DNA of 64,000 nucleotides from Algoriphagus sanaruensis (GTDB taxonomy: Bacteria; Bacteroidota; Bacteroidia; Cytophagales; Cyclobacteriaceae). The translations under genes were made by a program, and so were the position numbers. Under the pieces are notes generated by a model. It ran no database searches, was not told the DNA's origin, and saw only the letters and a list, made by a program, of their open reading frames with translations. The stretch is taken from assembly GCF_001593605.1 (NCBI RefSeq), contig NZ_CP012836.1:434001-498000 (forward strand). Direction: 5' to 3'. Below, in pieces: positions 1 to 64,000 of the stretch. Each line of letters opens with the position of its first letter. Positions within the stretch are counted from its first letter, which is position 1.

Positions 1-132
1 TTGGCAAATCATTCGAATAACCAAAATCCATTGGCAATAAAGATTCCAATTAAATAAAATTCCGATAAAAGTTAAAGCTTGTGAAAATTGCAGCACTAAT
101 CGGATGATCCTTTTTCTTGGCGATTCAGACAA
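1..132 (-). CDS. Possible N-terminal fragment of a membrane protein, cut by the window start
   Basis: On the minus strand an open frame runs from a TTG codon at 130-132 to the window edge. It gives 44 residues starting MSESPRKR, followed by a hydrophobic stretch containing LTFIGILF and CQWILVIRM. A basic start followed by hydrophobic residues would suit a small inner-membrane protein. There is no ATG in this frame, and two stop codons lie just upstream, so the start must be TTG or the frame is chance. It would be divergent from the gene at 184. I do not recognise the family. Confidence 0.3.
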   Translation of the reverse strand, partial: MSESPRKRIIRLVLQFSQALTFIGILFNWNLYCQWILVIRMICQ

Positions 133-183
133 GGGAAAATAATCGCCATTTCTTACCTTCGTGATCTGACAATATTATTAATT

Positions 184-525
184 ATGGACATTACCGGAAA
201 AATCATCAATCAACTTCAGGAAGTGAGTGGGAACTCAAAAAGCGGAAATTCTTGGAGAAAAAAAGAATATATTCTTGAAACTACCGGACAATACCCAAAA
301 AAGGTATGTGTAGCTGTATGGGGGGATAAAATAGACCAATTTGCCCTTCAAATAGGAGAACAAGTGACTCTTGGAATCGACGTGGAAAGTAGGGAATATA
401 ACGGTCGCTGGTATACCGAAGTCAAAGCCTACAAAGCGGATCGAAGTGGGGGCGCAGGAATGCCTCAGACTCCTGAAGTAGATACATTTTATTCCGAGAG
501 TGAGGAAGACAAGCTTCCTTTCTAA
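184..525 (+). CDS. DUF3127 domain protein
   Basis: This is a 113-residue soluble protein. Residues 1-85 look like the small OB-like DUF3127 domain of Bacteroidota: MDITGKIINQL at the start, KKEYILETTGQYPKKVC in the middle, then GRWYTEVKAYKA. The tail is acidic and ends EEDKLPF, which resembles the DDDLPF tip that bacterial SSB proteins use to recruit partners. I infer a nucleic-acid-related role from the OB-like fold and that tail; no function is established in the sequence. It is followed after 32 bases by another small gene on the same strand, so the two may be co-transcribed. Confidence 0.8.
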   Translation: MDITGKIINQLQEVSGNSKSGNSWRKKEYILETTGQYPKKVCVAVWGDKIDQFALQIGEQVTLGIDVESREYNGRWYTEVKAYKADRSGGAGMPQTPEVDTFYSESEEDKLPF

Positions 526-557
526 ATTTATTCACACTTTTTCCTCTGAATTTTTCG

Positions 558-1016
558 ATGTGGGACGATTTTAACCAAGATCCAGATTGGGAGGATGAGA
601 ATGAATTTGATCCAAAATCCATGAGAGATCGGATTTATTCTCATCCACTAATGAAAAAAGGCCACGAGTTGGTTGCACTTACTCATGCCATTGTGGGCAG
701 TCTGGATGAAGCCCGAAGAGAGCTTTATGGTGGGATGATGATGCAAGATGCCACACTTATCTGCTCCAAATTTGCAAATGCTGAAGGGATAAGTGACTAT
801 GTCCTGAAAATGGAAAATGCAACCATTATGAAGGTTCATGCCAGACACCTCCACTCCATGACTTACCAATTGGCCATGGAGGAAACCCACGCTGAAGAGC
901 ACCTAAATCTACTTCGAGAGTTGATCGGCGAGTTTAAGGTCCTATTTATTGAATGGGTAAAAAGCTTCGATCCAAGTGATCGATATGATGATGGATGGGG
1001 CTTATTTGTAGATTAA
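558..1016 (+). CDS. Conserved protein of unknown function, 152 aa
   Basis: I do not recognise a named domain. The protein begins with an acidic stretch (MWDDFNQDPDWEDENEF) and then appears largely helical. It has no signal peptide or membrane segment and should be cytoplasmic. Heptad-like hydrophobic spacing around residues 40-130 suggests a helical bundle, including LDEARRELYGGMMMQDA and HAEEHLNLLRELIGEF. Several His and Glu residues fall in the helices (HARHLHSM, EETHAEEH). These could bind metal, but that is speculation. It follows the DUF3127 gene by 32 bases. Codon use and start context match its neighbours. Confidence 0.7.
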   Translation: MWDDFNQDPDWEDENEFDPKSMRDRIYSHPLMKKGHELVALTHAIVGSLDEARRELYGGMMMQDATLICSKFANAEGISDYVLKMENATIMKVHARHLHSMTYQLAMEETHAEEHLNLLRELIGEFKVLFIEWVKSFDPSDRYDDGWGLFVD

Positions 1017-1301
1017 TTTTTTGCCTTAGTCGGTTTTTCGACGTTTAAAAATTATTTATTCAGATGAATGACTTAATCTATCTCTATTTTTCATTTTTAG
1101 TTGCAGCTCTTTCTGAAAGTCAAATGAAATCCAATTTTTACAACTTAATGATTTGATCGCTGAAGCCCTTAATCTGGAAAGGATCCACTTACAAAAAATC
1201 TGAGAAATGGCTCTTTCTATTTCAAAATCGACGACGGGAAGTCCTTTTCACTTTCAATTAATGATGACTTTTCAAAAATCACTCCATAAAAAAAGCGGGG
1301 C
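1017..1301. other. Intergenic stretch with possible decayed coding remnant
   Basis: These 285 bases lie between the convergent 152-aa gene and rng. No intact gene is visible. Near 1192-1284 a plus-strand frame reads GSFYFKIDDGKSF and then SLSINDDFSKITP before a stop. It looks protein-like but is closed upstream by a stop. An adjacent frame reads LNDLIAEALNLERIHLQKI before its own stop. This could be the remains of a frameshifted gene or chance. Confidence 0.3.
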
Positions 1302-1320
1302 TTACTCAGCCTCGCTTTTT
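1290..1320. terminator. Bidirectional rho-independent terminator at the end of rng
   Basis: A 12-bp stem with one G.T pair joins 1290-1301 to 1309-1320 around a 7-base loop. It is flanked by A runs on the left and T runs on the right, so it can end transcripts from both sides. It contains the rng stop codon and also sits downstream of the plus-strand gene ending at 1016. Confidence 0.8.
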
Positions 1321-2873
1321 TGTTGTAGTTCGATCTCTTCGCCAGATTCATCTAGAAATCTGTATTCCGTTACCGGCAGAGAAGAATCTTTGATCAACCG
1401 TATCCATTTGAAATACTTTAAAAACCATTTCACTCTTCGACTAATAATTCCCTGAGTGAAATATGCGTGCAGGTAGGGATGCAGCCCAATGTTTATTTTT
1501 TCAACATTTTGGATTCTAGCCATGTGCTCCAAGTCCTGCTCAAGTTTATCCGCGACAAGGATTGAAGCTTGAATTTTTCCAGTTCCATTGCAAGCAGGGC
1601 AAGTCTCTTTAGTCACAATATTGACCTCAGGCCTTACTCTTTGCCGGGTGATTTGCATGAGTCCAAATTTACTCAGCGGCAAAACAGTATGCTTAGACCG
1701 GTCAGACTTCATCTCCTGCTGCATCGCTTCATAAATAGCCTTTTTATTTTCGGCTTTTTTCATGTCTATGAAGTCGACCACAATGATACCCCCCATGTCT
1801 CGGAGGCGGAGTTGTCTGGCAATTTCTTTAGCAGCGACCAGATTGGTTTTTAATGCTGTTGATTCTTGGTCACTTTCTTGATTGGACTTGTTACCACTAT
1901 TTACATCGATAACATGAAGAGCTTCAGTGTGCTCAATAATAACATAGCCACCTTGTGGAAGGCTAACTGTCTGTCCAAACAAGCTTTTGATTTGCTTTTC
2001 GATTCCAAAACTTTCAAATAGCTTGGCTTTACCGTTGTAAAGCTTGACAATTTTTTCTTTTTCAGGAGCTATTGACCTGATGTAGGATCGGATTTGATCG
2101 TAGGTAGACTCTTCTTCTACGGTAATTGCATCGAATGATTCATTGAGTAGGTCTCTGATTAGAGAGGAAGCCATACTCATCTCTCCTATTATTTTATCCC
2201 GGCTTTTTGCTTTCAGCAATTTCTTCATTCCCTCTTCCCAGGTAGTGAGAAGATTTCGAAGGTCTTTATCCAATTCGGTTACTGATTGACCTTCCGCCAC
2301 AGTTCGGATAATGACTCCAAAATTTGCTGGCTTAATGGAATTAATTAGTCTGAGAAGCCTTTTTCGCTCGTCACTACTCCTGATTTTTTTGGAAACATTC
2401 ACTGAATCAGAGAATGGTACCAATACAAGGTAGCGACCGGGTAAGGAAAGCTCGCAGGAAAGTCTAGGACCTTTGGTCGAGATAGGCTCCTTAACCACTT
2501 GTACCAAAACCTGGTTGGTTTTATTTAGTACATTGGCAATCTTACCTATTTTGTCGATTTCAGGTTCTATTTCAAATCCCTTCAAATTATGATTGCTGTA
2601 GTTATTGTTTCTCACCAGTTTGGTGAACTTCAGCAATGAGTTAATATTTGGTCCGAGGTCTTGATAGTGAAGGAATGCGTCTTTCTCATATCCTACATCA
2701 ATGAACGCTGCATTGAGGCCATTGACGATTTTCCTAACCGTACCTAAATATATATCTCCGACTTTAAACTGGTTCTCCATTCCTTCGGAATGGAGCTCGA
2801 CCAGTTGTTTTTCGTTTAGAAGGGCTATTCGACTTCCATTTTGAGAAGAATCGATTAACAATTCTGTACTCAA
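1302..2873 (-). CDS. rng: Ribonuclease E/G family endoribonuclease (RNase G)
   Basis: This 523-residue enzyme cleaves single-stranded RNA in rRNA maturation and mRNA decay. An S1-like RNA-binding region covers roughly residues 35-130. The catalytic domain carries the metal-binding aspartates in HVIDVNSG and IIVVDFIDM. The zinc-link motif CPACNGTGK lies near residue 425. The length suits the short RNase G form without an RNase E scaffold tail. The frame opens with TTG at 2871-2873. The family usually begins with an M-x-x-E-L-I-I-like N-terminus, matching MSTELLIDS here, and the next Met is 30 residues in, so TTG is the likely start. It is the last gene of the HU-TPR-29aa-rng operon. Confidence 0.95.
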   Translation of the reverse strand: MSTELLIDSSQNGSRIALLNEKQLVELHSEGMENQFKVGDIYLGTVRKIVNGLNAAFIDVGYEKDAFLHYQDLGPNINSLLKFTKLVRNNNYSNHNLKGFEIEPEIDKIGKIANVLNKTNQVLVQVVKEPISTKGPRLSCELSLPGRYLVLVPFSDSVNVSKKIRSSDERKRLLRLINSIKPANFGVIIRTVAEGQSVTELDKDLRNLLTTWEEGMKKLLKAKSRDKIIGEMSMASSLIRDLLNESFDAITVEEESTYDQIRSYIRSIAPEKEKIVKLYNGKAKLFESFGIEKQIKSLFGQTVSLPQGGYVIIEHTEALHVIDVNSGNKSNQESDQESTALKTNLVAAKEIARQLRLRDMGGIIVVDFIDMKKAENKKAIYEAMQQEMKSDRSKHTVLPLSKFGLMQITRQRVRPEVNIVTKETCPACNGTGKIQASILVADKLEQDLEHMARIQNVEKINIGLHPYLHAYFTQGIISRRVKWFLKYFKWIRLIKDSSLPVTEYRFLDESGEEIELQQKSEAE

Positions 2874-2936
2874 ATTCTCGTCTTATAAGATGTAAATGAA
2901 CGTTGTTCTTACTAAAAACGGGAAAAGAAGAAGTGA

Positions 2937-3026
2937 TTACTTCTTCTTATGTCTGTTTTTTCTTAGTCTCTTTTTACGCTTGTGCGTAGCGATCTTATGT
3001 CTTTTTCTTTTTTTACCGCAAGGCAT
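2937..3026 (-). CDS. AURKAIP1/COX24-domain small basic protein, 29 aa
   Basis: A complete short frame runs from ATG (3024-3026) to TAA (2937-2939). The 29 residues start MPCGKKRKRHKIATHKRKK and end with RHKKK; more than half are Lys, Arg or His. The composition and the KRKRHKIATHKRKKR core match the tiny AURKAIP1/COX24-like proteins annotated in many Bacteroidota genomes. The family name comes from a mitochondrial small-subunit ribosomal protein, so ribosome or rRNA binding is likely but inferred. It sits 31 bases after the TPR gene and 63 bases before rng, placing it in an RNA-processing operon. It is short enough to be missed by usual ORF length cut-offs. Confidence 0.85.
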   Translation of the reverse strand: MPCGKKRKRHKIATHKRKKRLRKNRHKKK

Positions 3027-3057
3027 AGTCTTTTGAATTTAAAGTGTTAAAGATGAT

Positions 3058-3885
3058 TTATAATTTCTCGAGATAAGTACGAATACTTTCCAAAATCATA
3101 GGATCTTGAGTCATACTCCGAACCAACTCAAATTGAGCTTTTGCTTTGTTTTTTTCTTTCGATTCAAAATAGCTCACTCCCAAATAAAACTGTCCTTGTA
3201 AGTTTTCTGGATGGTACTTTACCAATTCCTCAAACCTTTCGGAGGCTCTGTCATATTGGCCAGATTGAAGAGACAATACTCCCATGTTAAATAATCCATC
3301 TTCATTTGTTGGATCTTGATCCAATACTTCCCTAAGCATGGTAATCCCTTGCATTGGATTCGAAGAGGATACATAAGTCATGGCAATTTTAGTCTTTAAA
3401 TCCAACCGAGAAGCATCACCTTCCAGGATTTTACCCAAATACTCTCGGGTTTTATTTGCCAAGTCTTCTACTTTTTCTTTGTCAAGAGCAAATGTATACG
3501 CTTCATAATACGCATTTCCAGTTTGCTCAATGAGCGATAAATCTGTGGGATTGATCAATAATGCCTCTTTTAAATAGAAAGCAGCGCTGTCAAATATTCC
3601 TTCTGATTTATAAATTTCAGAGAGCTCCTTTGCAAAACCTGTCTTTTCAGCGTCTGTAGAATTCTGGTCTGAAAGTTTTGCTTTTAGCTGCTCTGCAATT
3701 GATTTTTGATCGGAGGACAACTCGTTCTTATGAAGCATCGATGCATCAGCATTTGCATCTTCTGACTGAGTATCCTCAATTGCAGCGTTTTGAGGGTCAT
3801 TGTCAACCACCACTTTTGGTAGTGCATAGAGACCAACTATTGCTGCGAGGCCCAAGCCAATAAGAACGAGTTGTGAACCTTTCAT
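3058..3885 (-). CDS. Membrane-anchored tetratricopeptide-repeat protein
   Basis: This 275-residue protein has one N-terminal membrane segment (about residues 5-27, GLGLAAIVGLYALPKVVV). An acidic linker follows, then TPR helices over about residues 60-275. Repeat signatures include FDSAAFYLKEALLINPT, DPTNEDGLFNMGVLSLQ and QYDRASERFEELVKYHPEN. TPR domains scaffold protein complexes; the partner is unknown. The gene lies between the HU gene (18-base gap) and the 29-aa gene (31-base gap) on the same strand. HU, a TPR protein and RNase G often occur together in Bacteroidota as I recall it, which supports co-transcription. Confidence 0.85.
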   Translation of the reverse strand: MKGSQLVLIGLGLAAIVGLYALPKVVVDNDPQNAAIEDTQSEDANADASMLHKNELSSDQKSIAEQLKAKLSDQNSTDAEKTGFAKELSEIYKSEGIFDSAAFYLKEALLINPTDLSLIEQTGNAYYEAYTFALDKEKVEDLANKTREYLGKILEGDASRLDLKTKIAMTYVSSSNPMQGITMLREVLDQDPTNEDGLFNMGVLSLQSGQYDRASERFEELVKYHPENLQGQFYLGVSYFESKEKNKAKAQFELVRSMTQDPMILESIRTYLEKL

Positions 3886-3903
3886 GTCAACGTCAACTCA
3901 GAA

Positions 3904-4212
3904 TTAGTCCTGAGGAGCCAATTGTTTGATTTTTTTACTATTCTTAATTTTCTCAATGAACACTTTGGACGGCTTGAATGCAGGAATGTAATGCTCATCG
4001 ATTACAATCGCGGTGTTCTTTGAAATGTTACGGGCAATTTTCTTTGCTCGCTTCTTATTGATGAAGCTACCAAAACCTCTCACGTAGATATTTTCTCCCT
4101 CAGCCATGGAGTCTTTTACTACCTTGAAGAATGCCTCGATGGCTTGTGTCACATCATCCTTTTGGATTCCGGTTTTGTCGGAAATCTTGGTGATTACTTC
4201 TGCTTTTGTCAC
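3904..4212 (-). CDS. hup: HU-family DNA-binding protein
   Basis: This 102-residue nucleoid protein bends DNA as a dimer. The fold runs MTKAEVITKISDKTG, then VTQAIEAFFKVVKDSM, then the GFGSF turn that precedes the DNA-clasping arm, and the arm region with IPAFKPS. It is slightly longer than the usual 90 residues because of a C-terminal KKIKQLAPQD tail. It is the first gene of the operon leading to rng. A good Bacteroidota-type promoter lies upstream at 4278-4311, divergent from mutY. IHF-type subunits are an alternative assignment, as Bacteroidota HU and IHF are hard to separate by eye. Confidence 0.92.
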   Translation of the reverse strand: MTKAEVITKISDKTGIQKDDVTQAIEAFFKVVKDSMAEGENIYVRGFGSFINKKRAKKIARNISKNTAIVIDEHYIPAFKPSKVFIEKIKNSKKIKQLAPQD

Positions 4213-4277
4213 AGTGATTTTAATTTAGAATTATGAAATAAGCTTAACAACCTATTAACCAAGTGTTTTTGGGACTG

Positions 4278-4311
4278 CAAATGTACGAGAACCAATGCAA
4301 TTAAAAAACAA
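4278..4311 (-). promoter_or_regulatory. Promoter of the HU-TPR-rng operon
   Basis: On the minus strand a TTG (4309-4311) is followed, after 23 bases, by TACATTTG (4278-4285). This fits the Bacteroidota -33 TTG / -7 TAnnTTTG pattern, for which spacings of 17-23 are reported. It predicts a leader of about 60 bases before the HU start. Confidence 0.6.
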
Positions 4312-4356
4312 ATTGAAAAAAATTACCTTGGTTTGTAACTGGAAATAATCAACCTA

Positions 4357-5400
4357 ATGAGTCAAAAACTATCTGAAAATCAAGCATTTTCCAATCAAAT
4401 TATTTCTTGGTATAGACAGAATCCTAGAGATCTTCCTTGGAGAAATACCCATGATCCTTACAAAATTTGGCTTTCGGAAATTATCCTTCAACAAACACGC
4501 GTAGCTCAAGGCATGCCCTATTATTATGCCTTTTCTGAAAATTATCCTTCGGTCCAAGACCTTGCAGAGGCTCCTGAATCTGAGGTCCTGAGACTCTGGC
4601 AAGGGCTGGGCTATTACAGCAGAGCAAGAAATCTCCACTTCTGTGCAAAATACATCTGGTTTGAACTTAAGGGGAAATTTCCATCAACCTACGATGAACT
4701 AATCAAATTAAAGGGAGTCGGTAGTTATACCGCGGCAGCAATTTCAAGCTTTGCTTTTGGGGAGGTAAGAGCCGTGGTAGACGGGAATGTCTTTCGTGTT
4801 CTTGCTCGTTATTTTGGAATTTCTACTGATATCGCAAGCGGTAAGGGCAAAACCGAATTTGAGGCATTAGCAAACCAGCTTATTTCTAGAGATAATCCCG
4901 GAGAATATAACCAAGCGATTATGGACTTTGGCTCCAGAATGTGCGTTCCCAAAAATCCTGATTGTCCAAATTGTCCTTTGAAAAGCTCCTGCTTCGCCTT
5001 TTCTAAAAATATGATCTCCGATCTTCCAGTTAAGATTAATAAGACAAAAATTAAAGATCGAGCCTTGAATTACCTTATAATAAGGTGTGGAAATAGGTGG
5101 GTTTGGAAACAGCGGTCATCAGGAGATATTTGGACAGGCCTTTTTGATTTTCCTGAAATTGATCACAATCCATTCTCTTCCCAACATCCCGCTCAGCAAT
5201 ATCCCAAAAACTATAAGCACATCTTATCTCACCAGAAATTAACTGCCACTTTTTCGGAAGTAGAAATTCCTGAACAAGAAGCTCAAAAACTGGAAGAATG
5301 GTGCGAAACCCAAGGTTATTCCTTGGTTGAAGAAAATCATATTGAGTATTTGGCAAAACCTAAATTGATCGTAAATTTTTTGACCGATCAGGGGTTTTGA
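4357..5400 (+). CDS. mutY: A/G-specific adenine glycosylase MutY
   Basis: This 347-residue DNA-repair enzyme removes adenine paired with 8-oxoguanine. The catalytic Glu lies in SEIILQQTRV. The helix-hairpin-helix is LKGVGSYTAAAISSFAFG, followed by the catalytic Asp in AVVDGNVFRV. The [4Fe-4S] cluster ligands follow the C-x6-C-x2-C-x5-C pattern near residues 192-208. The C-terminal 120 residues form the NUDIX-like domain that reads 8-oxoG (KQRSSGDIWTGLFDFPE). It is divergent from the HU operon and followed after 42 bases by ssb, a repair/replication neighbourhood common in Bacteroidota. Confidence 0.96.
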   Translation: MSQKLSENQAFSNQIISWYRQNPRDLPWRNTHDPYKIWLSEIILQQTRVAQGMPYYYAFSENYPSVQDLAEAPESEVLRLWQGLGYYSRARNLHFCAKYIWFELKGKFPSTYDELIKLKGVGSYTAAAISSFAFGEVRAVVDGNVFRVLARYFGISTDIASGKGKTEFEALANQLISRDNPGEYNQAIMDFGSRMCVPKNPDCPNCPLKSSCFAFSKNMISDLPVKINKTKIKDRALNYLIIRCGNRWVWKQRSSGDIWTGLFDFPEIDHNPFSSQHPAQQYPKNYKHILSHQKLTATFSEVEIPEQEAQKLEEWCETQGYSLVEENHIEYLAKPKLIVNFLTDQGF

Positions 5401-5424
5401 GTAATTTCATTTCTTCTAACTTTT
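5397..5424 (+). promoter_or_regulatory. Candidate ssb promoter
   Basis: TTG at 5397-5399 (inside the end of mutY) and TAACTTTT at 5417-5424 are separated by 17 bases. The second element matches TAnnTTTG at seven of eight positions. It would give a very short leader to the ssb ATG at 5443. Confidence 0.4.
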
Positions 5425-5442
5425 ATAATATAAATTCAAATT

Positions 5443-5913
5443 ATGGCAGGTGTTAATAAAGTAATCCTTCTGGGCAATTTGGGAGCTGATCCAGAAGTAA
5501 AATATCTTGAAGGCGATAATGTGGTTGCAAACCTCAGACTGGCCACGACTGAATCCTATAAAGACAGAAATGGAAACCGAGTAGATCAAACCGAATGGCA
5601 TGATCTTGAACTTTGGGGGCCACAAGCGAAAATTGCTGAACAATACCTTAAAAAAGGTTCGCAGATCTATGTCGAAGGAAAAATCAAATCAGATACCTGG
5701 CAGGATGATCAAGGTCAAAATAGAAAGAGGACCAAAATCCGAGTAATAAGTTTTACAATGCTTGGCGGTAAAAGTGAAATGGGATCAAATCCCCAAGAAA
5801 ATGCAGGGATGAGTCAGCCCTCCACCAATTATAAAGCAGCAGCGTCGCCAGCTCCTTCTACCTCGGGACCTGACATTCAAATGGATGACTCAGATGATGA
5901 TTTGCCATTTTGA
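5443..5913 (+). CDS. ssb: Single-stranded DNA-binding protein
   Basis: This 156-residue protein has the OB fold in residues 1-105. It opens MAGVNKVILLGNLGADPEV and contains TEWHDLELWG and GSQIYVEGKI. A Ser/Pro/Gly-rich linker follows, ending in the acidic tip DDSDDDLPF that docks replication and repair proteins. It coats single-stranded DNA in replication, recombination and repair as a tetramer. The gene sits between mutY and gldE and is followed by a strong terminator, so it can be expressed as a single unit. Confidence 0.96.
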   Translation: MAGVNKVILLGNLGADPEVKYLEGDNVVANLRLATTESYKDRNGNRVDQTEWHDLELWGPQAKIAEQYLKKGSQIYVEGKIKSDTWQDDQGQNRKRTKIRVISFTMLGGKSEMGSNPQENAGMSQPSTNYKAAASPAPSTSGPDIQMDDSDDDLPF

Positions 5914-5920
5914 TAAGTCC

Positions 5921-5954
5921 AAAAATCCTCTGAACATCTTTTCAGGGGATTTTT
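5921..5954 (+). terminator. Rho-independent terminator after ssb
   Basis: A 13-bp stem with one G.T pair (5921-5933 with 5942-5954) and an 8-base loop ends in a T run. It lies 8 bases after the ssb stop and just before the -7 box of gldE. Confidence 0.85.
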
Positions 5955-5957
5955 AGC

Positions 5958-5965
5958 TAATTTTG
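5958..5965 (+). promoter_or_regulatory. -7 box (TAATTTTG) of gldE
   Basis: A perfect TAnnTTTG lies right after the ssb terminator and about 20 bases before the ATG at 5986. No TTG is seen at the proper upstream spacing, so only half of the promoter is visible. Its position favours the ATG at 5986 over the TTG at 5977. Confidence 0.45.
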
Positions 5966-5985
5966 TTAAAAGTAAGTTGATACCC

Positions 5986-7335
5986 ATGGACGACCCCTAC
6001 CCGAGTTACCTTCTACTCGCTCAAATTACAGAGCCAACCTTCGCTTATTTTTTTGTCAATGGCCTTGTTTTGGCTTTGTTGCTGATTGCTTCGGCGTTAG
6101 CCTCGGGATCAGAGGTAGCATTTTTTTCCCTATCCAATGAAGAAATTTCTTCCATTCAAGAAGATAATCCCAAAATCGGAAACTTAATTTCCGAACTTCT
6201 TTCTGCGCCAAAACGCCTCCTAAGCACCATTTTGATTATGAATAATCTCATCAATATTGGGATTGTTACTCTAACCACTTTTGTTACTTGGTCCATTTTT
6301 GGTACAGATACCACAGGAATTGTTATCATCCTTATCCAGACGGTTGGGATTACCTTTGCCATCGTTTTTTTCGGTGAAATAGTACCTAAAGTGTATGCAA
6401 ATCAAGCCAAAGTATCATTTGCCATGACCATGGCTCCTATCGTGGGCTTTTTTTCAGTCATCCTAAAACCCTTTTCACTAATCCTAATGTCGTTTGGGAC
6501 ATTTATCGAAAGGAGAATTCAATCAAAAGGAATCAGCTTATCAGTAGATGAATTAAATCAAGCACTCGAATTGACCACAGAAGATACCCCTGATGAAGAA
6601 AGAGAGATTCTCAAGGGGATCGTAAACTTTGGCACCCTGACCGTTCGCCAGGTTATGAAAAGTAGACTTGATATAACTGCAATAGATGCTGAAATTGACT
6701 TTCATGAGTTAATGGATAAAATCAATAAAAGTGGATATTCCAGAATACCGGTTTATGAAGAGACCATCGATAACATTCTAGGGATTTTATATATCAAGGA
6801 TTTACTTCCTCACATTGACCAAGACGAAAGTTTTGACTGGAAAAAACTCATTCGAAAAAGCTTCTTTGTACCCGAGAACAAAAAAGTGGATACCCTGCTT
6901 AAAGATTTCCAGCGAATGAGAGTTCATATGGCTATTGTAGTAGATGAATATGGAGGAACTTCAGGCCTAGTGACTCTTGAGGACCTAATCGAAGAGATTA
7001 TAGGCGAGATCAATGATGAATTTGACGACACGGACAACTTCTTTTTTCAAGAAATCGACCAAGATACGTTTGTGTTTGAAGGCAAAGTTTCCCTAAATGA
7101 CTTCTGTAAAAAATTGGAATTAGACCCACAGGTTTTTGAGGAGGTAAAAGGAGAAAGTGAATCTTTGGGGGGCCTTCTTCTAGAGCTAAATTCCAAATTC
7201 CCTAAAAACGGAACTAAAATTATTTTTGAAAATTTTGAGTTCACCGTCCTCGCTGTAGACGCTCGTAAAATCAAAAAGATCAAAGTTCACATCAAATCCA
7301 TTGAAAAAGATGGTCTAAGCTCTTTTACAGACTAA
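5986..7335 (+). CDS. gldE: GldE-like CNNM/CBS-domain membrane protein
   Basis: This 449-residue inner-membrane protein belongs to the HlyC/CorC (CNNM) family. Residues 15-190 hold the DUF21 membrane domain (SALASGSEVAFFSL, FGEIVPKVYANQAK). A CBS pair follows at about 205-335 (TVRQVMKSRLDI, VVDEYGGTSGLVTLEDLIEEI), then a C-terminal CorC domain. Members move Mg2+ or other cations; in gliding Bacteroidota the mutY/ssb-adjacent copy is named GldE. The frame also allows TTG at 5977, but the ATG at 5986 is preferred from the upstream box. gldD, which follows gldE in flavobacteria, is not present here. Confidence 0.85.
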   Translation: MDDPYPSYLLLAQITEPTFAYFFVNGLVLALLLIASALASGSEVAFFSLSNEEISSIQEDNPKIGNLISELLSAPKRLLSTILIMNNLINIGIVTLTTFVTWSIFGTDTTGIVIILIQTVGITFAIVFFGEIVPKVYANQAKVSFAMTMAPIVGFFSVILKPFSLILMSFGTFIERRIQSKGISLSVDELNQALELTTEDTPDEEREILKGIVNFGTLTVRQVMKSRLDITAIDAEIDFHELMDKINKSGYSRIPVYEETIDNILGILYIKDLLPHIDQDESFDWKKLIRKSFFVPENKKVDTLLKDFQRMRVHMAIVVDEYGGTSGLVTLEDLIEEIIGEINDEFDDTDNFFFQEIDQDTFVFEGKVSLNDFCKKLELDPQVFEEVKGESESLGGLLLELNSKFPKNGTKIIFENFEFTVLAVDARKIKKIKVHIKSIEKDGLSSFTD

Positions 7336-7727
7336 GTAAATTTTATATTATTTCTTATATTTTATATTTTTCAAAATATTATTTTGAAAATAAAGAAATT
7401 TCATTTTTACAAAATCATTAACTCCATTTTTACTCAAATAAAAAAATGTTATTTTTTTGAAAAAATCTTAAAAAAACCAGAAATCTAAATTTTGGACAGA
7501 AAAAACCTCCAATGAGCTAATTTTGTGAGCTGATATTTGATTTTTGATCAATATTTCTTGAAATAAGGTAAAATATTTAAGCAAATTTTCAATTATATTT
7601 TTTTTAAGATTGATCTATTTTTTCAACAATACGACATAAAAACCGCCAGTTCATTGCGTTAATTTTAAAGAAAGAAAATTTTTCTGTAATTTTTGGAAAT
7701 TTTCAACCTATTAAATCGAAAAATAGA
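7336..7727. other. Very AT-rich intergenic region upstream of gltB
   Basis: These 392 bases hold no gene. They are extremely AT-rich with long A and T runs. A perfect 10-bp inverted repeat, 7368-7377 with 7381-7390, lies 33 bases after gldE. It is AT-only with a 3-base loop, so it is a poor terminator. A gltB promoter candidate is at 7492-7525, giving a leader of nearly 200 bases. I see no known riboswitch. Confidence 0.6.
7492..7525 (+). promoter_or_regulatory. Candidate gltBD promoter
   Basis: TTG at 7492-7494, a 23-base spacer, then TAATTTTG at 7518-7525 match the Bacteroidota -33/-7 pattern. Transcription would begin about 7532, leaving a leader of roughly 195 bases before gltB. Confidence 0.5.
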
Positions 7728-10700
7728 ATGCAACAGGGTTTATATCGATCGGAGTTTGAGCATGACTCCTGCGGTATAGGTGCGGTCGTGGATTTGAGCA
7801 ATACACCCACTCATGAAACGATTAGCGATGCCTTATACATGCTTAGCAACATGGAGCACCGAGGGGGCAGAGGTTCAGATCCAAAAACCGGAGACGGGGC
7901 TGGGGTACTGATTCAGGTTCCGCACCAGTTTCTAAAAGATGTCACCGCTAGAACAGAAATAACACTTCCCGAAGCCGGCTATTATGGGGTAGGGATGACC
8001 TTCTTTCCAAAAAACAAGCAGTTATACGCAAGGTCTAAAGAAATGCTCAACGAACTCATCGACGAGTTGGGCTTTCAATTGATCGGATACCGTGAGGTTC
8101 CTGTGGATGTAACTGTTCCAGGCTCAGGAGCCTTGGAGGTAATGCCAATTATTGAGCAGCTTTTCGTTTCTCATAAGGAAAACCTAACAGGAATCGACCT
8201 AGAACGAAAATTGTATGTGCTTAGAAACTACGCAACAAAAAAGATTAACTCTGAAGTAGCCGGGGTAAACCACTCCTTTTATTTTGCAAGTTTAAGCTCA
8301 CTTACACTTATATATAAAGGACAGCTCCGTACAGATCAGGTTTTAGCTTTTTATAAGGACTTGCAAAATCCGAGAATTGAATCTGCCTTTGCGATCGTCC
8401 ATTCTCGATTTTCAACCAATACCTTCCCTAACTGGAGATTAGCTCAGCCATTCCGGTTCCTTTCTCACAATGGGGAAATCAATACCATCAGAGGTAACCT
8501 CAACAAGATGAAATCCAAAGAGGCCCTGATGAAATCAAAGTTTTTCACAGACGAAGAGCTTTCTAAACTTCTACCTATCACCAATAAGCTAAATTCCGAT
8601 TCGGCTAATTTGGATGCAATGGTGGAGCTACTGACCTTAAGTGGCAGATCACTTCCACATGCGATGATGATGCTCGTTCCCGAGGCTTGGCAAGATAACC
8701 AAGTAATGGATCGGGAAAGAAAGGCCTTCTATAAGTTCCATGCGTCTCTTGTTGAGCCTTGGGATGGCCCTGCTGCATTGCTATTTACTGATGGAAAATC
8801 AGTAGGAGCTACGCTTGACCGAAATGGTCTTCGCCCTTTGAGATATTTCATCACTCGAGACAATCGATTAATTCTCTCTTCTGAGGCTGGTGCATTACCA
8901 ATCCGGGAAGCTACAATTACCGAAAAAGGAAGAATTAGCCCTGGAAGAATGCTTTGGGCAGATCTCGAAAAGGGAAGAGTAGTATTCGATGAAGAAGTAA
9001 AAGGGGAAATCTGCAATAGACAACCTTATGAAAAGTGGGTTAACGAGCAAAGAACCAAACTTCGCTTTGTGCCAGATCCTGAGGAGCTCTCTCATCCTTA
9101 CACGACTTCTGAGATTAAGAAAAGCCAAACAGTTTTTGGATATACTTCTGAGGAGTTGAAAGTGATCCTTGCCCCTATGGGCGAGTCAGGATATGAAGCG
9201 GTGGGTTCCATGGGAGCCGATACGCCATTGGCTGTACTTTCTAAACAAAGCCAGCATATCTCCAATTACTTCAAGCAACTATTTGCTCAAGTAAGTAATC
9301 CTCCAATTGATCCTATCCGGGAGCGATTGGTGATGTCACTATTCACTCGAATTGGAGAAGGACATAATATCTTAGAGGAAAGCCCTCAACATACCAAACA
9401 AATCCACATTTCTCAGCCAGTTCTTTTGAATGAGGATTTGGAAAAAATCACCCGAATGGAGCATTTGGGCTATAGATCAAAAAGACTGTACGCTCATTTT
9501 GTGGCTGACAACCAACCTGGAAGACTTCTTGAGGCCTTGGACAAACTTTGTCAAGAAGCTGAAGACGCCATTCTTCAGGAAGGAAAAAATGTATTGATTA
9601 TTTCTGATCGAAACAGTAATTCTTCTTCAGCACCAATTCCGTCGCTAATTGCCATTGGTGCGGTACACCAGCATTTGGTTAAAAAGAAAATACGAACTAG
9701 AGCGGGATTAGTACTAGAATCTGCTGATATCCGCGAAGTTCATCATTTTGCGACTGCTATTGGTTATGGAGTTTCTGCTATAAACCCATACCTAGCTCTG
9801 GAATCCTTGTTGGAAATGTTTGAAAAGGGTCTTTTACCTAAAGTGAAAGATCAAAAAACACTTTTCTCCAACTACCAAGATGCTATTGGCAAAGGGCTTC
9901 TCAAGGTCCTTTCCAAAATGGGAATTTCAACCTTACAATCGTATCAAGGCGCCCAGATTTTCGAAGCAATTGGCTTAGGACCTGAAGTCGTTGACCGATG
10001 CTTTAAAGGCACCATTTCCAGAATTAGTGGAGTTTCTTTTGATGAATTGGCTAAGGAGGTGCTCAGCAGACACCATGCAGCTTACGACACCTCCTCTTCA
10101 ATTTTGGAAACAGGTGGCGTATATCAATGGAAACGAAGAGGGGAAAAACACATGTTTAACCCGGAAACGATCCATCTTCTGCAAAAGTCAACCCGTCTCG
10201 GCGATTATGAGCTTTACAAAAAGTTTGCTTCCAAAATCAATGAGCAAACTAAAGATGCATTGACTTTACGTGGCCTTTTTGAATTCAAAAAGCGAATCAG
10301 TGTCCCAATTGATGAAGTTGAGCCAGCAGAAAACATCTTAAAAAGATTTTCTACAGGAGCAATGTCATTTGGTTCCATCTCCCATGAAGCCCATACAACT
10401 TTGGCGATAGCCATGAACCGTATAGGTGCAAAAAGTAATTCAGGAGAAGGAGGAGAAGACGAAATTCGATTTGAAAGAAAGGCAAATGGTGATTGGGAGC
10501 GGTCTGCTATTAAGCAAGTAGCTTCTGGACGATTCGGTGTCACTTCACATTACCTTGCCAATGCAGACGAACTGCAAATCAAAATGGCCCAAGGTGCAAA
10601 ACCAGGTGAAGGAGGGCAATTGCCAGGGCATAAAGTCGATGAATGGATTGGACGGGTAAGACACTCTACCCCAGGGGTAGGTCTAATCTCCCCGCCTCCA

Positions 10701-12221
10701 CACCATGATATTTATTCTATCGAGGATCTGGCTCAATTGATTTTCGATCTTAAAAATGCCAATAGAAAAGCTAGAATCAACGTAAAGTTGGTTTCTCAAG
10801 CCGGAGTTGGAACAGTAGCAGCCGGTGTTGCGAAAGCAATGGCGGATGTAATTCTGATCTCTGGGGCAGACGGAGGAACAGGAGCCTCCCCACTAAGTTC
10901 GATCAGACATGCAGGGCTTCCTTGGGAGCTTGGACTTTCAGAAGCCCATCAAACGCTTGTAAAAAATAATCTTCGCAGCCGAGTAGTTCTTCAAACTGAC
11001 GGGCAGCTTCGTACTGGTAGAGATTTAGCAATCGCTACCCTGCTAGGGGCAGAAGAATGGGGCATTGCTACCGGAGCGTTAGTTGTGGAAGGGTGTATCA
11101 TGATGAGAAAGTGTCACCTTAACACTTGCCCTGTGGGAATCGCTACTCAAGATCCAGACCTAAGAAAACTATTCACGGGAGATCCAGAACATGTCGTTAA
11201 CTATTTCAAGTTCTTGGTACAAGATCTTCGAGAAATCATGGCTTCCCTTGGATTTAGATCTATAGATGAAATGGTAGGACAGAGCCATGTCCTTCAATCA
11301 ACCGGACATTTGAATCACTGGAAGTGGGATAAAATTGATCTTTCTCCAATTTTCCACAAAGTGGAAGTACCTGATCATGTGGGAATCCATAAGCAAATAG
11401 ATCAAGAATTTGAGCTTGAGCATGTATTAGACCGCCAGCTCATCAAGGCTGCAACTCCAGCTCTTGAACAAGCCATTCAGGTGGAAGGAATCTTCCCGAT
11501 CAAGAATATCGATCGATCTGTAGGAGCTATGCTTTCCAACGAAATCTCCAAAATCTATGGAGGAGTAGGTCTTCCAGAAGATACCGTACATTTCAAATTC
11601 ACAGGTTCAGCAGGACAAACTTTTGGAGGATTCTTAGCCAAAGGGGTGAATTTCGAACTTGAAGGAGAAGCAAATGACTACTTTGGAAAAGGACTTTCCG
11701 GAGGTAAGCTGATCATTTATCCTAGCCGAAATGCCAGGTTTGTTCCTGAAGAAAATATCATCATCGGCAACGTGGCATTTTATGGTGCCACATCTGGCGA
11801 GGCCTATATCAATGGTAAAGGTGGCGAAAGATTCTGTGTTAGAAACTCAGGTGTAAAAACGGTTATCGAAGGAATTGGCGATCACGGATGTGAATACATG
11901 ACTGGAGGATTAGTGATTAATCTTGGTGAAATCGGACGAAATTTCGCAGCAGGAATGAGTGGTGGAATCGCCTACATTCTTAAAGATTACATCACAGAAA
12001 TCAATACAGAGATGGTTGACCTTGATCTTCTCCAAGAAGAAGATTATCAAACCATCAAATCCTACCTCAAGCGACATGTCAAGCTCACAAACAGTGGACT
12101 TGGCCAGCGGTTCTTGGATGAATGGGAAAAATCCAAGGAACTATTCATCAAAGTAATTCCAAGAGATTACAAAGCTGTATTGGAAAAAAGAGCAAAAGAT
12201 CAAGCTAAAACACTGGTGTAA
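7728..12221 (+). CDS. gltB: Glutamate synthase large subunit
   Basis: The 1497-residue large subunit takes the amide of glutamine and transfers it to 2-oxoglutarate to make glutamate. The class II amidotransferase domain (about residues 15-430) starts at Cys15 in EHDSCGIGAV, so a 14-residue propeptide should be removed to expose the nucleophile. The FMN-binding synthase domain has SGEGGEDEIR and ISGADGGTGASPL. The 3Fe-4S cysteines follow C-x5-C-x4-C in CIMMRKCHLNTCPVG. The Gly-rich C-terminal beta-helix covers about 1230-1450 (GLSGGKLIIYPS). Length and domain order are normal. gltD starts one base after its stop. Confidence 0.97.
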   Translation: MQQGLYRSEFEHDSCGIGAVVDLSNTPTHETISDALYMLSNMEHRGGRGSDPKTGDGAGVLIQVPHQFLKDVTARTEITLPEAGYYGVGMTFFPKNKQLYARSKEMLNELIDELGFQLIGYREVPVDVTVPGSGALEVMPIIEQLFVSHKENLTGIDLERKLYVLRNYATKKINSEVAGVNHSFYFASLSSLTLIYKGQLRTDQVLAFYKDLQNPRIESAFAIVHSRFSTNTFPNWRLAQPFRFLSHNGEINTIRGNLNKMKSKEALMKSKFFTDEELSKLLPITNKLNSDSANLDAMVELLTLSGRSLPHAMMMLVPEAWQDNQVMDRERKAFYKFHASLVEPWDGPAALLFTDGKSVGATLDRNGLRPLRYFITRDNRLILSSEAGALPIREATITEKGRISPGRMLWADLEKGRVVFDEEVKGEICNRQPYEKWVNEQRTKLRFVPDPEELSHPYTTSEIKKSQTVFGYTSEELKVILAPMGESGYEAVGSMGADTPLAVLSKQSQHISNYFKQLFAQVSNPPIDPIRERLVMSLFTRIGEGHNILEESPQHTKQIHISQPVLLNEDLEKITRMEHLGYRSKRLYAHFVADNQPGRLLEALDKLCQEAEDAILQEGKNVLIISDRNSNSSSAPIPSLIAIGAVHQHLVKKKIRTRAGLVLESADIREVHHFATAIGYGVSAINPYLALESLLEMFEKGLLPKVKDQKTLFSNYQDAIGKGLLKVLSKMGISTLQSYQGAQIFEAIGLGPEVVDRCFKGTISRISGVSFDELAKEVLSRHHAAYDTSSSILETGGVYQWKRRGEKHMFNPETIHLLQKSTRLGDYELYKKFASKINEQTKDALTLRGLFEFKKRISVPIDEVEPAENILKRFSTGAMSFGSISHEAHTTLAIAMNRIGAKSNSGEGGEDEIRFERKANGDWERSAIKQVASGRFGVTSHYLANADELQIKMAQGAKPGEGGQLPGHKVDEWIGRVRHSTPGVGLISPPPHHDIYSIEDLAQLIFDLKNANRKARINVKLVSQAGVGTVAAGVAKAMADVILISGADGGTGASPLSSIRHAGLPWELGLSEAHQTLVKNNLRSRVVLQTDGQLRTGRDLAIATLLGAEEWGIATGALVVEGCIMMRKCHLNTCPVGIATQDPDLRKLFTGDPEHVVNYFKFLVQDLREIMASLGFRSIDEMVGQSHVLQSTGHLNHWKWDKIDLSPIFHKVEVPDHVGIHKQIDQEFELEHVLDRQLIKAATPALEQAIQVEGIFPIKNIDRSVGAMLSNEISKIYGGVGLPEDTVHFKFTGSAGQTFGGFLAKGVNFELEGEANDYFGKGLSGGKLIIYPSRNARFVPEENIIIGNVAFYGATSGEAYINGKGGERFCVRNSGVKTVIEGIGDHGCEYMTGGLVINLGEIGRNFAAGMSGGIAYILKDYITEINTEMVDLDLLQEEDYQTIKSYLKRHVKLTNSGLGQRFLDEWEKSKELFIKVIPRDYKAVLEKRAKDQAKTLV

Positions 12222-12222
12222 G

Positions 12223-13695
12223 ATGGGAGCGAAAGACGGATTCATAAAATTTACAAGAGAAACACCTGTAAGCCGAGACCCGAAAGATCGAATCGGAGAT
12301 TACAGAGAAATATATGAGCCTTTTTCTGATGAAAAACTCAATCATCAGGCGGCAAGATGCATGGATTGTGGAGTTCCATTTTGCCATAATGGTTGTCCAT
12401 TAGGAAATGTTATTCCTGAATTCAATGATGCGGTTTACCAAAAAGAATGGGAACAAGCCATCAAAATCTTAAGAAGTACCAACAACTTTCCAGAGTTCAC
12501 AGGAAGGATTTGCCCCGCACCCTGTGAAGCAAGTTGTGTTTTGGGGATCAATAAAGATCCTGTAGCTATTGAATTGATCGAAAAGAACATCGCAGAAAAA
12601 GCCTATGAACTAGGCTTAATCAAAGCTAACCCTCCGAAAACTCGGACTGGTAAGAAAGTGGCGGTAATCGGATCAGGTCCAGCTGGACTTGCCGCAGCAG
12701 ATCAACTTAATCAGGCTGGTCATGAGGTTACCTTATTTGAAAAGGATGCCAAAGTTGGAGGACTCCTTCGCTATGGGATTCCAGATTTCAAACTTGAAAA
12801 ATGGGTAATCGACCGTCGAGTTGAGCTTATGGAGCAAGAAGGTGTGCATTTTGCAACTCAAACGGAAATCGGAAAAACCATTGATTCTGCTCAAATTTTG
12901 AAAGATTTTGATGCAATTGTTCTTTCTACTGGTGCTCAGCAACCTCGTTCTTTGAATATTCCAGGAGATAAACTTAAAGGCGTTCATTTCGCAATGGAAT
13001 TTCTTGGAAGACAAAATCAAGTAATTGGAGGTGAACTTGATGGAAACCCGATCCATGCCGGAGGTAAACATGTCCTGGTCATTGGAGGTGGAGATACAGG
13101 AAGTGACTGTATCGGTACCTCAAATCGACATGGAGCAGCCTCCATCACTCAACTCGAACTACTTCCAAAGCCACCTAAGCAGCGTACTGTTCTTAATCCA
13201 TGGCCAGAGTGGCCAATGACATTGAGAACTTCTAGTTCCCATGAAGAAGGTGCAGAACGTGTATTCTCTGTTCTTACCAAAGAATTTGTTGGAAACGAAA
13301 AAGGAGAAGTTACAGGATTGAAAATCGCCGAAATTGAATGGAAAGAAAAAGGCGGAAGAATGACCTTTGAGGAAGTTCCTGGAACAGAACGAGTCCTTTC
13401 ATGTGACTTGGCCTTCATTGCAATTGGTTATTTAGGGCCAGCTCAAAATGGATTATTACAGGCATTTGGTGTGGATACGATGGAAAATAGCCTTCCTAAG
13501 TCAAAAAATTACCAGAGTACAAACCCGAAAGTCTTCCTTGCCGGTGATATGCGCAGAGGCCAATCCTTGGTGGTCTGGGCAATATCTGAAGGTAGAGAAG
13601 CAGCTGTCAAAGTAGACGAATTCCTGATGGGATCGTCAAGTCTACCTCAGAAGGATGCGTCCTTCTATCAGGTAGAGGAGCAAATCGCGGGTTAA
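12223..13695 (+). CDS. gltD: Glutamate synthase small subunit
   Basis: This 490-residue partner of GltB passes electrons from NAD(P)H to the large subunit. The N-terminal Fe-S region carries [14 protein letters not shown] and CPAPCEASC. The FAD-binding motif is [15 protein letters not shown] and the NADPH site [13 protein letters not shown]. The C-terminus has the [15 protein letters not shown] motif that closes the FAD site. Length is typical. It is translationally close to gltB (one-base gap), and the pair forms the ammonium-assimilating GOGAT. A strong hairpin follows at 13754-13780. Confidence 0.97.
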
Positions 13696-13753
13696 ACGCC
13701 GGTTTTTTCCGGCATTCCAATAGTACCCTGTTTAGTTGACCCACCTGCGATAA

Positions 13754-13780
13754 AGAAAGCCACCTTATGGGTGGCTTTCT
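13754..13780. terminator. Terminator between gltD and the Spy-like gene
   Basis: An 11-bp perfect stem (13754-13764 with 13770-13780) with a 5-base loop sits between convergent genes. A shorter 5-bp GC hairpin with a T6 loop lies at 13698-13713, closer to the gltD stop. T runs are modest on both sides. Confidence 0.7.
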
Positions 13781-13794
13781 ACATTTTGGTTCAA

Positions 13795-14199
13795 TTAGTT
13801 TCTTGGTCTTCTAGCCATTGGCCTTTCAGGACGATCATGGACTTCTCCTCCCGGTCTTCTCCGGTCTCTAGCATCCATTTTGATCTCTTCCCACTCTTTT
13901 CGCTGCTCTTCAGTCAAAATACTTTTTATTTTCTCTTCTTGAGCTTTCATTTCTGCTAGTCTAGCTTCACGTTCTGCTCGTTGTGCTTCCATTTCTTTTT
14001 GCCTTTTTTGAGCATTTTCAAGGTGAATGGCATATACCTCTTTTTTTTGATCCTCAGAAAGATTTAATCTTTCAGCCATTCTATTAGTCATTTGTTGAGC
14101 CCTTTCCTCTGGAGAAGGAACTTCTTTTGGCCTTTGTTGAGCCAATACACCTAGGGTAGTCATGCCCACTATGGCAATACTTAAAATCCATCTTTTCAT
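13795..14199 (-). CDS. Spy/DUF4890-like periplasmic helical protein
   Basis: This 134-residue protein has a signal peptide (MKRWILSIAIVGMTTLGVLAQ). A long charged helical region follows with LNLSEDQKKEVYAIH near residue 50 and ILTEEQRKEWEE near 100. The L-T/S-x-E-Q-x-K repeats are typical of the LTXXQ/Spy and DUF4890 proteins. They are periplasmic and some act as ATP-independent chaperones or respond to envelope or metal stress. The tail is rich in Arg and Pro. It sits 95 bases downstream of the NADH dehydrogenase gene on the same strand. A chaperone role is inferred from the family. Confidence 0.75.
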   Translation of the reverse strand: MKRWILSIAIVGMTTLGVLAQQRPKEVPSPEERAQQMTNRMAERLNLSEDQKKEVYAIHLENAQKRQKEMEAQRAEREARLAEMKAQEEKIKSILTEEQRKEWEEIKMDARDRRRPGGEVHDRPERPMARRPRN

Positions 14200-14294
14200 A
14201 CGTCTGTTTGTTTAGGTTTCGGTAATTAGATATGAAAAGGGATTTTTGGTTTAAAGATGAATAAATAGAAAACTGTTAAAGGAACTTAAAAGGC

Positions 14295-15617
14295 TTATTT
14301 TTCTTCAATCAGATCTTTACGTTCGGTAGCTCTCACATACCTTGGCTTGATCAATAACCTGAGGCTGGGATCAAAGCTTAGGTAATTCCAAGACCAATCA
14401 AAAAAGATAAAAAGCTTGTTCTTGACGCCCAGGATGGCCATTAAATGGACGAAGAGCCATGTCAGCCAAGCAAGAATTCCTTGGAATTTAACAAAAGGCA
14501 AATCCACAACTGCCTTTTTACGTCCTACCGTTGCCATTGATCCGAGATCCTTGTATTCAAAAGCCATCATTTCTTGGCCTCGAGAAATTCTCCGAAAATT
14601 AGCGGCTAAGTTTTTTGCTTGCTGAATTGCAACTTGTGCGACTTGTGGGTGTCCTTTGGGCAGAGAATCTGTGCTCACTACACTTTGATCTCCAAGCACA
14701 AATATTCCATCCGAATGAAGTAATTGATTGAAAGGATCTACTTTCATTCGACCATTTCCTGCAAACTGCTGATCCTGAAAACCATCGATCCGATTAGGTT
14801 TAATGCCAGCCGCCCAAAGCAAGGTCTCAGTATAAATTGGCTCTTTTCCTTCAAGAATGACAGTTTTACCATCAAAATTCAATACCCTCGTGGAGACAAA
14901 GACTTCCACTCCTAGTTCATTTAAATAACTGAGTGCATGGTCTTGGGCTTCTTGGGACATCGTAGAAAGCAGCTTTGGGCTTGCCTCAACCAAGGTCACC
15001 TTCATATTTTTAAAACTCAATTCAGGATAGTCTTTGGGGAAAACAGTATTCCGTAGTTCCGCCATTGCACCTGCCAATTCAACGCCTGTAGGACCTCCTC
15101 CTACAATAACCACATTCATCAAGGCTTTTCGATCTGACTCATTTTTCAGATTAACAGCCCGTTCGTAATTTGAAATAATCTTATTTCGGATATAAAGAGC
15201 CTCGGAAACTGTCTTCATTGGAGAAGCAAAATATTCGATTTGTTGAGCACCAAAGAAATTGGTTTCCGCACCCATGGCTAGCACCAAATAATCAAAATCC
15301 AAAAATCCAACATCCGTATAAATACGCTTCTTTTCCTGATCTACTCCTTGTACCTCAGCCATTCTAAAAGTGACATTTCGGGTATTGTGAAAAATCTTCC
15401 TCAATGGAAATGAGATCGCTGAAGGTTCGAGACCTGCAGTAGCTACCTGATAAAAGAGGGGCTGGAATTCATGAAAGTTATTCTTATCGAGAAGGATAAC
15501 CTGGTATTCGGTGTTTTTCAACTCACGGGCCAATTTTAATCCTGCAAAACCTGCCCCAACAATTACGATTTTGGGAAGATGTAATTCAGGAAGATTTGGA
15601 ATGGGAGAAATATTCAT
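14295..15617 (-). CDS. ndh: Type II NADH dehydrogenase (NAD(P)/FAD-dependent oxidoreductase)
   Basis: This 440-residue enzyme oxidises NADH and reduces quinone without pumping protons. The FAD motif is IVGAGFAGLKLAREL near residue 20. The NADH motif is VVIVGGGPTGVELAG near residue 170. FVLGDQSVV near residue 305 closes the FAD site. The C-terminal 80 residues are hydrophobic and amphipathic (WLTWLFVHLMAILG, LFIFFDWSWNYL), fitting the peripheral membrane anchor of NDH-2. Length suits the family. Sulfide:quinone reductase-like proteins are related, but the C-terminal anchor and overall pattern favour NDH-2. Confidence 0.9.
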   Translation of the reverse strand: MNISPIPNLPELHLPKIVIVGAGFAGLKLARELKNTEYQVILLDKNNFHEFQPLFYQVATAGLEPSAISFPLRKIFHNTRNVTFRMAEVQGVDQEKKRIYTDVGFLDFDYLVLAMGAETNFFGAQQIEYFASPMKTVSEALYIRNKIISNYERAVNLKNESDRKALMNVVIVGGGPTGVELAGAMAELRNTVFPKDYPELSFKNMKVTLVEASPKLLSTMSQEAQDHALSYLNELGVEVFVSTRVLNFDGKTVILEGKEPIYTETLLWAAGIKPNRIDGFQDQQFAGNGRMKVDPFNQLLHSDGIFVLGDQSVVSTDSLPKGHPQVAQVAIQQAKNLAANFRRISRGQEMMAFEYKDLGSMATVGRKKAVVDLPFVKFQGILAWLTWLFVHLMAILGVKNKLFIFFDWSWNYLSFDPSLRLLIKPRYVRATERKDLIEEK

Positions 15618-15736
15618 AAAAAGAAAAGTCAGTTTGCAAGTTATAAGACGATTTCCACCGGAGTAAGTCTGGAAAAATCAGGAAAATAAGTCGCGAATTG
15701 TGTTTGCAATGGTTTTCCCCCTTATCAAAAGAATTG

Positions 15737-15744
15737 TATTTTTG
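15737..15744 (+). promoter_or_regulatory. -7 box (TATTTTTG) upstream of yebC
   Basis: A perfect TAnnTTTG lies 21 bases before the yebC ATG at 15766. There is no clear TTG at the expected spacing upstream. It supports the start at 15766 over the longer frame beginning at 15700. Confidence 0.45.
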
Positions 15745-15765
15745 CCCACTTCAAAAAGTAAATCT

Positions 15766-16473
15766 ATGGGAAGAGCATTTGAATTCCGGAAAGAGCGAAA
15801 ATTTAAGCGATGGGACAAAATGTCCAAAGTCTTCACCCGATTGGGTAAAGAGATTGTGATGGCCGTAAAATCTGGAGGTCCTGACCCTACAAGTAATGCG
15901 AAACTCCGCACGGTAATCCAAAATGCGAAAGGTGCCCAAATGCCAAAAGACAGGATAGAGGCAGCGATCAAACGAGCATCTAACAAGGATGAAAAAGATT
16001 ACGAAGAAGTAGTATACGAGGGCTATGGCCCATTTGGAATTGCGGTAATTGTAGAGACCTCCACAGACAATACCAATAGAACCGTTGCAAATGTTAGGTC
16101 TTATTTTTCTAAGGCCGGTGGTTCATTGGGCACTTCAGGCTCAGTAAGTTTTATGTTTGAACGAAAGGCGGTTTTTAGATTTGCAAAAGGAAATTACGAT
16201 ATCGAAGAACTGGAGCTTGAGTTGATCGACTTCGGATTAACCGAAATCGCGGAAAATGAAGGGGAAATCTTCGTATACACCGAATTTGAAGATTTTGGTA
16301 CGATGCAAAAAGCCCTTGAAGATCGTGGAATTGAGGTTATCTCAGGTGATTTTCAGCGTTTCCCAACTACCCTTACCGAAATCACTGAAGAACAAGAAGA
16401 AGTAATCCAAAAACTTATTGATCGTCTCGAAGAAGATGATGATGTAAACCAAGTATTCACTAATATGGCCTAG
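15766..16473 (+). CDS. yebC: YebC/PmpR-family protein
   Basis: This 235-residue protein opens with MGRAFEFRKERKFKRWDKM, the Bacteroidota version of the YebC N-terminus. It then carries FTRLGKEIVMAVKSGGPDP and AKGAQMPKDRIEAAIKRA. Members act as transcription regulators in some bacteria, and several are reported to help ribosomes translate polyproline stretches; which applies here cannot be told. The frame extends upstream to 15700, but those 22 residues do not fit the family and overlap the promoter box. It is followed 20 bases later by a YjjX-type phosphatase. Confidence 0.93.
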   Translation: MGRAFEFRKERKFKRWDKMSKVFTRLGKEIVMAVKSGGPDPTSNAKLRTVIQNAKGAQMPKDRIEAAIKRASNKDEKDYEEVVYEGYGPFGIAVIVETSTDNTNRTVANVRSYFSKAGGSLGTSGSVSFMFERKAVFRFAKGNYDIEELELELIDFGLTEIAENEGEIFVYTEFEDFGTMQKALEDRGIEVISGDFQRFPTTLTEITEEQEEVIQKLIDRLEEDDDVNQVFTNMA

Positions 16474-16493
16474 GTGCAAACCAGGCCTTTTTT

Positions 16494-17060
16494 ATGAGTT
16501 TTAGAAGAAGAGAGAATTTAAAGCCCTCGGACAAATTGCTTGTACTCGTGGGGAGCAAAAATCCTGTTAAAGTAGCCTGTACTGAAGATGCGTTCACAAG
16601 GGCCTTTAATCGACCAATTTTAGTAGAAGGAATCAACGTTTCATCTGGAGTCCCAGACCAACCCATTGGAGAGCGGGAGACTTTATTGGGTGCCAAAAAC
16701 AGAGCATATCAGTCTAGAGATGTATTTCCAGAAGCTAACTACTGGGTGGGAATAGAGGGAGGAATTGATGAGGACGAAAAAGGGATGTTTGCTTTTGCTT
16801 GGATGTTTATTCTTGGTCAAAATGGCAAAACTACCCAAGCCAAAACAGGCACCTTCTATCTCCCCAAAAAGGTCTCAGAACTGGTAAGCCAGGGAATGGA
16901 GCTTGGAAAAGCGGATGACTTGATCTTTGAACAAGAAAACTCCAAACAACAAGGTGGATCTGTAGGACTCCTTACTCAGGGTGTAGTGAACCGTGACGAA
17001 TACTATCGACAAGCCATAATTCTAGCCCTAATCCCATTTTTGAACCCCGATCTCTTCTAA
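16494..17060 (+). CDS. yjjX: Inosine/xanthosine triphosphatase (DUF84 / YjjX family)
   Basis: This 188-residue house-cleaning enzyme hydrolyses non-canonical purine triphosphates (ITP, XTP). The family signature VGSKNPVKVACTEDAF lies at residues 18-34, and VPDQPIGERETLLGAKNRA near 55-75. The acidic core is YWVGIEGGIDED near 83. The C-terminal KQQGGSVGLLTQG matches the conserved G-x-G-x-L-T region. It lies 20 bases after yebC and is probably co-transcribed. A hairpin follows at 17222-17241. Confidence 0.88.
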   Translation: MSFRRRENLKPSDKLLVLVGSKNPVKVACTEDAFTRAFNRPILVEGINVSSGVPDQPIGERETLLGAKNRAYQSRDVFPEANYWVGIEGGIDEDEKGMFAFAWMFILGQNGKTTQAKTGTFYLPKKVSELVSQGMELGKADDLIFEQENSKQQGGSVGLLTQGVVNRDEYYRQAIILALIPFLNPDLF

Positions 17061-17221
17061 TAAAAATTAGATTATATCAGGTAATTTTGAAATTTTTTAA
17101 GAAAAGTTTTGGAGTTTAGGTATATTTTTTCGTGTTTTAACACGTAAAGAATATTCAACTCAAAGTTTCTTAAAGACACCCTAAGTTGTTTCATCACCCT
17201 ATATAAAGTACCCTTCCTTAT

Positions 17222-17252
17222 AACCTCCCTTCTGGGAGGTTTTATTTTTTCA
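17222..17252. terminator. Bidirectional terminator between yjjX and the 331-aa gene
   Basis: An 8-bp perfect stem (17222-17229 with 17234-17241) with a 4-base loop is followed by a T-rich run to about 17250. The T run overlaps the stop codon of the minus-strand gene. Confidence 0.75.
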
Positions 17253-18237
17253 AGTTCTCCAAAAATTGACGTAACGCGACTCTCCAATCTGGATGAGCAT
17301 CCCAAACGGGACCGATATAAAGTTCATCACGAACCAAAAGTTTGATATAATATTTAACGACCGTCTGACTTCCCTCTTCTCCACCAAGAGGATCAAATCC
17401 CATACTTTTCATTAAATCTGCTTGACGTCCCTCGACCTTCACCAATAAAAACTGAACTCTCTCACGGATCAATTCTTGAGCGGGTCTCGATTCGGTCAAC
17501 CATTCCACTTGATGGGGGTAAACTTGACTGATTATTTCCTGAATCTGGGATTTTTGCGTTGCCTGTTCAGCTAATATTGCCTCTTGGGTTTTACCAAGAA
17601 GATCATAACGAAAAAAACTTACCATCCCAGTTTCCGCAGATGTACCCTCCAAAGGAATCCCAAGCTTAAAAACATCCAAGTTTAATGGGTTTCTGGGCAA
17701 AAAGTCTAAAGATCCTACAGCCCCACCAGAGTTAGAAGTTGAGTTTAGAAGGGGAAATTCAGCAACATCAATCACCAACAAATTTTTACTTTGCTTTTGC
17801 TTTCCTATTCCTTCAAGTTGTAATCCGGCAGATTTCCAATCCGAAGCCTTAATTCCAAAAATGGAAGTTGTAGATACCACTTTGGCATCCCCACTAAATG
17901 GACCAATATGAACTTGACAAGCATTTTTTTGCCGCGTCACAAATACTACATTTTTCACCTTCCGCTGCGCAAGAGCAGTAGCAAATTCCGCCAAGGTAGC
18001 CTCCGAAAGAGAAATCTGCTCCAGCTCAAAATAACCAACTGGATCTCCTCCAGATTCTACTAAGTAGGGATGAATGCTATCTGCTAATGATCTCCACTCC
18101 ATAGCGGGTCTGGCGGATGGATCAGAAGAGATCAAAACAACTGACTTCCCCTCTAAATAACTTTCTGGCAAATTACCCTGTGCTTTTAGATTGAAAGAAA
18201 GAATAGAAAAAAGAAAAACAAGGGAGATAAATTTCAT
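17242..18237 (-). CDS. Secreted protein of unknown function, 331 aa
   Basis: I do not recognise a named domain. A signal peptide is clear (FISLVFLFSILSFNLKAQ), so the protein is periplasmic or outer-membrane associated. The first 150 residues alternate strands and helices: SVVLISSDPSARPAMEWRSL, VKNVVFVTRQKNACQVHIG, NLLVIDVAEFPLL. A helical middle follows, and the C-terminus has TVVKYYIKLLVRDELYIG and ending W-D-A-H-P-D-W. The last part resembles a conserved box, but no function follows from it. It is divergent from the M28 peptidase by 69 bases. Confidence 0.65.
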   Translation of the reverse strand: MKFISLVFLFSILSFNLKAQGNLPESYLEGKSVVLISSDPSARPAMEWRSLADSIHPYLVESGGDPVGYFELEQISLSEATLAEFATALAQRKVKNVVFVTRQKNACQVHIGPFSGDAKVVSTTSIFGIKASDWKSAGLQLEGIGKQKQSKNLLVIDVAEFPLLNSTSNSGGAVGSLDFLPRNPLNLDVFKLGIPLEGTSAETGMVSFFRYDLLGKTQEAILAEQATQKSQIQEIISQVYPHQVEWLTESRPAQELIRERVQFLLVKVEGRQADLMKSMGFDPLGGEEGSQTVVKYYIKLLVRDELYIGPVWDAHPDWRVALRQFLENLKK

Positions 18238-18306
18238 GATTTCGCGGAATCAAGCAGTTAAGCTTACTATTTTTACGAATATACATAACGCAATACAGAA
18301 TACGAG

Positions 18307-19248
18307 ATGTCAATTCGGCCCATTTTAGTCTTTAGGTTTTTCATAATTCTTTGGTTTTGCAACACGACTCCTTCGATAGGTCAAAAAATTTCTTCTGAAA
18401 ACTTACTGGCTCACCTCGAGTTCTTAGCGTCTGATGAGCTTGAAGGAAGGAAAACACTCGAGGCTGGAAACTTAAAAGCCCGGCAGTACATTCAAAATTT
18501 TCTCAACAAGCTAGAACATGCCGAATCCATTTACCCGGATTACACACACTATTTTTCATTTGAAAACTCCCGAACCAAAAAGAGATACGATGATGCAGCA
18601 AATCTAATCGCCTATATACCGGGGAGCGAAAGCAAGAAAATTATCGTGATTACAGCCCACTATGATCATGTGGGCGTAGGAAGAGCAAATGCTTCGGGTG
18701 ATTCGATTTATAACGGTGCAGATGATAATGCATCTGGCACTGCAGCTCTTTTGGAAATCGCATCTTATTTCTCGAAAAACAGGCCTAAACACGCCATTAT
18801 GATTGCTGCCTTAGATGCAGAAGAAATGGGTCTGCAGGGAGCAAAGGCTTTGGTAAATGATTTTCCCTATGAATTGGATCAAATTCTGCTCAACATCAAC
18901 ATGGATATGATCGGAAGAAACGATCAAAATGAACTTTATGTGTCAGGAACACACTATTATCCGCAGTTCAAAGACATTTTAGGAACAACAGCCCAAAATC
19001 ACAGCATCAATTTGAGATTCGGTCATGATATCCCCGGAACCGGCGCAGACGACTGGACTAAATCATCGGATCATGGCGCATTCTTCGCCAAACAAGTGCC
19101 TCACCTTTATTTTGGAGTTGAAGATCACGAAGATTATCACAAACCTTCTGATGATATTTCAGGGATTCAAGCAGATTTTTTTACCCATGCTACAAACCTA
19201 ATTCTTGATTGTATTTTGGCTATTGATAAAAAAATTGAAATTAAATAA
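18307..19248 (+). CDS. M28-family zinc aminopeptidase
   Basis: This 313-residue secreted metallopeptidase has a hydrophobic signal (LVFRFFIILWFCNTTPSIGQ). The co-catalytic zinc ligands are recognisable: His and Asp in AHYDHVGVG and NGADDNASG, the Glu pair in ALDAEEMGLQG, Asp in NMDMIGRND, and the late His in EDHEDYHKPSD. This matches the M28 (aminopeptidase Y/S) fold, which frees N-terminal residues from peptides. It likely works in the periplasm on imported peptides. It is followed 41 bases later by the ClC channel on the same strand. Confidence 0.88.
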   Translation: MSIRPILVFRFFIILWFCNTTPSIGQKISSENLLAHLEFLASDELEGRKTLEAGNLKARQYIQNFLNKLEHAESIYPDYTHYFSFENSRTKKRYDDAANLIAYIPGSESKKIIVITAHYDHVGVGRANASGDSIYNGADDNASGTAALLEIASYFSKNRPKHAIMIAALDAEEMGLQGAKALVNDFPYELDQILLNINMDMIGRNDQNELYVSGTHYYPQFKDILGTTAQNHSINLRFGHDIPGTGADDWTKSSDHGAFFAKQVPHLYFGVEDHEDYHKPSDDISGIQADFFTHATNLILDCILAIDKKIEIK

Positions 19249-19289
19249 CCAGTAGAAATTGAACCGATTTCCATTAACTCTAGTCTGAC

Positions 19290-21068
19290 TTGGCCAAAAA
19301 CGATATCATAACGCGTTTTCTGATCTGGAGACTCCGCCATATGAGCAACCAGACCTTTATCCTAATCCTGAGTGGATTAGTAGGAATAGGTTCTGGATTG
19401 GCAGCAGTGATCCTCAAGCAAACTGTACATGGTATCCAGCATTTTTTGACAGAGGATTTTTATAAGGAATACGCCAATTTCCTCTATATCATTTATCCTT
19501 TGATTGGAATATCCATCGCTTATCTGATTGGGAAATTTATCCTCAAGGATGTGGGAGGTCACGGAATTCCAGATATACTTTTCAATATTTCCAAAAAGTC
19601 TAGCCTAATCCCCAGAGTAAAAATGTACAGTCGGGTGATCACTTCGGCATTTACAGTCGGCTTTGGAGGATCAGTTGGATTGGAAGCCCCAATGGTCGTC
19701 ACTGGATCTGCTATCGGATCCAACACAGGAGTTCTCATGCATCTGAACTCAAAAAAAAGAAGTCTATTGATAGGATGCGGAGCGGCAGGAGCTATCTCAG
19801 CGATATTTGGCGCTCCGATTGGTGCAGTAATTTTTGCAATAGAGGTCATTTTAATGGAAATCAGCACGGCTAGTTTCATTCCCTTGCTGATTGCCTCTGT
19901 GATGGGCTCAATTACTTCCTTATTGCTTATTGGTAAAGAGTCCTTATTCAATTTTCAAATTGAAGAATCTTTCCAGGCGATCCACATGCCTCATTATTTG
20001 CTTTTAGGTATAATCTGTGGAATGGTCTCCCTGTATTTTAGTAAAATGGTCCAGTCCACAGAACAGGTGATGGAGGATATGGGAGATCAGTGGATGCGGC
20101 TCTTGTATGGTGGAGCATTTTTAGGGTTTATGGTGTTCTTTTTCCCTCCGATTTATGGAGAAGGCTATGACACACTTAACCTATTGATCGAAGGAAATTC
20201 AGGTCAAATCCTAGATAAAAGTCCTTTTTTCTCCCAACTCGAAAACCCTTATTTGATTTTTGGATTCTTGGTAATCGTCATTTTACTAAAACCGATTGCC
20301 TCGGCAGTCACAATTGGTGCAGGCGGGAGCGGTGGAATATTCGCTCCATCTTTATACGTTGGTGGACTCGTAGGTTTTGCCTTTGCTTATTTTTACAATT
20401 TATTTGACCTCCCCTATCATTTACCCATGGCTCATTTTACTTTGGTGGCCATGTGCGGAGTAATGGCTGGTGTTCAGCATTCTCCCTTATCTGCGATATT
20501 CTTGATCGCAGAGATTACGGGAGGCTATGAATTGTTTATTCCTTTAATGTTTGTCTCGGCGATTTCTTCATCGACGGCAACTTATTTTCAAAAAGATAGC
20601 TTGTATAAGCTTCAATTGAAGGCACAAGGGAAACAACTTCCCGAATCCAAAGACCAAGAACTTTTGGATGCGATTTCTATAGAAAATGTCATCGAAAAAG
20701 ACCTGCTTCCCATCGATCCAGAGTCAAAACTGAAGGATCTAATCAACTTGGTTAAAATCTCCAAGCGAAATATTTTCCCAGTGGTGGATCAAGAGGGAAT
20801 CCTCAGAGGGATTATTACCCTTGATGATATCAGAGATATTATGTTTGATGCTGAAAAGCAAGATTCAATCATGGTCAAGCAGCTGATGCACAGTCCTCCA
20901 GAAATCTTATTGGATACCGAAAATATGCAATCTGCGATGGAAAAATTTGAAAAATCGGGTGCTTGGAATCTACCTGTAATTCAAAATGGGAGGTATTTAG
21001 GCTTCGTTTCTAAATCGAGAATTTTCAATACTTATAGAAATAGACTGCTTCGACAAAAGCTCCAATAA
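19290..21068 (+). CDS. clcA: ClC-family chloride channel/antiporter with CBS domains
   Basis: This 592-residue polytopic membrane protein carries the ClC ion-path motifs. These are GFGGSVGLEAPMV (with the gating Glu), a Gly-rich AIFGAPIGAVIFAIE, and GAGGSGGIFAPSLYVGG. The C-terminal 150 residues form a CBS pair (IFPVVDQEGILRGIITLDDI, NLPVIQNGRYLGFVSKSRI) that binds nucleotides and can gate transport. The frame opens at TTG (19290). An ATG exists 17 codons later, but ClC proteins commonly have a basic leader like FLIWRLRHMSNQ before helix B, so TTG is preferred. Downstream lies the DnaA-box region. Confidence 0.92.
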   Translation: MAKNDIITRFLIWRLRHMSNQTFILILSGLVGIGSGLAAVILKQTVHGIQHFLTEDFYKEYANFLYIIYPLIGISIAYLIGKFILKDVGGHGIPDILFNISKKSSLIPRVKMYSRVITSAFTVGFGGSVGLEAPMVVTGSAIGSNTGVLMHLNSKKRSLLIGCGAAGAISAIFGAPIGAVIFAIEVILMEISTASFIPLLIASVMGSITSLLLIGKESLFNFQIEESFQAIHMPHYLLLGIICGMVSLYFSKMVQSTEQVMEDMGDQWMRLLYGGAFLGFMVFFFPPIYGEGYDTLNLLIEGNSGQILDKSPFFSQLENPYLIFGFLVIVILLKPIASAVTIGAGGSGGIFAPSLYVGGLVGFAFAYFYNLFDLPYHLPMAHFTLVAMCGVMAGVQHSPLSAIFLIAEITGGYELFIPLMFVSAISSSTATYFQKDSLYKLQLKAQGKQLPESKDQELLDAISIENVIEKDLLPIDPESKLKDLINLVKISKRNIFPVVDQEGILRGIITLDDIRDIMFDAEKQDSIMVKQLMHSPPEILLDTENMQSAMEKFEKSGAWNLPVIQNGRYLGFVSKSRIFNTYRNRLLRQKLQ

Positions 21069-21497
21069 GCCAATTTTAGAAGAAAATTTGGAATCTGATT
21101 TTATCCACTTTCTAAGAAAAAAATAAACCTGATTTTCAGCAGTTAGAAGGAATTATCCACAAAAGATGACTCAAGTAGGAGGCATTAAATTCCTTATTTT
21201 CAGTGAATTATATATATATCAAAAGGGAGTGTGGATAAATAATTGAATTTGTGGATAAATTTTTCTTGCGTTTTTTAATCCTCAAAATTTCAATGTATTG
21301 GCATTTATTTACAAAACTTGCCAAACTCTGTCAGCTAAATTTTTACCACTTAAAACCATCTCCAAAAATCCAGAAATGAAATTTTATTTGGATTTGAAAA
21401 TGGATGAAAAATTTGAGAGAAAATTTTTCTGACTTTTTTAGAATCTACCTTATTGGCCTAGAAAAAAAAAAATTTTTACAGCCAAAGTTCTATTTTT
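21069..21497. other. Gene-free AT-rich region with DnaA-box cluster, possible origin or DnaA-binding locus
   Basis: These 429 bases separate convergent clcA and mtgA and hold no gene. The left part carries the DnaA-box cluster at 21101-21258 and a tatatatat tract (about 21209-21218). The right part is AT-rich with long A and T runs, near 21412-21490. No rho-independent hairpin is obvious despite the convergent genes. See the separate entry for the boxes. Confidence 0.6.
21101..21258. other. Cluster of DnaA boxes
   Basis: Three exact copies of TTATCCACA occur: 21153-21161 (plus), 21230-21238 (minus) and 21250-21258 (minus). One near match, TTATCCACT, is at 21101-21109 (plus). The two minus boxes are exactly 20 bases apart, about two helical turns. 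By simple base counting an exact 9-mer is expected about 0.5 times on both strands of 64 kb, so three within 106 bases is very unlikely by chance. It suggests a DnaA-binding locus: a chromosome origin, a titration site or a regulatory site. Confidence 0.7.
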
Positions 21498-22193
21498 TTA
21501 AATCCCAAAACCAACTGGCTCCAAATTGTTCATTTGCCGCAAAATCCAAGATTGTCTTCCTTTAATATAGCCAGTTGGTCTTGCTGGATTCCATCGTCTT
21601 GGATTTGGTAAAACTGCAGCAATCACAGCCGCTTGACTACGGGAAAGTTTTGAAGCAGGCCGTTTGAAGTAAGTTTGCGCTGCAGCCTCAATCCCATAAA
21701 TACCATCCCCCATTTCGATGACATTGAGGTAAACTTCCATAATTCGCTCTTTGGACCAAATAACTTCAACCAAAACCGTAAAATAGGCTTCTAAAGCTTT
21801 TCTCACATAACTTCTATCTGGCCAAAGGAATACATTTTTTACGGTTTGCTGGGTAATCGTACTTGCGCCTTTGATTCGCTTTCCTTTCTTATTTCCTTCC
21901 CATGCTTTTTCCATCGCCTCAAAATCAAAGCCCCGATGGTCAAGGAACTTTTGATCCTCAGCAGCTACCACTGCTTGTGCAGCATGTTTTGAAATATTCG
22001 TGATTGGCTCCCAATCTTTATACAGTCTTAACTCTTTTTCTGGATCCAATCCCTGCTCGACCAAGCGGATAACCATCAAAGGAGTGATCGGCACCGGTAC
22101 AAATCGGTAAAGAATAACCAATCCGATCGATAACCCTAAAAACCAAAGGGTAATCTTGAAAATGAGTTTCCCAATCCAACGAATAATCTTCAT
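21498..22193 (-). CDS. mtgA: Monofunctional biosynthetic peptidoglycan transglycosylase
   Basis: This 231-residue GT51 enzyme polymerises lipid II into glycan strands. One N-terminal membrane anchor lies at about 10-30 (LIFKITLWFLGLSIGLVILY). The GT51 motifs follow: VVAAEDQKFLDHRGFD with the catalytic Glu, KGASTITQQTVKNVFLW, and EVYLNVIEMGDGIYGIEAAA. There is no transpeptidase domain, which separates it from bifunctional PBPs. It sits eight bases after a methyltransferase gene and is likely in one transcript with it. Confidence 0.93.
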   Translation of the reverse strand: MKIIRWIGKLIFKITLWFLGLSIGLVILYRFVPVPITPLMVIRLVEQGLDPEKELRLYKDWEPITNISKHAAQAVVAAEDQKFLDHRGFDFEAMEKAWEGNKKGKRIKGASTITQQTVKNVFLWPDRSYVRKALEAYFTVLVEVIWSKERIMEVYLNVIEMGDGIYGIEAAAQTYFKRPASKLSRSQAAVIAAVLPNPRRWNPARPTGYIKGRQSWILRQMNNLEPVGFGI

Positions 22194-22201
22194 AGTAAAG
22201 G

Positions 22202-22993
22202 CTAATTGATTGCTTTTGCCTGTGCAAATTGATAGAAAAAAACTGCATTTTCATCATCCGACAACGAATCCAAATCTCTTTCCATTTGGAGCACTATTTC
22301 TGGAGTCACCTTATCCGATTTTAACAAAGAATCTTCGGCACTTTTCATTAGCGTTTTCCAATACAAACAGAAGTTTTTGAGTCGTTCACCATCCCTTTGA
22401 TCACAAAGGAATCCTCCATTTCGAATTTCAATCTGTTGAAATCCTGCAGTATTTAACAGGTTTCCAAGGTGGATACCGATATCTGGATTTCCGCCTAGTT
22501 CCTTCTGATGAGAATTATAAGCCTCGTAATACTGAAGAAGACCTTGAAGTTTTGGATAAAAATAAAAGCTAGCGTTAAATACTTCGGTAATAAAAACTTT
22601 TGCACCAAAATCCAAAAAAGGCTTAATCCGGAAGAGAACTTGGGAAGGATTCGCTAAATGCTCCAAAGTCCAGCAAATAAATAAGCCATCAAAAATTTGA
22701 TCGAATTTAGGATAATGGATATCCTGACATTCAAATCGTACTCGACCTTCGTATTCTCGTAGGTTTTCTTTCGCTTTTATCAACTGTTTCTGCTCTATAT
22801 CCACACAAGTGATCTGTAAGTTTGGAAACAGGTCAAGGAGAATTTTGGTCTGAGCACCTACTCCAGAACCTAATTCTAGAATATGATGGCATCCCGAAAA
22901 ATCAATTTTTTCATAAATCAAGGATGCCAAAATTCCAGACTGTTCTAAAAGTCTAGCTTGTTCTTTATCCTGATAGCCATGCAGATAGTTCAT
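22202..22993 (-). CDS. Class I SAM-dependent methyltransferase
   Basis: The protein has 264 codons including the stop if it starts at the ATG (22991-22993); an in-frame TTG lies two codons earlier. The SAM-binding motif I is HILELGSGVGAQTKILL near residue 37. An acidic motif II follows (ITCVDIEQKQLIKAKEN). Motif IV-like GLFICWTLEHLANPSQVL is near 110. The substrate is unknown; this Methyltransf_25/31-type fold acts on small molecules or proteins. It lies just upstream of mtgA. A terminator separates it from the DUF3858-like gene at 23034. Confidence 0.75.
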   Translation of the reverse strand: MNYLHGYQDKEQARLLEQSGILASLIYEKIDFSGCHHILELGSGVGAQTKILLDLFPNLQITCVDIEQKQLIKAKENLREYEGRVRFECQDIHYPKFDQIFDGLFICWTLEHLANPSQVLFRIKPFLDFGAKVFITEVFNASFYFYPKLQGLLQYYEAYNSHQKELGGNPDIGIHLGNLLNTAGFQQIEIRNGGFLCDQRDGERLKNFCLYWKTLMKSAEDSLLKSDKVTPEIVLQMERDLDSLSDDENAVFFYQFAQAKAIN

Positions 22994-23010
22994 TCTCAAA
23001 TTTCAATAAA

Positions 23011-23030
23011 AAAAGGGCCGAAGCCCTTTT
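23011..23030 (-). terminator. Terminator after the DUF3858-like gene
   Basis: An 8-bp stem (23011-23018 with 23023-23030) with a CGAA loop lies 3 bases after the stop of the 645-aa gene. Read on the minus strand it ends in a run of T. Confidence 0.75.
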
Positions 23031-23033
23031 AAA

Positions 23034-24971
23034 TTATGGATTAGCAACCTTTTTTTTCAAAACAATTGGCGCTGTTAATTTAGAAGAAACTGTTTCCATG
23101 AAGAATTTCAGGTCAGCATAAGCACCCACAGGGATTAAACTCGCTCTGACATCAAGCTTTGCTGTCACTTTGAGGATTTCACCGATCTTTTCAACAGAAT
23201 AGTTAAAACCAATTAATCCCCCCGGTATAGTAATGCTTTCGCTAGTCGGATAGTCATCCAGTTCATACCCCTCAGGAATTACAACATTTGCCGTATATAA
23301 TTCGCTAAACGGATATTCAAAATCAACTGGAAAAACACGGTACTCCTGTGTAAATGGATTTTGAGCAAAAGAAGAAATCCTCAAGGGGTTAAAAGCTAAA
23401 ATGTCTAATTCTGCCGCATTTGGCATCACCATTTCAAAATTCGCATTTAGGTAGTTTTTCTCCTCTAGCAAGTTTTCCAATTCCACATTTCGCACTTCCA
23501 TGGTTTCCCTGGAATACGTGAATAAATCCTCCATCGGTTTTTCTGCTTTTCGCAATCGCTCTGCAGCCTTTGCAATACTCAGCCCCGCATAATTGTAACT
23601 TCTTAGGCTATTTTTTATTACAAGCTCGCCAGTTTCTTGGTTTAACTCCACCGTAGAAGAAACGATATTATTCGAATTGTGCTTTAATTCGATCGGGATA
23701 AGCCTGCTTTTATCCTTTTGTAATAGAAGCCCTCCCTTGACATGCTTATCAATATCCACAAACCCAAATGGTGCCATAGGATCACTCAAATCAATAAACT
23801 GTGGCTTCCCATCAAGTTCAGCTAACAATAAAATTTCATCAAATTGGTTTAAAAATGGAAACTGAACCAATTCGCTTCTGCCGTAACCTTTGCTTCCGAT
23901 GAGGATTGGATCACAGACAATGCCTTGTGATTTTAAGATTCCCATATAAGCCAAAATCAATTCTCCGGGTTGGCCTCGCTTGGACTTTAATAATTGGTTT
24001 AGGCTTTGATCTGGATAGATGTAGTCCTCCCCTTCATTGATAAAATTATCTCGAAGATAATAGTAGGCGTTTTCTGCTTTTTCTCTTTGGGTACCTTTGG
24101 ATAGATCTAAGGCAAAAAGTTCTCGCTCCAAGGCCCCAGAACGGTAATAACCATTCACGGTATATCGCTCGATCATTTCATCCCCAAGAACTTCCCATGT
24201 ATTGAGTACATCTTTAAATTCCGCGCCTGCATTGGAAGCTGCTGTCTGATATTTAGATAACTGAAATTCCACACGCTCTTCATAATCGCGGTAGTTTTTC
24301 ATGTAGGGTTCTTCTTTTAGCGAATAGAGATTCCGTAATTCCCAAGAATATGTGCCATTATTGACCTCCTTTTTAGCTTTATAGAAAAAGTTTTCCCCCT
24401 GACCGATCATTTTATACTCCAATTGTGGGATCATGATGATCTGGTATCTAGAGAACAATGTGGGAATGGATCGTTGGAATCTCCACCCATCTAAGAAGGT
24501 TAGATTCTTATCTCCCTTCTTATAAGAAAACTCCAAGATAGATCCTACTTGAACATCTGGAAAGGTAATTCGAACTTCTCGATAGCCTTCTCCCAAGTCT
24601 ACATCAAAGATATTGTCCTTTCCAAGCTTAGTGACATTAGCCTCACCATTGACATAATTGACCAGTTGGGCCTTTATTCCGGAGATATTTTCTACACCTG
24701 AAGTCCCTCTGTAATAGCGAATTCTAATATCGCCTTCTTCCTTTCCGGCTTCAGTCAAAATTTTGATTCGGTAAAAAAAATTGGTCTCAAGGATATCACT
24801 GTAAAACCGAGAGTCTCCATAAGCCGCCAAGACAACCGCCGCAGCTCCTGGTTCATACGGGACTTCTGTCAGTGCTATTTCATTGGGATTGATGTCGCCC
24901 ATTTTATTGGATTGAGCGAAAAGAATACTTGGCCCTAGTATAAGTGTAAGTGCCAAAAAGAATTTATTCAT
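23034..24971 (-). CDS. DUF3857/DUF3858-type secreted protein with degenerate transglutaminase core
   Basis: This 645-residue protein has a signal peptide (FFLALTLILGPSILFAQ). A DUF3857-like N-terminal region follows with VQVGSILEFSYKKGDKNL, then a transglutaminase-like core and a C-terminal beta region typical of DUF3858. In the core, the position of the catalytic Cys (YGDC in its partner) reads KSKRGQPGELILAYMG, with no Cys. The later FNHVI position reads FDEILLL, with no His. So it should be catalytically inactive and perhaps a binding or scaffold protein. The gene overlaps the end of the active-looking paralogue by eight bases, implying coupled expression. Confidence 0.8.
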   Translation of the reverse strand: MNKFFLALTLILGPSILFAQSNKMGDINPNEIALTEVPYEPGAAAVVLAAYGDSRFYSDILETNFFYRIKILTEAGKEEGDIRIRYYRGTSGVENISGIKAQLVNYVNGEANVTKLGKDNIFDVDLGEGYREVRITFPDVQVGSILEFSYKKGDKNLTFLDGWRFQRSIPTLFSRYQIIMIPQLEYKMIGQGENFFYKAKKEVNNGTYSWELRNLYSLKEEPYMKNYRDYEERVEFQLSKYQTAASNAGAEFKDVLNTWEVLGDEMIERYTVNGYYRSGALERELFALDLSKGTQREKAENAYYYLRDNFINEGEDYIYPDQSLNQLLKSKRGQPGELILAYMGILKSQGIVCDPILIGSKGYGRSELVQFPFLNQFDEILLLAELDGKPQFIDLSDPMAPFGFVDIDKHVKGGLLLQKDKSRLIPIELKHNSNNIVSSTVELNQETGELVIKNSLRSYNYAGLSIAKAAERLRKAEKPMEDLFTYSRETMEVRNVELENLLEEKNYLNANFEMVMPNAAELDILAFNPLRISSFAQNPFTQEYRVFPVDFEYPFSELYTANVVIPEGYELDDYPTSESITIPGGLIGFNYSVEKIGEILKVTAKLDVRASLIPVGAYADLKFFMETVSSKLTAPIVLKKKVANP

Positions 24972-26823
24972 ACGAATTTGAACTAAGTGATGATTTTAAG
25001 AATGTTAATGTGCGGTCAAATTTTCCATTGATTTCTTTGAAAAGGCTTGTCCTTTGTTCCTCGGAAATTTCCCTGTCAAGTTGAATTGAAATCTCTCGGA
25101 AAATTTCTAGATCCTTTCCTGATTTTGAGATAGAAAGCTTTCCTTCATATCCAGAGCCTTCAATTGAAATCTCCTGAGAGTCTCCTCCCTCAAGTTCAAA
25201 ATTTTCTGGAAGGGAAATCGTATAGCTATCTTCTCTAGAAAGGATATTTCCCGAAAGTTGTCCTTCACTAACCCGGGTCAAAAAGGGTCTTAGAATCAAC
25301 CGCTTAGAAGTCCCTTGAGTGAATCGCTGGATCAATCCAGAATAGCGGATAGTGGCAGTAGGAAGTGAGTCTTCTCTGCCCATTTCCATTGCGTATTCCC
25401 CAACAATAAGTCCTGCCACCGCAGAATTTCGATTGAGATAATCTCGTTTTTCGCGATCATCTAAAACAGAATTCACCTCTCTTAAGCGCATAGCGGCATC
25501 TCCTGAGGTAGTCCATGTCGATTCAATCCTTGCACCTCCTTGATCATCGATGGTAACATTTGTCTTGGTAAGGATTTTATTCCAATGATCTTCTTGATAG
25601 GCTGGTGTTTTGGTCAGGTACCCACCCTCTGGAGTGGTAACTAGGACGTGACGGTTACTGGTAAAGTCACCCAGATAGCCAGGAGGATTTAAGGTAGAAG
25701 TACATTCCAACCAAATGGGGCCAGAATCAGTGGGTACTTGGAGGATTACGTGATTGAACTGGTTAGAAGGTAAATCAACCTCAATATCTTCCTCATCGAC
25801 ACCAGCATACACTAACGTGTAAAAGGAAGGAATCCCAGCGACTTCGAGCATAGACTTCATGAGGTTAGTCAAGGCCTTGCAGTCGCCATATTTATTTTCC
25901 AAAACTTCTTGAGCCGTCATGGTTTGCCAACCCCCAATTCCCAGTTGAATACTCACGTAGCGAAAATTTCGCTGTAGGTATTCATAAAGAACTTCGATTT
26001 TTTCATAGGGTGTATCCAAATCTTGAATCATTTGGAGAATTTGCTGTTGAAAATCCTCAGGTAGTTGCCCTCTTCCTGCATTGAGTTTACTCTGCCACAT
26101 CCCCAAACCGGCCCAATCATTCATTTCTCCCTGAAACTCCCCAATCGAGAACTTCACAGGAGCCAAAAGTAGCTTTGGCAATTTGTCCTGATCATAGGAA
26201 GGTGTCAAAACCTCCAAATCCTCCACTTGCCAAGTGTTCGTCGTGATTCCATCAGCAACCTCTGTTTTTGTTTTCGCCTCAAGGTTAACCTCCTTAAACT
26301 TCAAGCCTAATTCAGTAGGATAGACAAAATCTAGACTTGACTTGGTCACTTTTTGATGCAGATAATTGATTGGATACCAATCGCTGTAATAGAAATTGTT
26401 GTTTTTAAGGATTTCAGTCCTGATTTTAATGATTACAGGATATCTAGGGGAACTGGGTTCATAAAATTTATACCGATTATCAAGCAGAAAACTGGTGGAA
26501 TTGGAAGCGTAATCTGACATATCTCGGAGTCGAGCTTTCTTGATTGTCTTGCCGGTAAGTGGCTCAATCATTTCCAATTCAAAATCCTTGATCGAAACCA
26601 AATTATCGTAAAAAAGTACTACCCTAGCATGTCGTAACCCTTCCTGACTTAGGACTGTAATCGTTTTTTCTGAAACCTCTTTGACTGTATAATCTGCTAA
26701 AACAGTTACGGTCTTCTCTTCTTCCAAAACTGAATAAATTGGGGCATTTTTCTTCACCTCCACCGTATCCCCTAAATCGATTAAAGGGAAGGATAGGAGG
26801 AATCCAAAAAGTAAATTCAACAT
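24964..26823 (-). CDS. DUF3857 transglutaminase-like protein
   Basis: This protein of about 619 residues starts at the ATG 26821-26823 (an in-frame TTG lies two codons earlier). The signal peptide is LLFGFLLSFPLIDLG. DUF3857 occupies roughly residues 50-200. The transglutaminase core follows at about 270-390 with KYGDCKALTNLMKSML (catalytic Cys), FNHVILQV (His) and IWLECTSTLNPPG, where Asp is replaced by Glu. A C-terminal beta-domain completes it. Transglutaminase-fold proteins in Bacteroidota cleave or cross-link peptides in the envelope; the substrate is unknown. It is translationally coupled to the catalytically dead paralogue at 24971. Confidence 0.85.
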   Translation of the reverse strand: MLNLLFGFLLSFPLIDLGDTVEVKKNAPIYSVLEEEKTVTVLADYTVKEVSEKTITVLSQEGLRHARVVLFYDNLVSIKDFELEMIEPLTGKTIKKARLRDMSDYASNSTSFLLDNRYKFYEPSSPRYPVIIKIRTEILKNNNFYYSDWYPINYLHQKVTKSSLDFVYPTELGLKFKEVNLEAKTKTEVADGITTNTWQVEDLEVLTPSYDQDKLPKLLLAPVKFSIGEFQGEMNDWAGLGMWQSKLNAGRGQLPEDFQQQILQMIQDLDTPYEKIEVLYEYLQRNFRYVSIQLGIGGWQTMTAQEVLENKYGDCKALTNLMKSMLEVAGIPSFYTLVYAGVDEEDIEVDLPSNQFNHVILQVPTDSGPIWLECTSTLNPPGYLGDFTSNRHVLVTTPEGGYLTKTPAYQEDHWNKILTKTNVTIDDQGGARIESTWTTSGDAAMRLREVNSVLDDREKRDYLNRNSAVAGLIVGEYAMEMGREDSLPTATIRYSGLIQRFTQGTSKRLILRPFLTRVSEGQLSGNILSREDSYTISLPENFELEGGDSQEISIEGSGYEGKLSISKSGKDLEIFREISIQLDREISEEQRTSLFKEINGKFDRTLTFLKSSLSSNSYE

Positions 26824-27019
26824 ACGCAAATGAGCTAATTCGATACAAGAAGGGATTAGTTTTGTAAATTATCAAGCGACAATTAAAAGAAATTTTAGAA
26901 GGAATTAACTAGTCTGAAAAAGGCTAACTTAAAGCAGTTCTATAACTCAAATAGGCCCCAAAAACTTGTAATTCATAAATAATGAATGCTATTTTGACTC
27001 CGCTAATCTCGTATTACCT

Positions 27020-27484
27020 ATGAATCCTATTGCAATCGGAAGTTTTGAAGATTTTGAAAAATACAATGGTTTGGAGCTTGGGGCCTCAGATTATTTCAGA
27101 ATTACCCAAGGTCAAATCAATCTTTTTGCCGATGCTACCATTGATCATCAATGGATTCATACTGATCCTGAAAGAGCCAAAAACGAAGGTGGATTTGGAT
27201 CTACTATCGCACACGGGTATTTGACCCTTAGCCTCGTTCCTCATTTGTGGGAGCAAATCGTTCAGGTACAAAATCTCAAAATGATGATCAATTACGGGAT
27301 CGAAAGCCTTCGATTTGCACAGGCCGTAACCGTGGATAGTGAGGTACGACTAGTTGCCAAATTGAAAAATGTAGCTAATCTGAGAGGAACAGTAAAAGCT
27401 GAAGTGGAAGTAAAACTTGAAATTAAGGATCAAAAAAAGCCGGCATTCACCGGCGTTCTTGTATTTCTATATCACTTCCATTAA
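27020..27484 (+). CDS. MaoC-like (R)-enoyl-CoA hydratase
   Basis: This 154-residue hot-dog-fold protein carries the hydratase-2 motif ITQGQINLFADATIDHQWIH with the catalytic Asp and His, then FGSTIAHGYLTLSLVPHL. The IDHQWIHTD pattern is typical of MaoC dehydratases that hydrate trans-2-enoyl-CoA. It may work in fatty-acid or polyhydroxyalkanoate metabolism; no related genes lie nearby. Its stop codon abuts, without any gap, the stop codon of the convergent tcdA, leaving no room for a terminator between them. Confidence 0.88.
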   Translation: MNPIAIGSFEDFEKYNGLELGASDYFRITQGQINLFADATIDHQWIHTDPERAKNEGGFGSTIAHGYLTLSLVPHLWEQIVQVQNLKMMINYGIESLRFAQAVTVDSEVRLVAKLKNVANLRGTVKAEVEVKLEIKDQKKPAFTGVLVFLYHFH

Positions 27485-28210
27485 TCAGGACGCTAGCAGG
27501 TCATTTACTACGGTAGCCGCGCAAGCACAACCAAATGCAGCAGGTAAAAAGGACATCGTCCCGTAGGCTGATTTTTTATAATTACTTCCATCAGTGAGCA
27601 TCAAACTTTCCTTGATCACACGCTCAGTAGAAAACACTGCCTTAAAGCCTCCATGAATCCCTCTTTTTCTAAGTTTTTTACGGACTTTTTGCGCCAGTTT
27701 ACATTCATAGGTGTTTTCTAATTGTACCACTTGAATTTTGGTAGGATCAACTTTCCCTCCTGCACCCATGGAACTTACCAATGGAAATCCTCTTCGAAAA
27801 GCACCTTCTATTAAATGAAGCTTGGGAGTAAAGCTATCGATACAATCCACCACATAGTCATATTCATTATTTTTTAGGAGCTCAGTCATGGGTTCAGGCT
27901 TCAAAAATTCCTTGATCACATGAAGCTTCATATTGGGATTGATAGCTGAAAGCCGTTGCTCCATCCATTCAGCTTTGGATTGTCCAACATTTAGTTGAGT
28001 AGCTGGCAGCTGTCTGTTGACGTTTGATATATCCACGGTATCCCCGTCAATAATCGTCATTTCCCCTACTCCAGATCTGGCAATAAATTCGGCGGCAAAC
28101 GAACCCACACCACCCAGTCCAACTACAAGTACATGCTTACCCGCTAACTTTTCAAGGCCTTCTCTTCCGACAATCAATTCTGTCCGGCTTAGCCAAGCAA
28201 ATTCACTCAT
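27485..28210 (-). CDS. tcdA: tRNA threonylcarbamoyladenosine dehydratase (TcdA, ThiF/MoeB fold)
   Basis: This 241-residue E1-like enzyme uses ATP to cyclise t6A at tRNA position 37 into ct6A. The nucleotide-binding motif is VLVVGLGGVGSFAAEFIARS near residues 28-47, followed by TIIDGDTVDISNVNRQLPAT. The YDYVVDCIDSFTPKL motif is near 115. The protein lacks the ubiquitin-like-substrate Cys region of MoeB/ThiF, matching TcdA (CsdL/YgdL). Its ATG overlaps the stop of the upstream TatD gene in an ATGA, suggesting translational coupling. Stop to stop it touches maoC. Confidence 0.9.
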   Translation of the reverse strand: MSEFAWLSRTELIVGREGLEKLAGKHVLVVGLGGVGSFAAEFIARSGVGEMTIIDGDTVDISNVNRQLPATQLNVGQSKAEWMEQRLSAINPNMKLHVIKEFLKPEPMTELLKNNEYDYVVDCIDSFTPKLHLIEGAFRRGFPLVSSMGAGGKVDPTKIQVVQLENTYECKLAQKVRKKLRKRGIHGGFKAVFSTERVIKESLMLTDGSNYKKSAYGTMSFLPAAFGCACAATVVNDLLAS

Positions 28211-28854
28211 GAAATTTTACGTTTCGAAATTCGGTTCCAATTCATAATGAGCTGAGCGCTCAATTGTTCTAAAGAAAGCCCCAAAATTAGAGATGCCTCT
28301 TGATAAATGGAACTAATTGGGATCTGCGATTCATCTGTTTCTAAATAAATTCGATCTAAAGGACAGGATTTAAGCCATTTTTGAGCATTGCTATCTTTTT
28401 CAAGGATATGCCGCCCAAAAGAAAAAAAGACCGGGTATTCTAGTAATGGAAGCGCTAATTCAGGCTTCAAATTCCATCCATGCCAAATAATTGCAGGCAG
28501 ATCTTTTTCGTGTTTTAAGTATTCCAGGAGCAGATCATGCCCTTTTACGCAATGAAGAATAAGTGGCAAACCCATACTTAGGGCCCATCTTGCTTGGGCA
28601 TAAAATGCCGCTTTTTGAAGAGCAATCTCGGGTCCTTTGATCCGATCAAATCCGACTTCCCCAATAGCAATTACTCGTGTATCCGATTTGGAGATAGTTT
28701 GAATATCCCGAAGTTCATCTTGCCAATGAACACTTACTTTCCAAGGGTGGATACCCAAAGAAATCTGACCGTTTTCGGGAATACTGCCTAGCAAACCATT
28801 ATAAATGGTGCAATGGGCTTGGATTTGATGCGTATGAAAATCCCAAAGATGCAT
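28207..28854 (-). CDS. TatD-family metal-dependent hydrolase
   Basis: This 215-residue protein is shorter than the usual 250-265 but keeps the metal ligands. These are WDFHTHQIQAH at the start (H-x-H), IGEVGFDRIKG (Glu), LPLILHCVKGHD (His), IIWHGWN (His) and IYLETDES (Asp). TatD proteins are nucleases or related hydrolases acting on DNA or on misfolded-protein quality control. It is the first gene of a two-gene unit with tcdA (ATGA overlap) and is preceded by a hairpin that closes the serine hydrolase gene. Confidence 0.8.
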   Translation of the reverse strand: MHLWDFHTHQIQAHCTIYNGLLGSIPENGQISLGIHPWKVSVHWQDELRDIQTISKSDTRVIAIGEVGFDRIKGPEIALQKAAFYAQARWALSMGLPLILHCVKGHDLLLEYLKHEKDLPAIIWHGWNLKPELALPLLEYPVFFSFGRHILEKDSNAQKWLKSCPLDRIYLETDESQIPISSIYQEASLILGLSLEQLSAQLIMNWNRISKRKIS

Positions 28855-28890
28855 GGATTAAACTTCAGGTTTTTCATTGAAAAAGAAAAA

Positions 28891-28915
28891 GCCGCACCAA
28901 TAGTTTTGAAGCGGC
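28891..28915 (-). terminator. Hairpin after the serine hydrolase gene
   Basis: A short GC-only 5-bp stem (28891-28895 with 28911-28915) is followed on the minus strand by a long T-rich run. A second small hairpin, attttgg/ccaaaat at 28917-28935, precedes it. The stem is short, so the call is moderate. Confidence 0.5.
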
Positions 28916-28935
28916 ATTTTGGGAAAATTCCAAAA

Positions 28936-30261
28936 TCACTGTTTTTTGGAAAATAAAATGGTGGCTGGTCCTTGCTTTAGGGTTACTTGATTTTTTTCTG
29001 GATCAAAGGTAAACGTAGCCCCTACAGATTTAAGCTCAAAGGTGGAAATAGAACTCGCCTCTAAAACAGATTGAGGCTGACCGGTTAGTTGGACTGCTAC
29101 TTTCCCCCCTTTATTCTCAACCGTCAGAAGCATAGGAATTTGTGTCGAGCTGTATGTGCCCACATATTTACCAATCAACTCTTCTGAGATTTGGATTTCT
29201 GTAAAATCAGGCAATTCCCATTCTCTGCCAAACAGCGAATTCAAGCTTGCTAATAAGATATCATTGTTGTTATAATTCATCCCATTGGAAAGGACCGCGA
29301 GTGATACTTTATCTTCTGGGAAATAGGCTAGAAAGGATCGAAATCCATCAATTCCCCCCGTGTGTCCATAGCTTCTTCGTTCATAATAAGGGAACGAAAA
29401 CATGCCTCGTCCATACCCTTCCTTAATCTCTTTCATTAACTCTAGGCTTTCTGAGGAGACCAGCCTTCCTTCAAACAAGGCCGAAATGAATATTGACAAA
29501 TCCCCAACTGTAGATTCCAGAGCTCCTGCTCCTAATGGTACTGAAGGATCCGCTTCTAAATCCAATTCCCATTTCCCGTTGTAGAGATACGATCTTGCTT
29601 CTCCATTTTCTGGATCGATTTTATCAAAAATGCGCGTTGCTTTCAGATTTAACGGCTGGATTATCCTTTCCTCCAAAAGCTGTGGGTAAGTTTTTTGATA
29701 AACCCGTTCCAAAATCCAGGTTAGAAGGACAAAATTACTATTGCTATAATCAGCCTTGGAATCAGGTGTAAAGATGCTTCCCCCTTCCTTCATCATTTCG
29801 AGGAGTTGGCTTTCTTGATGAACCTTGGTCCGATAAATCGGATAATCTAGGCGATTCGTAAAATTAAAGATTCCGCTTCGATGTGATAAAAGTTGGCTAA
29901 TCGTGATCTTATCTGCATGCTGAATTTCAGGGTAAAAATCGGCTAGTGATTGATCTAGGGAAAGCTTCTTTTCTTCTATGGCTTGAAAAACCAACACGGT
30001 AGTAAACATCTTGGTAATGGAGCCGATTCGAAGCTTGGTATCCAAAGTCAAGGGGATTTCTCGCTCTTGATCAGCCCAACCCACGGCCTTTTGAAAAAGG
30101 ACTTGATCATTTTGGGTGATTGAAAGTACCCCCATAAACTTTTCATGGTTTTCTAGTGAATCCAAAAATTGAGAAAGTTTAGAAAATTGGGTGTTTTGAC
30201 CCCAAACAGGTGATAGGAAGAACCAAAAAGTAAATGCGGTAAGTAGGTGTTTTCGATTCAT
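28936..30261 (-). CDS. Serine hydrolase of the beta-lactamase/penicillin-binding fold
   Basis: This 441-residue secreted protein has a signal peptide (HLLTAFTFWFFLSPVWGQ). The active-site motifs of class C-type hydrolases are present: S-x-x-K in GSITKMFTT, Y-x-N in DYSNSNFVL, and H-x-G in YGHTGGIDGF. The fold is shared by esterases, DD-peptidases and AmpC, so the name alone does not mean antibiotic resistance. The C-terminal 110 residues form an extra beta domain (KYVGTYSSTQIPMLL). It stands alone between two hairpins. Confidence 0.85.
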   Translation of the reverse strand: MNRKHLLTAFTFWFFLSPVWGQNTQFSKLSQFLDSLENHEKFMGVLSITQNDQVLFQKAVGWADQEREIPLTLDTKLRIGSITKMFTTVLVFQAIEEKKLSLDQSLADFYPEIQHADKITISQLLSHRSGIFNFTNRLDYPIYRTKVHQESQLLEMMKEGGSIFTPDSKADYSNSNFVLLTWILERVYQKTYPQLLEERIIQPLNLKATRIFDKIDPENGEARSYLYNGKWELDLEADPSVPLGAGALESTVGDLSIFISALFEGRLVSSESLELMKEIKEGYGRGMFSFPYYERRSYGHTGGIDGFRSFLAYFPEDKVSLAVLSNGMNYNNNDILLASLNSLFGREWELPDFTEIQISEELIGKYVGTYSSTQIPMLLTVENKGGKVAVQLTGQPQSVLEASSISTFELKSVGATFTFDPEKNQVTLKQGPATILFSKKQ

Positions 30262-30283
30262 AATGCAAATTGGGATAAAGAGA

Positions 30284-30310
30284 AAGCCTCCCCTGAATTT
30301 GGGGAGGCTT
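30284..30310 (-). terminator. Terminator after the TonB-dependent receptor gene
   Basis: A 10-bp perfect GC-rich stem (30284-30293 with 30301-30310) with a 7-base loop lies six bases after the receptor stop. The T tract on the minus strand is short (tttctctt). Confidence 0.7.
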
Positions 30311-30315
30311 ATGAA

Positions 30316-32751
30316 TTAATCCAAACGGTTTCTTTCTTCTGTGCTTCCTGAGTTTGACCTTACTCGGAAACTTTCACCTTTGGCAAAATTATATCTCAGC
30401 GTAAATCTCACGCCTTGGTTGCTTCGGTATTGTCTGAATCCGGTATCGATATCAGCAAAGTCAATTTTGGCTCTGATGATTTGCGAACGGAAAAGGTCTG
30501 TTCCATTTACAGAAAGAGAGAGTTTATCTTTCATCAGCGATTTGGTCACTCCAGCATCTACCCAAGCAAATCCTTTGATTTGTCCTTGACCCCAAATCTG
30601 AGGACTCAAATACATTCCGATAAGCTCCATTCGAAATCCTTTCGGAAGCGTGAAGTTGTGTTGCGTTCTAGCCATGTAGGACACTTGAGCAACATCCAAA
30701 AACTCCTGTCCGATTTGAGATTTGAATTGGTTGTAGTTTGCTTGAAGCATATTGGACATATTCCACCATTTTTTGACCTCAAAAGGAAGAATAGCTCTGA
30801 AGTTTGCATTCTTAGTTTTGTCAAAATTATCAGTAAACGTGGTGGTGGTCCGATTTTCTTGATTCTGTTCAAATACCTGCATAAAGGCATTCTCGGTGAC
30901 GCTATACCCAATCGTGAACTGATAAGCCCCTTTGACCACATGATTCATTTCAAAATTTGTCGAGTATTGAGGAGTCAGATGTGGATTTCCTTGCTCAGAG
31001 GTAAATGGATCGATGTAATAAATGAACGGATTAAGCAATCGGTAATTGGGACGAGTGATTCTTCGATTCGCGTTATAAACGATCTGATACGAATCACTGA
31101 CTTTGTGCTGGACAAATACACTTGGAAATAGGTTGAAATATTCTTGCTTATTGACCTGATTTAAAGTCACCGAATTACCGACAATATCTGAGTATTCTCC
31201 TCTCAACCCAGCCTGATAGCTTAGGTTAGGATTAATAGCACCTTTCAATGTGAAATAAGCAGCCAACACGTTTTCATTGTAGATAAACCGATTGGAATTG
31301 GGGTCGGGGTTAAATGGACCTTCCTCTTGAGCTCTACTTAGATCTAAATCATTATCTGATTCTACCCAGCTTCCTTTTAGGCCAGTTTCGATCATTTTAC
31401 CTCCTTTCAACGGCTTGACAAAGTCTACTTTCGCCGTGAAAATGGTATAATACATATCATTTAAAGTCAACAATTTGTCATTGGTCCCATTAGAAGGATT
31501 GTTGCCAGTCCAGTAGTTATTATCCAACAGCGATGAACTTTCAGAGTCCATGATGGTATAGTCTACGTCGGCGGAGAGTTTTGTACCTAGGGTATCCAAT
31601 TTTGCATCGTAATGGAGGTTAGCAAACAATCTGTTGCGAGTACCTTTTGAATCATTTGAGGATTCGATGTAGTTGTTTTCGGTTTGTCCCGGATTGGTGA
31701 TTTCTGTACCCGATTGGTTAGTGTTGACATCCGTAGATGAAGAGGCCTGGACATTTAAGCCTAAATTTTGATCCTTGGCAATTTCATAATTCGCCGAACC
31801 GTTAAATGACGGGGTTTTATATCGGGAGTTAATTCTTGAGTCCTGATTAAAATTGGAAATTCCTTGTTCTAGCGTGAAGTTTCGAATGATTTCCAAATCA
31901 TTGAAAACTGCATACTCATTGTAATTCAGTGTACCGTTGGTTGAAAGTTTTCCCTTTTTGATGTTCAACGTCGCGCCTGCATTTGGTGCAAATTGACCAT
32001 TGTATTGTCCACCTACTTGAATATTTCCAAATACTCCATCGACCGAATTTCGCTTGAGTTGGATATTGATGACACCCGCAGCACCCTCAGCATCAAATCT
32101 AGCTGAAGGATTATTGATCACTTCGATACTTTTGATATTATCAGCAGGCATAGATCTAAGGAAATTAGCGAGATCTGTTGCGCTCATATAAGTCGGACGA
32201 TCATTGATCATCACCGTGGCACCGGTTCTACCATTAAGATTGATATTCCCTTCGGAATCCACAAAAATCCCTGGAGAGCGGCCGATTACATCCAAGGCAT
32301 TGGAACCTTCTGCCATGACCGTGCCTTCGATATTCACGATCGTTTTATCTGCTTCAATGATAATCTCAGGTCGAGAGGCTTTGACGGTTACCTCATCTAA
32401 TCCGGTCATTTCATCTTCAATCTTTACCACTCCAAAGTCCTTGGAAATACCAGGAGCTAAATCAAATGTGGCTGAAGTAAAATTTTTGTAACCAATAGAT
32501 GATACGACGAGATTGACCTTAGCCGTTTTGGTGGATTCAATCAAGAAATTCCCATCCTCATCCGAAACCGCCCCGTCTACCAGACCGCCGTCCGGAGAAA
32601 TCAAGGCAACATTGGCAAATGGGACAGGCTGACCTTTTTGGTCTTCGATTTTCCCCGAAATCTTGGATACTTCTTTGGGAGCCGCTACTAGCGTACTGAT
32701 ACCCATCATATAGGTAAGGATCGCTAGAAAAATAAGGTTGGCAGTTTTCAT
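30316..32751 (-). CDS. TonB-dependent outer-membrane receptor (outer-membrane beta-barrel family)
   Basis: This 811-residue protein has a signal peptide and a CarboxypepD_reg-like domain at about 30-115 (SKISGKIEDQKGQPVPFANVAL). The plug follows, with GTVMAEGSNALDVIGRSPG and ARFDAEGAAGVINIQL, then a barrel of roughly 580 residues. It resembles the outer-membrane beta-barrel family rather than SusC, and no SusD partner lies beside it. Such receptors import siderophores, peptides or glycans with TonB energy; the ligand here is unknown. The gene is flanked by hairpins and is probably transcribed alone. Confidence 0.85.
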   Translation of the reverse strand: MKTANLIFLAILTYMMGISTLVAAPKEVSKISGKIEDQKGQPVPFANVALISPDGGLVDGAVSDEDGNFLIESTKTAKVNLVVSSIGYKNFTSATFDLAPGISKDFGVVKIEDEMTGLDEVTVKASRPEIIIEADKTIVNIEGTVMAEGSNALDVIGRSPGIFVDSEGNINLNGRTGATVMINDRPTYMSATDLANFLRSMPADNIKSIEVINNPSARFDAEGAAGVINIQLKRNSVDGVFGNIQVGGQYNGQFAPNAGATLNIKKGKLSTNGTLNYNEYAVFNDLEIIRNFTLEQGISNFNQDSRINSRYKTPSFNGSANYEIAKDQNLGLNVQASSSTDVNTNQSGTEITNPGQTENNYIESSNDSKGTRNRLFANLHYDAKLDTLGTKLSADVDYTIMDSESSSLLDNNYWTGNNPSNGTNDKLLTLNDMYYTIFTAKVDFVKPLKGGKMIETGLKGSWVESDNDLDLSRAQEEGPFNPDPNSNRFIYNENVLAAYFTLKGAINPNLSYQAGLRGEYSDIVGNSVTLNQVNKQEYFNLFPSVFVQHKVSDSYQIVYNANRRITRPNYRLLNPFIYYIDPFTSEQGNPHLTPQYSTNFEMNHVVKGAYQFTIGYSVTENAFMQVFEQNQENRTTTTFTDNFDKTKNANFRAILPFEVKKWWNMSNMLQANYNQFKSQIGQEFLDVAQVSYMARTQHNFTLPKGFRMELIGMYLSPQIWGQGQIKGFAWVDAGVTKSLMKDKLSLSVNGTDLFRSQIIRAKIDFADIDTGFRQYRSNQGVRFTLRYNFAKGESFRVRSNSGSTEERNRLD

Positions 32752-32910
32752 AAATAGATTGGCTTAGTTTAGTTACTGTGCCAGTCTTTAGGAAAAATAA
32801 ATGCCAAGGGTAGAAAATGGTCAAAAATGGCTGTTTAAGCCCTTTTTGAAATTTTCTAGGACTTAAGCTGTATCAATATCGAACAGTATTTTATTCGGAT
32901 ATGAAACAAA

Positions 32911-32938
32911 AAATCCCGGACTTTTCAATCCGGGATTT
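32911..32938 (-). terminator. Terminator after sodA
   Basis: A 10-bp perfect stem (32911-32920 with 32929-32938) with an 8-base loop sits just downstream of the sodA stop. On the minus strand it is followed by a T6 run. Confidence 0.85.
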
Positions 32939-32959
32939 CAATTTTAATTTATCAAAAGA

Positions 32960-33565
32960 TTATTTAACGGCAGCGTAACGCTTGCTCACTTCCTCCCAGT
33001 TAACCACATTCCAGAATGCTGAAATATAATCTGGTCTTCTGTTTTGATAATGTAGGTAATACGCATGCTCCCACACGTCCAATCCCATAATTGGAGTACC
33101 TGGACATTCCGCTACATCCATCAATGGATTATCTTGATTTGGAGAAGAGCAAACACAAAGTTCTTTTTTAGCATCTACACACAACCAAGCCCAACCTGAA
33201 CCAAAACGAGTTGCTGCTGCCTTGTTGAAAGTCTCTTTGAAGGCATCAAAAGATCCAAATTTTGCATCAATAGCTGCTGCCAATTCACCAGTAGGCGCTC
33301 CACCGCCGTTTGGAGAAAGAATCTGCCAAAAAAGGCTATGGTTCCAGTGACCCCCGCCGTTATTTCTAACTGCAGTGTTTGAACCTGCTACGGTCATCAA
33401 TTCTTCTAAAGATTTTCCTTCTAGTTCGGTGCCAGCAATGGCATTATTTAGATTGGTCACATATGCATTGTGATGCTTTCCATGGTGAATCTCCATGGTT
33501 CTTGCGTCAAAATGAGGTTCCAAGGCATCAAATGCATACGGTAAGGCAGGAAGTGTAAAAGCCAT
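32960..33565 (-). CDS. sodA: Superoxide dismutase, Mn-type or cambialistic
   Basis: This 201-residue enzyme converts superoxide to peroxide and oxygen. Metal ligands fit the Fe/Mn family: His in [13 protein letters not shown], His in [12 protein letters not shown], and Asp/His in [14 protein letters not shown] before HWNH and the Gln in PNQDNPLMD follow the Mn-type pattern rather than the Fe-type. The protein has no signal peptide and is cytoplasmic. It is a single gene between its own terminator and tadA, which lies 103 bases upstream. Confidence 0.93.
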
Positions 33566-33668
33566 ATTGTTAAAGTTTTGGGTTAAACATTAAATAAATC
33601 CGGTAGTAAACTACGATTTGTCAACCAGACTCGAGGAAAAAAGGTTCTCACAATTGAGGTTTACACCT

Positions 33669-34112
33669 CTATTTTCTCAACTTTTCAAAAAATTTTAAGA
33701 GCAAAGATTCTGCTTGAGCCCCTAGTGTTCCGCTTTGAATCTTTGTTTTAGGATGTAGCAAGTTTGAATTGTGCGTCACAAATCCTCGTTTGGGATCGCT
33801 AGCTGCGAAGTGTACTTCACTTATTTGAGACCAATAAAGTGCCCCAGCACACATGGCACAGGGCTCCAAAGTCACATAAAGTTTACAGTCAGTCAGGTAT
33901 TTTGCTCCCAAATAATTGGCAGCTGCGGTGATCGCCAACAGCTCTGCATGAGCAGTCACATCGGTGAGCAATTCGGTTTGGTTATGAGCTCTGGCTATAA
34001 TTCGATTTTTGGAAACAATCACGGCACCCACGGGTATTTCATCACTTTCAAAGGCGATTTGGGCCTGTTTGAGGGCCTCGTTCATGAAATACTCGTCGGT
34101 GTAAAGTTCCAC
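33669..34112 (-). CDS. tadA: tRNA-specific adenosine deaminase-type nucleoside deaminase
   Basis: This 147-residue zinc deaminase converts adenosine-34 to inosine in tRNA-Arg. The zinc motif is present as H-A-E in DVTAHAELLAITAAA and P-C-x-x-C in EPCAMCAGALYW. EIPVGAVIVSKNRIIARAHN is typical of TadA. The frame opens with GTG (34110-34112); an ATG nine codons later (MNEALKQAQIAF) is a possible alternative, but family members commonly carry the extra residues. It lies ten bases after the PiT-like gene and is likely in one transcript with it. Confidence 0.88.
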   Translation of the reverse strand: MELYTDEYFMNEALKQAQIAFESDEIPVGAVIVSKNRIIARAHNQTELLTDVTAHAELLAITAAANYLGAKYLTDCKLYVTLEPCAMCAGALYWSQISEVHFAASDPKRGFVTHNSNLLHPKTKIQSGTLGAQAESLLLKFFEKLRK

Positions 34113-34122
34113 GCTTTCTAAC

Positions 34123-35265
34123 TTAGAAAGACAACAATTCTAGAATCTCGTTTCTGACGCCTTCATTGATAATAATGGCAAGGATCAAGGAAACAATAAG
34201 ACCAATCAAGGCTTTGAAAATATCCTTACGAGCCAATCGGAACGCTTTGGACAACCACGCATTTTTTTCTTTGGTCTTACCATGCTTTCCAATTGCAATA
34301 GCTAATTCTCTACCTGCCAGCAAACCAATAAATACCCAGGTTGTACTCATTGGTACTTTGGAGTACATTTTGAAATAGAAAAGAATCACCGCATATACAA
34401 GATCCACGATAGTAGCGGCTCTTACATCGGTAACGTTAGATTTTTCAGTGACGATTTCCTGAATTTTATCCCCTTTTAGGTAGAATAATACCCCTAAGCC
34501 TAAAAACACAAATCCTGCGTAAACGATAAATTCAAAAGTATCCAATTGCCGGGGAAGAAATACTGCGATGTTGGCTGCGTCCTGCATAATCCAAACAGCC
34601 CATAATACCCCAGAAGTAATCCATTGTAAAACAATCCAATACGGCTTAGCTTGTCCTTTAAGATAGTTTCTAAAGAATCGCTCAAGGATAAACCAAACTA
34701 CAATGGCCAAAGTAAATGCCAGGAGATACCCAACAAAACTTTTGAACATAACATCCAAGATTGTTCCTGCCTTGTAGGTAAAAACATTAAGCAATAAAAA
34801 TGTAGTGGATACTGGCATCCTCATTCTAGTCATGATTAACAAGACTATAGGAGCAGCTAATTGAAGAAATACAAAACTTTCTGGAGCTTGTTCCAAACCT
34901 TTGGTGGTAAGGCGTTCATAGCTCACATCTCCTCCAAAAGTAAACCAGCTATAACCAACTGTTCCAACCCAAATTAAGCCCATGAAAATCCAAAGCAACC
35001 ACCAAGGTCGCTTACTATTTGAGGCGATAAAGGTTCCAATGGTCTGAATACTATCATTGGCAATGGCCGAATATGCTGCCAAAGCAAATCCAAACCACAT
35101 GGCTGCATAGGTATACGGCGTGATTAAGCCTGCCATAGCAGTCAAAATCAATATAGTGATCAGAAAAGGTCTTTCATTTTTAGAGAAATCAAAAATGGAA
35201 TAGGTTTTCTTGGAAAGCTTATCCTGATTGATATTCTGATCGAATGGTTTTTTGCTTTTTGCCAT
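34123..35265 (-). CDS. Divergent PiT-like (PHO4-superfamily) membrane transporter
   Basis: This 380-residue protein has about ten membrane segments. Two inverted-repeat-like halves each pair an N-D box with a P-x-S-T-T box. Half one has AYSAIANDSIQTIGTF and MRMPVSTTFLLLN. Half two has IMQDAANIAVF and KVPMSTTWVFIG. PiT transporters carry GANDVANA and PVSTTH at these places, so the fold matches PHO4 but the ND boxes are altered. I infer a phosphate or related anion carrier; substrate and cation are uncertain. It is divergent from an NptA-type Na/Pi transporter across 223 bases. Confidence 0.7.
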   Translation of the reverse strand: MAKSKKPFDQNINQDKLSKKTYSIFDFSKNERPFLITILILTAMAGLITPYTYAAMWFGFALAAYSAIANDSIQTIGTFIASNSKRPWWLLWIFMGLIWVGTVGYSWFTFGGDVSYERLTTKGLEQAPESFVFLQLAAPIVLLIMTRMRMPVSTTFLLLNVFTYKAGTILDVMFKSFVGYLLAFTLAIVVWFILERFFRNYLKGQAKPYWIVLQWITSGVLWAVWIMQDAANIAVFLPRQLDTFEFIVYAGFVFLGLGVLFYLKGDKIQEIVTEKSNVTDVRAATIVDLVYAVILFYFKMYSKVPMSTTWVFIGLLAGRELAIAIGKHGKTKEKNAWLSKAFRLARKDIFKALIGLIVSLILAIIINEGVRNEILELLSF

Positions 35266-35488
35266 GATGGAGGCTGGTGATGAATTGGGTACAAAATTAA
35301 TTAAGTTATTCTGCCTCTCATGTTATTAAATTGTTAACACGACTTAAATCCTTTTCCTAGGAACCTTAAATGGCTTGTATTTCACAAAAAAATTTCAACT
35401 TTTGCCTCAATTTATATAAAAGATTCTGATTTTAGGGAAATACCCTATTCCGAATTTCAATCCAAAAACAGCCTATCGATACGTTCAG
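35266..35488. promoter_or_regulatory. Shared control region of the PiT-like and NptA genes
   Basis: This 223-base divergent region carries outward promoter-like elements. On the minus strand TAATTTTG (35292-35299) precedes the PiT-like gene, without a clear TTG. On the plus strand TTG (35375-35377), 19 bases and AACTTTTG (35397-35404) precede nptA. I see no clear regulator-binding repeat such as a Pho box. Confidence 0.45.
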
Positions 35489-36601
35489 ATGGAACCTGAA
35501 GTACAAATACCAGAATCCCGTTCTCCAAAGTATTTCAATTACATCAAGGTATTTTTGGCTTTACTACTTTTCATTTTTGCCATCGACCTTTTAACGGTCG
35601 CAATGAGTGCGATCAATAGTGGTGTTGCTTTGGAGATTCTCCAAGTAACCAGCAATCCCTTTGTGAGTCTATTTATTGGCTTGTTAGTGACTGCTCTTAT
35701 CCAAAGTAGCTCTACTGTTACCGCCAGTGTGGTTGCAATAGTAGCTTCTGGAAATCTTACGCTGCAGCAGGCTGTTCCAATAGTCCTCGGAGCAAACATT
35801 GGAACTACTCTTACTTCTACCTTAGTTTCTTTTTCATTTATTATGAAGAAGAAGGAATTCCGAAGAGCCCTTACGGCAGGAATAGTTCATGATTTATTCA
35901 ACATAATCACGGTTATTCTTTTATTTCCATTGGAGGTTTATTTTGGCTTTTTATCCAAAATTTCCGAAAAAGTCGCCTCCCTCTTTGCCTCTGACAATAA
36001 TTTTGACGGACCGATTATTTATAATCGAATGTTTACCAGATCGATATCAGAATGGATTATTGAAGTAATAAATATCCCTTTTTTGACAATGCTTCTTTCC
36101 ATTTTTATGGTTTTTTTGGCCATTAAAGTCCTTTCCACTGAAATGTACCGGACCTTTATCAAAAACTCTTTTGAAGAAATCAACAAGATTATCTTTCAAA
36201 AGACTGGCTTGGCGTTTCTTTATGGGATTTTCTTTACAGCAGCAGTTCAATCAAGTACGGTTACCACTTCATTGGTAGTTCCCTTGGTGGCTAGCAAAAA
36301 AGTGAGCGTAGCAAAATCCTTCCCATTTATCATTGGAGCCAATATCGGGACGACAATTACGGCTGTGATAGCCTCCATTTATAAATCAGAAGCTGCTATC
36401 GCATTGGCGATTGTCCACATCCTATTCAATAGCTTCGGAGCTCTTATCTTTTTACCATTTCCTGAAATTCGCCAGCTGCCAGTGCGATTGGCTGAGTCCA
36501 TGGGTAGGATTTCCTTGAAATATCGAGTGGTTGGGTTTGCCTATATTCTACTCACCTTTTTTATAATTCCATTTTTGCTGATCTACTTCAGCAGAGATTA
36601 G
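35489..36601 (+). CDS. nptA: Na+/phosphate cotransporter family protein (NptA/PNaS type)
   Basis: This 370-residue protein has eight or more membrane segments and the two signature repeats of the PNaS family. They are ALIQSSSTVTASVVAIVASG near residue 70 and AAVQSSTVTTSLVVPLV near 250, each followed by LGANIGTT or IGANIGTT. The QSS motifs bind phosphate and sodium in family members. It lacks the C-terminal PhoU-like domain of longer homologues. Its stop codon overlaps that of the convergent deoC by four bases (TTAG), and it is divergent from a PiT-like gene. Confidence 0.88.
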   Translation: MEPEVQIPESRSPKYFNYIKVFLALLLFIFAIDLLTVAMSAINSGVALEILQVTSNPFVSLFIGLLVTALIQSSSTVTASVVAIVASGNLTLQQAVPIVLGANIGTTLTSTLVSFSFIMKKKEFRRALTAGIVHDLFNIITVILLFPLEVYFGFLSKISEKVASLFASDNNFDGPIIYNRMFTRSISEWIIEVINIPFLTMLLSIFMVFLAIKVLSTEMYRTFIKNSFEEINKIIFQKTGLAFLYGIFFTAAVQSSTVTTSLVVPLVASKKVSVAKSFPFIIGANIGTTITAVIASIYKSEAAIALAIVHILFNSFGALIFLPFPEIRQLPVRLAESMGRISLKYRVVGFAYILLTFFIIPFLLIYFSRD

Positions 36602-37263
36602 AATTGAGTCTTTCGCCAAGCTTCCAAAATTGCTCTGGAAGAACTGGTACCAATTCGGTCTGCTCCAGCTTGGATTAATTCCTCTGCAAATTCAAGTGTC
36701 TTAATTCCTCCACTAGCTTTGATGCCAACAGAGGAGGATAGCGTATCCCGCATAAGACGAATATCTTCTACTTTGGCTCCCGATGAGGCATAGCCTGTGG
36801 AAGTTTTAACAAAATCAGCCCCTGCATCTTGGCATAGTAAACAGGCCTCACGGATTTGCTCCGGAGTCAGATATGCTGTTTCAATGATGACCTTTAGAAT
36901 TCGATCATCCTCATGGCAAAGCTTGGCAAGTTGAGCTATCTCAATCTTGGCCCAATTCATCCCCGATAAGAATGAAGTCAGAGACCATACCAAATCTAGC
37001 TCGTCAGCACCCTGTTTGATCGCTTCTCTAGCTTCCGCCACTTTTGATGCTGTATCTTCAAATCCAAAAGGGAAACCGATCACTGTTACCAGTCGGATAT
37101 CTTTTTGTCCCAATTCTCTTTTTGCCTTCTTTAGCCAAAAACCCGGCAAGCAAACTCCCATCACTTGGTCTTCAATGGCCTCTCGAAGTAGGTGGTCCAC
37201 GTCGGATTGAGTCATGGTTGGTTTCAAAAGTGTTGATTCTAAATATCGATTGAGGTTTTTCAT
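36598..37263 (-). CDS. deoC: Deoxyribose-phosphate aldolase
   Basis: This protein has 221 residues when started at the ATG 37261-37263 (MKNLNRYLESTLLKPT). The upstream extension to 37314 would overlap the neighbouring gene and does not fit the family. The enzyme splits 2-deoxyribose-5-phosphate into acetaldehyde and glyceraldehyde-3-phosphate. The Schiff-base Lys lies in DFVKTSTGYASSGA, with VIIETAYLTPEQ before it and GIKASGGIKT after it. It closes a two-gene unit, seven bases after the dehydrogenase gene, and overlaps the convergent nptA stop. Confidence 0.9.
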   Translation of the reverse strand: MKNLNRYLESTLLKPTMTQSDVDHLLREAIEDQVMGVCLPGFWLKKAKRELGQKDIRLVTVIGFPFGFEDTASKVAEAREAIKQGADELDLVWSLTSFLSGMNWAKIEIAQLAKLCHEDDRILKVIIETAYLTPEQIREACLLCQDAGADFVKTSTGYASSGAKVEDIRLMRDTLSSSVGIKASGGIKTLEFAEELIQAGADRIGTSSSRAILEAWRKTQF

Positions 37264-37270
37264 CGGATTT

Positions 37271-38479
37271 TCAATCTCTTCCCAAAATGTAATCTTGTAA
37301 ATAAATGAACTCAACGGTCAGATCTCCATCACGCGTGATAGTTGCTTTTTCTAGGATTGGAGCATCTTCCTGAAGTAAAGCAGGAATCACCCACTCAGAG
37401 AGTTGAACTCCAAAATCCGAACTGGATTCTCTAGGCAATTCACAGGGCAAATTGTCTATTGCCATCACAGAAATACTCGTTTGCTTCCCAAAGGGAGGGA
37501 GAATTTGGCCTGATTCCCGGTCTATATCATAAACCGGCTCAGCAATGGAGGATGCTTTGATGGTAGTCGGAATAGAGCCGTCTATATCACAAGTAATATC
37601 TGCAATTACCGAAATGGAAAAATCCGGTGAATTGATATCGTCCATTTCAAAAAGCCTTGGAGCCCCAGGATTCCAAAAAGCAGCCGCAATTAGTAATTCG
37701 GCCTGTTCGGCAAATTTTAGAAAGTGACTTTCATATCGCTCTGGATACGTATAAAATTCCTCACGATCAAATCCACCATCCGTCTTTCGCCGATTAAAAT
37801 CCGATGAGGATAAGACCGTATAAACAGGTTCTTCAAAATAATGATGTAGAAAATCATGGGTATTCACTCCACGCAGTCCCATCATCTCTACGATGGTAAG
37901 AACTCCTTTCCCAACTCGACCCGAACCTGTAATTGCTATTTTGATGGGGGGCAATTGGACTTGTCCCAATTCAAAAGCCAATTCGCTTAAATCCTTGCAT
38001 TCCTTAGCTCGCTTGAGATCAAAAAGACCCGTTTTTTTTCCATAGGTCCAAAATGCATTGTAAGCTCCTACTACTCCCGCCCAAAAGCCAAAGGCAACTA
38101 CTCGATTTCCTGATTCGTCCTTGAGCACCTCGTAATCAATCAATCGAATTCTTTTCTCCAGAATTGACTGGAGCATTGCTCTATTTTTCGATTGTTTTTT
38201 GATCGTATGGGAAAAAAAGAAATAGGTTTTTTCAGGAATTAAATGCTGAACGGGAACCTCTTTGATACCGAATAGTACATCTGCCTCGGATATATCATCG
38301 ACTAGTTGAATACCTGCTTGCTCATATTCTTCATCTGAAAAAGATCGAATAGGGCTTTTTTGTACTATAAACTCCAGCTGTCCTTCATACTGAACAGAAA
38401 GCTGCTGAAGCTGTTGGGGAGTAAATGGTGTTCGGTGATCTGGAGGGTTTTTACCTTCGTGGATAATTCCGATTTTCAT
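37271..38479 (-). CDS. Alanine dehydrogenase/PNT-type or saccharopine dehydrogenase-like oxidoreductase
   Basis: This 402-residue protein has the AlaDH/PNT N-terminal pattern: IIHEGKNPPDHRTPFTP at the start, then VLFGIKEVPVQHLIPEKTYFF. A Rossmann core carries ITGSGRVGKGVLTIVEMMG near residue 200 and ISVIADITCDIDGSIPTT near 305. The family includes alanine dehydrogenase, transhydrogenase alpha and lysine-forming saccharopine dehydrogenase. The R-x-P-F and DITCDIDGSI features recall the saccharopine (LYS1-like) branch. The exact substrate cannot be fixed here. It is followed by deoC on the same strand. Confidence 0.7.
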   Translation of the reverse strand: MKIGIIHEGKNPPDHRTPFTPQQLQQLSVQYEGQLEFIVQKSPIRSFSDEEYEQAGIQLVDDISEADVLFGIKEVPVQHLIPEKTYFFFSHTIKKQSKNRAMLQSILEKRIRLIDYEVLKDESGNRVVAFGFWAGVVGAYNAFWTYGKKTGLFDLKRAKECKDLSELAFELGQVQLPPIKIAITGSGRVGKGVLTIVEMMGLRGVNTHDFLHHYFEEPVYTVLSSSDFNRRKTDGGFDREEFYTYPERYESHFLKFAEQAELLIAAAFWNPGAPRLFEMDDINSPDFSISVIADITCDIDGSIPTTIKASSIAEPVYDIDRESGQILPPFGKQTSISVMAIDNLPCELPRESSSDFGVQLSEWVIPALLQEDAPILEKATITRDGDLTVEFIYLQDYILGRD

Positions 38480-38493
38480 AAAAATTTAATCAA

Positions 38494-39111
38494 ATGGGTT
38501 GGAGCTTATCTACAAAAGAGGTTTTTATGGTATTGAGCTGGGCTGCTTTTTACACGATTCATAGTGTACTAGCAAGCTCCAAGTTAAAAAGATTTTTGGA
38601 GGACAAATGGGGAATCAGCAAGAAAACCTACCGATTATTTTACTCACTTATTTCAAGTATTACCTTCCTCGGTATTGGAATACAGATTCTTTACCTTCCT
38701 CCAAAATTGATTTTTGAAACTATAGGAATCTCTGAAAAATTGGGCTATTTCATGGCGACCCTTGGTGTGATTTTGGGAATTCGATCCTTCAAACACATCT
38801 CAGTCGGGGAGTTTCTGGGCTTAAACTCAACTCCAAGCCCTAGGGCAGATTTAATTCAAAGCGGTCTTTATGCCTGGACAAGACATCCCATGTACTTTGC
38901 GCTATTTCTTATCTTCTTGGGTTATTTAGGTGTTTCAGGAACAATGGGAGCGCTGATCCACTTGGTTTGCTTGATCATTTACCTGCCTGTTGGAATTTAT
39001 TTTGAAGAGAAAAAAATGGCAAATGAATTCGGAGATGCGTATCGGCTTTATCAAAAAAATGTACCCGTATTTTTCCCAAATCCAATAAAAAAAGGGCCTA
39101 AGCCCTTTTAA
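38494..39111 (+). CDS. Isoprenylcysteine carboxyl methyltransferase-like membrane protein
   Basis: This 205-residue protein has about five membrane segments and the hallmark GLYAWTRHPMYFALFLIFLG near residues 124-143. R-H-P-M-Y is the core of the ICMT/PEMT/NnrU superfamily of membrane methyltransferases. The late basic IYFEEKKMANEFGDAY motif fits the SAM-binding end of this group. The substrate is unknown; isoprenylcysteine itself is unlikely in a bacterium. It is divergent from the AlaDH-like gene by 14 bases and ends two bases from the convergent FKBP gene, with a hairpin inside its last codons. Confidence 0.78.
   Translation: MGWSLSTKEVFMVLSWAAFYTIHSVLASSKLKRFLEDKWGISKKTYRLFYSLISSITFLGIGIQILYLPPKLIFETIGISEKLGYFMATLGVILGIRSFKHISVGEFLGLNSTPSPRADLIQSGLYAWTRHPMYFALFLIFLGYLGVSGTMGALIHLVCLIIYLPVGIYFEEKKMANEFGDAYRLYQKNVPVFFPNPIKKGPKPF
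39090..39109. terminator. Bidirectional terminator shared by the ICMT-like and FKBP genes
   Basis: An 8-bp stem (39090-39097 with 39102-39109) with a four-base CTAA loop is embedded in the last codons of the plus gene (encoding KKGPKPF). A and T runs on either side allow termination in both directions. Confidence 0.75.
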
Positions 39112-39113
39112 AA

Positions 39114-39662
39114 TCAATCTGTTCCAAGAAAATAAATCTGAAACGCCAACACCGAATTTGGCGGAATTAGCTCGTTATTTTCTTGGCTTCGGTATCCATA
39201 AGGAGAAGGGATAATCATAATTGCCCTACTACCCGGACGGATTCTTCTAAAGCCTACATCCCATCCTGTGATTACTGAGGTAGATCCTAGGACAAAACTG
39301 AATGGAATATATTTTCTGTTTTCGTCAAAAAGGTCGTTTTCACGAGCAACGGATTCAATGGAAGTATCAAACACCGATCCATCCTCGATCAAGTATCCAA
39401 TGTAATCCGCATATACCACTGAATTGGATACAGGTCTTGACCCCACTCCTTCCTCTTGGACAATAATCACTACTCCAGTCTGATCATGAATTCGATATAA
39501 ACTGTCGATTCTAGCAGTGTCCAAAAAGGCATCAATTTTAATTCGGTCTTTGGCAAGGTTCCCATCAAAATCATAGACAGGACCCGTTGCAAAAGGGTTG
39601 TTAGGTTCACAAGAGGAAAACCAAACGAGCCCTACAATAAAGACGATTGCTAAATATCTCAT
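39114..39662 (-). CDS. FKBP-type peptidyl-prolyl isomerase lipoprotein (1 of 3)
   Basis: This 182-residue lipoprotein has a lipobox signal (VGLVWFSSCEPN). The FKBP domain covers about 70-182, with VVYADYIGYLIEDGSVFDTS, the active-site Trp in VITGWDVGF and SPYGYRSQE near the end. It catalyses cis-trans isomerisation at proline and should sit in the periplasm or outer membrane. A 15-20 residue stretch after FDTS (ENDLFDENRKYIPF) is shared with the two neighbours. It is seven bases downstream of the second FKBP gene. GldI of gliding flavobacteria is also an FKBP lipoprotein, but orthology cannot be claimed. Confidence 0.85.
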   Translation of the reverse strand: MRYLAIVFIVGLVWFSSCEPNNPFATGPVYDFDGNLAKDRIKIDAFLDTARIDSLYRIHDQTGVVIIVQEEGVGSRPVSNSVVYADYIGYLIEDGSVFDTSIESVARENDLFDENRKYIPFSFVLGSTSVITGWDVGFRRIRPGSRAIMIIPSPYGYRSQENNELIPPNSVLAFQIYFLGTD

Positions 39663-39669
39663 GGATTGA

Positions 39670-40221
39670 TTATTGGTTAGGTCCCGGTGTAATTCCCAGG
39701 AGATCTATTTCAAAAATTAAAGGTGAATTTGCAGGAATCCCATTTTCTGACTGACTTCCATATCCCAATCTAGATGGGAATATTACCGTAGCTTTTTCTC
39801 CAGGACGCATCAAGGAAATAGCAAATTCAAATCCTGAAATGGTAAATCCAAGGCCCAAAGGATATCTTAAAGGCTGATATAATCTGCCCGCTGCATAGAT
39901 TCCATTATCACGAGCAACCTGCTCTTTGGAGGTATCAAAGATTACATTGGTCAATAACTTTCCCGTGTAATCTACTCGAACTGTATCTCCTCGCTTAATG
40001 CTATTGAGATCTTCCGAAACAGACTCTTGCCAATAGATGTAAACTCCTTCCAAAGGTTCTTCATATTTTTTCACCGATGTGATCTGGTTTTCATCAAGAT
40101 ACTTCTGGATAGCCTCTAGATCTCTTTGAAAGATCGCTTCCATAGTCTCGTCAGGATTGATACAAGAAGTAACTGCCAATCCAATAAAAAAAGCAAAAAC
40201 GGCAATAAATCTGGTTTTCAT
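39670..40221 (-). CDS. FKBP-type peptidyl-prolyl isomerase lipoprotein (2 of 3)
   Basis: This 183-residue lipoprotein has signal FAFFIGLAVTSCINPDE. The FKBP core has TVRVDYTGKLLTNVIFDTS and SRLGYGSQSENGIPA. The usual active-site Trp (GWD/GWE) is replaced by Phe in ISGFEFAISLM, so activity or proline specificity may be altered. The inserted loop after FDTS is present (RDNGIYAAGRLYQPL). The N-terminal half contains IFQRDLEAIQKYLDENQ, which looks helical. It lies between the other two FKBP genes, preceded by a long hairpin. Confidence 0.82.
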   Translation of the reverse strand: MKTRFIAVFAFFIGLAVTSCINPDETMEAIFQRDLEAIQKYLDENQITSVKKYEEPLEGVYIYWQESVSEDLNSIKRGDTVRVDYTGKLLTNVIFDTSKEQVARDNGIYAAGRLYQPLRYPLGLGFTISGFEFAISLMRPGEKATVIFPSRLGYGSQSENGIPANSPLIFEIDLLGITPGPNQ

Positions 40222-40277
40222 AGGGTTTAGTTTTGTTCAAGCAATTCAAATTGACCAAATGTTCACTCAGTAGAAAT

Positions 40278-40310
40278 ATCAATCTTCAGCTTTTCGTGCT
40301 GAAGATTGAT
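40278..40310 (-). terminator. Long hairpin between FKBP genes 3 and 2
   Basis: A perfect 13-bp stem (40278-40290 with 40298-40310) with a 7-base loop lies in the 127-base gap. The T run after it on the minus strand is weak, so it may attenuate rather than stop transcription toward FKBP 2 and 1. Confidence 0.5.
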
Positions 40311-40348
40311 TATTCGATTCTGAAGTTCCTCTTTCCAAGGAAAAGGAT

Positions 40349-41275
40349 TTATTTCTGAACATCCATCACTTCCACGTCGAAGATCAGGATAGAGTTTCCT
40401 GGGATCATCGCACCTGCTCCAGCCTCACCATAAGCTAGCGGAGAAGGGATCAGGAATTTAGCCTTAGAACCTTTTTTCAAAAGCATCAAACCTTCGTCCC
40501 ATCCTGGGATAACTTGACCCATTCCCACATTCACAGGAAGTGGTTCATAAGGTCTGTTCTCATTGAAAATATTATTCGCTTTAGCAAGATCAGGGATTGA
40601 AGTATCGAAGATGGTACCGTCAAGTAGATAACCAGCGTAATTGACATACATGGTAGTACCCGGAGTGGTGGCTTCACCTGTTCCTTCTCTTTCGATCACA
40701 TAATACAAGCCATTATCTGTCTTCTGAGCGTTTAGCCCTTTTTCAGCTGCATAAGCTTCGATGGTCTTTCCTTCCTCCACGATCAATACTTTGGCTCTCT
40801 CTGCTGCAGCAGCTTGTTCTTTCATCATTACCTCCTGATAGAAAGCCTGCATAGCAGAATCAGTTTTTACGTCAAAAGCTCCCAAGTTCACCTTGATAAC
40901 ATCTGTTTCAGACATACCTGGAGGATAATTGCCATTGAATACAATCTTTGCAGTTGATTCAAATACGATAGAGTCTCCTTTTTTCAAAGAAAGGAAAATC
41001 TCATCCATTCCGTTTTGTGGAGTCAAGGTGTCATTCGCCATTAAATAGCCTGGGAATGGCTGATCTAGGGTAGAATAGATCACGGAATCATTCGCAGTAG
41101 TAATCTTGAGATTATATAGAACAAATTGTCCGTTCGGAGCCTTTTCGGATCCTTCCTTTACATAAGTGAATTCGATTCCATCCTTTTCAGTCACTTTAGA
41201 CTTTTGGCAAGAAGAAATCAATGCAGGACCAGCTGCTAGGGCCAAAACGGCCAGAAATCTTGAGGATTTTTTCAT
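40349..41275 (-). CDS. FKBP-type peptidyl-prolyl isomerase lipoprotein, two-domain (3 of 3)
   Basis: This protein has 308 residues from the ATG at 41273-41275; the frame extends 36 residues upstream but the lipoprotein signal (LALAAGPALISSCQKSK) fixes the start. Residues about 35-150 look like a degenerate FKBP-like domain (SLKKGDSIVFESTAKIVF). A helical Ala/Glu-rich linker follows. The C-terminal domain is canonical: MYVNYAGYLLDGTIFDTS, VIPGWDEGLMLLKKG and SPLAYGEAGAGAMIPG. The shared loop reads ANNIFNENRPYEPL. It follows the DHH phosphoesterase by 43 bases, and is the largest of the trio. Confidence 0.85.
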   Translation of the reverse strand: MKKSSRFLAVLALAAGPALISSCQKSKVTEKDGIEFTYVKEGSEKAPNGQFVLYNLKITTANDSVIYSTLDQPFPGYLMANDTLTPQNGMDEIFLSLKKGDSIVFESTAKIVFNGNYPPGMSETDVIKVNLGAFDVKTDSAMQAFYQEVMMKEQAAAAERAKVLIVEEGKTIEAYAAEKGLNAQKTDNGLYYVIEREGTGEATTPGTTMYVNYAGYLLDGTIFDTSIPDLAKANNIFNENRPYEPLPVNVGMGQVIPGWDEGLMLLKKGSKAKFLIPSPLAYGEAGAGAMIPGNSILIFDVEVMDVQK

Positions 41276-41318
41276 ATTGGAGTTATAGTAATTCAGGGTG
41301 TTTAATCGTGCAGAAAAG

Positions 41319-42353
41319 TTAATGGGCTTCAGCAATAGCAGTTTCGAATAGCTCCTGTTGACATTCTTCCACCAGTTTTTCAAACTTTTCTACGGTATCT
41401 TTTAGGCTCAGAGTTGATTTCCCTCCTGCGGCATTTTTGTGTCCTCCTCCGTCGAAGTAAGACGCGGCAAATTTATTGATTGCTACTTCGCTACTAGATC
41501 GGAATGAAATTTTTATTCCATCCTCCCGCTCAGAAAACAAAGCAGCCAATTTTATCCCATCCAAAGATAGAGCATAATTGACCAAACCTTCTGTGTCTCC
41601 AGTTTGGCTTTGATATTTTTTAAGATCTTTTTTGCTGATGACAAAATAGGCCGTATGGATATCTTCCCGGACCACCAATCGTCTGGTAATGGCAAAACCG
41701 ATGAACTTAAGGCGATTCACAGAATTGGAATCGTAAATCCAGTTGGCAATCTGTGATCCATTAGCACCGTGGTCGATCAGCTCAGCTACGATTAAATGTA
41801 CATTTTTGGTGGTGTTAGGATGGCGAAATCCTCCCGTATCGGTCATGATACCTGCATACAGACATTCGGCGATTTCTTTATCGACCAAGTCTTTATCACC
41901 AAGCTTGACAATTAATTCATAGATTAATTCACAAGTCGCTGCAGCTTTAGTGCTCCAAAATCTGAATTGCGCAAAATCTTCGGGATCTTGGTGGTGATCG
42001 ATGTTGACAATGTAAGCCTTCGACTTACGGATCATTTCACCCAATTCATTTACCCTTTGAAGAACAGAAAAGTCCAAACAGAAAATAATATCCGCTTTTT
42101 CTAAAGCAATTATCGCCTGTTTTTGGTCATCCTTTTTACTGAAATCCAAGACAAACTCATTTCCCTTCATCCATGTTAAAAAGGATGGATAATCTGTTGG
42201 TGTCACCACAGTTACCTCATGGCCCTTTTTGATCAAGTAATTGGCTAGACCTAAGGATGATCCCAAAGCGTCCGCATCCGGCTTGACATGAGTGGTAATG
42301 AATATTCTTTTAGGTGAGGAAAGTTCTTTTTTGAACGAATCGAAAGCTTCCAT
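41319..42353 (-). CDS. nrnA: DHH-family phosphoesterase (NrnA-type oligoribonuclease/pAp phosphatase)
   Basis: This protein has 344 residues from the ATG at 42351-42353; the upstream extension has no family resemblance. It degrades nanoRNA and pAp. The DHH domain has THVKPDADALGSSLGLANYL, ADIIFCLDFSV and NIDHHQDPEDFAQ with the DHH motif. MTDTGGFRHPNT lies near residue 170. The DHHA1 domain ends in FDGGGHKNAAGGKS. The gene lies upstream of the FKBP cluster and is divergent from ndk. An NrnA-like name is well supported, but NrnB or RecJ-like variants share the motifs. Confidence 0.88.
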   Translation of the reverse strand: MEAFDSFKKELSSPKRIFITTHVKPDADALGSSLGLANYLIKKGHEVTVVTPTDYPSFLTWMKGNEFVLDFSKKDDQKQAIIALEKADIIFCLDFSVLQRVNELGEMIRKSKAYIVNIDHHQDPEDFAQFRFWSTKAAATCELIYELIVKLGDKDLVDKEIAECLYAGIMTDTGGFRHPNTTKNVHLIVAELIDHGANGSQIANWIYDSNSVNRLKFIGFAITRRLVVREDIHTAYFVISKKDLKKYQSQTGDTEGLVNYALSLDGIKLAALFSEREDGIKISFRSSSEVAINKFAASYFDGGGHKNAAGGKSTLSLKDTVEKFEKLVEECQQELFETAIAEAH

Positions 42354-42498
42354 TAAGTTAATTCTATGGCACTTTTGGCCTCGGTAGCGTGCAAAGGTCA
42401 GGATTTTTTTGAGAAATCCCAAAGCACTCATTTCTCTGTAAATTAGCACAGTAGCATAGAAAAGCTATTGATAAGACCTGATTTGAAGGTAATTTCCT

Positions 42499-42506
42499 TA
42501 TTTTTG
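42499..42506 (+). promoter_or_regulatory. -7 box (TATTTTTG) of ndk
   Basis: A perfect TAnnTTTG lies 27 bases before the ndk ATG. The TTTG at 42482-42485 is only 13 bases upstream, closer than the usual 17-23, so the -33 element is unclear. Confidence 0.45.
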
Positions 42507-42532
42507 CGGCCAAATTAAACCAAAGATATCCC

Positions 42533-42955
42533 ATGGCAGGAAACAGAACATTTACCATGATCAAGCCTGACGCTTTCGAGGCTGGTAACTCAGGAGCAAT
42601 CCTTAAAATGATCGAGGAGGCTGGCTTCAAGATTGTGGCTATGAAAGCTACCCGTCTCACTCCAGAGCTAGCAGGCAAATTTTATGAAGTTCACAAGGAA
42701 AGACCTTTTTACGCTGATCTTTGCAAATACATGTCTTCAGGACCGATTTTCGCTGCTATTCTTGAGAAAGATAATGCTGTAGAAGATTTCAGAAATTTGA
42801 TCGGAGCGACTAATCCAGCTAATGCAGCTGAAGGCACTATCCGCAAAATCTTTGCAAAATCCATCGAAGCAAATGCAGTACACGGTTCTGACTCTGACGA
42901 AAATGCAGCCATCGAAGGCAGCTTCTTCTTCAACCAATACGAACGCGTACTTTAA
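42533..42955 (+). CDS. ndk: Nucleoside-diphosphate kinase
   Basis: This 140-residue enzyme transfers the gamma phosphate of ATP to other NDPs via a phospho-His. The N-terminal [19 protein letters not shown] is typical, and the active His lies in [18 protein letters not shown]. The nucleotide-binding [20 protein letters not shown] is also seen. Length is normal. It has a promoter box upstream and a strong terminator directly after, so it is monocistronic, divergent from nrnA. Confidence 0.96.
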
Positions 42956-43349
42956 TTTTGAATCAATCTCCAAAAAGCCACTCAGAAGCAATTTTGAGTG
43001 GCTTTTTTAGTAGCAAATAGCTGGTAGCTAGTATCAAGACATGAGGTGCAGGCCACAAGAAGCTAGACTTTAGAAACAAGACAATAAAGAGAAGAAAACT
43101 AGCTATTGACGTCTTTTGAAATTTTTCAGATTTCTGATTTTATCCTATTGCTTTAAACTGCTTACTGCGGTAAATCAGCTTCGACACCGCTCAGCTTGAC
43201 CTATCTAGAATTGAGGCGCTGTCCAGAGAAAATTCCTATTGAGACTATCCGACTTCAACTCTCTTTTTTTGGAAAATCAATCTCAAACTGACCCGAAACT
43301 GAGACTGAATACTGATCACTATCTTCCAAGCTTCCTTACCAACTAACTC
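42956..43349. other. Gene-free stretch after ndk with a possible decayed dispersed repeat
   Basis: These 394 bases hold the ndk terminator at the start and no gene after it. From about 43011 the text reads agctggtagctagtatcaag and then several CAAGA/AAGAAA repeats. Near 43179-43201 lies gcttcgacaccgctcagctt followed by gacc, resembling a widespread Bacteroidota intergenic repeat of the cttcgacNNcgctcagcctgac type. The rest is low-complexity and CT-rich near 43230-43345. I see no terminal inverted repeats and no open frame. Confidence 0.5.
42972..43007 (+). terminator. Terminator of ndk
   Basis: A 13-bp perfect stem (42972-42984 with 42995-43007) with a 10-base loop and a T run starts 17 bases after the ndk stop. 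Confidence 0.9.
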
Positions 43350-44831
43350 CTACCTACCCACAAACTCCGTCATAATTTTTGCAGATAGCAAGGAAAGCGG
43401 TATTCCTCCACCCGGGTGTACACTTCCACCACAGAAGAAAAGATTTTTGATATCAGAAGAATAATTGGCATGTCGGAGAAATGCTGCAAATCGATTGTTG
43501 GAGCTATTTCCATACAATGCCCCTTGAGCAGATGAAGTCCTAGATTCGATAGTCCGTGGATCCAAAAAATCTTCCACTTCAATGAGTGGCTCCACATTTA
43601 CCCCCAGAATTCGGTGAATTTTGGCAAGCATATTTTTTCTCGCCTCCCCAATTAAATGATCCCAGTCCTGCCCTTGGTTATTGGGCACATTGATCATCGT
43701 AAACCAATTCATTCCTCCCGCAGGGGCATCATCTGATTTTAAAACAGATGAAATATTGATATAGATCGTAGGATCAGCGTAGATAGTCCCTTTCTTAAAA
43801 ATCGCATCAAATTCACTTTTATAATCATCCGAAAAGAAAATATTATGAAGCCCGAGCTCGGGAAAATCCTTTTTTATCCCCCAATAAAAAATCAAGGCCG
43901 AACTACTTTTGGGCTGATTGAGAAGCTTTTTTGGTTGTTTTTGATTCTTCAACAAGGTCTTATAGGCATTCACCATATCCATATTGTTGACCACCAAGTC
44001 CCCAACGATCAATTGGCCGTTGACCCGAATTCCTACTGCCTTTTTATTTTCGACCACAATCTCCTCCACTTTTGTATTCAAGTGAAACTTGACTCCAATA
44101 CTTTCCGCCAACCTTACTAGGCTAAGTGTAATATCATGCATCCCCTTTTTAGGGAAATAGGCCCCTCGGTTAAATTCTAAATGTGGGATAATATTGAGTG
44201 TGGCAGGTGTTTGATACGGATCTGAGCCATTGTAGGTCGCATATCGATTGAAGAGCTGAACCAATTTTGGATTGGAAAAAAGCTTTGAATTCGCTTTATG
44301 CATGGTAGAAAAAATCCCCAACCGACCCATTTTAAGATAGGAATTCAGCGCTTCTCGATTGGTCCAGGTGCTAAACTGATGAAGGGAACTATGCAAAAAA
44401 AGAGGTGCCAAGTGATCATACATGTAGGCAGAGCTTGCCAAGGCCTTATGAATATTTGTTCTTGGCTCACCCAAATTTTTCTCTACCTCAGTTGCAAATT
44501 TTTCTTGGTCTGCGAAGGCAGTAATTCGCGTCCCATCCTCCCAAAAGTAATGACAGATATCCTCTAGTTTTTGGTAAGAAAAATAATCCTCTGGGTTTTT
44601 GCCAGCCAGTTTAAAAAGCTCATCAACCTGCTCTGGAAGTGTAAACAGCGAAGGACCCGCATCAAATCGATAACCCTGAAGTTGAAATTCAGAAAGCTTG
44701 CCACCAGGATAGGAGTTGGCTTCAAAAACCTCCACCTCAAACCCTCGAACTGCCAATCGAATAGCAGCAGCGATTCCAGCAATACCTGAACCTATTACTA
44801 ATGCTTTTGGGTGCAATCTGGCCTCTTTCAT
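43350..44831 (-). CDS. crtD: CrtD-type carotenoid desaturase (phytoene desaturase family)
   Basis: This protein has about 493 residues from the ATG 44829-44831 (an in-frame TTG lies three codons earlier). The FAD dinucleotide motif is ALVIGSGIAGIAAAIRL, followed by EANSYPGGKLSEF and YRFDAGPSLFTLPEQVD. The C-terminal SVHPGGGIPLSLLSAKI is the classic bacterial phytoene-desaturase tail. The YFWEDGT and WFTMINVPNNQG parts look like the 1-hydroxycarotenoid 3,4-desaturases of Bacteroidota. It would make the end groups of pigments such as saproxanthin or flexixanthin. No other carotenoid genes lie here. It follows a DUF202 gene by 45 bases. Confidence 0.78.
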   Translation of the reverse strand: MKEARLHPKALVIGSGIAGIAAAIRLAVRGFEVEVFEANSYPGGKLSEFQLQGYRFDAGPSLFTLPEQVDELFKLAGKNPEDYFSYQKLEDICHYFWEDGTRITAFADQEKFATEVEKNLGEPRTNIHKALASSAYMYDHLAPLFLHSSLHQFSTWTNREALNSYLKMGRLGIFSTMHKANSKLFSNPKLVQLFNRYATYNGSDPYQTPATLNIIPHLEFNRGAYFPKKGMHDITLSLVRLAESIGVKFHLNTKVEEIVVENKKAVGIRVNGQLIVGDLVVNNMDMVNAYKTLLKNQKQPKKLLNQPKSSSALIFYWGIKKDFPELGLHNIFFSDDYKSEFDAIFKKGTIYADPTIYINISSVLKSDDAPAGGMNWFTMINVPNNQGQDWDHLIGEARKNMLAKIHRILGVNVEPLIEVEDFLDPRTIESRTSSAQGALYGNSSNNRFAAFLRHANYSSDIKNLFFCGGSVHPGGGIPLSLLSAKIMTEFVGR

Positions 44832-44876
44832 ACTTGCCAAACCTACAATTGGACTGAAGGTTTACCGAATCTCGTG

Positions 44877-45188
44877 CTACTTATTTTCAAAATCCAACTT
44901 GTAATTACCGATATGGATTTCACTTTGGATGATTTTCTTCTTATGCCTGAAATAATTAATCACCCCAAAAATGAGAACAGCAATAGCTATCAGATAAAAA
45001 ACAACTTGGTAGTATATATGACCTGGAACGTTCAGGAGATTTTTAATACTTAAGCCAGCAACCAAGAAATACATGGAGGTCCTAAGAAAAGCCAATAATG
45101 TGGTTTGATTGGCTAAAATGGTCCGCTGCAAAGCAAGATTTTCCCGAAGGATCAGGTCTTTGTTAATGGGCTGACTGCTGTTAGACAT
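44877..45188 (-). CDS. DUF202 (YidH-like) membrane protein
   Basis: This 103-residue protein has three predicted membrane segments. The N-terminus carries the DUF202 signature: LALQRTILANQTTLLAFLRT, then SMYFLVAGLSIKNLL, then VVFYLIAIAVLIFGVINYF. The A-x-x-R/Q-T-x-L-A-x-x-R-T stretch is conserved in this family, which is of unknown function. It precedes crtD on the same strand with a 45-base gap. Its role beside a carotenoid gene is only guessed; both act in the membrane. Confidence 0.82.
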   Translation of the reverse strand: MSNSSQPINKDLILRENLALQRTILANQTTLLAFLRTSMYFLVAGLSIKNLLNVPGHIYYQVVFYLIAIAVLIFGVINYFRHKKKIIQSEIHIGNYKLDFENK

Positions 45189-45274
45189 GGTATTTCGGAT
45201 TGATTAGGTTTTTCAAAAGTAACATTCGAGCCCAAATTTAATTCACTTGTGGTCCCTTCAGATCAAGAAAAGAA

Positions 45275-45302
45275 AAAGTCCGACTCTTTCGAGTCGGACT
45301 TT
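45275..45302 (-). terminator. Terminator after the SusD gene
   Basis: A 12-bp perfect stem (45275-45286 with 45291-45302) with a 4-base TTTC loop lies 22 bases after the SusD stop. On the minus strand it ends in a T run. Confidence 0.9.
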
Positions 45303-45323
45303 AAGTTTACCAATAATCAAAGA

Positions 45324-46844
45324 TTAATACCCAGGATTCTGTTCGATTGGAGCAGTGCTGTTGGTCTGGATTTCTTCCAAAGGAATCGGCCAGATAAACA
45401 GGTGGCTCGCATATTCAATCGCGTGATCAGTAGGAATGGCAGTGGTGCCATTGTAGAAATTGATGCTGGTGATAGATCTCGAAGTAGCTTTTGCAGGTAC
45501 ACCTGGCAATACCCCAGCTCCAGCCAATCGATGGATATCAGCCCATCTTCTGCCTTCTGCTAAGAATTCGATTCTTCGTTCTTTATAAATTGCATCAAGA
45601 ACTCCCTCTTGTCCGCCAAGACCTGCTGCTGTAAAGCTTGGTACAGATTCTGGCAAAGCGCGGTCTCTAACAGAATTCAAAAGCGAAACTGCAGCATCCA
45701 AATTACCTAACTGTGCATTCGCTTCAGCAGCGTTCAACACTACTTCTGCAAATCTCAGAATCACGTTAGGGTCAGTGTAGGTCACTGGATCAATGTACTT
45801 ATCTGTAAATACCCCTGTAGAGCTAGAAGTAGTCATTGCTCTTCTTGCATCTTCTTCCAACCAAAAATCTGCGGTCCAGATCAATGGTGAAATTTTAACC
45901 AATCCACGAGCGCCATTATTTGGGTTTCCATACATGGATGCTAGTGCTCCGTTTACGCCTGCGTTAGAAGCATCAGTATTGATGAAATTGAAGATATTAT
46001 CTGTACTATTTCCTCCGGCTCTGAAAGGAGCGGCTGGATTAGGAGTAACGGCGTAGGCAGATTTGATTTTTTCATATTCCGCCAAAACACCAGCCCAATC
46101 TTCCATGTGAAGTTTGATTCTGGATTTCAAAGCAATGGCAGCACCCTTATTAGCACGACCTGCTCCACCATTTGGAAGTTTAGCTTCTGCTTCATCCAAA
46201 TCAGCAAGCAGCTTTTGATATCCTTCGGCCACCGTGCCTCTTCCTACAGCTTCACCATCCGGTACTTTTGGTACGTCATTGATAGCAAATGTTCGATAAG
46301 GTACGCCTGCTGCGCTTGGATTGTCAGAATAAGGTCTGGCAAAATGCACCAATAATTCATGATGTGCCAATGCTCTCAAGAATAACATTTCACCAGCATA
46401 TGCATCCGCTTGGGCTTGGGTGAGAACACCGTTTTCTACTGCTCCTGGAAGGCTTTCCAATACAATATTGGCTCTGTTTACCATTCGGTAAATAGAGATC
46501 CACATTCCATTGTTATTGGCTGTGTTCGGATTGTATCCTCCTGTATAGGTGATTTCATAGAACAACTGATCGTTGTACATATCCTCACCTCTCATATCGC
46601 CTTGTTCCACATTGGCCGCACCAAAAGGATAACCTCGCTGAACTGCTCCGGCATAAAAACCACGCTGTGCAGATTCATAAACACCAAGAACTGCCGAATT
46701 AATACGAGCAGGAGTAGCGAAAGCTTCCTGATCAGGAATCAAGTTAGCTGGCGTTAGTTCAATGACATCACATGAACTAATCGCCCCCATCATGGCTGCT
46801 CCAGCCATCACGAGTTTGAAATTTTTTATTGAAAACTTAGTCAT
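45324..46844 (-). CDS. RagB/SusD-family nutrient-binding outer-membrane lipoprotein
   Basis: This 506-residue lipoprotein has a signal with lipobox (MGAISSCDVIELTP). The SusD N-terminal TPR-rich half carries YAGEMLFLRALAHHELLVHF and NDVPKVPDGEAVG. The C-terminal variable half ends with FIWPIPLEEIQTNSTAPIEQ, the conserved W-P-I-P-x-x-E closing motif. It caps the SusC barrel and binds the ligand. It lies 26 bases after SusC in one unit. No carbohydrate-active enzyme, sensor or sigma/anti-sigma gene is next to it, so the substrate (glycan, peptide or other) is unknown. Confidence 0.92.
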   Translation of the reverse strand: MTKFSIKNFKLVMAGAAMMGAISSCDVIELTPANLIPDQEAFATPARINSAVLGVYESAQRGFYAGAVQRGYPFGAANVEQGDMRGEDMYNDQLFYEITYTGGYNPNTANNNGMWISIYRMVNRANIVLESLPGAVENGVLTQAQADAYAGEMLFLRALAHHELLVHFARPYSDNPSAAGVPYRTFAINDVPKVPDGEAVGRGTVAEGYQKLLADLDEAEAKLPNGGAGRANKGAAIALKSRIKLHMEDWAGVLAEYEKIKSAYAVTPNPAAPFRAGGNSTDNIFNFINTDASNAGVNGALASMYGNPNNGARGLVKISPLIWTADFWLEEDARRAMTTSSSTGVFTDKYIDPVTYTDPNVILRFAEVVLNAAEANAQLGNLDAAVSLLNSVRDRALPESVPSFTAAGLGGQEGVLDAIYKERRIEFLAEGRRWADIHRLAGAGVLPGVPAKATSRSITSINFYNGTTAIPTDHAIEYASHLFIWPIPLEEIQTNSTAPIEQNPGY

Positions 46845-46870
46845 TTTTTTCTTCGGTTAGGAGTTGAAAA

Positions 46871-49800
46871 TTAGAATCCTACGTTTAGACCCAAGGTGTA
46901 AGTACGGATCAGCGGCGCCACGTTCCAGTCTACACCAAAGTTCAACTGACCTCCATAGGTATTGGATTCTGGATCCAAACCAGAATACTTGGTGAAGGTG
47001 AATGGATTCTGAACCTGAGCAAATACTCTAGCATTTCCGATTCTTCCACCGAAAGCACTTTGAAGTGCAGTAGTTGGCACATTGTATCCCAAAACGATAT
47101 TTTGGATTCTGACAAAATCACCTTTCTCGATAAATCTGCTGTTAGAAGCGGAAGTCAACCAAGTGTTTGCATCTCTACCAGAGTATAATCTAGGTACGTC
47201 GGTTACTTGTCCACTTTCTGTCCAACGATTGAGGATAGAAGCATGGTTATTTGAGAAACCAAGACCCATCAATCCTCTCAAGGATTCATTCATGATGTAA
47301 TTACCACCTGAGAATCGAGTGAAGATTTCCAAATCCCAGTTGCTGTACTTGAAGTTGTTTGACCAACCTCCTTGCCACTTAGGAAGGGTATTTCCAAGGA
47401 AAGATTGAGTTGGGGCAGTTCCTGCTACAGAAGTGTTTCCTGGATCAGCAGGGTTGTATGCTCTCCATGAAGAAGCACCTTGAAGCTGAACAATGTTATC
47501 ACCGCTATAGTACATCACGTTACCATTCGCTGGGTTAACACCTGCAAATTTGAATCCGTACAATTGAGCGATTGGTCCGCCTACCTCAGTTCTGTTGTAA
47601 GTAGAAGTTAATGGCTGGATCAAGTTAGTCACTTCGTTTTTGATCAAAGTGATGTTGAAGTCTGTGGTATAAGAGAAATTGCCCTTGTTGATTACGTTGG
47701 CAAGTACTCTAAACTCCAAGCCTTGGTTAACCATCGCTCCTACGTTTTGATTGATGCTGTTTCCAGGCACACCCAAAGAAGGTGGAGTAGGAGCTGCAAG
47801 GATCAAACCGTCTACGTCATTGTTAAAGTAGTCTGCTGATACAGTCACCGGTCCAATAGTCATATCGAAACCAATGTTGAATTTCTTGGAAGTCTCCCAC
47901 TGTAGCGCACCATTAGCTACACGAGCGTAGCCGATACCTGCACCTGCACCGCCCAATACTGGAGAGAAACCACCAAAGGCAGCAAAAGAACCAATGCCAG
48001 TGTTACCTACTTCTGCATAAGATCCTCTGAATTTCAAGTCAGAAATCAAGTCAGAGTTAAAGAACGCTTCATCAGAAACTCTCCATCCCACAGAACCACC
48101 AAAGAAGGTACCGCGCTTGTTATCTCCTATCAAATCAGAAATACCGTCATTTCGAACAGTGAAAGATGCCAAATACTTGCCTTTGAAGCTGTAGTTGAAT
48201 CTACCGAAATACGAATCAAAGCCACTTTCAGAATATCCACCACCAGAGAACTGGTTGTTATAAGATCCTGAAATCAAGTTTTGCTGTCTATAGAAATTAT
48301 CAGAAAGGTCTGTGCCCTGGCCAAAGAAGCTGTAGAATTTAGCAAACTGATATTCCAAACCTGCGGTGACGTTGATGTTATGATCTTCAGCTAGTACAGT
48401 CTGATAGTTCAAGGTATTTTGCCAGTTCCACTGGAAGGCAGGATTGTATGCCATATACACAGAACCATTGGAGCTACGTCCGTCACCGTGTCTTGGATCC
48501 AAAGATTGCAAGTCATCAGCTAAGGTTAAATCAACCCCGATTTGAGTTCTAGCAGTCAAGCCAGTTGCCAAATCAATTTCACCATAAGCGGAACCTAGGA
48601 TTCGGTGTGCTCTAGAGCGATAGAAGTTATTCTTGATTACAAAACCAATGTTTGGAATGTTGTTATCCGGACCTGCTAGGTTGGCACCAAACCCAGTTGT
48701 TGCACCATTTGCAGTCACATTAAATCCATCAAAAGCAACATTTTCAGCGTCATAAATTGGAACGTTAGGAAGAGCACGAGTAGCATTGTAAATCGCACCA
48801 GAAAGTGAATTTGCTCCGTTATTCAAGCCGAAAATTTCGGTCATCGAATAGGACAAGGAAGTTCCGATTCTTACCACTTTCGAAATGCTGTGATCTACGT
48901 TTGATCTAAAAGAATAACGCTTCAAATCGTTAGGACGAATCGCTGATTCCTGGTCAGTGAAGCCCAAAGAGAAGAAATATTTGGTTGATTCAGATCCGCC
49001 AGAGATGGATAGGTTATGCTGCTGTGTAAAACCTTTTCGGAAGATCAAGTCTTGCCAATCGGTATTTACTCCAGGATTTGCAAGGGTGGACTGACCTAGG
49101 TTAGACCTTTTCTCATTGGCAATTTCCACAAATTGATCACCTGTTAGAAGTTCAAATCGGCTTACTTCCTCATTGAAACCCATCGCTGTGTTGTAGGAAA
49201 CTTTTGCTTTGCCAGCAGCTCCTCTCTTGGTTGTAATCAAAATGACACCGTTCGCAGCTCTTGAACCATAAATAGCAGTTGCAGAACCATCCTTCAATAC
49301 TTCATAAGATTGAATATCCGCAGGATTAATGTTTGCTAGTGGGTTAGAGGCATTGACAGCAGATCGATCTGCATCTATAACTGGTACTCCATCGATAATA
49401 ATCAAAGGGCTCGCAGAAGAAGTCAATGAGTTTACCCCACGAATACGAATAATAGGTCTTGCTCCTAAAATACCGCTTGGAGTAGTGACCGAAACACCTG
49501 GAGCTCGACCGGCAAGCTGTGATTCGAAGGAAGGAGTCACCAGATTCTCGATCGCTTCATTGTTGATCGAGGTTACTGAACCCGTAATTTCTCTTCGCTC
49601 TTGGGTACCATATCCGACTACTACTACTTCATTGAGAAGTTTAACATCTGGATCCAATACAACATCGACTGTTGTATTTCCAGAAATTGCTACCTCTTTG
49701 GTCAAATAGCCAACAAAGCTAAATACCAAAGTAGAGGCATCTTGTGGCACTTGGATGGAGTATCTACCATCCAAATCTGTGATAGTTCCTTGGGTGGTTC

Positions 49801-49939
49801 CTTTTACCACCACGCTGGCTCCGGGTACACCTTCAGGCTCTTCAGCCGAGGTGACTGTACCAGTGATCGTTTTCGTTTGGGCTAGCACTGACATTACTGT
49901 CAGGAAGCTTAGCGCAAAACCTAATAAAACTTTCTTCAT
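46871..49939 (-). CDS. SusC/RagA-family TonB-linked outer-membrane protein
   Basis: This protein has about 1022 residues from the ATG at 49937-49939; the nine residues upstream lie before the signal peptide (KVLLGFALSFLTVMSVLAQ). A CarboxypepD_reg-like domain covers about 22-100 (TVTSAEEPEGVPGASVVVKG). The SusC plug follows with EVVVVGYGTQERREITGSV, PLIIIDGVPV and ATAIYGSRAANGVILITTK. The barrel fills the remaining ~800 residues. It imports large nutrients with TonB energy together with the adjacent SusD. Expected length is about 1000, so it is complete. Confidence 0.95.
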   Translation of the reverse strand: MKKVLLGFALSFLTVMSVLAQTKTITGTVTSAEEPEGVPGASVVVKGTTQGTITDLDGRYSIQVPQDASTLVFSFVGYLTKEVAISGNTTVDVVLDPDVKLLNEVVVVGYGTQERREITGSVTSINNEAIENLVTPSFESQLAGRAPGVSVTTPSGILGARPIIRIRGVNSLTSSASPLIIIDGVPVIDADRSAVNASNPLANINPADIQSYEVLKDGSATAIYGSRAANGVILITTKRGAAGKAKVSYNTAMGFNEEVSRFELLTGDQFVEIANEKRSNLGQSTLANPGVNTDWQDLIFRKGFTQQHNLSISGGSESTKYFFSLGFTDQESAIRPNDLKRYSFRSNVDHSISKVVRIGTSLSYSMTEIFGLNNGANSLSGAIYNATRALPNVPIYDAENVAFDGFNVTANGATTGFGANLAGPDNNIPNIGFVIKNNFYRSRAHRILGSAYGEIDLATGLTARTQIGVDLTLADDLQSLDPRHGDGRSSNGSVYMAYNPAFQWNWQNTLNYQTVLAEDHNINVTAGLEYQFAKFYSFFGQGTDLSDNFYRQQNLISGSYNNQFSGGGYSESGFDSYFGRFNYSFKGKYLASFTVRNDGISDLIGDNKRGTFFGGSVGWRVSDEAFFNSDLISDLKFRGSYAEVGNTGIGSFAAFGGFSPVLGGAGAGIGYARVANGALQWETSKKFNIGFDMTIGPVTVSADYFNNDVDGLILAAPTPPSLGVPGNSINQNVGAMVNQGLEFRVLANVINKGNFSYTTDFNITLIKNEVTNLIQPLTSTYNRTEVGGPIAQLYGFKFAGVNPANGNVMYYSGDNIVQLQGASSWRAYNPADPGNTSVAGTAPTQSFLGNTLPKWQGGWSNNFKYSNWDLEIFTRFSGGNYIMNESLRGLMGLGFSNNHASILNRWTESGQVTDVPRLYSGRDANTWLTSASNSRFIEKGDFVRIQNIVLGYNVPTTALQSAFGGRIGNARVFAQVQNPFTFTKYSGLDPESNTYGGQLNFGVDWNVAPLIRTYTLGLNVGF

Positions 49940-50427
49940 AGGTCGTTGATTTAGACTTTTTAACATTCAAACGACGAATATGCAAGTATTAATAGGCTCG
50001 AAACAAATCTCAAAAAGTGCCTTTATGAGCTAAAAAAGCATATTTTATTCCATTAAACTGACAAAATTTAAAATTTTAATTTACCTACTCTCTGAAAATA
50101 AGACTGGCCAGGCATTTAAATTTGACGAAACAGTTAGATTCAAAATAAAATTTCTTAATTATTCCTTAACATAAAATTTATTTTGATTCTTGAAATAATT
50201 CAATTTTTGGATTTAGTGAATTTGATACTCTTTTAGCTCAATAGCCAACTTTTATTCCGCTAGATCAATGATTTTTGAAATCAAAAATGGAGCTCTACTT
50301 TTCTGGTATTAATCGGAATCAAAAGTTTTCCACTGAAATCTGAAAAACAGCAGAATTTTCTGTTAACGAATATTTTTTGATAAAAAGGCCTTTTTTTAAG
50401 ACTTACGGTTAAAAAATTGGAGAAATT
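49940..50427. other. AT-rich upstream region of the SusC/SusD operon
   Basis: These 488 bases contain no gene. They are AT-rich and must hold the susC promoter on the minus strand, but I find no clean TTG/TAnnTTTG pair. A loop-less palindrome aaaaaggccttttt lies at 50382-50395, and small inverted repeats occur at 50346-50364. None looks like a strong terminator or a known riboswitch. Confidence 0.5.
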
Positions 50428-50982
50428 TCAGCTTTTACACTGTAAATCCAGGTGAAAAATCACTTTCCATCTGCCTTCTACCTTTTTTAAAAGGCAAATT
50501 TGATGGACTGAAAAAGCTCCTTCGATCGGTTGTTTATTCACAAATTCAAATATCTGATCATAGATCTTTGGCTTGATATCTTTGAATGCAAGGGTCATAT
50601 GAGGAGTATAATTTCGATCACTTAACTCTTCAACTAAATGGAGATGAAGCCTACAAAATTTTCTCAGGTCCTCCTGAAGTGTCCTCAATGCTTCCGATTC
50701 GGCTACTTTGGAATAGATGACCCGATTTCCAAAATGATGAATTCCTGCGATTCGTAGGTCAAAGCAGGGATACGATTTGAGAAAGCTACCCAACTTTTCA
50801 ATTAACTGCGCTTCACGATTTTCATCAAAAGGAAAGGGCATTTTTACAGTAATATGGGCAGGAGATTTAAGGGCATATTTGACGTTAAACTTTTCCTTGA
50901 GTTCGTTTTTGATTTGCTCAGCCCGATTGAAAATCTCCTCACTGGGAAGGATTGCTAAAAAGTATTTCTCCATATTCTTCAT
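50428..50982 (-). CDS. 2H phosphoesterase (2'-5' RNA ligase-like) family protein
   Basis: This 184-residue protein has the two H-x-T/S-x motifs of the 2H superfamily: PAHITVKMPFPF near residue 42 and YTPHMTLAFKD near residue 127. Members process cyclic phosphates on RNA or cyclic nucleotides, e.g. ThpR. The MKNMEKYFLAILP start and two-lobed pattern fit. It carries no signal peptide and should be cytoplasmic. It is divergent from the universal stress gene by 102 bases. Function here is inferred from family only. Confidence 0.85.
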   Translation of the reverse strand: MKNMEKYFLAILPSEEIFNRAEQIKNELKEKFNVKYALKSPAHITVKMPFPFDENREAQLIEKLGSFLKSYPCFDLRIAGIHHFGNRVIYSKVAESEALRTLQEDLRKFCRLHLHLVEELSDRNYTPHMTLAFKDIKPKIYDQIFEFVNKQPIEGAFSVHQICLLKKVEGRWKVIFHLDLQCKS

Positions 50983-51084
50983 CTGGCAAAATTACCCTAA
51001 ATCAGAATGGATCGGCTATTTCCAAAAAAACTGTTCGAATTCCTGATACATTCTCCTAAATTGAGACAATTAAATTCCTAAGCT

Positions 51085-51999
51085 ATGAAGTACTTTCCAA
51101 AAGCAATGGTTGGGTTGGATCTAACCGAAATGGACGATATCCTGATCAAAAAAACTGCTGCTTATGTCCAATTTTTAGGGATAGAAAAATGCTATTTTCT
51201 CCATGTTTCCAAAAACCTTGAAATTCCTCAGGAGATTCTCGAACAATATCCTAACCTAATTGCTCCATCTGACGAATCTATTGAATCAATACTCCAAAAC
51301 AAGCTGGCTGAACTTGACTTTCCTAAAGAGGTAGAAGTGGAGGTTTTTGTGGAAGAGGGAAGTCACCCCTTGGACACTTTCTTAAGATGGGCCAAACTTA
51401 AAGATGTGGACCTCATCATCATGGGTAGAAAAGAGGAGCTGGAAGGAAGCGGGGTTTTAGCAGATGGAGTGGCTAAAAAAGCCCCGTGCTCTATTTTGCT
51501 TTTTCAGGAGCGTAGACCGGTTATTTTTCCTAAGAAAATTGTCATACCTACAGACTTTTCTGGACACAACCATATGATCTATGATTTTGGAGAACGAATT
51601 GCTGATCAGGTGGGAGCAAAACTAATTCCCCTACACATGACGAAGGTTCCACATGGATATTCAAAAACTGGAAAGTCTTATGAGGAATTTGTCGAAATCA
51701 TGAAAGAAAATGCTCATACCGCATTTAAAAAATTCGTCAGCAAGCATCATCACCCAGAATTAGACTGCGAAGTTATTGTAGATGACGAAAGAAATCCTGG
51801 TGTGCAAATCACGGAGTTCGCTCAAAAAATTGACGCTGATATGATTATCCTGGGATCAAGGGGAAGAACTTCCTCTGCCGCAATTATTCTAGGGAGTACG
51901 GCAGAAAAAGTCATTCACTCGAATAAGGCACTTCCAATGCTCATTTTCAAGAAGAAAGGTGAGACCATGGATTTCTTCGATGCTTTATTCCGGATTTAA
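51085..51999 (+). CDS. Tandem-domain universal stress protein
   Basis: This 304-residue protein holds two Usp domains, about 5-150 and 150-300. The second has the ATP-binding G-x2-G-x9-G-S pattern in GSRGRTSSAAIILGSTAEKV. The first has GRKEELEGSGVLADGVAKK at the equivalent place and looks degenerate. Usp proteins help cells survive starvation, oxidative or other stress. It is a single gene whose TAA overlaps the stop of the convergent methyltransferase by four bases (TTAA). Confidence 0.9.
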   Translation: MKYFPKAMVGLDLTEMDDILIKKTAAYVQFLGIEKCYFLHVSKNLEIPQEILEQYPNLIAPSDESIESILQNKLAELDFPKEVEVEVFVEEGSHPLDTFLRWAKLKDVDLIIMGRKEELEGSGVLADGVAKKAPCSILLFQERRPVIFPKKIVIPTDFSGHNHMIYDFGERIADQVGAKLIPLHMTKVPHGYSKTGKSYEEFVEIMKENAHTAFKKFVSKHHHPELDCEVIVDDERNPGVQITEFAQKIDADMIILGSRGRTSSAAIILGSTAEKVIHSNKALPMLIFKKKGETMDFFDALFRI

Positions 52000-52922
52000 G
52001 CTTTCTTAAAATAAAAACAAGCCTGATCTCCTTTGCCCTCCTGATTGAATTGGAGGGCTTTTTGTTTTAAAGCAACCAGCTCGTCTTTAGAAAAGTGTTC
52101 CCCTAGTTTACTTTTTCGTAAACTAATCCCTTTTTCATAAATCGCCGTTCCCCAAAATTGGAAATCCGTAGAATCAAAGACTACTTCGTCCTTTTTTAAC
52201 CCAACTTTTTCTGCAAGATCGGTTAGCCCTTTTACGGTAGGAATAATGAGGTGTCTTGGAGCATCCAATTGAACCCAATATTGGTGTTTTTCTTTCCAAA
52301 CTTCGGAATCCCCCACAGGACAGCGAATCAGTAAATATCCCCCTGGGTTGAGCTTGTCAAAACAAGATTTAAGAACCAACTCTGGATTTTCCATGTGCTC
52401 AAATGAATGGTGCATCATGATTAAATCAAATCGATCGTCTGACTCCTCGATCGTTTTTTTCCAAAGAGAAAGCCCTTTTTCAACTTCTACAGATTTTTCC
52501 ATAAAGGGGTCAAACCCGTGAAGATTTCTAAAACCAGAAGCAAATAATTCGTAGAGAAGTTGCCCATTCCCGCAGCCAACATCTGCAATTTTGGAATTGA
52601 AAGAAGGTTTAATCTTTTTCAACCACGAGCCATAAATGGGGGCTATGGATTTTAAACCAGTGGCCAAAAAAACTCGCAATCTGACTTTTTTAAGAAGCTG
52701 ATTTTTGAAATCAGATTTCTTGAGAGTAGAAAAAGAATAGTAGTCACTTGGATAGTAAACAGACAAATCCTCCGGAATAGTGATCAATTGAAGGGAACCA
52801 CATTTTTGGCATTCTCCGTAAGTGAAATTCCCTCCTATTCCAAACATTCTCTCCTCTGCAGGATAGGTATGTAAGTCAGAATGGCCGCAAAATTTACAGG
52901 AAATCGAATTATCAGTAAGCAT
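51996..52922 (-). CDS. Zinc-ribbon SAM-dependent methyltransferase
   Basis: This 308-residue protein begins with a zinc-ribbon: C-x2-C in SCKFCGHSDLH and C-x2-C in YGECQKCGSLQL. A class I methyltransferase domain follows: SKIADVGCGNGQLLYEL (motif I) near 112, and LIMMHHSFEHMENPELVLK near 160. Zinc-ribbon methyltransferases are often found in sugar and exopolysaccharide gene sets. It overlaps the end of the WcaJ-like gene by 11 bases, indicating coupled expression, and shares its stop region with the convergent Usp gene. Confidence 0.82.
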   Translation of the reverse strand: MLTDNSISCKFCGHSDLHTYPAEERMFGIGGNFTYGECQKCGSLQLITIPEDLSVYYPSDYYSFSTLKKSDFKNQLLKKVRLRVFLATGLKSIAPIYGSWLKKIKPSFNSKIADVGCGNGQLLYELFASGFRNLHGFDPFMEKSVEVEKGLSLWKKTIEESDDRFDLIMMHHSFEHMENPELVLKSCFDKLNPGGYLLIRCPVGDSEVWKEKHQYWVQLDAPRHLIIPTVKGLTDLAEKVGLKKDEVVFDSTDFQFWGTAIYEKGISLRKSKLGEHFSKDELVALKQKALQFNQEGKGDQACFYFKKA

Positions 52923-54282
52923 TTTCTCTATTAAACAGGAGTTCGTAGACCGTACGAATCATAATTTCCAAATCTAATAGAAATGTCCAATTATTGATAT
53001 AAAAGGAATCTAGTCTCACTCTAGATCTGATTTGGAATGGATTCTCGATTTCTCCTCGATACCCCTTGACTTGTGCTAATCCAGTAATTCCTGGTCTGAT
53101 TTTATGTCTGGAATTATACCGCTCAATTTGAGTTTTAAAAGTTTGATTCATCGGGATGGTATGTGGTCTAGGTCCTACTATGGACATATCTCCCATCAAT
53201 ACATTTAAAAACTGAGGCATTTCATCCAAAGACGTATTTCGTAAAAATGAACCAATTCGAGTTACCCGGGGATCGTTTTTGGAGGCTTGAAGCGTGTCTG
53301 CATAATCGTTTGGGGTCATAGACCGAAACTTCAAGCAATTGAACTCTTTATTATTGATTCCATTTCGCTTTTGAATAAAAAATACAGGACCTCTTGATTC
53401 CAACTTGATCAAAAGGCCTACCAATGGAATGAGCCAGGATAAAATGAACACAGTCACTAAGGAAGCGAATACCAGATCAAAAACTCGTTTGGCAAAACTG
53501 TTGATAGGATGATCAAGCGGAATATCATTGACATTGATGACAAAGAAATCCCCATACTTGGAAAAGGAAAGATTCTTTTCCAGCTGAAGGCTTCCCCCCG
53601 GAATCATTTTCACTTTGATATAATGATCATCTGCAAAATCGATCACTTTTTTGACCAATACAGCATCTAATTCCTCATGGATATAGATTAGATCCAAATC
53701 AAGTCTTGGAGCCTCTTCAAAAAAATCATCTAAACTGCCCCGAGTTTGATTACAATCTGCAGCGTTATCAAAATATCCTAAGAAGTTTATCCCAAAATCT
53801 TTCCGGATACGAAACACATCCGCAAGCTTTGGGCTAGTGCCTCCTTTTCCAACAATCACTGCATTTCGGTAATTATTTCCCTTGGTTCTGTACCTTTTGA
53901 GAAGCATGTGCACTCCTATTCGGAATGCGCCCATCAAAACCAAAAAAACGCCACCTAAAATTCCAAGTTGAAGGACTCTATTAGGGCCATCATGAAGAGG
54001 TACCCATAAAATAGCCGTAACAGCCAAAAACCAGAATAACGAAATCCCTAAATTTCTCCAGGTACGCTCATATTCATCTGTTCTTCCAATTTTATAGTCT
54101 TTTCGAAGAACAGAAACGAGCATCCACATCCCAGCAAGAGGTAGAAATGCATAGAATTCTAAATCCTCAAACCGACCAAAGATCCCCAAAATCACATACG
54201 AAATGAAAAGGGAAATCACCGATGCCAAAAAGTCTGCTGAGGTGAACAGCCAGGGAAAATAGGTATCAAATCTTCGCTTCAT
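52912..54282 (-). CDS. Exopolysaccharide sugar-phosphate transferase (WcaJ-like, undecaprenyl-phosphate glucose phosphotransferase)
   Basis: This 456-residue protein has about five N-terminal membrane segments, a Rossmann-like middle (NAVIVGKGGTSPKLADVF) and a C-terminal bacterial sugar transferase domain. That domain has KRVFDLVFASLVTVFILSWL, VFFIQKRNGINNKEFNCLKF, SLDEMPQFLNVLMGDMSIVG and RHKIRPGITGLAQVKGYRG. It transfers a sugar phosphate to undecaprenyl phosphate, the first step of exopolysaccharide or lipid-linked glycan assembly. The partner glycosyltransferases are not in this window. It overlaps the zinc-ribbon methyltransferase gene. Confidence 0.9.
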   Translation of the reverse strand: MKRRFDTYFPWLFTSADFLASVISLFISYVILGIFGRFEDLEFYAFLPLAGMWMLVSVLRKDYKIGRTDEYERTWRNLGISLFWFLAVTAILWVPLHDGPNRVLQLGILGGVFLVLMGAFRIGVHMLLKRYRTKGNNYRNAVIVGKGGTSPKLADVFRIRKDFGINFLGYFDNAADCNQTRGSLDDFFEEAPRLDLDLIYIHEELDAVLVKKVIDFADDHYIKVKMIPGGSLQLEKNLSFSKYGDFFVINVNDIPLDHPINSFAKRVFDLVFASLVTVFILSWLIPLVGLLIKLESRGPVFFIQKRNGINNKEFNCLKFRSMTPNDYADTLQASKNDPRVTRIGSFLRNTSLDEMPQFLNVLMGDMSIVGPRPHTIPMNQTFKTQIERYNSRHKIRPGITGLAQVKGYRGEIENPFQIRSRVRLDSFYINNWTFLLDLEIMIRTVYELLFNRENAY

Positions 54283-54429
54283 AAAAGTCTAAAAACCACA
54301 ATTCAGAAGTTAACACGATCTGGTCTCCTTAGAATGGTTGGGTAATTTGTCGCTAAAATTAAGAAAGAAATTATCAAGGCTGATTACTTTTGAATTTATT
54401 TATCTCACAATTCCCGCCATTCGGCATAT

Positions 54430-55098
54430 ATGAATTTTATCCAAACGCTTTTTGCCTCATCAGATCAGCCCGGTTCATTAGGTTCCAAATTTCGTGCTAA
54501 ACGATTAGAGAAATTTGAAGAATTGTTTTTTGGGCAATTTACGAACGAAAGCAAAGTTCGGATTCTTGATGTAGGAGGTACAGACTATTTTTGGAAAGAC
54601 AGTAAAATTCTAGACCTGCCTCAAGTTGAAATTTACCTCTTGAATCTCCATCAAGAGCACACGACACATCCTCGTATAACAGCCATTGTGGGTAATGCGA
54701 CAGACATGAGGGAGTTTTCTAACCAAAGCTTTGATTTGGTGTTTTCAAACTCTGTAATCGAGCACCTTTACACGTTTGAAAATCAACAAAAAATGGCAAT
54801 TGAAGTCTTGCGGCTTGGCAAAAAACATTTCATCCAAACTCCGAATCGTTTTTTCCCAATAGAAGCTCATTATGCCCTTCCTTTTGTTCAGTTTCTACCC
54901 AAAAACTTGGTAAGATTTCTATTAACAAAGACCAAGTTAAGTCGAATGAAAAAGTGGGAAAAAGAGCAAGCCAATCAATATCTTGATGAAATTCGACTTT
55001 TGGATGAAAAAGAAATGAGACTACTTTTTCCAAATAGTCTCATGTTTAAAGAAAATGTCTTGGGAATGACCAAGTCAATTACGGCTCATAATTTTTAA
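54430..55098 (+). CDS. SAM-dependent methyltransferase, 222 aa
   Basis: This 222-residue methyltransferase has motif I in SKVRILDVGGTDYFWKDSK, an acidic region and FSNQSFDLVFSNSVIEHLYT (motif IV). The KKHFIQTPNRFFPIEAHY stretch is typical of Methyltransf_11-like proteins that act on O-antigens or glycans. It is divergent from the WcaJ-like gene by 147 bases. Its TAA overlaps the stop of the convergent ABC transporter by four bases (TTAA). A role in decorating exported polysaccharide is inferred from neighbours. Confidence 0.75.
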   Translation: MNFIQTLFASSDQPGSLGSKFRAKRLEKFEELFFGQFTNESKVRILDVGGTDYFWKDSKILDLPQVEIYLLNLHQEHTTHPRITAIVGNATDMREFSNQSFDLVFSNSVIEHLYTFENQQKMAIEVLRLGKKHFIQTPNRFFPIEAHYALPFVQFLPKNLVRFLLTKTKLSRMKKWEKEQANQYLDEIRLLDEKEMRLLFPNSLMFKENVLGMTKSITAHNF

Positions 55099-56885
55099 GA
55101 ATCGGCAAATTGAAGCTTTACAAGGTTGGCATAAATGCCAGTCTCAGAATTGAGCAACTCTAGATGGCTACCTTGCTCCACAATTTTTCCTTCACTGAGC
55201 ACATAGATTCGATCTACTTTTCGAATGGTAGCAAGACGGTGTGCAATAATCAATGTGGTTCTTCCTTTCATCAATTCGTCAAGCGCCTCCTGAACTAAGG
55301 CTTCAGATTCTGCATCAAGCGAAGAGGTGGCTTCATCTAGTACCAAAATGGCTGGATCTTTTAAAATGGCTCGAGCTATCGCTATCCGTTGCCGTTGTCC
55401 TCCAGAAAGTTTTACCCCTCTTTCTCCAACTAAGGTCTCCAAACCTTCTGGGAACTGACTGATAAACTGCCAAGCATTGGCTTTTTGTGCCGCTTTAATA
55501 ATTTCCTCCTCCGTAGCTCCGGGCTTGGCATAGGCAATGTTTTCACGAATAGATCCCCCAAATAGTAAAACCTCCTGTGGAACAATCCCTATATGACTTC
55601 TCAAGAGATGAATATTCCACTCACTTACATCCAAGTCATCAATTTGGATTTGCCCATCCTCTACCTCATAGAATCGTTGCAACAATTGAATGACTGTTGA
55701 TTTTCCAGCTCCGGAATGTCCAGCTAACGCAACCTTTTCTCCTGAATTTATTTCAAGATTAAGGCCCTTTAGAACCTCCACCTCTGGACGTGTAGGATAG
55801 CTGAATTTTACTTGATTAAATCTGATTTTACCTAAAAACCTTCCAGAGGATCTTCCAAATTCAGATTCGGATTCCTCTCCAAGTATTTCCAATACCCGCT
55901 CCGAGCTTCCGATTGCTTTTTGAATTTGGCTATAAATATCGCCAAGTCCTGCGATTGAGCCTCCAATAAAGGTCGTATAAAGTACAAATGAGACCAATTC
56001 CCCAACACTCATCTCACCAGTAGCAACCAAACTTGCTCCATACCACATCACTCCTACGATTCCCCCGAAAAGGACGAAAATGATAAAGGATATAAAAGCC
56101 CCCCGATATTTAGCTGCGGTCAATGCTACAGAGACTACTCGATTGAGGCCATTACTATACCGATTTGATTCAAAGGCTTCCCCAACAAATGACTTGACCG
56201 TGGTAATTGATTGTAAAGTCTCCTCCACAATAACATTAGCACCAGCTAATTCGTCCTGGGTCTTTTTTGAAAGTTTTCGGATATACCGCCCAAAAACCAT
56301 CGCAAACAAAACCAGAACTGGAAAGGTCGCTAGCATAAAAAGGGTGAGCTTTGGAGTATTGACCATCAAAAACCCAACACCGGCAACAAGGGTAATAACT
56401 TGTCTGAAGAGCTCAGCAAGAGTCGTAGAAAACGTTTCTTGAAGCTGGCTTACGTCTGAGGTAATCCTACTGATCAATTCCCCCGTCCTTCGTTTATCAA
56501 AAAACGACATCGGAAGTCTGACCAATTTGGCATACAGGGCCTGACGAATATCCCGCATGGATCGCTCGGAGACCTTAGCAAATAGCCAGACTCTGAAAAA
56601 AGAAAAAATGCTTTGAACAGCTAAAATCCCCAACAAAATAAAGGCGATCGTATTGACATCATTCACGATCCATGTTTTCCCTTCCGCCGTATCGATCAGT
56701 TTTCCAGCCACAAACGGAAAGGTCAACAAGGTCAGGGAAGAAAGGAGCAAAAACACTAATCCACTAACAAAGTGTAGTTTATAAGGAGAAACAAACTGAT
56801 AAATTCCACTCAGCTTCCCCAAATTTTCTTTGCTTAATTTTCGTTTTTCTTCAGGGTCTAAGACAGCTCCACGTTTCTTTGCCAT
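55095..56885 (-). CDS. ABC transporter, fused permease and ATPase (MsbA-like)
   Basis: This 596-residue half-transporter has six membrane segments in residues 40-330 and an ATPase domain at about 350-590. Motifs are Walker A GHSGAGKSTVIQLLQ, Q-loop IGIVPQEVLLFGG, signature VKLSGGQRQRIAIARAIL, Walker B ILVLDEATSSLD and the H-loop IIAHRLATI. It resembles MsbA and multidrug exporters and could flip lipid or lipid-linked glycans. Homodimer function is expected. It lies between two methyltransferase-bearing units and the SolA-like oxidase. The exported substrate is not determined. Confidence 0.9.
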   Translation of the reverse strand: MAKKRGAVLDPEEKRKLSKENLGKLSGIYQFVSPYKLHFVSGLVFLLLSSLTLLTFPFVAGKLIDTAEGKTWIVNDVNTIAFILLGILAVQSIFSFFRVWLFAKVSERSMRDIRQALYAKLVRLPMSFFDKRRTGELISRITSDVSQLQETFSTTLAELFRQVITLVAGVGFLMVNTPKLTLFMLATFPVLVLFAMVFGRYIRKLSKKTQDELAGANVIVEETLQSITTVKSFVGEAFESNRYSNGLNRVVSVALTAAKYRGAFISFIIFVLFGGIVGVMWYGASLVATGEMSVGELVSFVLYTTFIGGSIAGLGDIYSQIQKAIGSSERVLEILGEESESEFGRSSGRFLGKIRFNQVKFSYPTRPEVEVLKGLNLEINSGEKVALAGHSGAGKSTVIQLLQRFYEVEDGQIQIDDLDVSEWNIHLLRSHIGIVPQEVLLFGGSIRENIAYAKPGATEEEIIKAAQKANAWQFISQFPEGLETLVGERGVKLSGGQRQRIAIARAILKDPAILVLDEATSSLDAESEALVQEALDELMKGRTTLIIAHRLATIRKVDRIYVLSEGKIVEQGSHLELLNSETGIYANLVKLQFADS

Positions 56886-56962
56886 AATTTACAAAGGTGA
56901 TCAATCGACAAAAGTAGGGTTTTGACTGTGAATTGACAGGCATTTTCTTCAAAACAAAACAG

Positions 56963-58084
56963 TTAATCCGAAAAGATCTTGGCGATTCGTTCTCCCAAAG
57001 CCGCAGAATGCTTAAAGCCATGACCCGAGCAAGCCGAAACCAAAAGTAAATTTGAATCTCCTCCGGGATGCTCCAAAACAAACCGGGCATCCTCGGTTAC
57101 CGTGTAAAAACAAACTTGTGACTTTAAAAATCTCGGGAGTAAGCCACGAACTTTGCTTTTCACTTTTTCTTCCCAGAATCGATCTTGTTCCTCAGGACTT
57201 ACTTCCCGGTCCAATAAGTTTGGATGGGGTGTTTCAATAAAAGATTCTGATGCCATTTTTATTGTTTTTCCATCCAAAGACGGGAATCCGTAGATAAAAT
57301 CCTCTGGATTTGGGCCAAAACCCCACATCCAAACGGGATGGCTGCTCCAATCTACTTCAGAAAAATCTGCCTCAATCCAATGCAAGACTTGTCGACAGAT
57401 TTTGAATTTTTGGCGGTTAATAGGTGAATCCATAAAATCCAAAATCCAACCTCCGGCAGTGACTACTACCTGCCTTGCATTTATGACTTTGCCCTCCAAA
57501 ACTAGCTCATAACCTGATGCATTTTTTTGGAGAGATTGCACTGGAGAATTCCTTAAAATTTCAGCCCCTTGATTTTGGGCCTGCTTCAGGTGAAGCTCAA
57601 TGGCCAATTCGGGTTTTAAATATCCAGCTTCAGTTTCTAGATATCCCCGACTTTGAATTGGAAGCTCAAAAGCTGGAAATAATCGAGACAATTCCTCCGA
57701 ACCAAGAAGCAAATGCCGGATTTTTTGAGATTGAGCAAATCGAACCGTACGATCAAAAAAACCTTCCGAACCGTGCTTGGACCAGGGTTGAATCCCTGAA
57801 TCCAACAAAATTCCACTCGTGGGAAAGTACACCTGTTGTCCAGAAACTTTCTCCAGCTCCTTCCATAGCTCATGCGATCTCTTGGCAAGAGCTACATAAT
57901 CTTCACCCTCACCCACTGCTAAGCGGGTGATTCGAGTTTCTCCATGACTGGAGCCAAAACTATGTGGGGGATCGAATCGATCGATGCCAATGACCTCCTT
58001 GCCAGATTTGGCAGCATAATGTAATGCTGCGCTACCGACAGCCCCTAGGCCGATTATTGCAAGCTCAAATTCCTGTGATTTCAT
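56963..58084 (-). CDS. solA: SolA-like FAD-dependent amine oxidase (N-methyltryptophan/sarcosine oxidase family)
   Basis: This protein has about 373 residues from the ATG 58082-58084 (an in-frame TTG lies four codons earlier). The FAD motif is AIIGLGAVGSAALHYAAKSG, then RFDPPHSFGSSHGETR near 42, typical of monomeric sarcosine oxidases. The covalent FAD Cys is in SACSGHGFKHSAALGER. It oxidises N-methyl amino acids to aldehydes and hydrogen peroxide. It lies downstream of a terminator and 77 bases upstream of the ABC gene on the same strand. The precise substrate is uncertain. Confidence 0.85.
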   Translation of the reverse strand: MKSQEFELAIIGLGAVGSAALHYAAKSGKEVIGIDRFDPPHSFGSSHGETRITRLAVGEGEDYVALAKRSHELWKELEKVSGQQVYFPTSGILLDSGIQPWSKHGSEGFFDRTVRFAQSQKIRHLLLGSEELSRLFPAFELPIQSRGYLETEAGYLKPELAIELHLKQAQNQGAEILRNSPVQSLQKNASGYELVLEGKVINARQVVVTAGGWILDFMDSPINRQKFKICRQVLHWIEADFSEVDWSSHPVWMWGFGPNPEDFIYGFPSLDGKTIKMASESFIETPHPNLLDREVSPEEQDRFWEEKVKSKVRGLLPRFLKSQVCFYTVTEDARFVLEHPGGDSNLLLVSACSGHGFKHSAALGERIAKIFSD

Positions 58085-58100
58085 AACATTGGGCAAAAAA

Positions 58101-58125
58101 ATTAGCGGAAAATAAATCCGCTAAT
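58101..58125 (-). terminator. Terminator after the 197-aa coiled-coil gene
   Basis: A 9-bp perfect stem (58101-58109 with 58117-58125) with a 7-base loop lies 19 bases after the stop. On the minus strand it runs into seven T residues. Confidence 0.85.
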
Positions 58126-58144
58126 TCAATACTATCTCCTCGCA

Positions 58145-58738
58145 TCAACTTTTGCCCATTTGGGCATCTATTAATTCTCGTTTCAGTTTGCGTTCACGCT
58201 CTAAGGCATTCTTTCGATGTTGTTCAAATTCACTTTGGATATCCTCTAAGTCTTTTTGTGCTTTTTTAATTTTCGATCCACTTCGAAAATATTGGGAGGA
58301 AAAGAAAACAAGGAAAGCAGCGAGAATAGCGACAATACTCCACATGATGGAAGAATAGAGCGTCTTTTCAATTGCAATTCCTAAAAACTCAAAGCTCTCT
58401 TTTGCTACAACGGCCTCCTCTTTTTCCTTTTGAGTTTGTGCCAAATTTCCAGATAAGAGAACCAAAGAATCAGATTGGCTAGCCTTTTCCGTTTTCAAGA
58501 CCATGATTTGGTCTTTGTAAACCTTTAAAGAGTCTAGTATATGAGACTTCAAGGCCTGCAAATTTTCCTTTTTGACCACCTCATAGCCCTGAAAATCATT
58601 AGAGGTTCGATAGATGTACTCAAACTGACTCTCAATGGTACCTGAGTTTAAAGACCCGCCTGAGGAGGGGGAATTTTCTTGTGAAAACGAGAAATGTGCG
58701 ATAAAAACAAGTAAACAAGTGAGTAGTTTGATCTTCAT
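58145..58738 (-). CDS. Membrane-anchored coiled-coil protein, 197 aa, unknown function
   Basis: I do not recognise a family. A signal peptide (LLTCLLVFIAHFSFSQ) is followed by a periplasmic coiled-coil region with NLQALKSHILDSLKVY and SLVLLSGNLAQTQKEKEE. A membrane segment lies around 130-150 (SIMWSIVAILAAFLVFFS). A second highly charged coiled coil completes it (KKAQKDLEDIQSEFEQHRK, ALERERKLKRELIDAQ). So one helix faces the periplasm and the other the cytoplasm. Such a layout could link envelope and interior or form a ring. It has its own terminator and is divergent from a TPR gene by 152 bases. Confidence 0.7.
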   Translation of the reverse strand: MKIKLLTCLLVFIAHFSFSQENSPSSGGSLNSGTIESQFEYIYRTSNDFQGYEVVKKENLQALKSHILDSLKVYKDQIMVLKTEKASQSDSLVLLSGNLAQTQKEKEEAVVAKESFEFLGIAIEKTLYSSIMWSIVAILAAFLVFFSSQYFRSGSKIKKAQKDLEDIQSEFEQHRKNALERERKLKRELIDAQMGKS

Positions 58739-58890
58739 AGTTAAAATGATTTTTCAGCGAATAATCAATAAACATGCCCTTTTGGTCACCTCCCAAATTT
58801 TAAGAAATTTACCCATCGGTATATCTTTCAAGAAATAAGCCTCATTTCTGCCCATCAAAACGATTCAAAAAAGCAAACCCTGAAATTCAA

Positions 58891-60099
58891 ATGGGAAAAT
58901 CCTTCCTCAATTACGCTTTCATTTTTATGCTCTCAGTCGGATTTTATCAGCTTGGGTTTTCTCAAAATCAGCGAGAAATTACCTTGGAGAAGGCACAAAA
59001 TTCCCTAGACCAAACTAACTGGCTAGAAGCCAAAGCAATACTTGATCCTTGGATCCAAAGCTATCCAAAAGATACAACCGCACTTTTTTTAAGAGGCCAA
59101 GCATCTCAAAAGCTGGATGAGTGGGAAGCCGCCCTGAGCGACTTGAACACATTGCTAACTATCAGTCCGAAAAATCGGGAGGGGCTATTTGAGCGGGGAC
59201 GAATTCGATATCAATTGAACCAGTTTGAACCTGCAATGGATGATTTTTATGCTTATATCCAAGCACCAATTGGTGAAACAAACCGGGTGATGTACCAAAT
59301 AAGCCCAAATGGAGGAGTTACTGGCGTAACTACTCTACAAAGCACCAATGAGGATCTTGGGTATTATCATCTTGGGCTGTGTGCCATTGCCTTGGAAGAT
59401 TATGAGTTAGCCATCGATTATCTTTCAGCAGCATTGGAAATCCGAGATGATGATCCAGATTTTTACACCCAATTGGGAATTGCATTCGGAAGATTAGGCG
59501 AAAATATTCAGGCCATTCAGGCTTTTGAGGCTGCACTACTTTTAGACCCCAATCACCTGCGGGCCAAGGAGGGACTTGCCAATGTACAGACTGGAGGTGA
59601 CCAAGTGCTTATAGCCCAATTGGAACAAACCATTGCCGATTCTGCTGCAAATTCCCAAACTTATAAGCAACGCGGGTTTTACAGAATGAGCCATCAAGAG
59701 AATGAATCAGCTATTTCTGACTTCGACCAAGCAATTGCCTTGGACTCAATGGACGTAGAAAATTATTACTATCGAGGGCTCATTTATTCCAGATTGAAAG
59801 AATGGGAAAAGTCAGAGGATGACTATAGCCGAGCGTTGGAATTGTCACCTCAAGATCCAGAAATTTATCTGGCAAGAGGTCAAACGAGATATCGGAATGC
59901 AAAACTTTCAGAGGCTTTTGCTGACTTCACCCAAGTTGTAAGCTTGGATCCCGAACATGCTTCAGGATATTACCACCAAGGAATCACACTTCAACGAATG
60001 GGAAAAATAAAAGAGGCCTGCCTTGTCCTACAAAGATCCATTGATCTGGGGATGGAAGCAGCCCAGACAGTTTTTGATAAAATTTGCTCCGGAAATTAA
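58891..60099 (+). CDS. Secreted tetratricopeptide-repeat protein
   Basis: This 402-residue protein has a signal peptide (AFIFMLSVGFYQLGFSQ) and about eight TPR units in two arrays, roughly 25-130 and 155-400. Repeat signatures include PKDTTALFLRGQASQKLDEW, DPDFYTQLGIAFGRLGENIQ and DPEIYLARGQTRYRNAKLSE. TPRs bind partner proteins; the target is unknown, and a periplasmic scaffold is likely. It is divergent from a coiled-coil membrane protein and its TAA overlaps the stop of the convergent permease by four bases (TTAA). Confidence 0.82.
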   Translation: MGKSFLNYAFIFMLSVGFYQLGFSQNQREITLEKAQNSLDQTNWLEAKAILDPWIQSYPKDTTALFLRGQASQKLDEWEAALSDLNTLLTISPKNREGLFERGRIRYQLNQFEPAMDDFYAYIQAPIGETNRVMYQISPNGGVTGVTTLQSTNEDLGYYHLGLCAIALEDYELAIDYLSAALEIRDDDPDFYTQLGIAFGRLGENIQAIQAFEAALLLDPNHLRAKEGLANVQTGGDQVLIAQLEQTIADSAANSQTYKQRGFYRMSHQENESAISDFDQAIALDSMDVENYYYRGLIYSRLKEWEKSEDDYSRALELSPQDPEIYLARGQTRYRNAKLSEAFADFTQVVSLDPEHASGYYHQGITLQRMGKIKEACLVLQRSIDLGMEAAQTVFDKICSGN

Positions 60100-61322
60100 A
60101 TCTCCGTGATCGGGTTTACTTTGGAGGCTATCCAAGCAGGTCGCCAAGAGGCAAAAAGGGTAATCGTAATCACAGAAACGGCAATCCAAACCAAGTCGAG
60201 ATAATCGAGTCTGACCGGATACGCATCCACCACGGCTGAGGAAATCCCCAACGACACCAATCCAAACTGGTCTTGGGCCCAAACTAAGGCAAAGCCTAAA
60301 ATCAAGCCAATTATTGCTCCTGAGAAGGCAATCATACCACCTTGTTTTAGGAAAATCATACGAACCATTTGATCTCTGGCTCCCATGGATTTCAAAATCG
60401 CAATGTCTTTCTTCTTCTCAATCGCCAACATACTTAGAGAAAAGAAAATATTGAACGAAGCAATTGCCAGTATGAATGTGAGCGTAAGAAAAACAAAGAA
60501 TTTTTCCAGCTTAACGGTTCGAATCAAAGTCGCATGTTGCTCATCTGCATTTTTTACAGAAAACTGATCCCCTAGCACCTCTTTCAAAGACTCCTGAACA
60601 GAACCAATGGAAGCATTATCACTCACCTTGACTTCAAGCGCTGTTCTCCGATTTCCATAATTGAGCAAACCTTTAGCAAAATCCAGAGGGACAATCAGGT
60701 ATTGATTATCAAACTGCTGCTCAACACTAAAAAACGCCCTTGGCTCAACCGAGGCTGATGCATAAAGTTGATTAGGATCTAGACTTGCCGCCGACCGAGG
60801 TGCTTTGGGGTAATACACCCTTACCACTGAATTGATTTCATCCAGATTAATCGAAAGAAGAAACCCTACGCCTCGGCCAATTATTGCCCCGGGTCGTTCG
60901 GCAGTTCCGAGCGTGGTGTCACCCCAAAAATAGCCTTTTGAGAATCTTCCCTGATCCAAAAAATTCTCCGAAACCCCTTTGATTCTTCCGACCATCTGAT
61001 TGCCTCGGTAATCCAACAGGGCATTGTCTTCGATGACTTCCGTGACGATTTCCACTCCTTCTACAGATTGAATTTTTACTATCCAATCTGGACTTACCTC
61101 GAAGCTCTTACCCTGAACCGCCTCAATTTTCAATTCAGCATCAAAGCTGGCAAATAAGCTTCGGATTAAATCTTCCAACCCATTGAAAACAGACATAACA
61201 GCTACCAAAGCAGCCGTACTGACCGCCACCCCAATAATGGAAATGATGGATAAAACGGTGATGAAATTCCGCTTTTTCTTACTGCGAAAGTATCGACCAG
61301 CTATGAACGAGGTGATTTCCAA
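60096..61322 (-). CDS. FtsX/LolE-like ABC transporter permease
   Basis: This 408-residue membrane protein has an N-terminal segment (FITVLSIISIIGVAVSTAAL), a large periplasmic domain of about 200 residues and three C-terminal segments (FVFLTLTFILAIASFNIFFS, MIAFSGAIIGLILGFALVW and ISVITITLFASW). This is the MacB/FtsX/LolC-E layout. It may export lipoproteins or other envelope molecules with an ATPase encoded elsewhere. The start is TTG (61320-61322), supported because FIAGRYFRSKKKRNFITV is the family N-terminus. It lies 14 bases after rbfA. Confidence 0.88.
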   Translation of the reverse strand: MEITSFIAGRYFRSKKKRNFITVLSIISIIGVAVSTAALVAVMSVFNGLEDLIRSLFASFDAELKIEAVQGKSFEVSPDWIVKIQSVEGVEIVTEVIEDNALLDYRGNQMVGRIKGVSENFLDQGRFSKGYFWGDTTLGTAERPGAIIGRGVGFLLSINLDEINSVVRVYYPKAPRSAASLDPNQLYASASVEPRAFFSVEQQFDNQYLIVPLDFAKGLLNYGNRRTALEVKVSDNASIGSVQESLKEVLGDQFSVKNADEQHATLIRTVKLEKFFVFLTLTFILAIASFNIFFSLSMLAIEKKKDIAILKSMGARDQMVRMIFLKQGGMIAFSGAIIGLILGFALVWAQDQFGLVSLGISSAVVDAYPVRLDYLDLVWIAVSVITITLFASWRPAWIASKVNPITEI

Positions 61323-61336
61323 AGGGTAGACTGATT

Positions 61337-61717
61337 TTAATCCTCTTCCTCTTCGTCTTCCTCTGGAGCAGGCGGAATATTCAAACTGGAAATTACCTGA
61401 TCCATGTGCTGCGCATAACTTGCTGAATCATCGGGGAAAAATGCAAGCTCAGGAATTACCCGTACGGTCTTTCCAATACGCTTCGCCAATGCATGACGGA
61501 TTTCCTTTTTGTGCTCATCAATCAGTTCAAAGGTCTTTTTCGGGTCAGCAATTAAAAAACTCAAGTACGCCTTGGCAAACCCTAAATCTGGACTGACCAT
61601 TACTCGGGTAATGGTCACTAGTGCTCTTCCGACAAGATGTTTGGCCTCTTTTTGAAAAATGTCGCCAAGTTCTTTCTGGATGAGTTTGGCATATTTTTGT
61701 TGTCTTTTACTTTCCAT
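61337..61717 (-). CDS. rbfA: Ribosome-binding factor A
   Basis: This 126-residue KH-like protein helps 16S rRNA maturation and cold adaptation by acting on the 30S subunit. It starts MESKRQQKYAKLIQKELGD and contains LVTITRVMVSPDLGFAKAYL and HALAKRIGKTVRVIPELAFF. The F-F-P-D-D-S-A pattern near the end is typical. An acidic tail (APEEDEEEED) is extra but common in Bacteroidota. It is the first gene before the FtsX-like permease (14-base gap). Confidence 0.93.
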   Translation of the reverse strand: MESKRQQKYAKLIQKELGDIFQKEAKHLVGRALVTITRVMVSPDLGFAKAYLSFLIADPKKTFELIDEHKKEIRHALAKRIGKTVRVIPELAFFPDDSASYAQHMDQVISSLNIPPAPEEDEEEED

Positions 61718-61802
61718 GTCAAGTATTTGTGAACAAATTTAGCGAAATACTTGGGCAAGCTTTAATTTCGGCCCAAATCATACCTTAATCTACTTACCTC
61801 CC

Positions 61803-63188
61803 TTGCTTAGTTTTTTCAAAGTCAACGATCCATTTCGGCTTTTGTTTGTGGCGCTATACCTACTCTTGATCGGAGTAGTAGGTTGGATCTTTTTCCCGGC
61901 TGGGCTAAGCAAACCCTTGCTTCAGTATTTGGTTTTGGGGGAGCGGCTTAATGAAGGAATGGTCTTGTACCGCGATATAATCGATGATATTGGGCCGCTA
62001 TCAGCAGGTCTATTTAGTCTTTTGGATTGGATTTTTGGTAGAAATCCGATCGTGTATGAGATTCTCGGTCGTGTCTTAATCTTTCTTCAGGCATTTTATT
62101 GGAATGTCATGTTGATTCGATACCGCGTTTTTCAGGAAAACACTTACCTGCCGGCCTTAATTTTCACTGCCCTTTTCCAAATTTCATTTGACCTCAATTA
62201 CCTATCCCCACAGCTATTGGGGGGTACGTTTTTAGTGTTTGCACTTGGTCAACTTTTTTCTCAAACGGTTTTACAAAAGGAAACAAGCGAATCCACCTTG
62301 CTAATAGGGCTTTATGGCGGCATCGCAGCTGGATTTCATTTGAATTATATCCTTTTTTTACCCTACCTACTACTTGCAGGTATCGCTATCAGCGGTTTTA
62401 ACTTCCGGCAAGTCATCCTTTCTTTGGTCGGCTTCATTGCACCTATTTTATTGATTTTAGTCTTTTCCTTTTGGAATAATTCCCTCAGTGAAATATTCAC
62501 CCTTTTTCCTTTCCTCTTTTCTTATTCAAAATATCCTTACGTTCCTTGGATTCAAATTCTAGCCTTTATAGGACTTCCTTTTTTGTTGGGCTTTCTGGGA
62601 TATGTATTTAGTGCCTTTTTTGCAGGATCTACAATCAATCAGCAAAAGCAGCGACAACTGATTTTCATTTGGCTGATTTTTGGAAGCTTGGAGTTTTTCT
62701 TGGTAAAAAGACAAGCGCCTTTTCAACTGGAAATCCTTTTTCCCAGTTTGGTTTATCTAATCACCGCATTTTTCATCCATGGAGGAAACAACCTATTGGT
62801 TCGGTTCGCATTTCTTTTGATTGTTTTTGGACTTCCAGCCTATGGTTGGTGGTTTTGGGGATCAAATTCTTCCAACTCATACTTGATCCCAGAATCTATA
62901 TCACATGCTGAAATTTCCGGAAGAAAGATTTTGGTCTGGGACGATCAGCCCGAACTGTATTTGAATAATAGCCTAGGGGGCCCATTCTTAAATCCTCAAC
63001 TTTCGAGTCGATTATTAGCAAGTGAATTAAATCTCAGCGAAAAATCCACGATTTATCAAGCTTTTACACGACAAAAGCCTGAGTTTATTTTTGATAATTC
63101 AGGAACATTTAAAGCTTTTCTATCTGAATTTCCTGCCTTGCAAAAGTGGTACACAGAAAATGAAAAGGGAGTTTTTCAGCTCAAATAA
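61803..63188 (+). CDS. Polytopic membrane protein, possible DUF6427-like
   Basis: This 461-residue protein has about ten membrane segments, e.g. LLFVALYLLLIGVVGWIFF, IFTALFQISFDLNYL, LIGLYGGIAAGFHLNY and FAFLLIVFGLPAYGWWFW. The opening MLSFFKVNDPFRLLF resembles DUF6427 proteins of Bacteroidota, but it is longer than many. The last 90 residues are soluble (KILVWDDQPELYLNNSLG), which recalls dolichol-mannose/PMT-like or other GT-C glycosyltransferases. No catalytic motif is certain. The frame opens at TTG (61803); no ATG fits the N-terminus. It is divergent from rbfA by 85 bases. Confidence 0.6.
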   Translation: MLSFFKVNDPFRLLFVALYLLLIGVVGWIFFPAGLSKPLLQYLVLGERLNEGMVLYRDIIDDIGPLSAGLFSLLDWIFGRNPIVYEILGRVLIFLQAFYWNVMLIRYRVFQENTYLPALIFTALFQISFDLNYLSPQLLGGTFLVFALGQLFSQTVLQKETSESTLLIGLYGGIAAGFHLNYILFLPYLLLAGIAISGFNFRQVILSLVGFIAPILLILVFSFWNNSLSEIFTLFPFLFSYSKYPYVPWIQILAFIGLPFLLGFLGYVFSAFFAGSTINQQKQRQLIFIWLIFGSLEFFLVKRQAPFQLEILFPSLVYLITAFFIHGGNNLLVRFAFLLIVFGLPAYGWWFWGSNSSNSYLIPESISHAEISGRKILVWDDQPELYLNNSLGGPFLNPQLSSRLLASELNLSEKSTIYQAFTRQKPEFIFDNSGTFKAFLSEFPALQKWYTENEKGVFQLK

Positions 63189-63270
63189 GTCCAACTAGTA
63201 AATTTCATTTTGCCTTTTTTAACATCCCAAATTCCTCCTGACATCGGGTGATAATGGCTACCTTTAGCTC

Positions 63271-64000
63271 ATGGCAAAATTTTCATTAAACTATTTGGCT
63301 GGTCTGGGTTTTGGATTAGCCGCGATGGGTTGTACCAGCACCAATTTGCTGACTACATCACCCTTGACTATAACTCCTGCTCAATCCCGAAATACTCCTC
63401 TGAGTGACCAAGAAGAAAAAAGATGGGGTCATTTGGATTTGGAAAAAGATACGGTTCCTGGCATGTCCATTGACCGTGCGTATAATGAGCTATTAAAACG
63501 AAAAAAGGCTAAACCGATCCTTGTTGCAGTAATTGATTCTGGAATTGATTTGGATCATGAAGACCTCAAAGAAGTCCTTTGGGTGAATCCTGGAGAAAAG
63601 CCAAATGATGGAATTGACAACGATGGAAACGGATATATTGATGATATTCATGGCTATAACTTCCTCGGAGAATCCTACCACGAGCAACTCGAATTTGTCC
63701 GAATCCTTCGTCTAAAAATCGGTGACGAATCCCTGCAAGCTGCAGCAAGAGCAGAATTGGAAGCGGAACTTCCGGAGGCTCAGGGAACACTTCCACAGCT
63801 TGAGCAGATACAAAAGATCATCACCATGGCTCATCAAAACATTCAAAAGGAGCTAGGAAAAGAATACTATTCGCTTGAAGATTTAGAAAAATACAAGCCT
63901 AAATCCCCGCAAGAAGAGCAAATCGTGGGACTTTTATCCCAAGTTTTTGGAATGGGCCAATCAGTTCCTGAAGCTTTAGCGGATCTTCAGGAAGGAATTA
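63271..64000 (+). CDS. S8 (subtilisin-like) serine protease, 5' part only
   Basis: The gene starts at ATG 63271 and runs open to the window end: 243 residues are visible. The N-terminus looks like a lipoprotein signal (GLGFGLAAMGCTSTN). The catalytic Asp is in LVAVIDSGIDLDHEDL near residue 89, followed by EKPNDGIDNDGNGYIDDI, a calcium-binding-like loop seen in Bacteroidota S8 proteases. The His and Ser motifs (HGTH, GTSM) are not yet reached after 150 more residues, so a long insertion lies between. An envelope-attached protease is inferred. Confidence 0.85.
   Translation, partial: MAKFSLNYLAGLGFGLAAMGCTSTNLLTTSPLTITPAQSRNTPLSDQEEKRWGHLDLEKDTVPGMSIDRAYNELLKRKKAKPILVAVIDSGIDLDHEDLKEVLWVNPGEKPNDGIDNDGNGYIDDIHGYNFLGESYHEQLEFVRILRLKIGDESLQAAARAELEAELPEAQGTLPQLEQIQKIITMAHQNIQKELGKEYYSLEDLEKYKPKSPQEEQIVGLLSQVFGMGQSVPEALADLQEGI

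Follow-up and report, generated by a model that had tools for sequence, protein, structure and literature searches.

DnaA binds TTATCCACA, and DnaA-box sites outside oriC that act on initiation have been described in E. coli, Bacillus subtilis and Streptomyces. The E. coli locus datA is described as promoting DnaA-ATP hydrolysis and as lying near oriC in E. coli strains, its early duplication being thought important (PMC4585315, PMC5835720). The minimal datA is reported to require boxes 2, 3 and 7 together with one IHF site, and the spacing between box and IHF site matters (PMC10950094, PMC4585315). The same literature describes DARS as DnaA-box elements outside oriC, of which DARS2 uses IHF as well, and reports that clusters of DnaA boxes near oriC repress untimely initiation in B. 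subtilis and Streptomyces (PMC4585315). A conserved region of high box density near the E. coli oriC has in addition been proposed to titrate DnaA (PMC12371093). Among the matches listed for the open-licence literature, no paper dealt with a DnaA-inactivating or DnaA-titrating chromosomal site in Bacteroidota.

The array considered here lies in the window, by which we mean the whole 64-kb stretch of DNA that was analyzed (C1:434001-498000 of a 3.88-Mb genome on one contig). Our best reading is that it may be an origin-linked DnaA-sequestering or DnaA-inactivating locus in Cyclobacteriaceae (Bacteroidota). Its features, in window coordinates and with the IHF consensus read as YAANNNNTTGATW, are as follows:

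19290-21068, plus strand: clcA-type chloride channel gene (PF00654 and CBS domains), which in many genera borders the array with its 3' end
21101-21109, plus strand: upstream DnaA box TTATCCACT, an 8/9 match (pattern scan)
21153-21161, plus strand: DnaA box P, exact TTATCCACA (pattern scan)
21186-21198, plus strand: IHF-consensus-like block TAAATTCCTTATT, two mismatches to YAANNNNTTGATW, inside the 68-bp spacer
21208-21219, no strand: TA run in the spacer, not kept among the aligned rows
21230-21238, minus strand: DnaA box M1, exact TTATCCACA (pattern scan)
21250-21258, minus strand: DnaA box M2, exact TTATCCACA, starting 20 bp from the start of M1
21259-21279, plus strand: CTTGC/T-run right behind the M1-M2 pair, conserved in genus-type rows and weak in others
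21498-22193, minus strand: mtgA (monofunctional transglycosylase, PF00912), which adjoins the array in the genus of the window and not in the other genera examined

The geometry of the array is thus a plus-strand box, 77 bp, a minus-strand box, 20 bp, and a second minus-strand box. For comparison, the E. coli K-12 datA region was taken by its MG1655 coordinates, and the stretches for datA, DARS1 and DARS2 were checked against the annotated genes glyV-X-Y/queG, bioD/uvrB and mutH; DARS2 could not be placed with certainty in its stretch. In datA, ATATCCACA (+) is followed after 67 bp by TTATCCACA (+) and after a further 65 bp by TAACCTATTGATA, an exact IHF match, beyond which, measured from start to start, TTATTCACA (+) lies at 97 bp and TCATCCACA (-) at 109 bp. 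The low-affinity datA boxes 3 and 4, essential in print, were not picked up by our scan of E. coli datA. The array resembles datA in being intergenic, origin-linked and single copy, and in its succession of an upstream plus-strand box, an exact plus-strand box, an IHF-type site and then boxes that include the minus strand. However, it is more compact (33 and 44 bp, against 65 and 97-109 bp in datA, start to start), it carries two strong inverted boxes 20 bp apart, its neighbors are unrelated, it belongs to another phylum, and its IHF-like block is inexact in this genome and readable either way across relatives. The likeness is therefore one of plan only, that is, of the order, orientation and spacing of sites, and we do not claim common descent. 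With DARS1 and DARS2 the array shares the property of being a DnaA-box element outside oriC, but its geometry is unlike that of the one DARS interval compared, the E. coli bioD-uvrB (DARS1) interval, where a plus/minus box pair lies 14 bp apart with a third box ~200 bp off and where no IHF match with one mismatch or fewer was found. The clusters described in B. subtilis and Streptomyces similarly consist of origin-proximal boxes outside oriC, whereas here the boxes form one compact array whose spacing is fixed and which includes an IHF-like block, the comparison being with clusters known by description only.

Composition, conservation and neighbors of the array

The preliminary description of this DNA had reported three exact boxes and one 8/9 match within 158 bases of gene-free, AT-rich DNA, two of them 20 bases apart, with a TA repeat beside them. 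All of this was found again, at 21101-21258, in a 429-bp gap (21069-21497, 27% GC) that separates clcA from mtgA and on which both genes converge, the TA repeat being the run at 21208-21219. Box P, M1 and M2 are the only exact boxes in the window. The whole genome holds 49 (24 forward, 25 reverse), against 30 (14 + 16) for a backward-pattern control, and at genome density 0.002 exact boxes would be expected in 158 bp, giving a Poisson P of 1.3e-9 for three and a clustering P of ~8e-5 after correction for 64,000 positions. Boxes with up to one mismatch are not enriched over the whole window, with 25 against 18.25 in shuffles and 25 reached in 7 of 100 shuffles. The unusual feature is the clustering of boxes and not their window-wide number. 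That the cluster arose by chance, a reading in favor of which nothing was counted, can be practically dismissed in view of this P value and of the conservation of the array in 68 of 72 genomes of the genus.

This conservation, which the preliminary description had suggested checking, extends to the spacing. The full pattern (TTATCCACA, 64-72 bp, TGTGGATAA, 11 bp, TGTGGATAA) occurs as a single copy in those 68 genomes, with 0 backward matches, and is present in all 50 genus genomes that are 90% or more complete and no more than 5% contaminated. In the family, the exact 20-bp pair of minus-strand boxes is found once each in 71 of 196 genomes, with 0 backward-pattern matches (among good assemblies, 68 of 177; by genus, 37 of 84). 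Allowing up to one mismatch, a pair is found in 127 of 196 genomes, some with two sites, against 2 backward matches in total (118 of 177 good assemblies; 63 of 84 genera), the last box often being TGTGGAAAA; the remaining 69 of the 196 lack a pair at this tolerance too. Sampling across the order gave the pair in 12 of 25 family genomes and, outside the family, where it is uncommon, in 11 of 216, three of the 11 having two matches. Five genomes of one genus (G007, G088, G133, G161 and G180) each carry the exact pair and a second, one-mismatch pair elsewhere, and the exact pairs of G007 and G088 have no array flanks.

An alignment of the loci gave 57 distinct rows, of which 54 were used after L182, L183 and L184 (from G013, G007 and G088), whose flanks lack the array, had been dropped; 24 rows are genus-type, comprising this genome, 21 mtgA-linked loci and two more genus loci. 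The box P core (TCCACA or TCAACA) begins 76-78 bp before the pair in all 54 rows. Box P itself is TTATCCACA in 24/24 genus-type rows, and in the 30 rows from other genera it is TTATCCACA in 15, ATATCCACA in 8, TTGTCCACA in 4 and TTATCAACA in 3. An upstream box is also recurrent: TTATCCAC is exact in 23/24 genus-type rows and 12/30 others, compared with 0.1% of shuffles, and with 0-1 mismatch it is found in 39/54 rows, in 38 at 52-54 bp before box P and in one at 42 bp. A third box (0-1 mismatch) lies between M1 and M2 in 16/30 rows from other genera and in 0/24 genus-type rows. Among the 42 rows with 77-bp spacing, column conservation is 97% in box P, 71% in the IHF-like block, 51% in the remaining spacer and upstream flank, and 45% in the downstream flank.

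The spacer block has a consensus near TAAnnnnnTGATTNTCA. It matches the IHF consensus exactly in 12/54 rows and with one mismatch in 22/54, against 0.8% and 11.8% of shuffled spacers, so that 34/54 rows have 0-1 mismatch compared with 12.6% of shuffles. In 41/54 rows the best match begins at -44 relative to the pair. In the opposite orientation, 8 exact and 27 one-mismatch matches (35/54 rows) were found, the shuffle figures being for the forward orientation only. The partly palindromic nature of the block explains why both directions match equally well, so that nothing can be read from its orientation and the agreement with the orientation in datA counts little. As for boxes flanking an IHF site in the manner of datA, the position of the block is fixed in 41/54 rows, but the block of the window has two mismatches and there is no preferred orientation.

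The neighboring genes are less constant. The closest named relatives of the MtgA protein are from Algoriphagus species, the best being A. lacus with 86% identity, which places the genome in the Algoriphagus group within Cyclobacteriaceae; an M28 peptidase gene precedes clcA in the window. When the first 30 pair-bearing loci (mostly 3 kb) are sorted by neighbor, 5 have clcA and mtgA, 9 have clcA without mtgA, 7 have the M28 peptidase without clcA, and 9 have none of these genes. Across 20 loci of 20 kb, clcA adjoins the pair in 12, the peptidase alone does so in 3, and there is no such neighbor in 5, three of which are the rows dropped from the alignment counts; mtgA lies beside the pair only in the single genus locus. 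As a partner gene of the array, mtgA was rejected: the array is present in only 21 of 80 mtgA loci (one, L079, ends before its presence could be judged), all 21 being from Algoriphagus or from bins with closely similar MtgA. The array thus occurs independently of the clcA-mtgA arrangement, and the constancy of its internal spacing beside changing neighbors argues against regulation of one gene.

Position of the chromosome origin

The preliminary description had proposed that the cluster could be the chromosome origin, while doubting this on account of the convergent genes and the lack of a clear skew switch. GC skew was sampled in this genome and in relatives, with incomplete coverage. Among 20 sampled 20-kb stretches of this genome, skew is negative in 3/3 at 0-0.42 Mb, +0.002 at 0.6 Mb, positive in 9/9 at 0.8-2.42 Mb and negative in 7/7 at 2.6-3.82 Mb, two of them weakly (-0.008, -0.005). 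The cumulative skew minimum of the joined 420-778 kb region is at 607.7 kb; in 10-kb bins, skew is negative in 14/15 at 460-610 kb and positive in 11/15 at 620-770 kb. Just left of the array, at 434-455 kb, it is +0.009, opposite to the prediction for an origin at the array. Within 420-778 kb, AT content measured over 300 bp peaks (81%) at window positions ~7301-7600.

Beside the skew switch, ~150 kb from the array, lies mnmG (614024-615871). Even when two mismatches are tolerated, the parS pattern has only two matches, which are perfect and lie at 613936 and 613979, just upstream of mnmG (backward control, 3 + 3 matches). The candidate oriC is the intergenic stretch at ~618431-618904, ~2.5 kb downstream of mnmG, which holds seven TCCACA cores and five boxes, one of them exact and four with one mismatch. 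A 4-kb stretch downstream of mnmG, read in six relatives, contains 4-6 cores within 500 bp in five and 2 in one, against a background of at most 2 in each of four 20-kb stretches; the cluster lies ~2.5-2.9 kb downstream of mnmG in those 5/6. As the skew switch, parS and the box and core cluster all fall at mnmG, the origin is most likely there, ~159 kb from the array. The dnaA gene was rejected as an origin marker; it is at 1.38 Mb, 0.93 Mb from the array and off the skew minimum. Among the titles listed for the open-licence literature, none concerned the origin of Cytophaga hutchinsonii.

For relatives, skew was sampled around the pair, at ten offsets in each of eight family genomes that are near-complete. 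In the seven counted, its sign fits an origin at mnmG in 58/70 stretches and one at the pair in 44/70, G013 having been excluded because its samples were centered on a distant pair and gave no single clean switch. Of the stretches between mnmG and the pair, which discriminate between the two, 15/16 fit mnmG, the exception being in G085, where skew is weak. It is hard to credit, then, that the array is itself oriC. It is the densest box cluster in the scanned 358 kb, it is AT-rich, conserved and equipped with an IHF-like block, and as a DnaA-box cluster in AT-rich DNA it has one hallmark of an origin; but it does not lie at the skew switch, skew being negative in 14/15 bins from 460 to 610 kb and positive past mnmG, and it is ~159 kb from the parS sites and from mnmG/gidA, closeness to which is usual though not obligatory, while the core-motif cluster accompanies mnmG in relatives as well. 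Skew, parS and mnmG in this genome, together with skew in relatives, thus contradict the origin proposed initially, and the doubts raised alongside it were correct. Of the observations that, according to the preliminary description, would reject an origin, a skew minimum elsewhere was found, whereas the boxes proved to be conserved in relatives. A caution follows, namely that the densest DnaA-box cluster found on a chromosome need not be its origin.

The array is nevertheless linked to the origin region. The distance between pair and mnmG is 158 kb in this genome and 325, 323, 232, 268, 127, 87, 133, 354, 151, 292, 58, 78, 330 and 190 kb in fourteen relatives, which is 1.5-8.5% of the chromosome in the ten genomes whose contigs allow the figure. 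The 15 genomes are this one and 14 of 20 fetched, chosen for long contigs with the pair; they are related and do not amount to 15 independent observations, and three are on contigs of 0.9-1.1 Mb, which limits the possible distance. In 14/15, the exact pair and mnmG are separated by 58-354 kb. In the remaining one, G013, the exact pair lies 3.0 Mb off, lacks the flanking pattern and was treated as unrelated; the 151 kb entered for this genome belongs to a one-mismatch pair substituted after the distances were seen. The 190-kb value is that of the pair of G088 without array flanks, which may not be the same element. With the direction of mnmG as reference, the array is found on either side of it, even within one genus (G141, 354 kb; G035, 330 kb). 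As with datA, then, an origin-proximal single copy is found, with the exact pair of G013 as the exception.

DnaA boxes inside genes near mnmG

A stretch of 34 kb (C1:551338-585079), at 29-63 kb from mnmG, contains fifteen of the 49 exact boxes of the genome, each within a predicted ORF; for a 35-kb stretch selected post hoc, the Poisson P is 2.4e-18. Within 100 kb of the origin there are 18 boxes against 2.5 expected. In G130, another species of the genus, 14 boxes lie at C7:281477-294622, 23-36 kb from mnmG. One gene, presumably a photolyase or cryptochrome, was compared between the two genomes: the three boxes that this genome has there recur unchanged in G130, and the aligned part of the G130 gene contains one more, although the gene was selected for similar-looking box spacings and the three of three is thus a chosen case. 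Its DNA identity is 70%, and 165/313 codons for identical amino acids agree. Elsewhere the picture varies. In G114, whose mnmG is at 979 kb, at least 38 boxes lie next to it, at 841-957 kb (50 of 113 matches listed); in G207, among the matches listed, boxes are spread along the contig and rise at 4.1-4.7 Mb; and in G116, G141 and G191 genome-wide box numbers are about equal to the backward controls. In G085, 12 exact boxes lie in ~9 kb (C1:622592-631341) and 6 in 3 kb (780794-783510), 0.4-0.55 Mb from mnmG.

The intragenic boxes likely serve as a DnaA reservoir near the origin. By analogy, the cluster looks like the same idea as the E. coli titration region in another phylum: both have many boxes close to oriC, the difference being that the 15 boxes in 34 kb are all within predicted ORFs.

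Possible roles of the array

We hold with moderate confidence, on the strength of its sequence organization, that the cluster represents a dedicated control locus that binds DnaA, present in one copy ~160 kb from the origin and with a datA-like plan. The titration or regulatory site offered by the preliminary description as its other option is supported by the single-copy, spacing-exact conservation and by the linkage to the origin region, titration or regulation as such being a prediction from sequence. In this mechanism, DnaA would bind both arms of the array, and a protein of the HU/IHF type would bend the spacer so that the arms meet. Once the locus is duplicated, soon after initiation, the complex would remove active DnaA by holding it and probably also by promoting hydrolysis of the DnaA-bound ATP. 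Less active DnaA would lower the chance of re-initiation, and nearness to oriC would set the timing via gene dosage. As for the proteins, the one PF00308 protein found in the genome is DnaA, no Hda-type inactivator being seen in that search, and the only match to PF00216 (HU/IHF family, the one family of this kind searched) is HU-like, at window positions 3946-4212 on the minus strand.

A simpler possibility is that the boxes merely hold DnaA, with no nucleotide hydrolysis. Such passive titration, which has been proposed for the oriC-near clusters of B. subtilis and Streptomyces (PMC4585315), would agree with strong boxes near oriC and with the many additional intragenic boxes that this genome has in the oriC region. 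We regard it as possible but unlikely, as titration alone has no need for near-invariant spacings of 77 and 20 bp, a single copy or a fixed IHF-like block. A site that acts in the opposite direction, reactivating DnaA by ADP release as DARS does, is more doubtful still: DARS are likewise described as DnaA-box elements outside oriC, DARS2 with IHF (PMC4585315), but the boxes of the E. coli DARS1 interval are arranged differently and without an IHF match, and the array remains origin-proximal, like datA. It is very unlikely that the array acts as a transcription roadblock or terminator for convergent genes. Its position between convergent genes in the genus and the T-run behind the pair would suit such a role, but no terminator-like hairpin was found in 21000-21600, and the neighbor on the mtgA side varies between genera while the spacing of the array is constant.

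Taking the datA-like control locus together with the intragenic boxes, we tentatively suggest that Cyclobacteriaceae might restrain initiation by two parts, a datA-like array that inactivates DnaA with an HU-type protein in the place of IHF and in the absence of Hda, and a reservoir of intragenic, origin-proximal boxes kept by selection. If so, the datA plan arose, or survived, far outside enterobacteria, which raises the question of whether the scheme of a box, a bend and inverted boxes is a general one that has evolved repeatedly. Found in dozens of genera, mostly in single copy and with exact spacing, the element would also provide a defined 160-bp target for work on the avoidance of re-initiation.

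A separate observation from the same genome concerns C1:3800001-3820000, which has 30% GC in a genome of ~40% GC and is perhaps acquired DNA.
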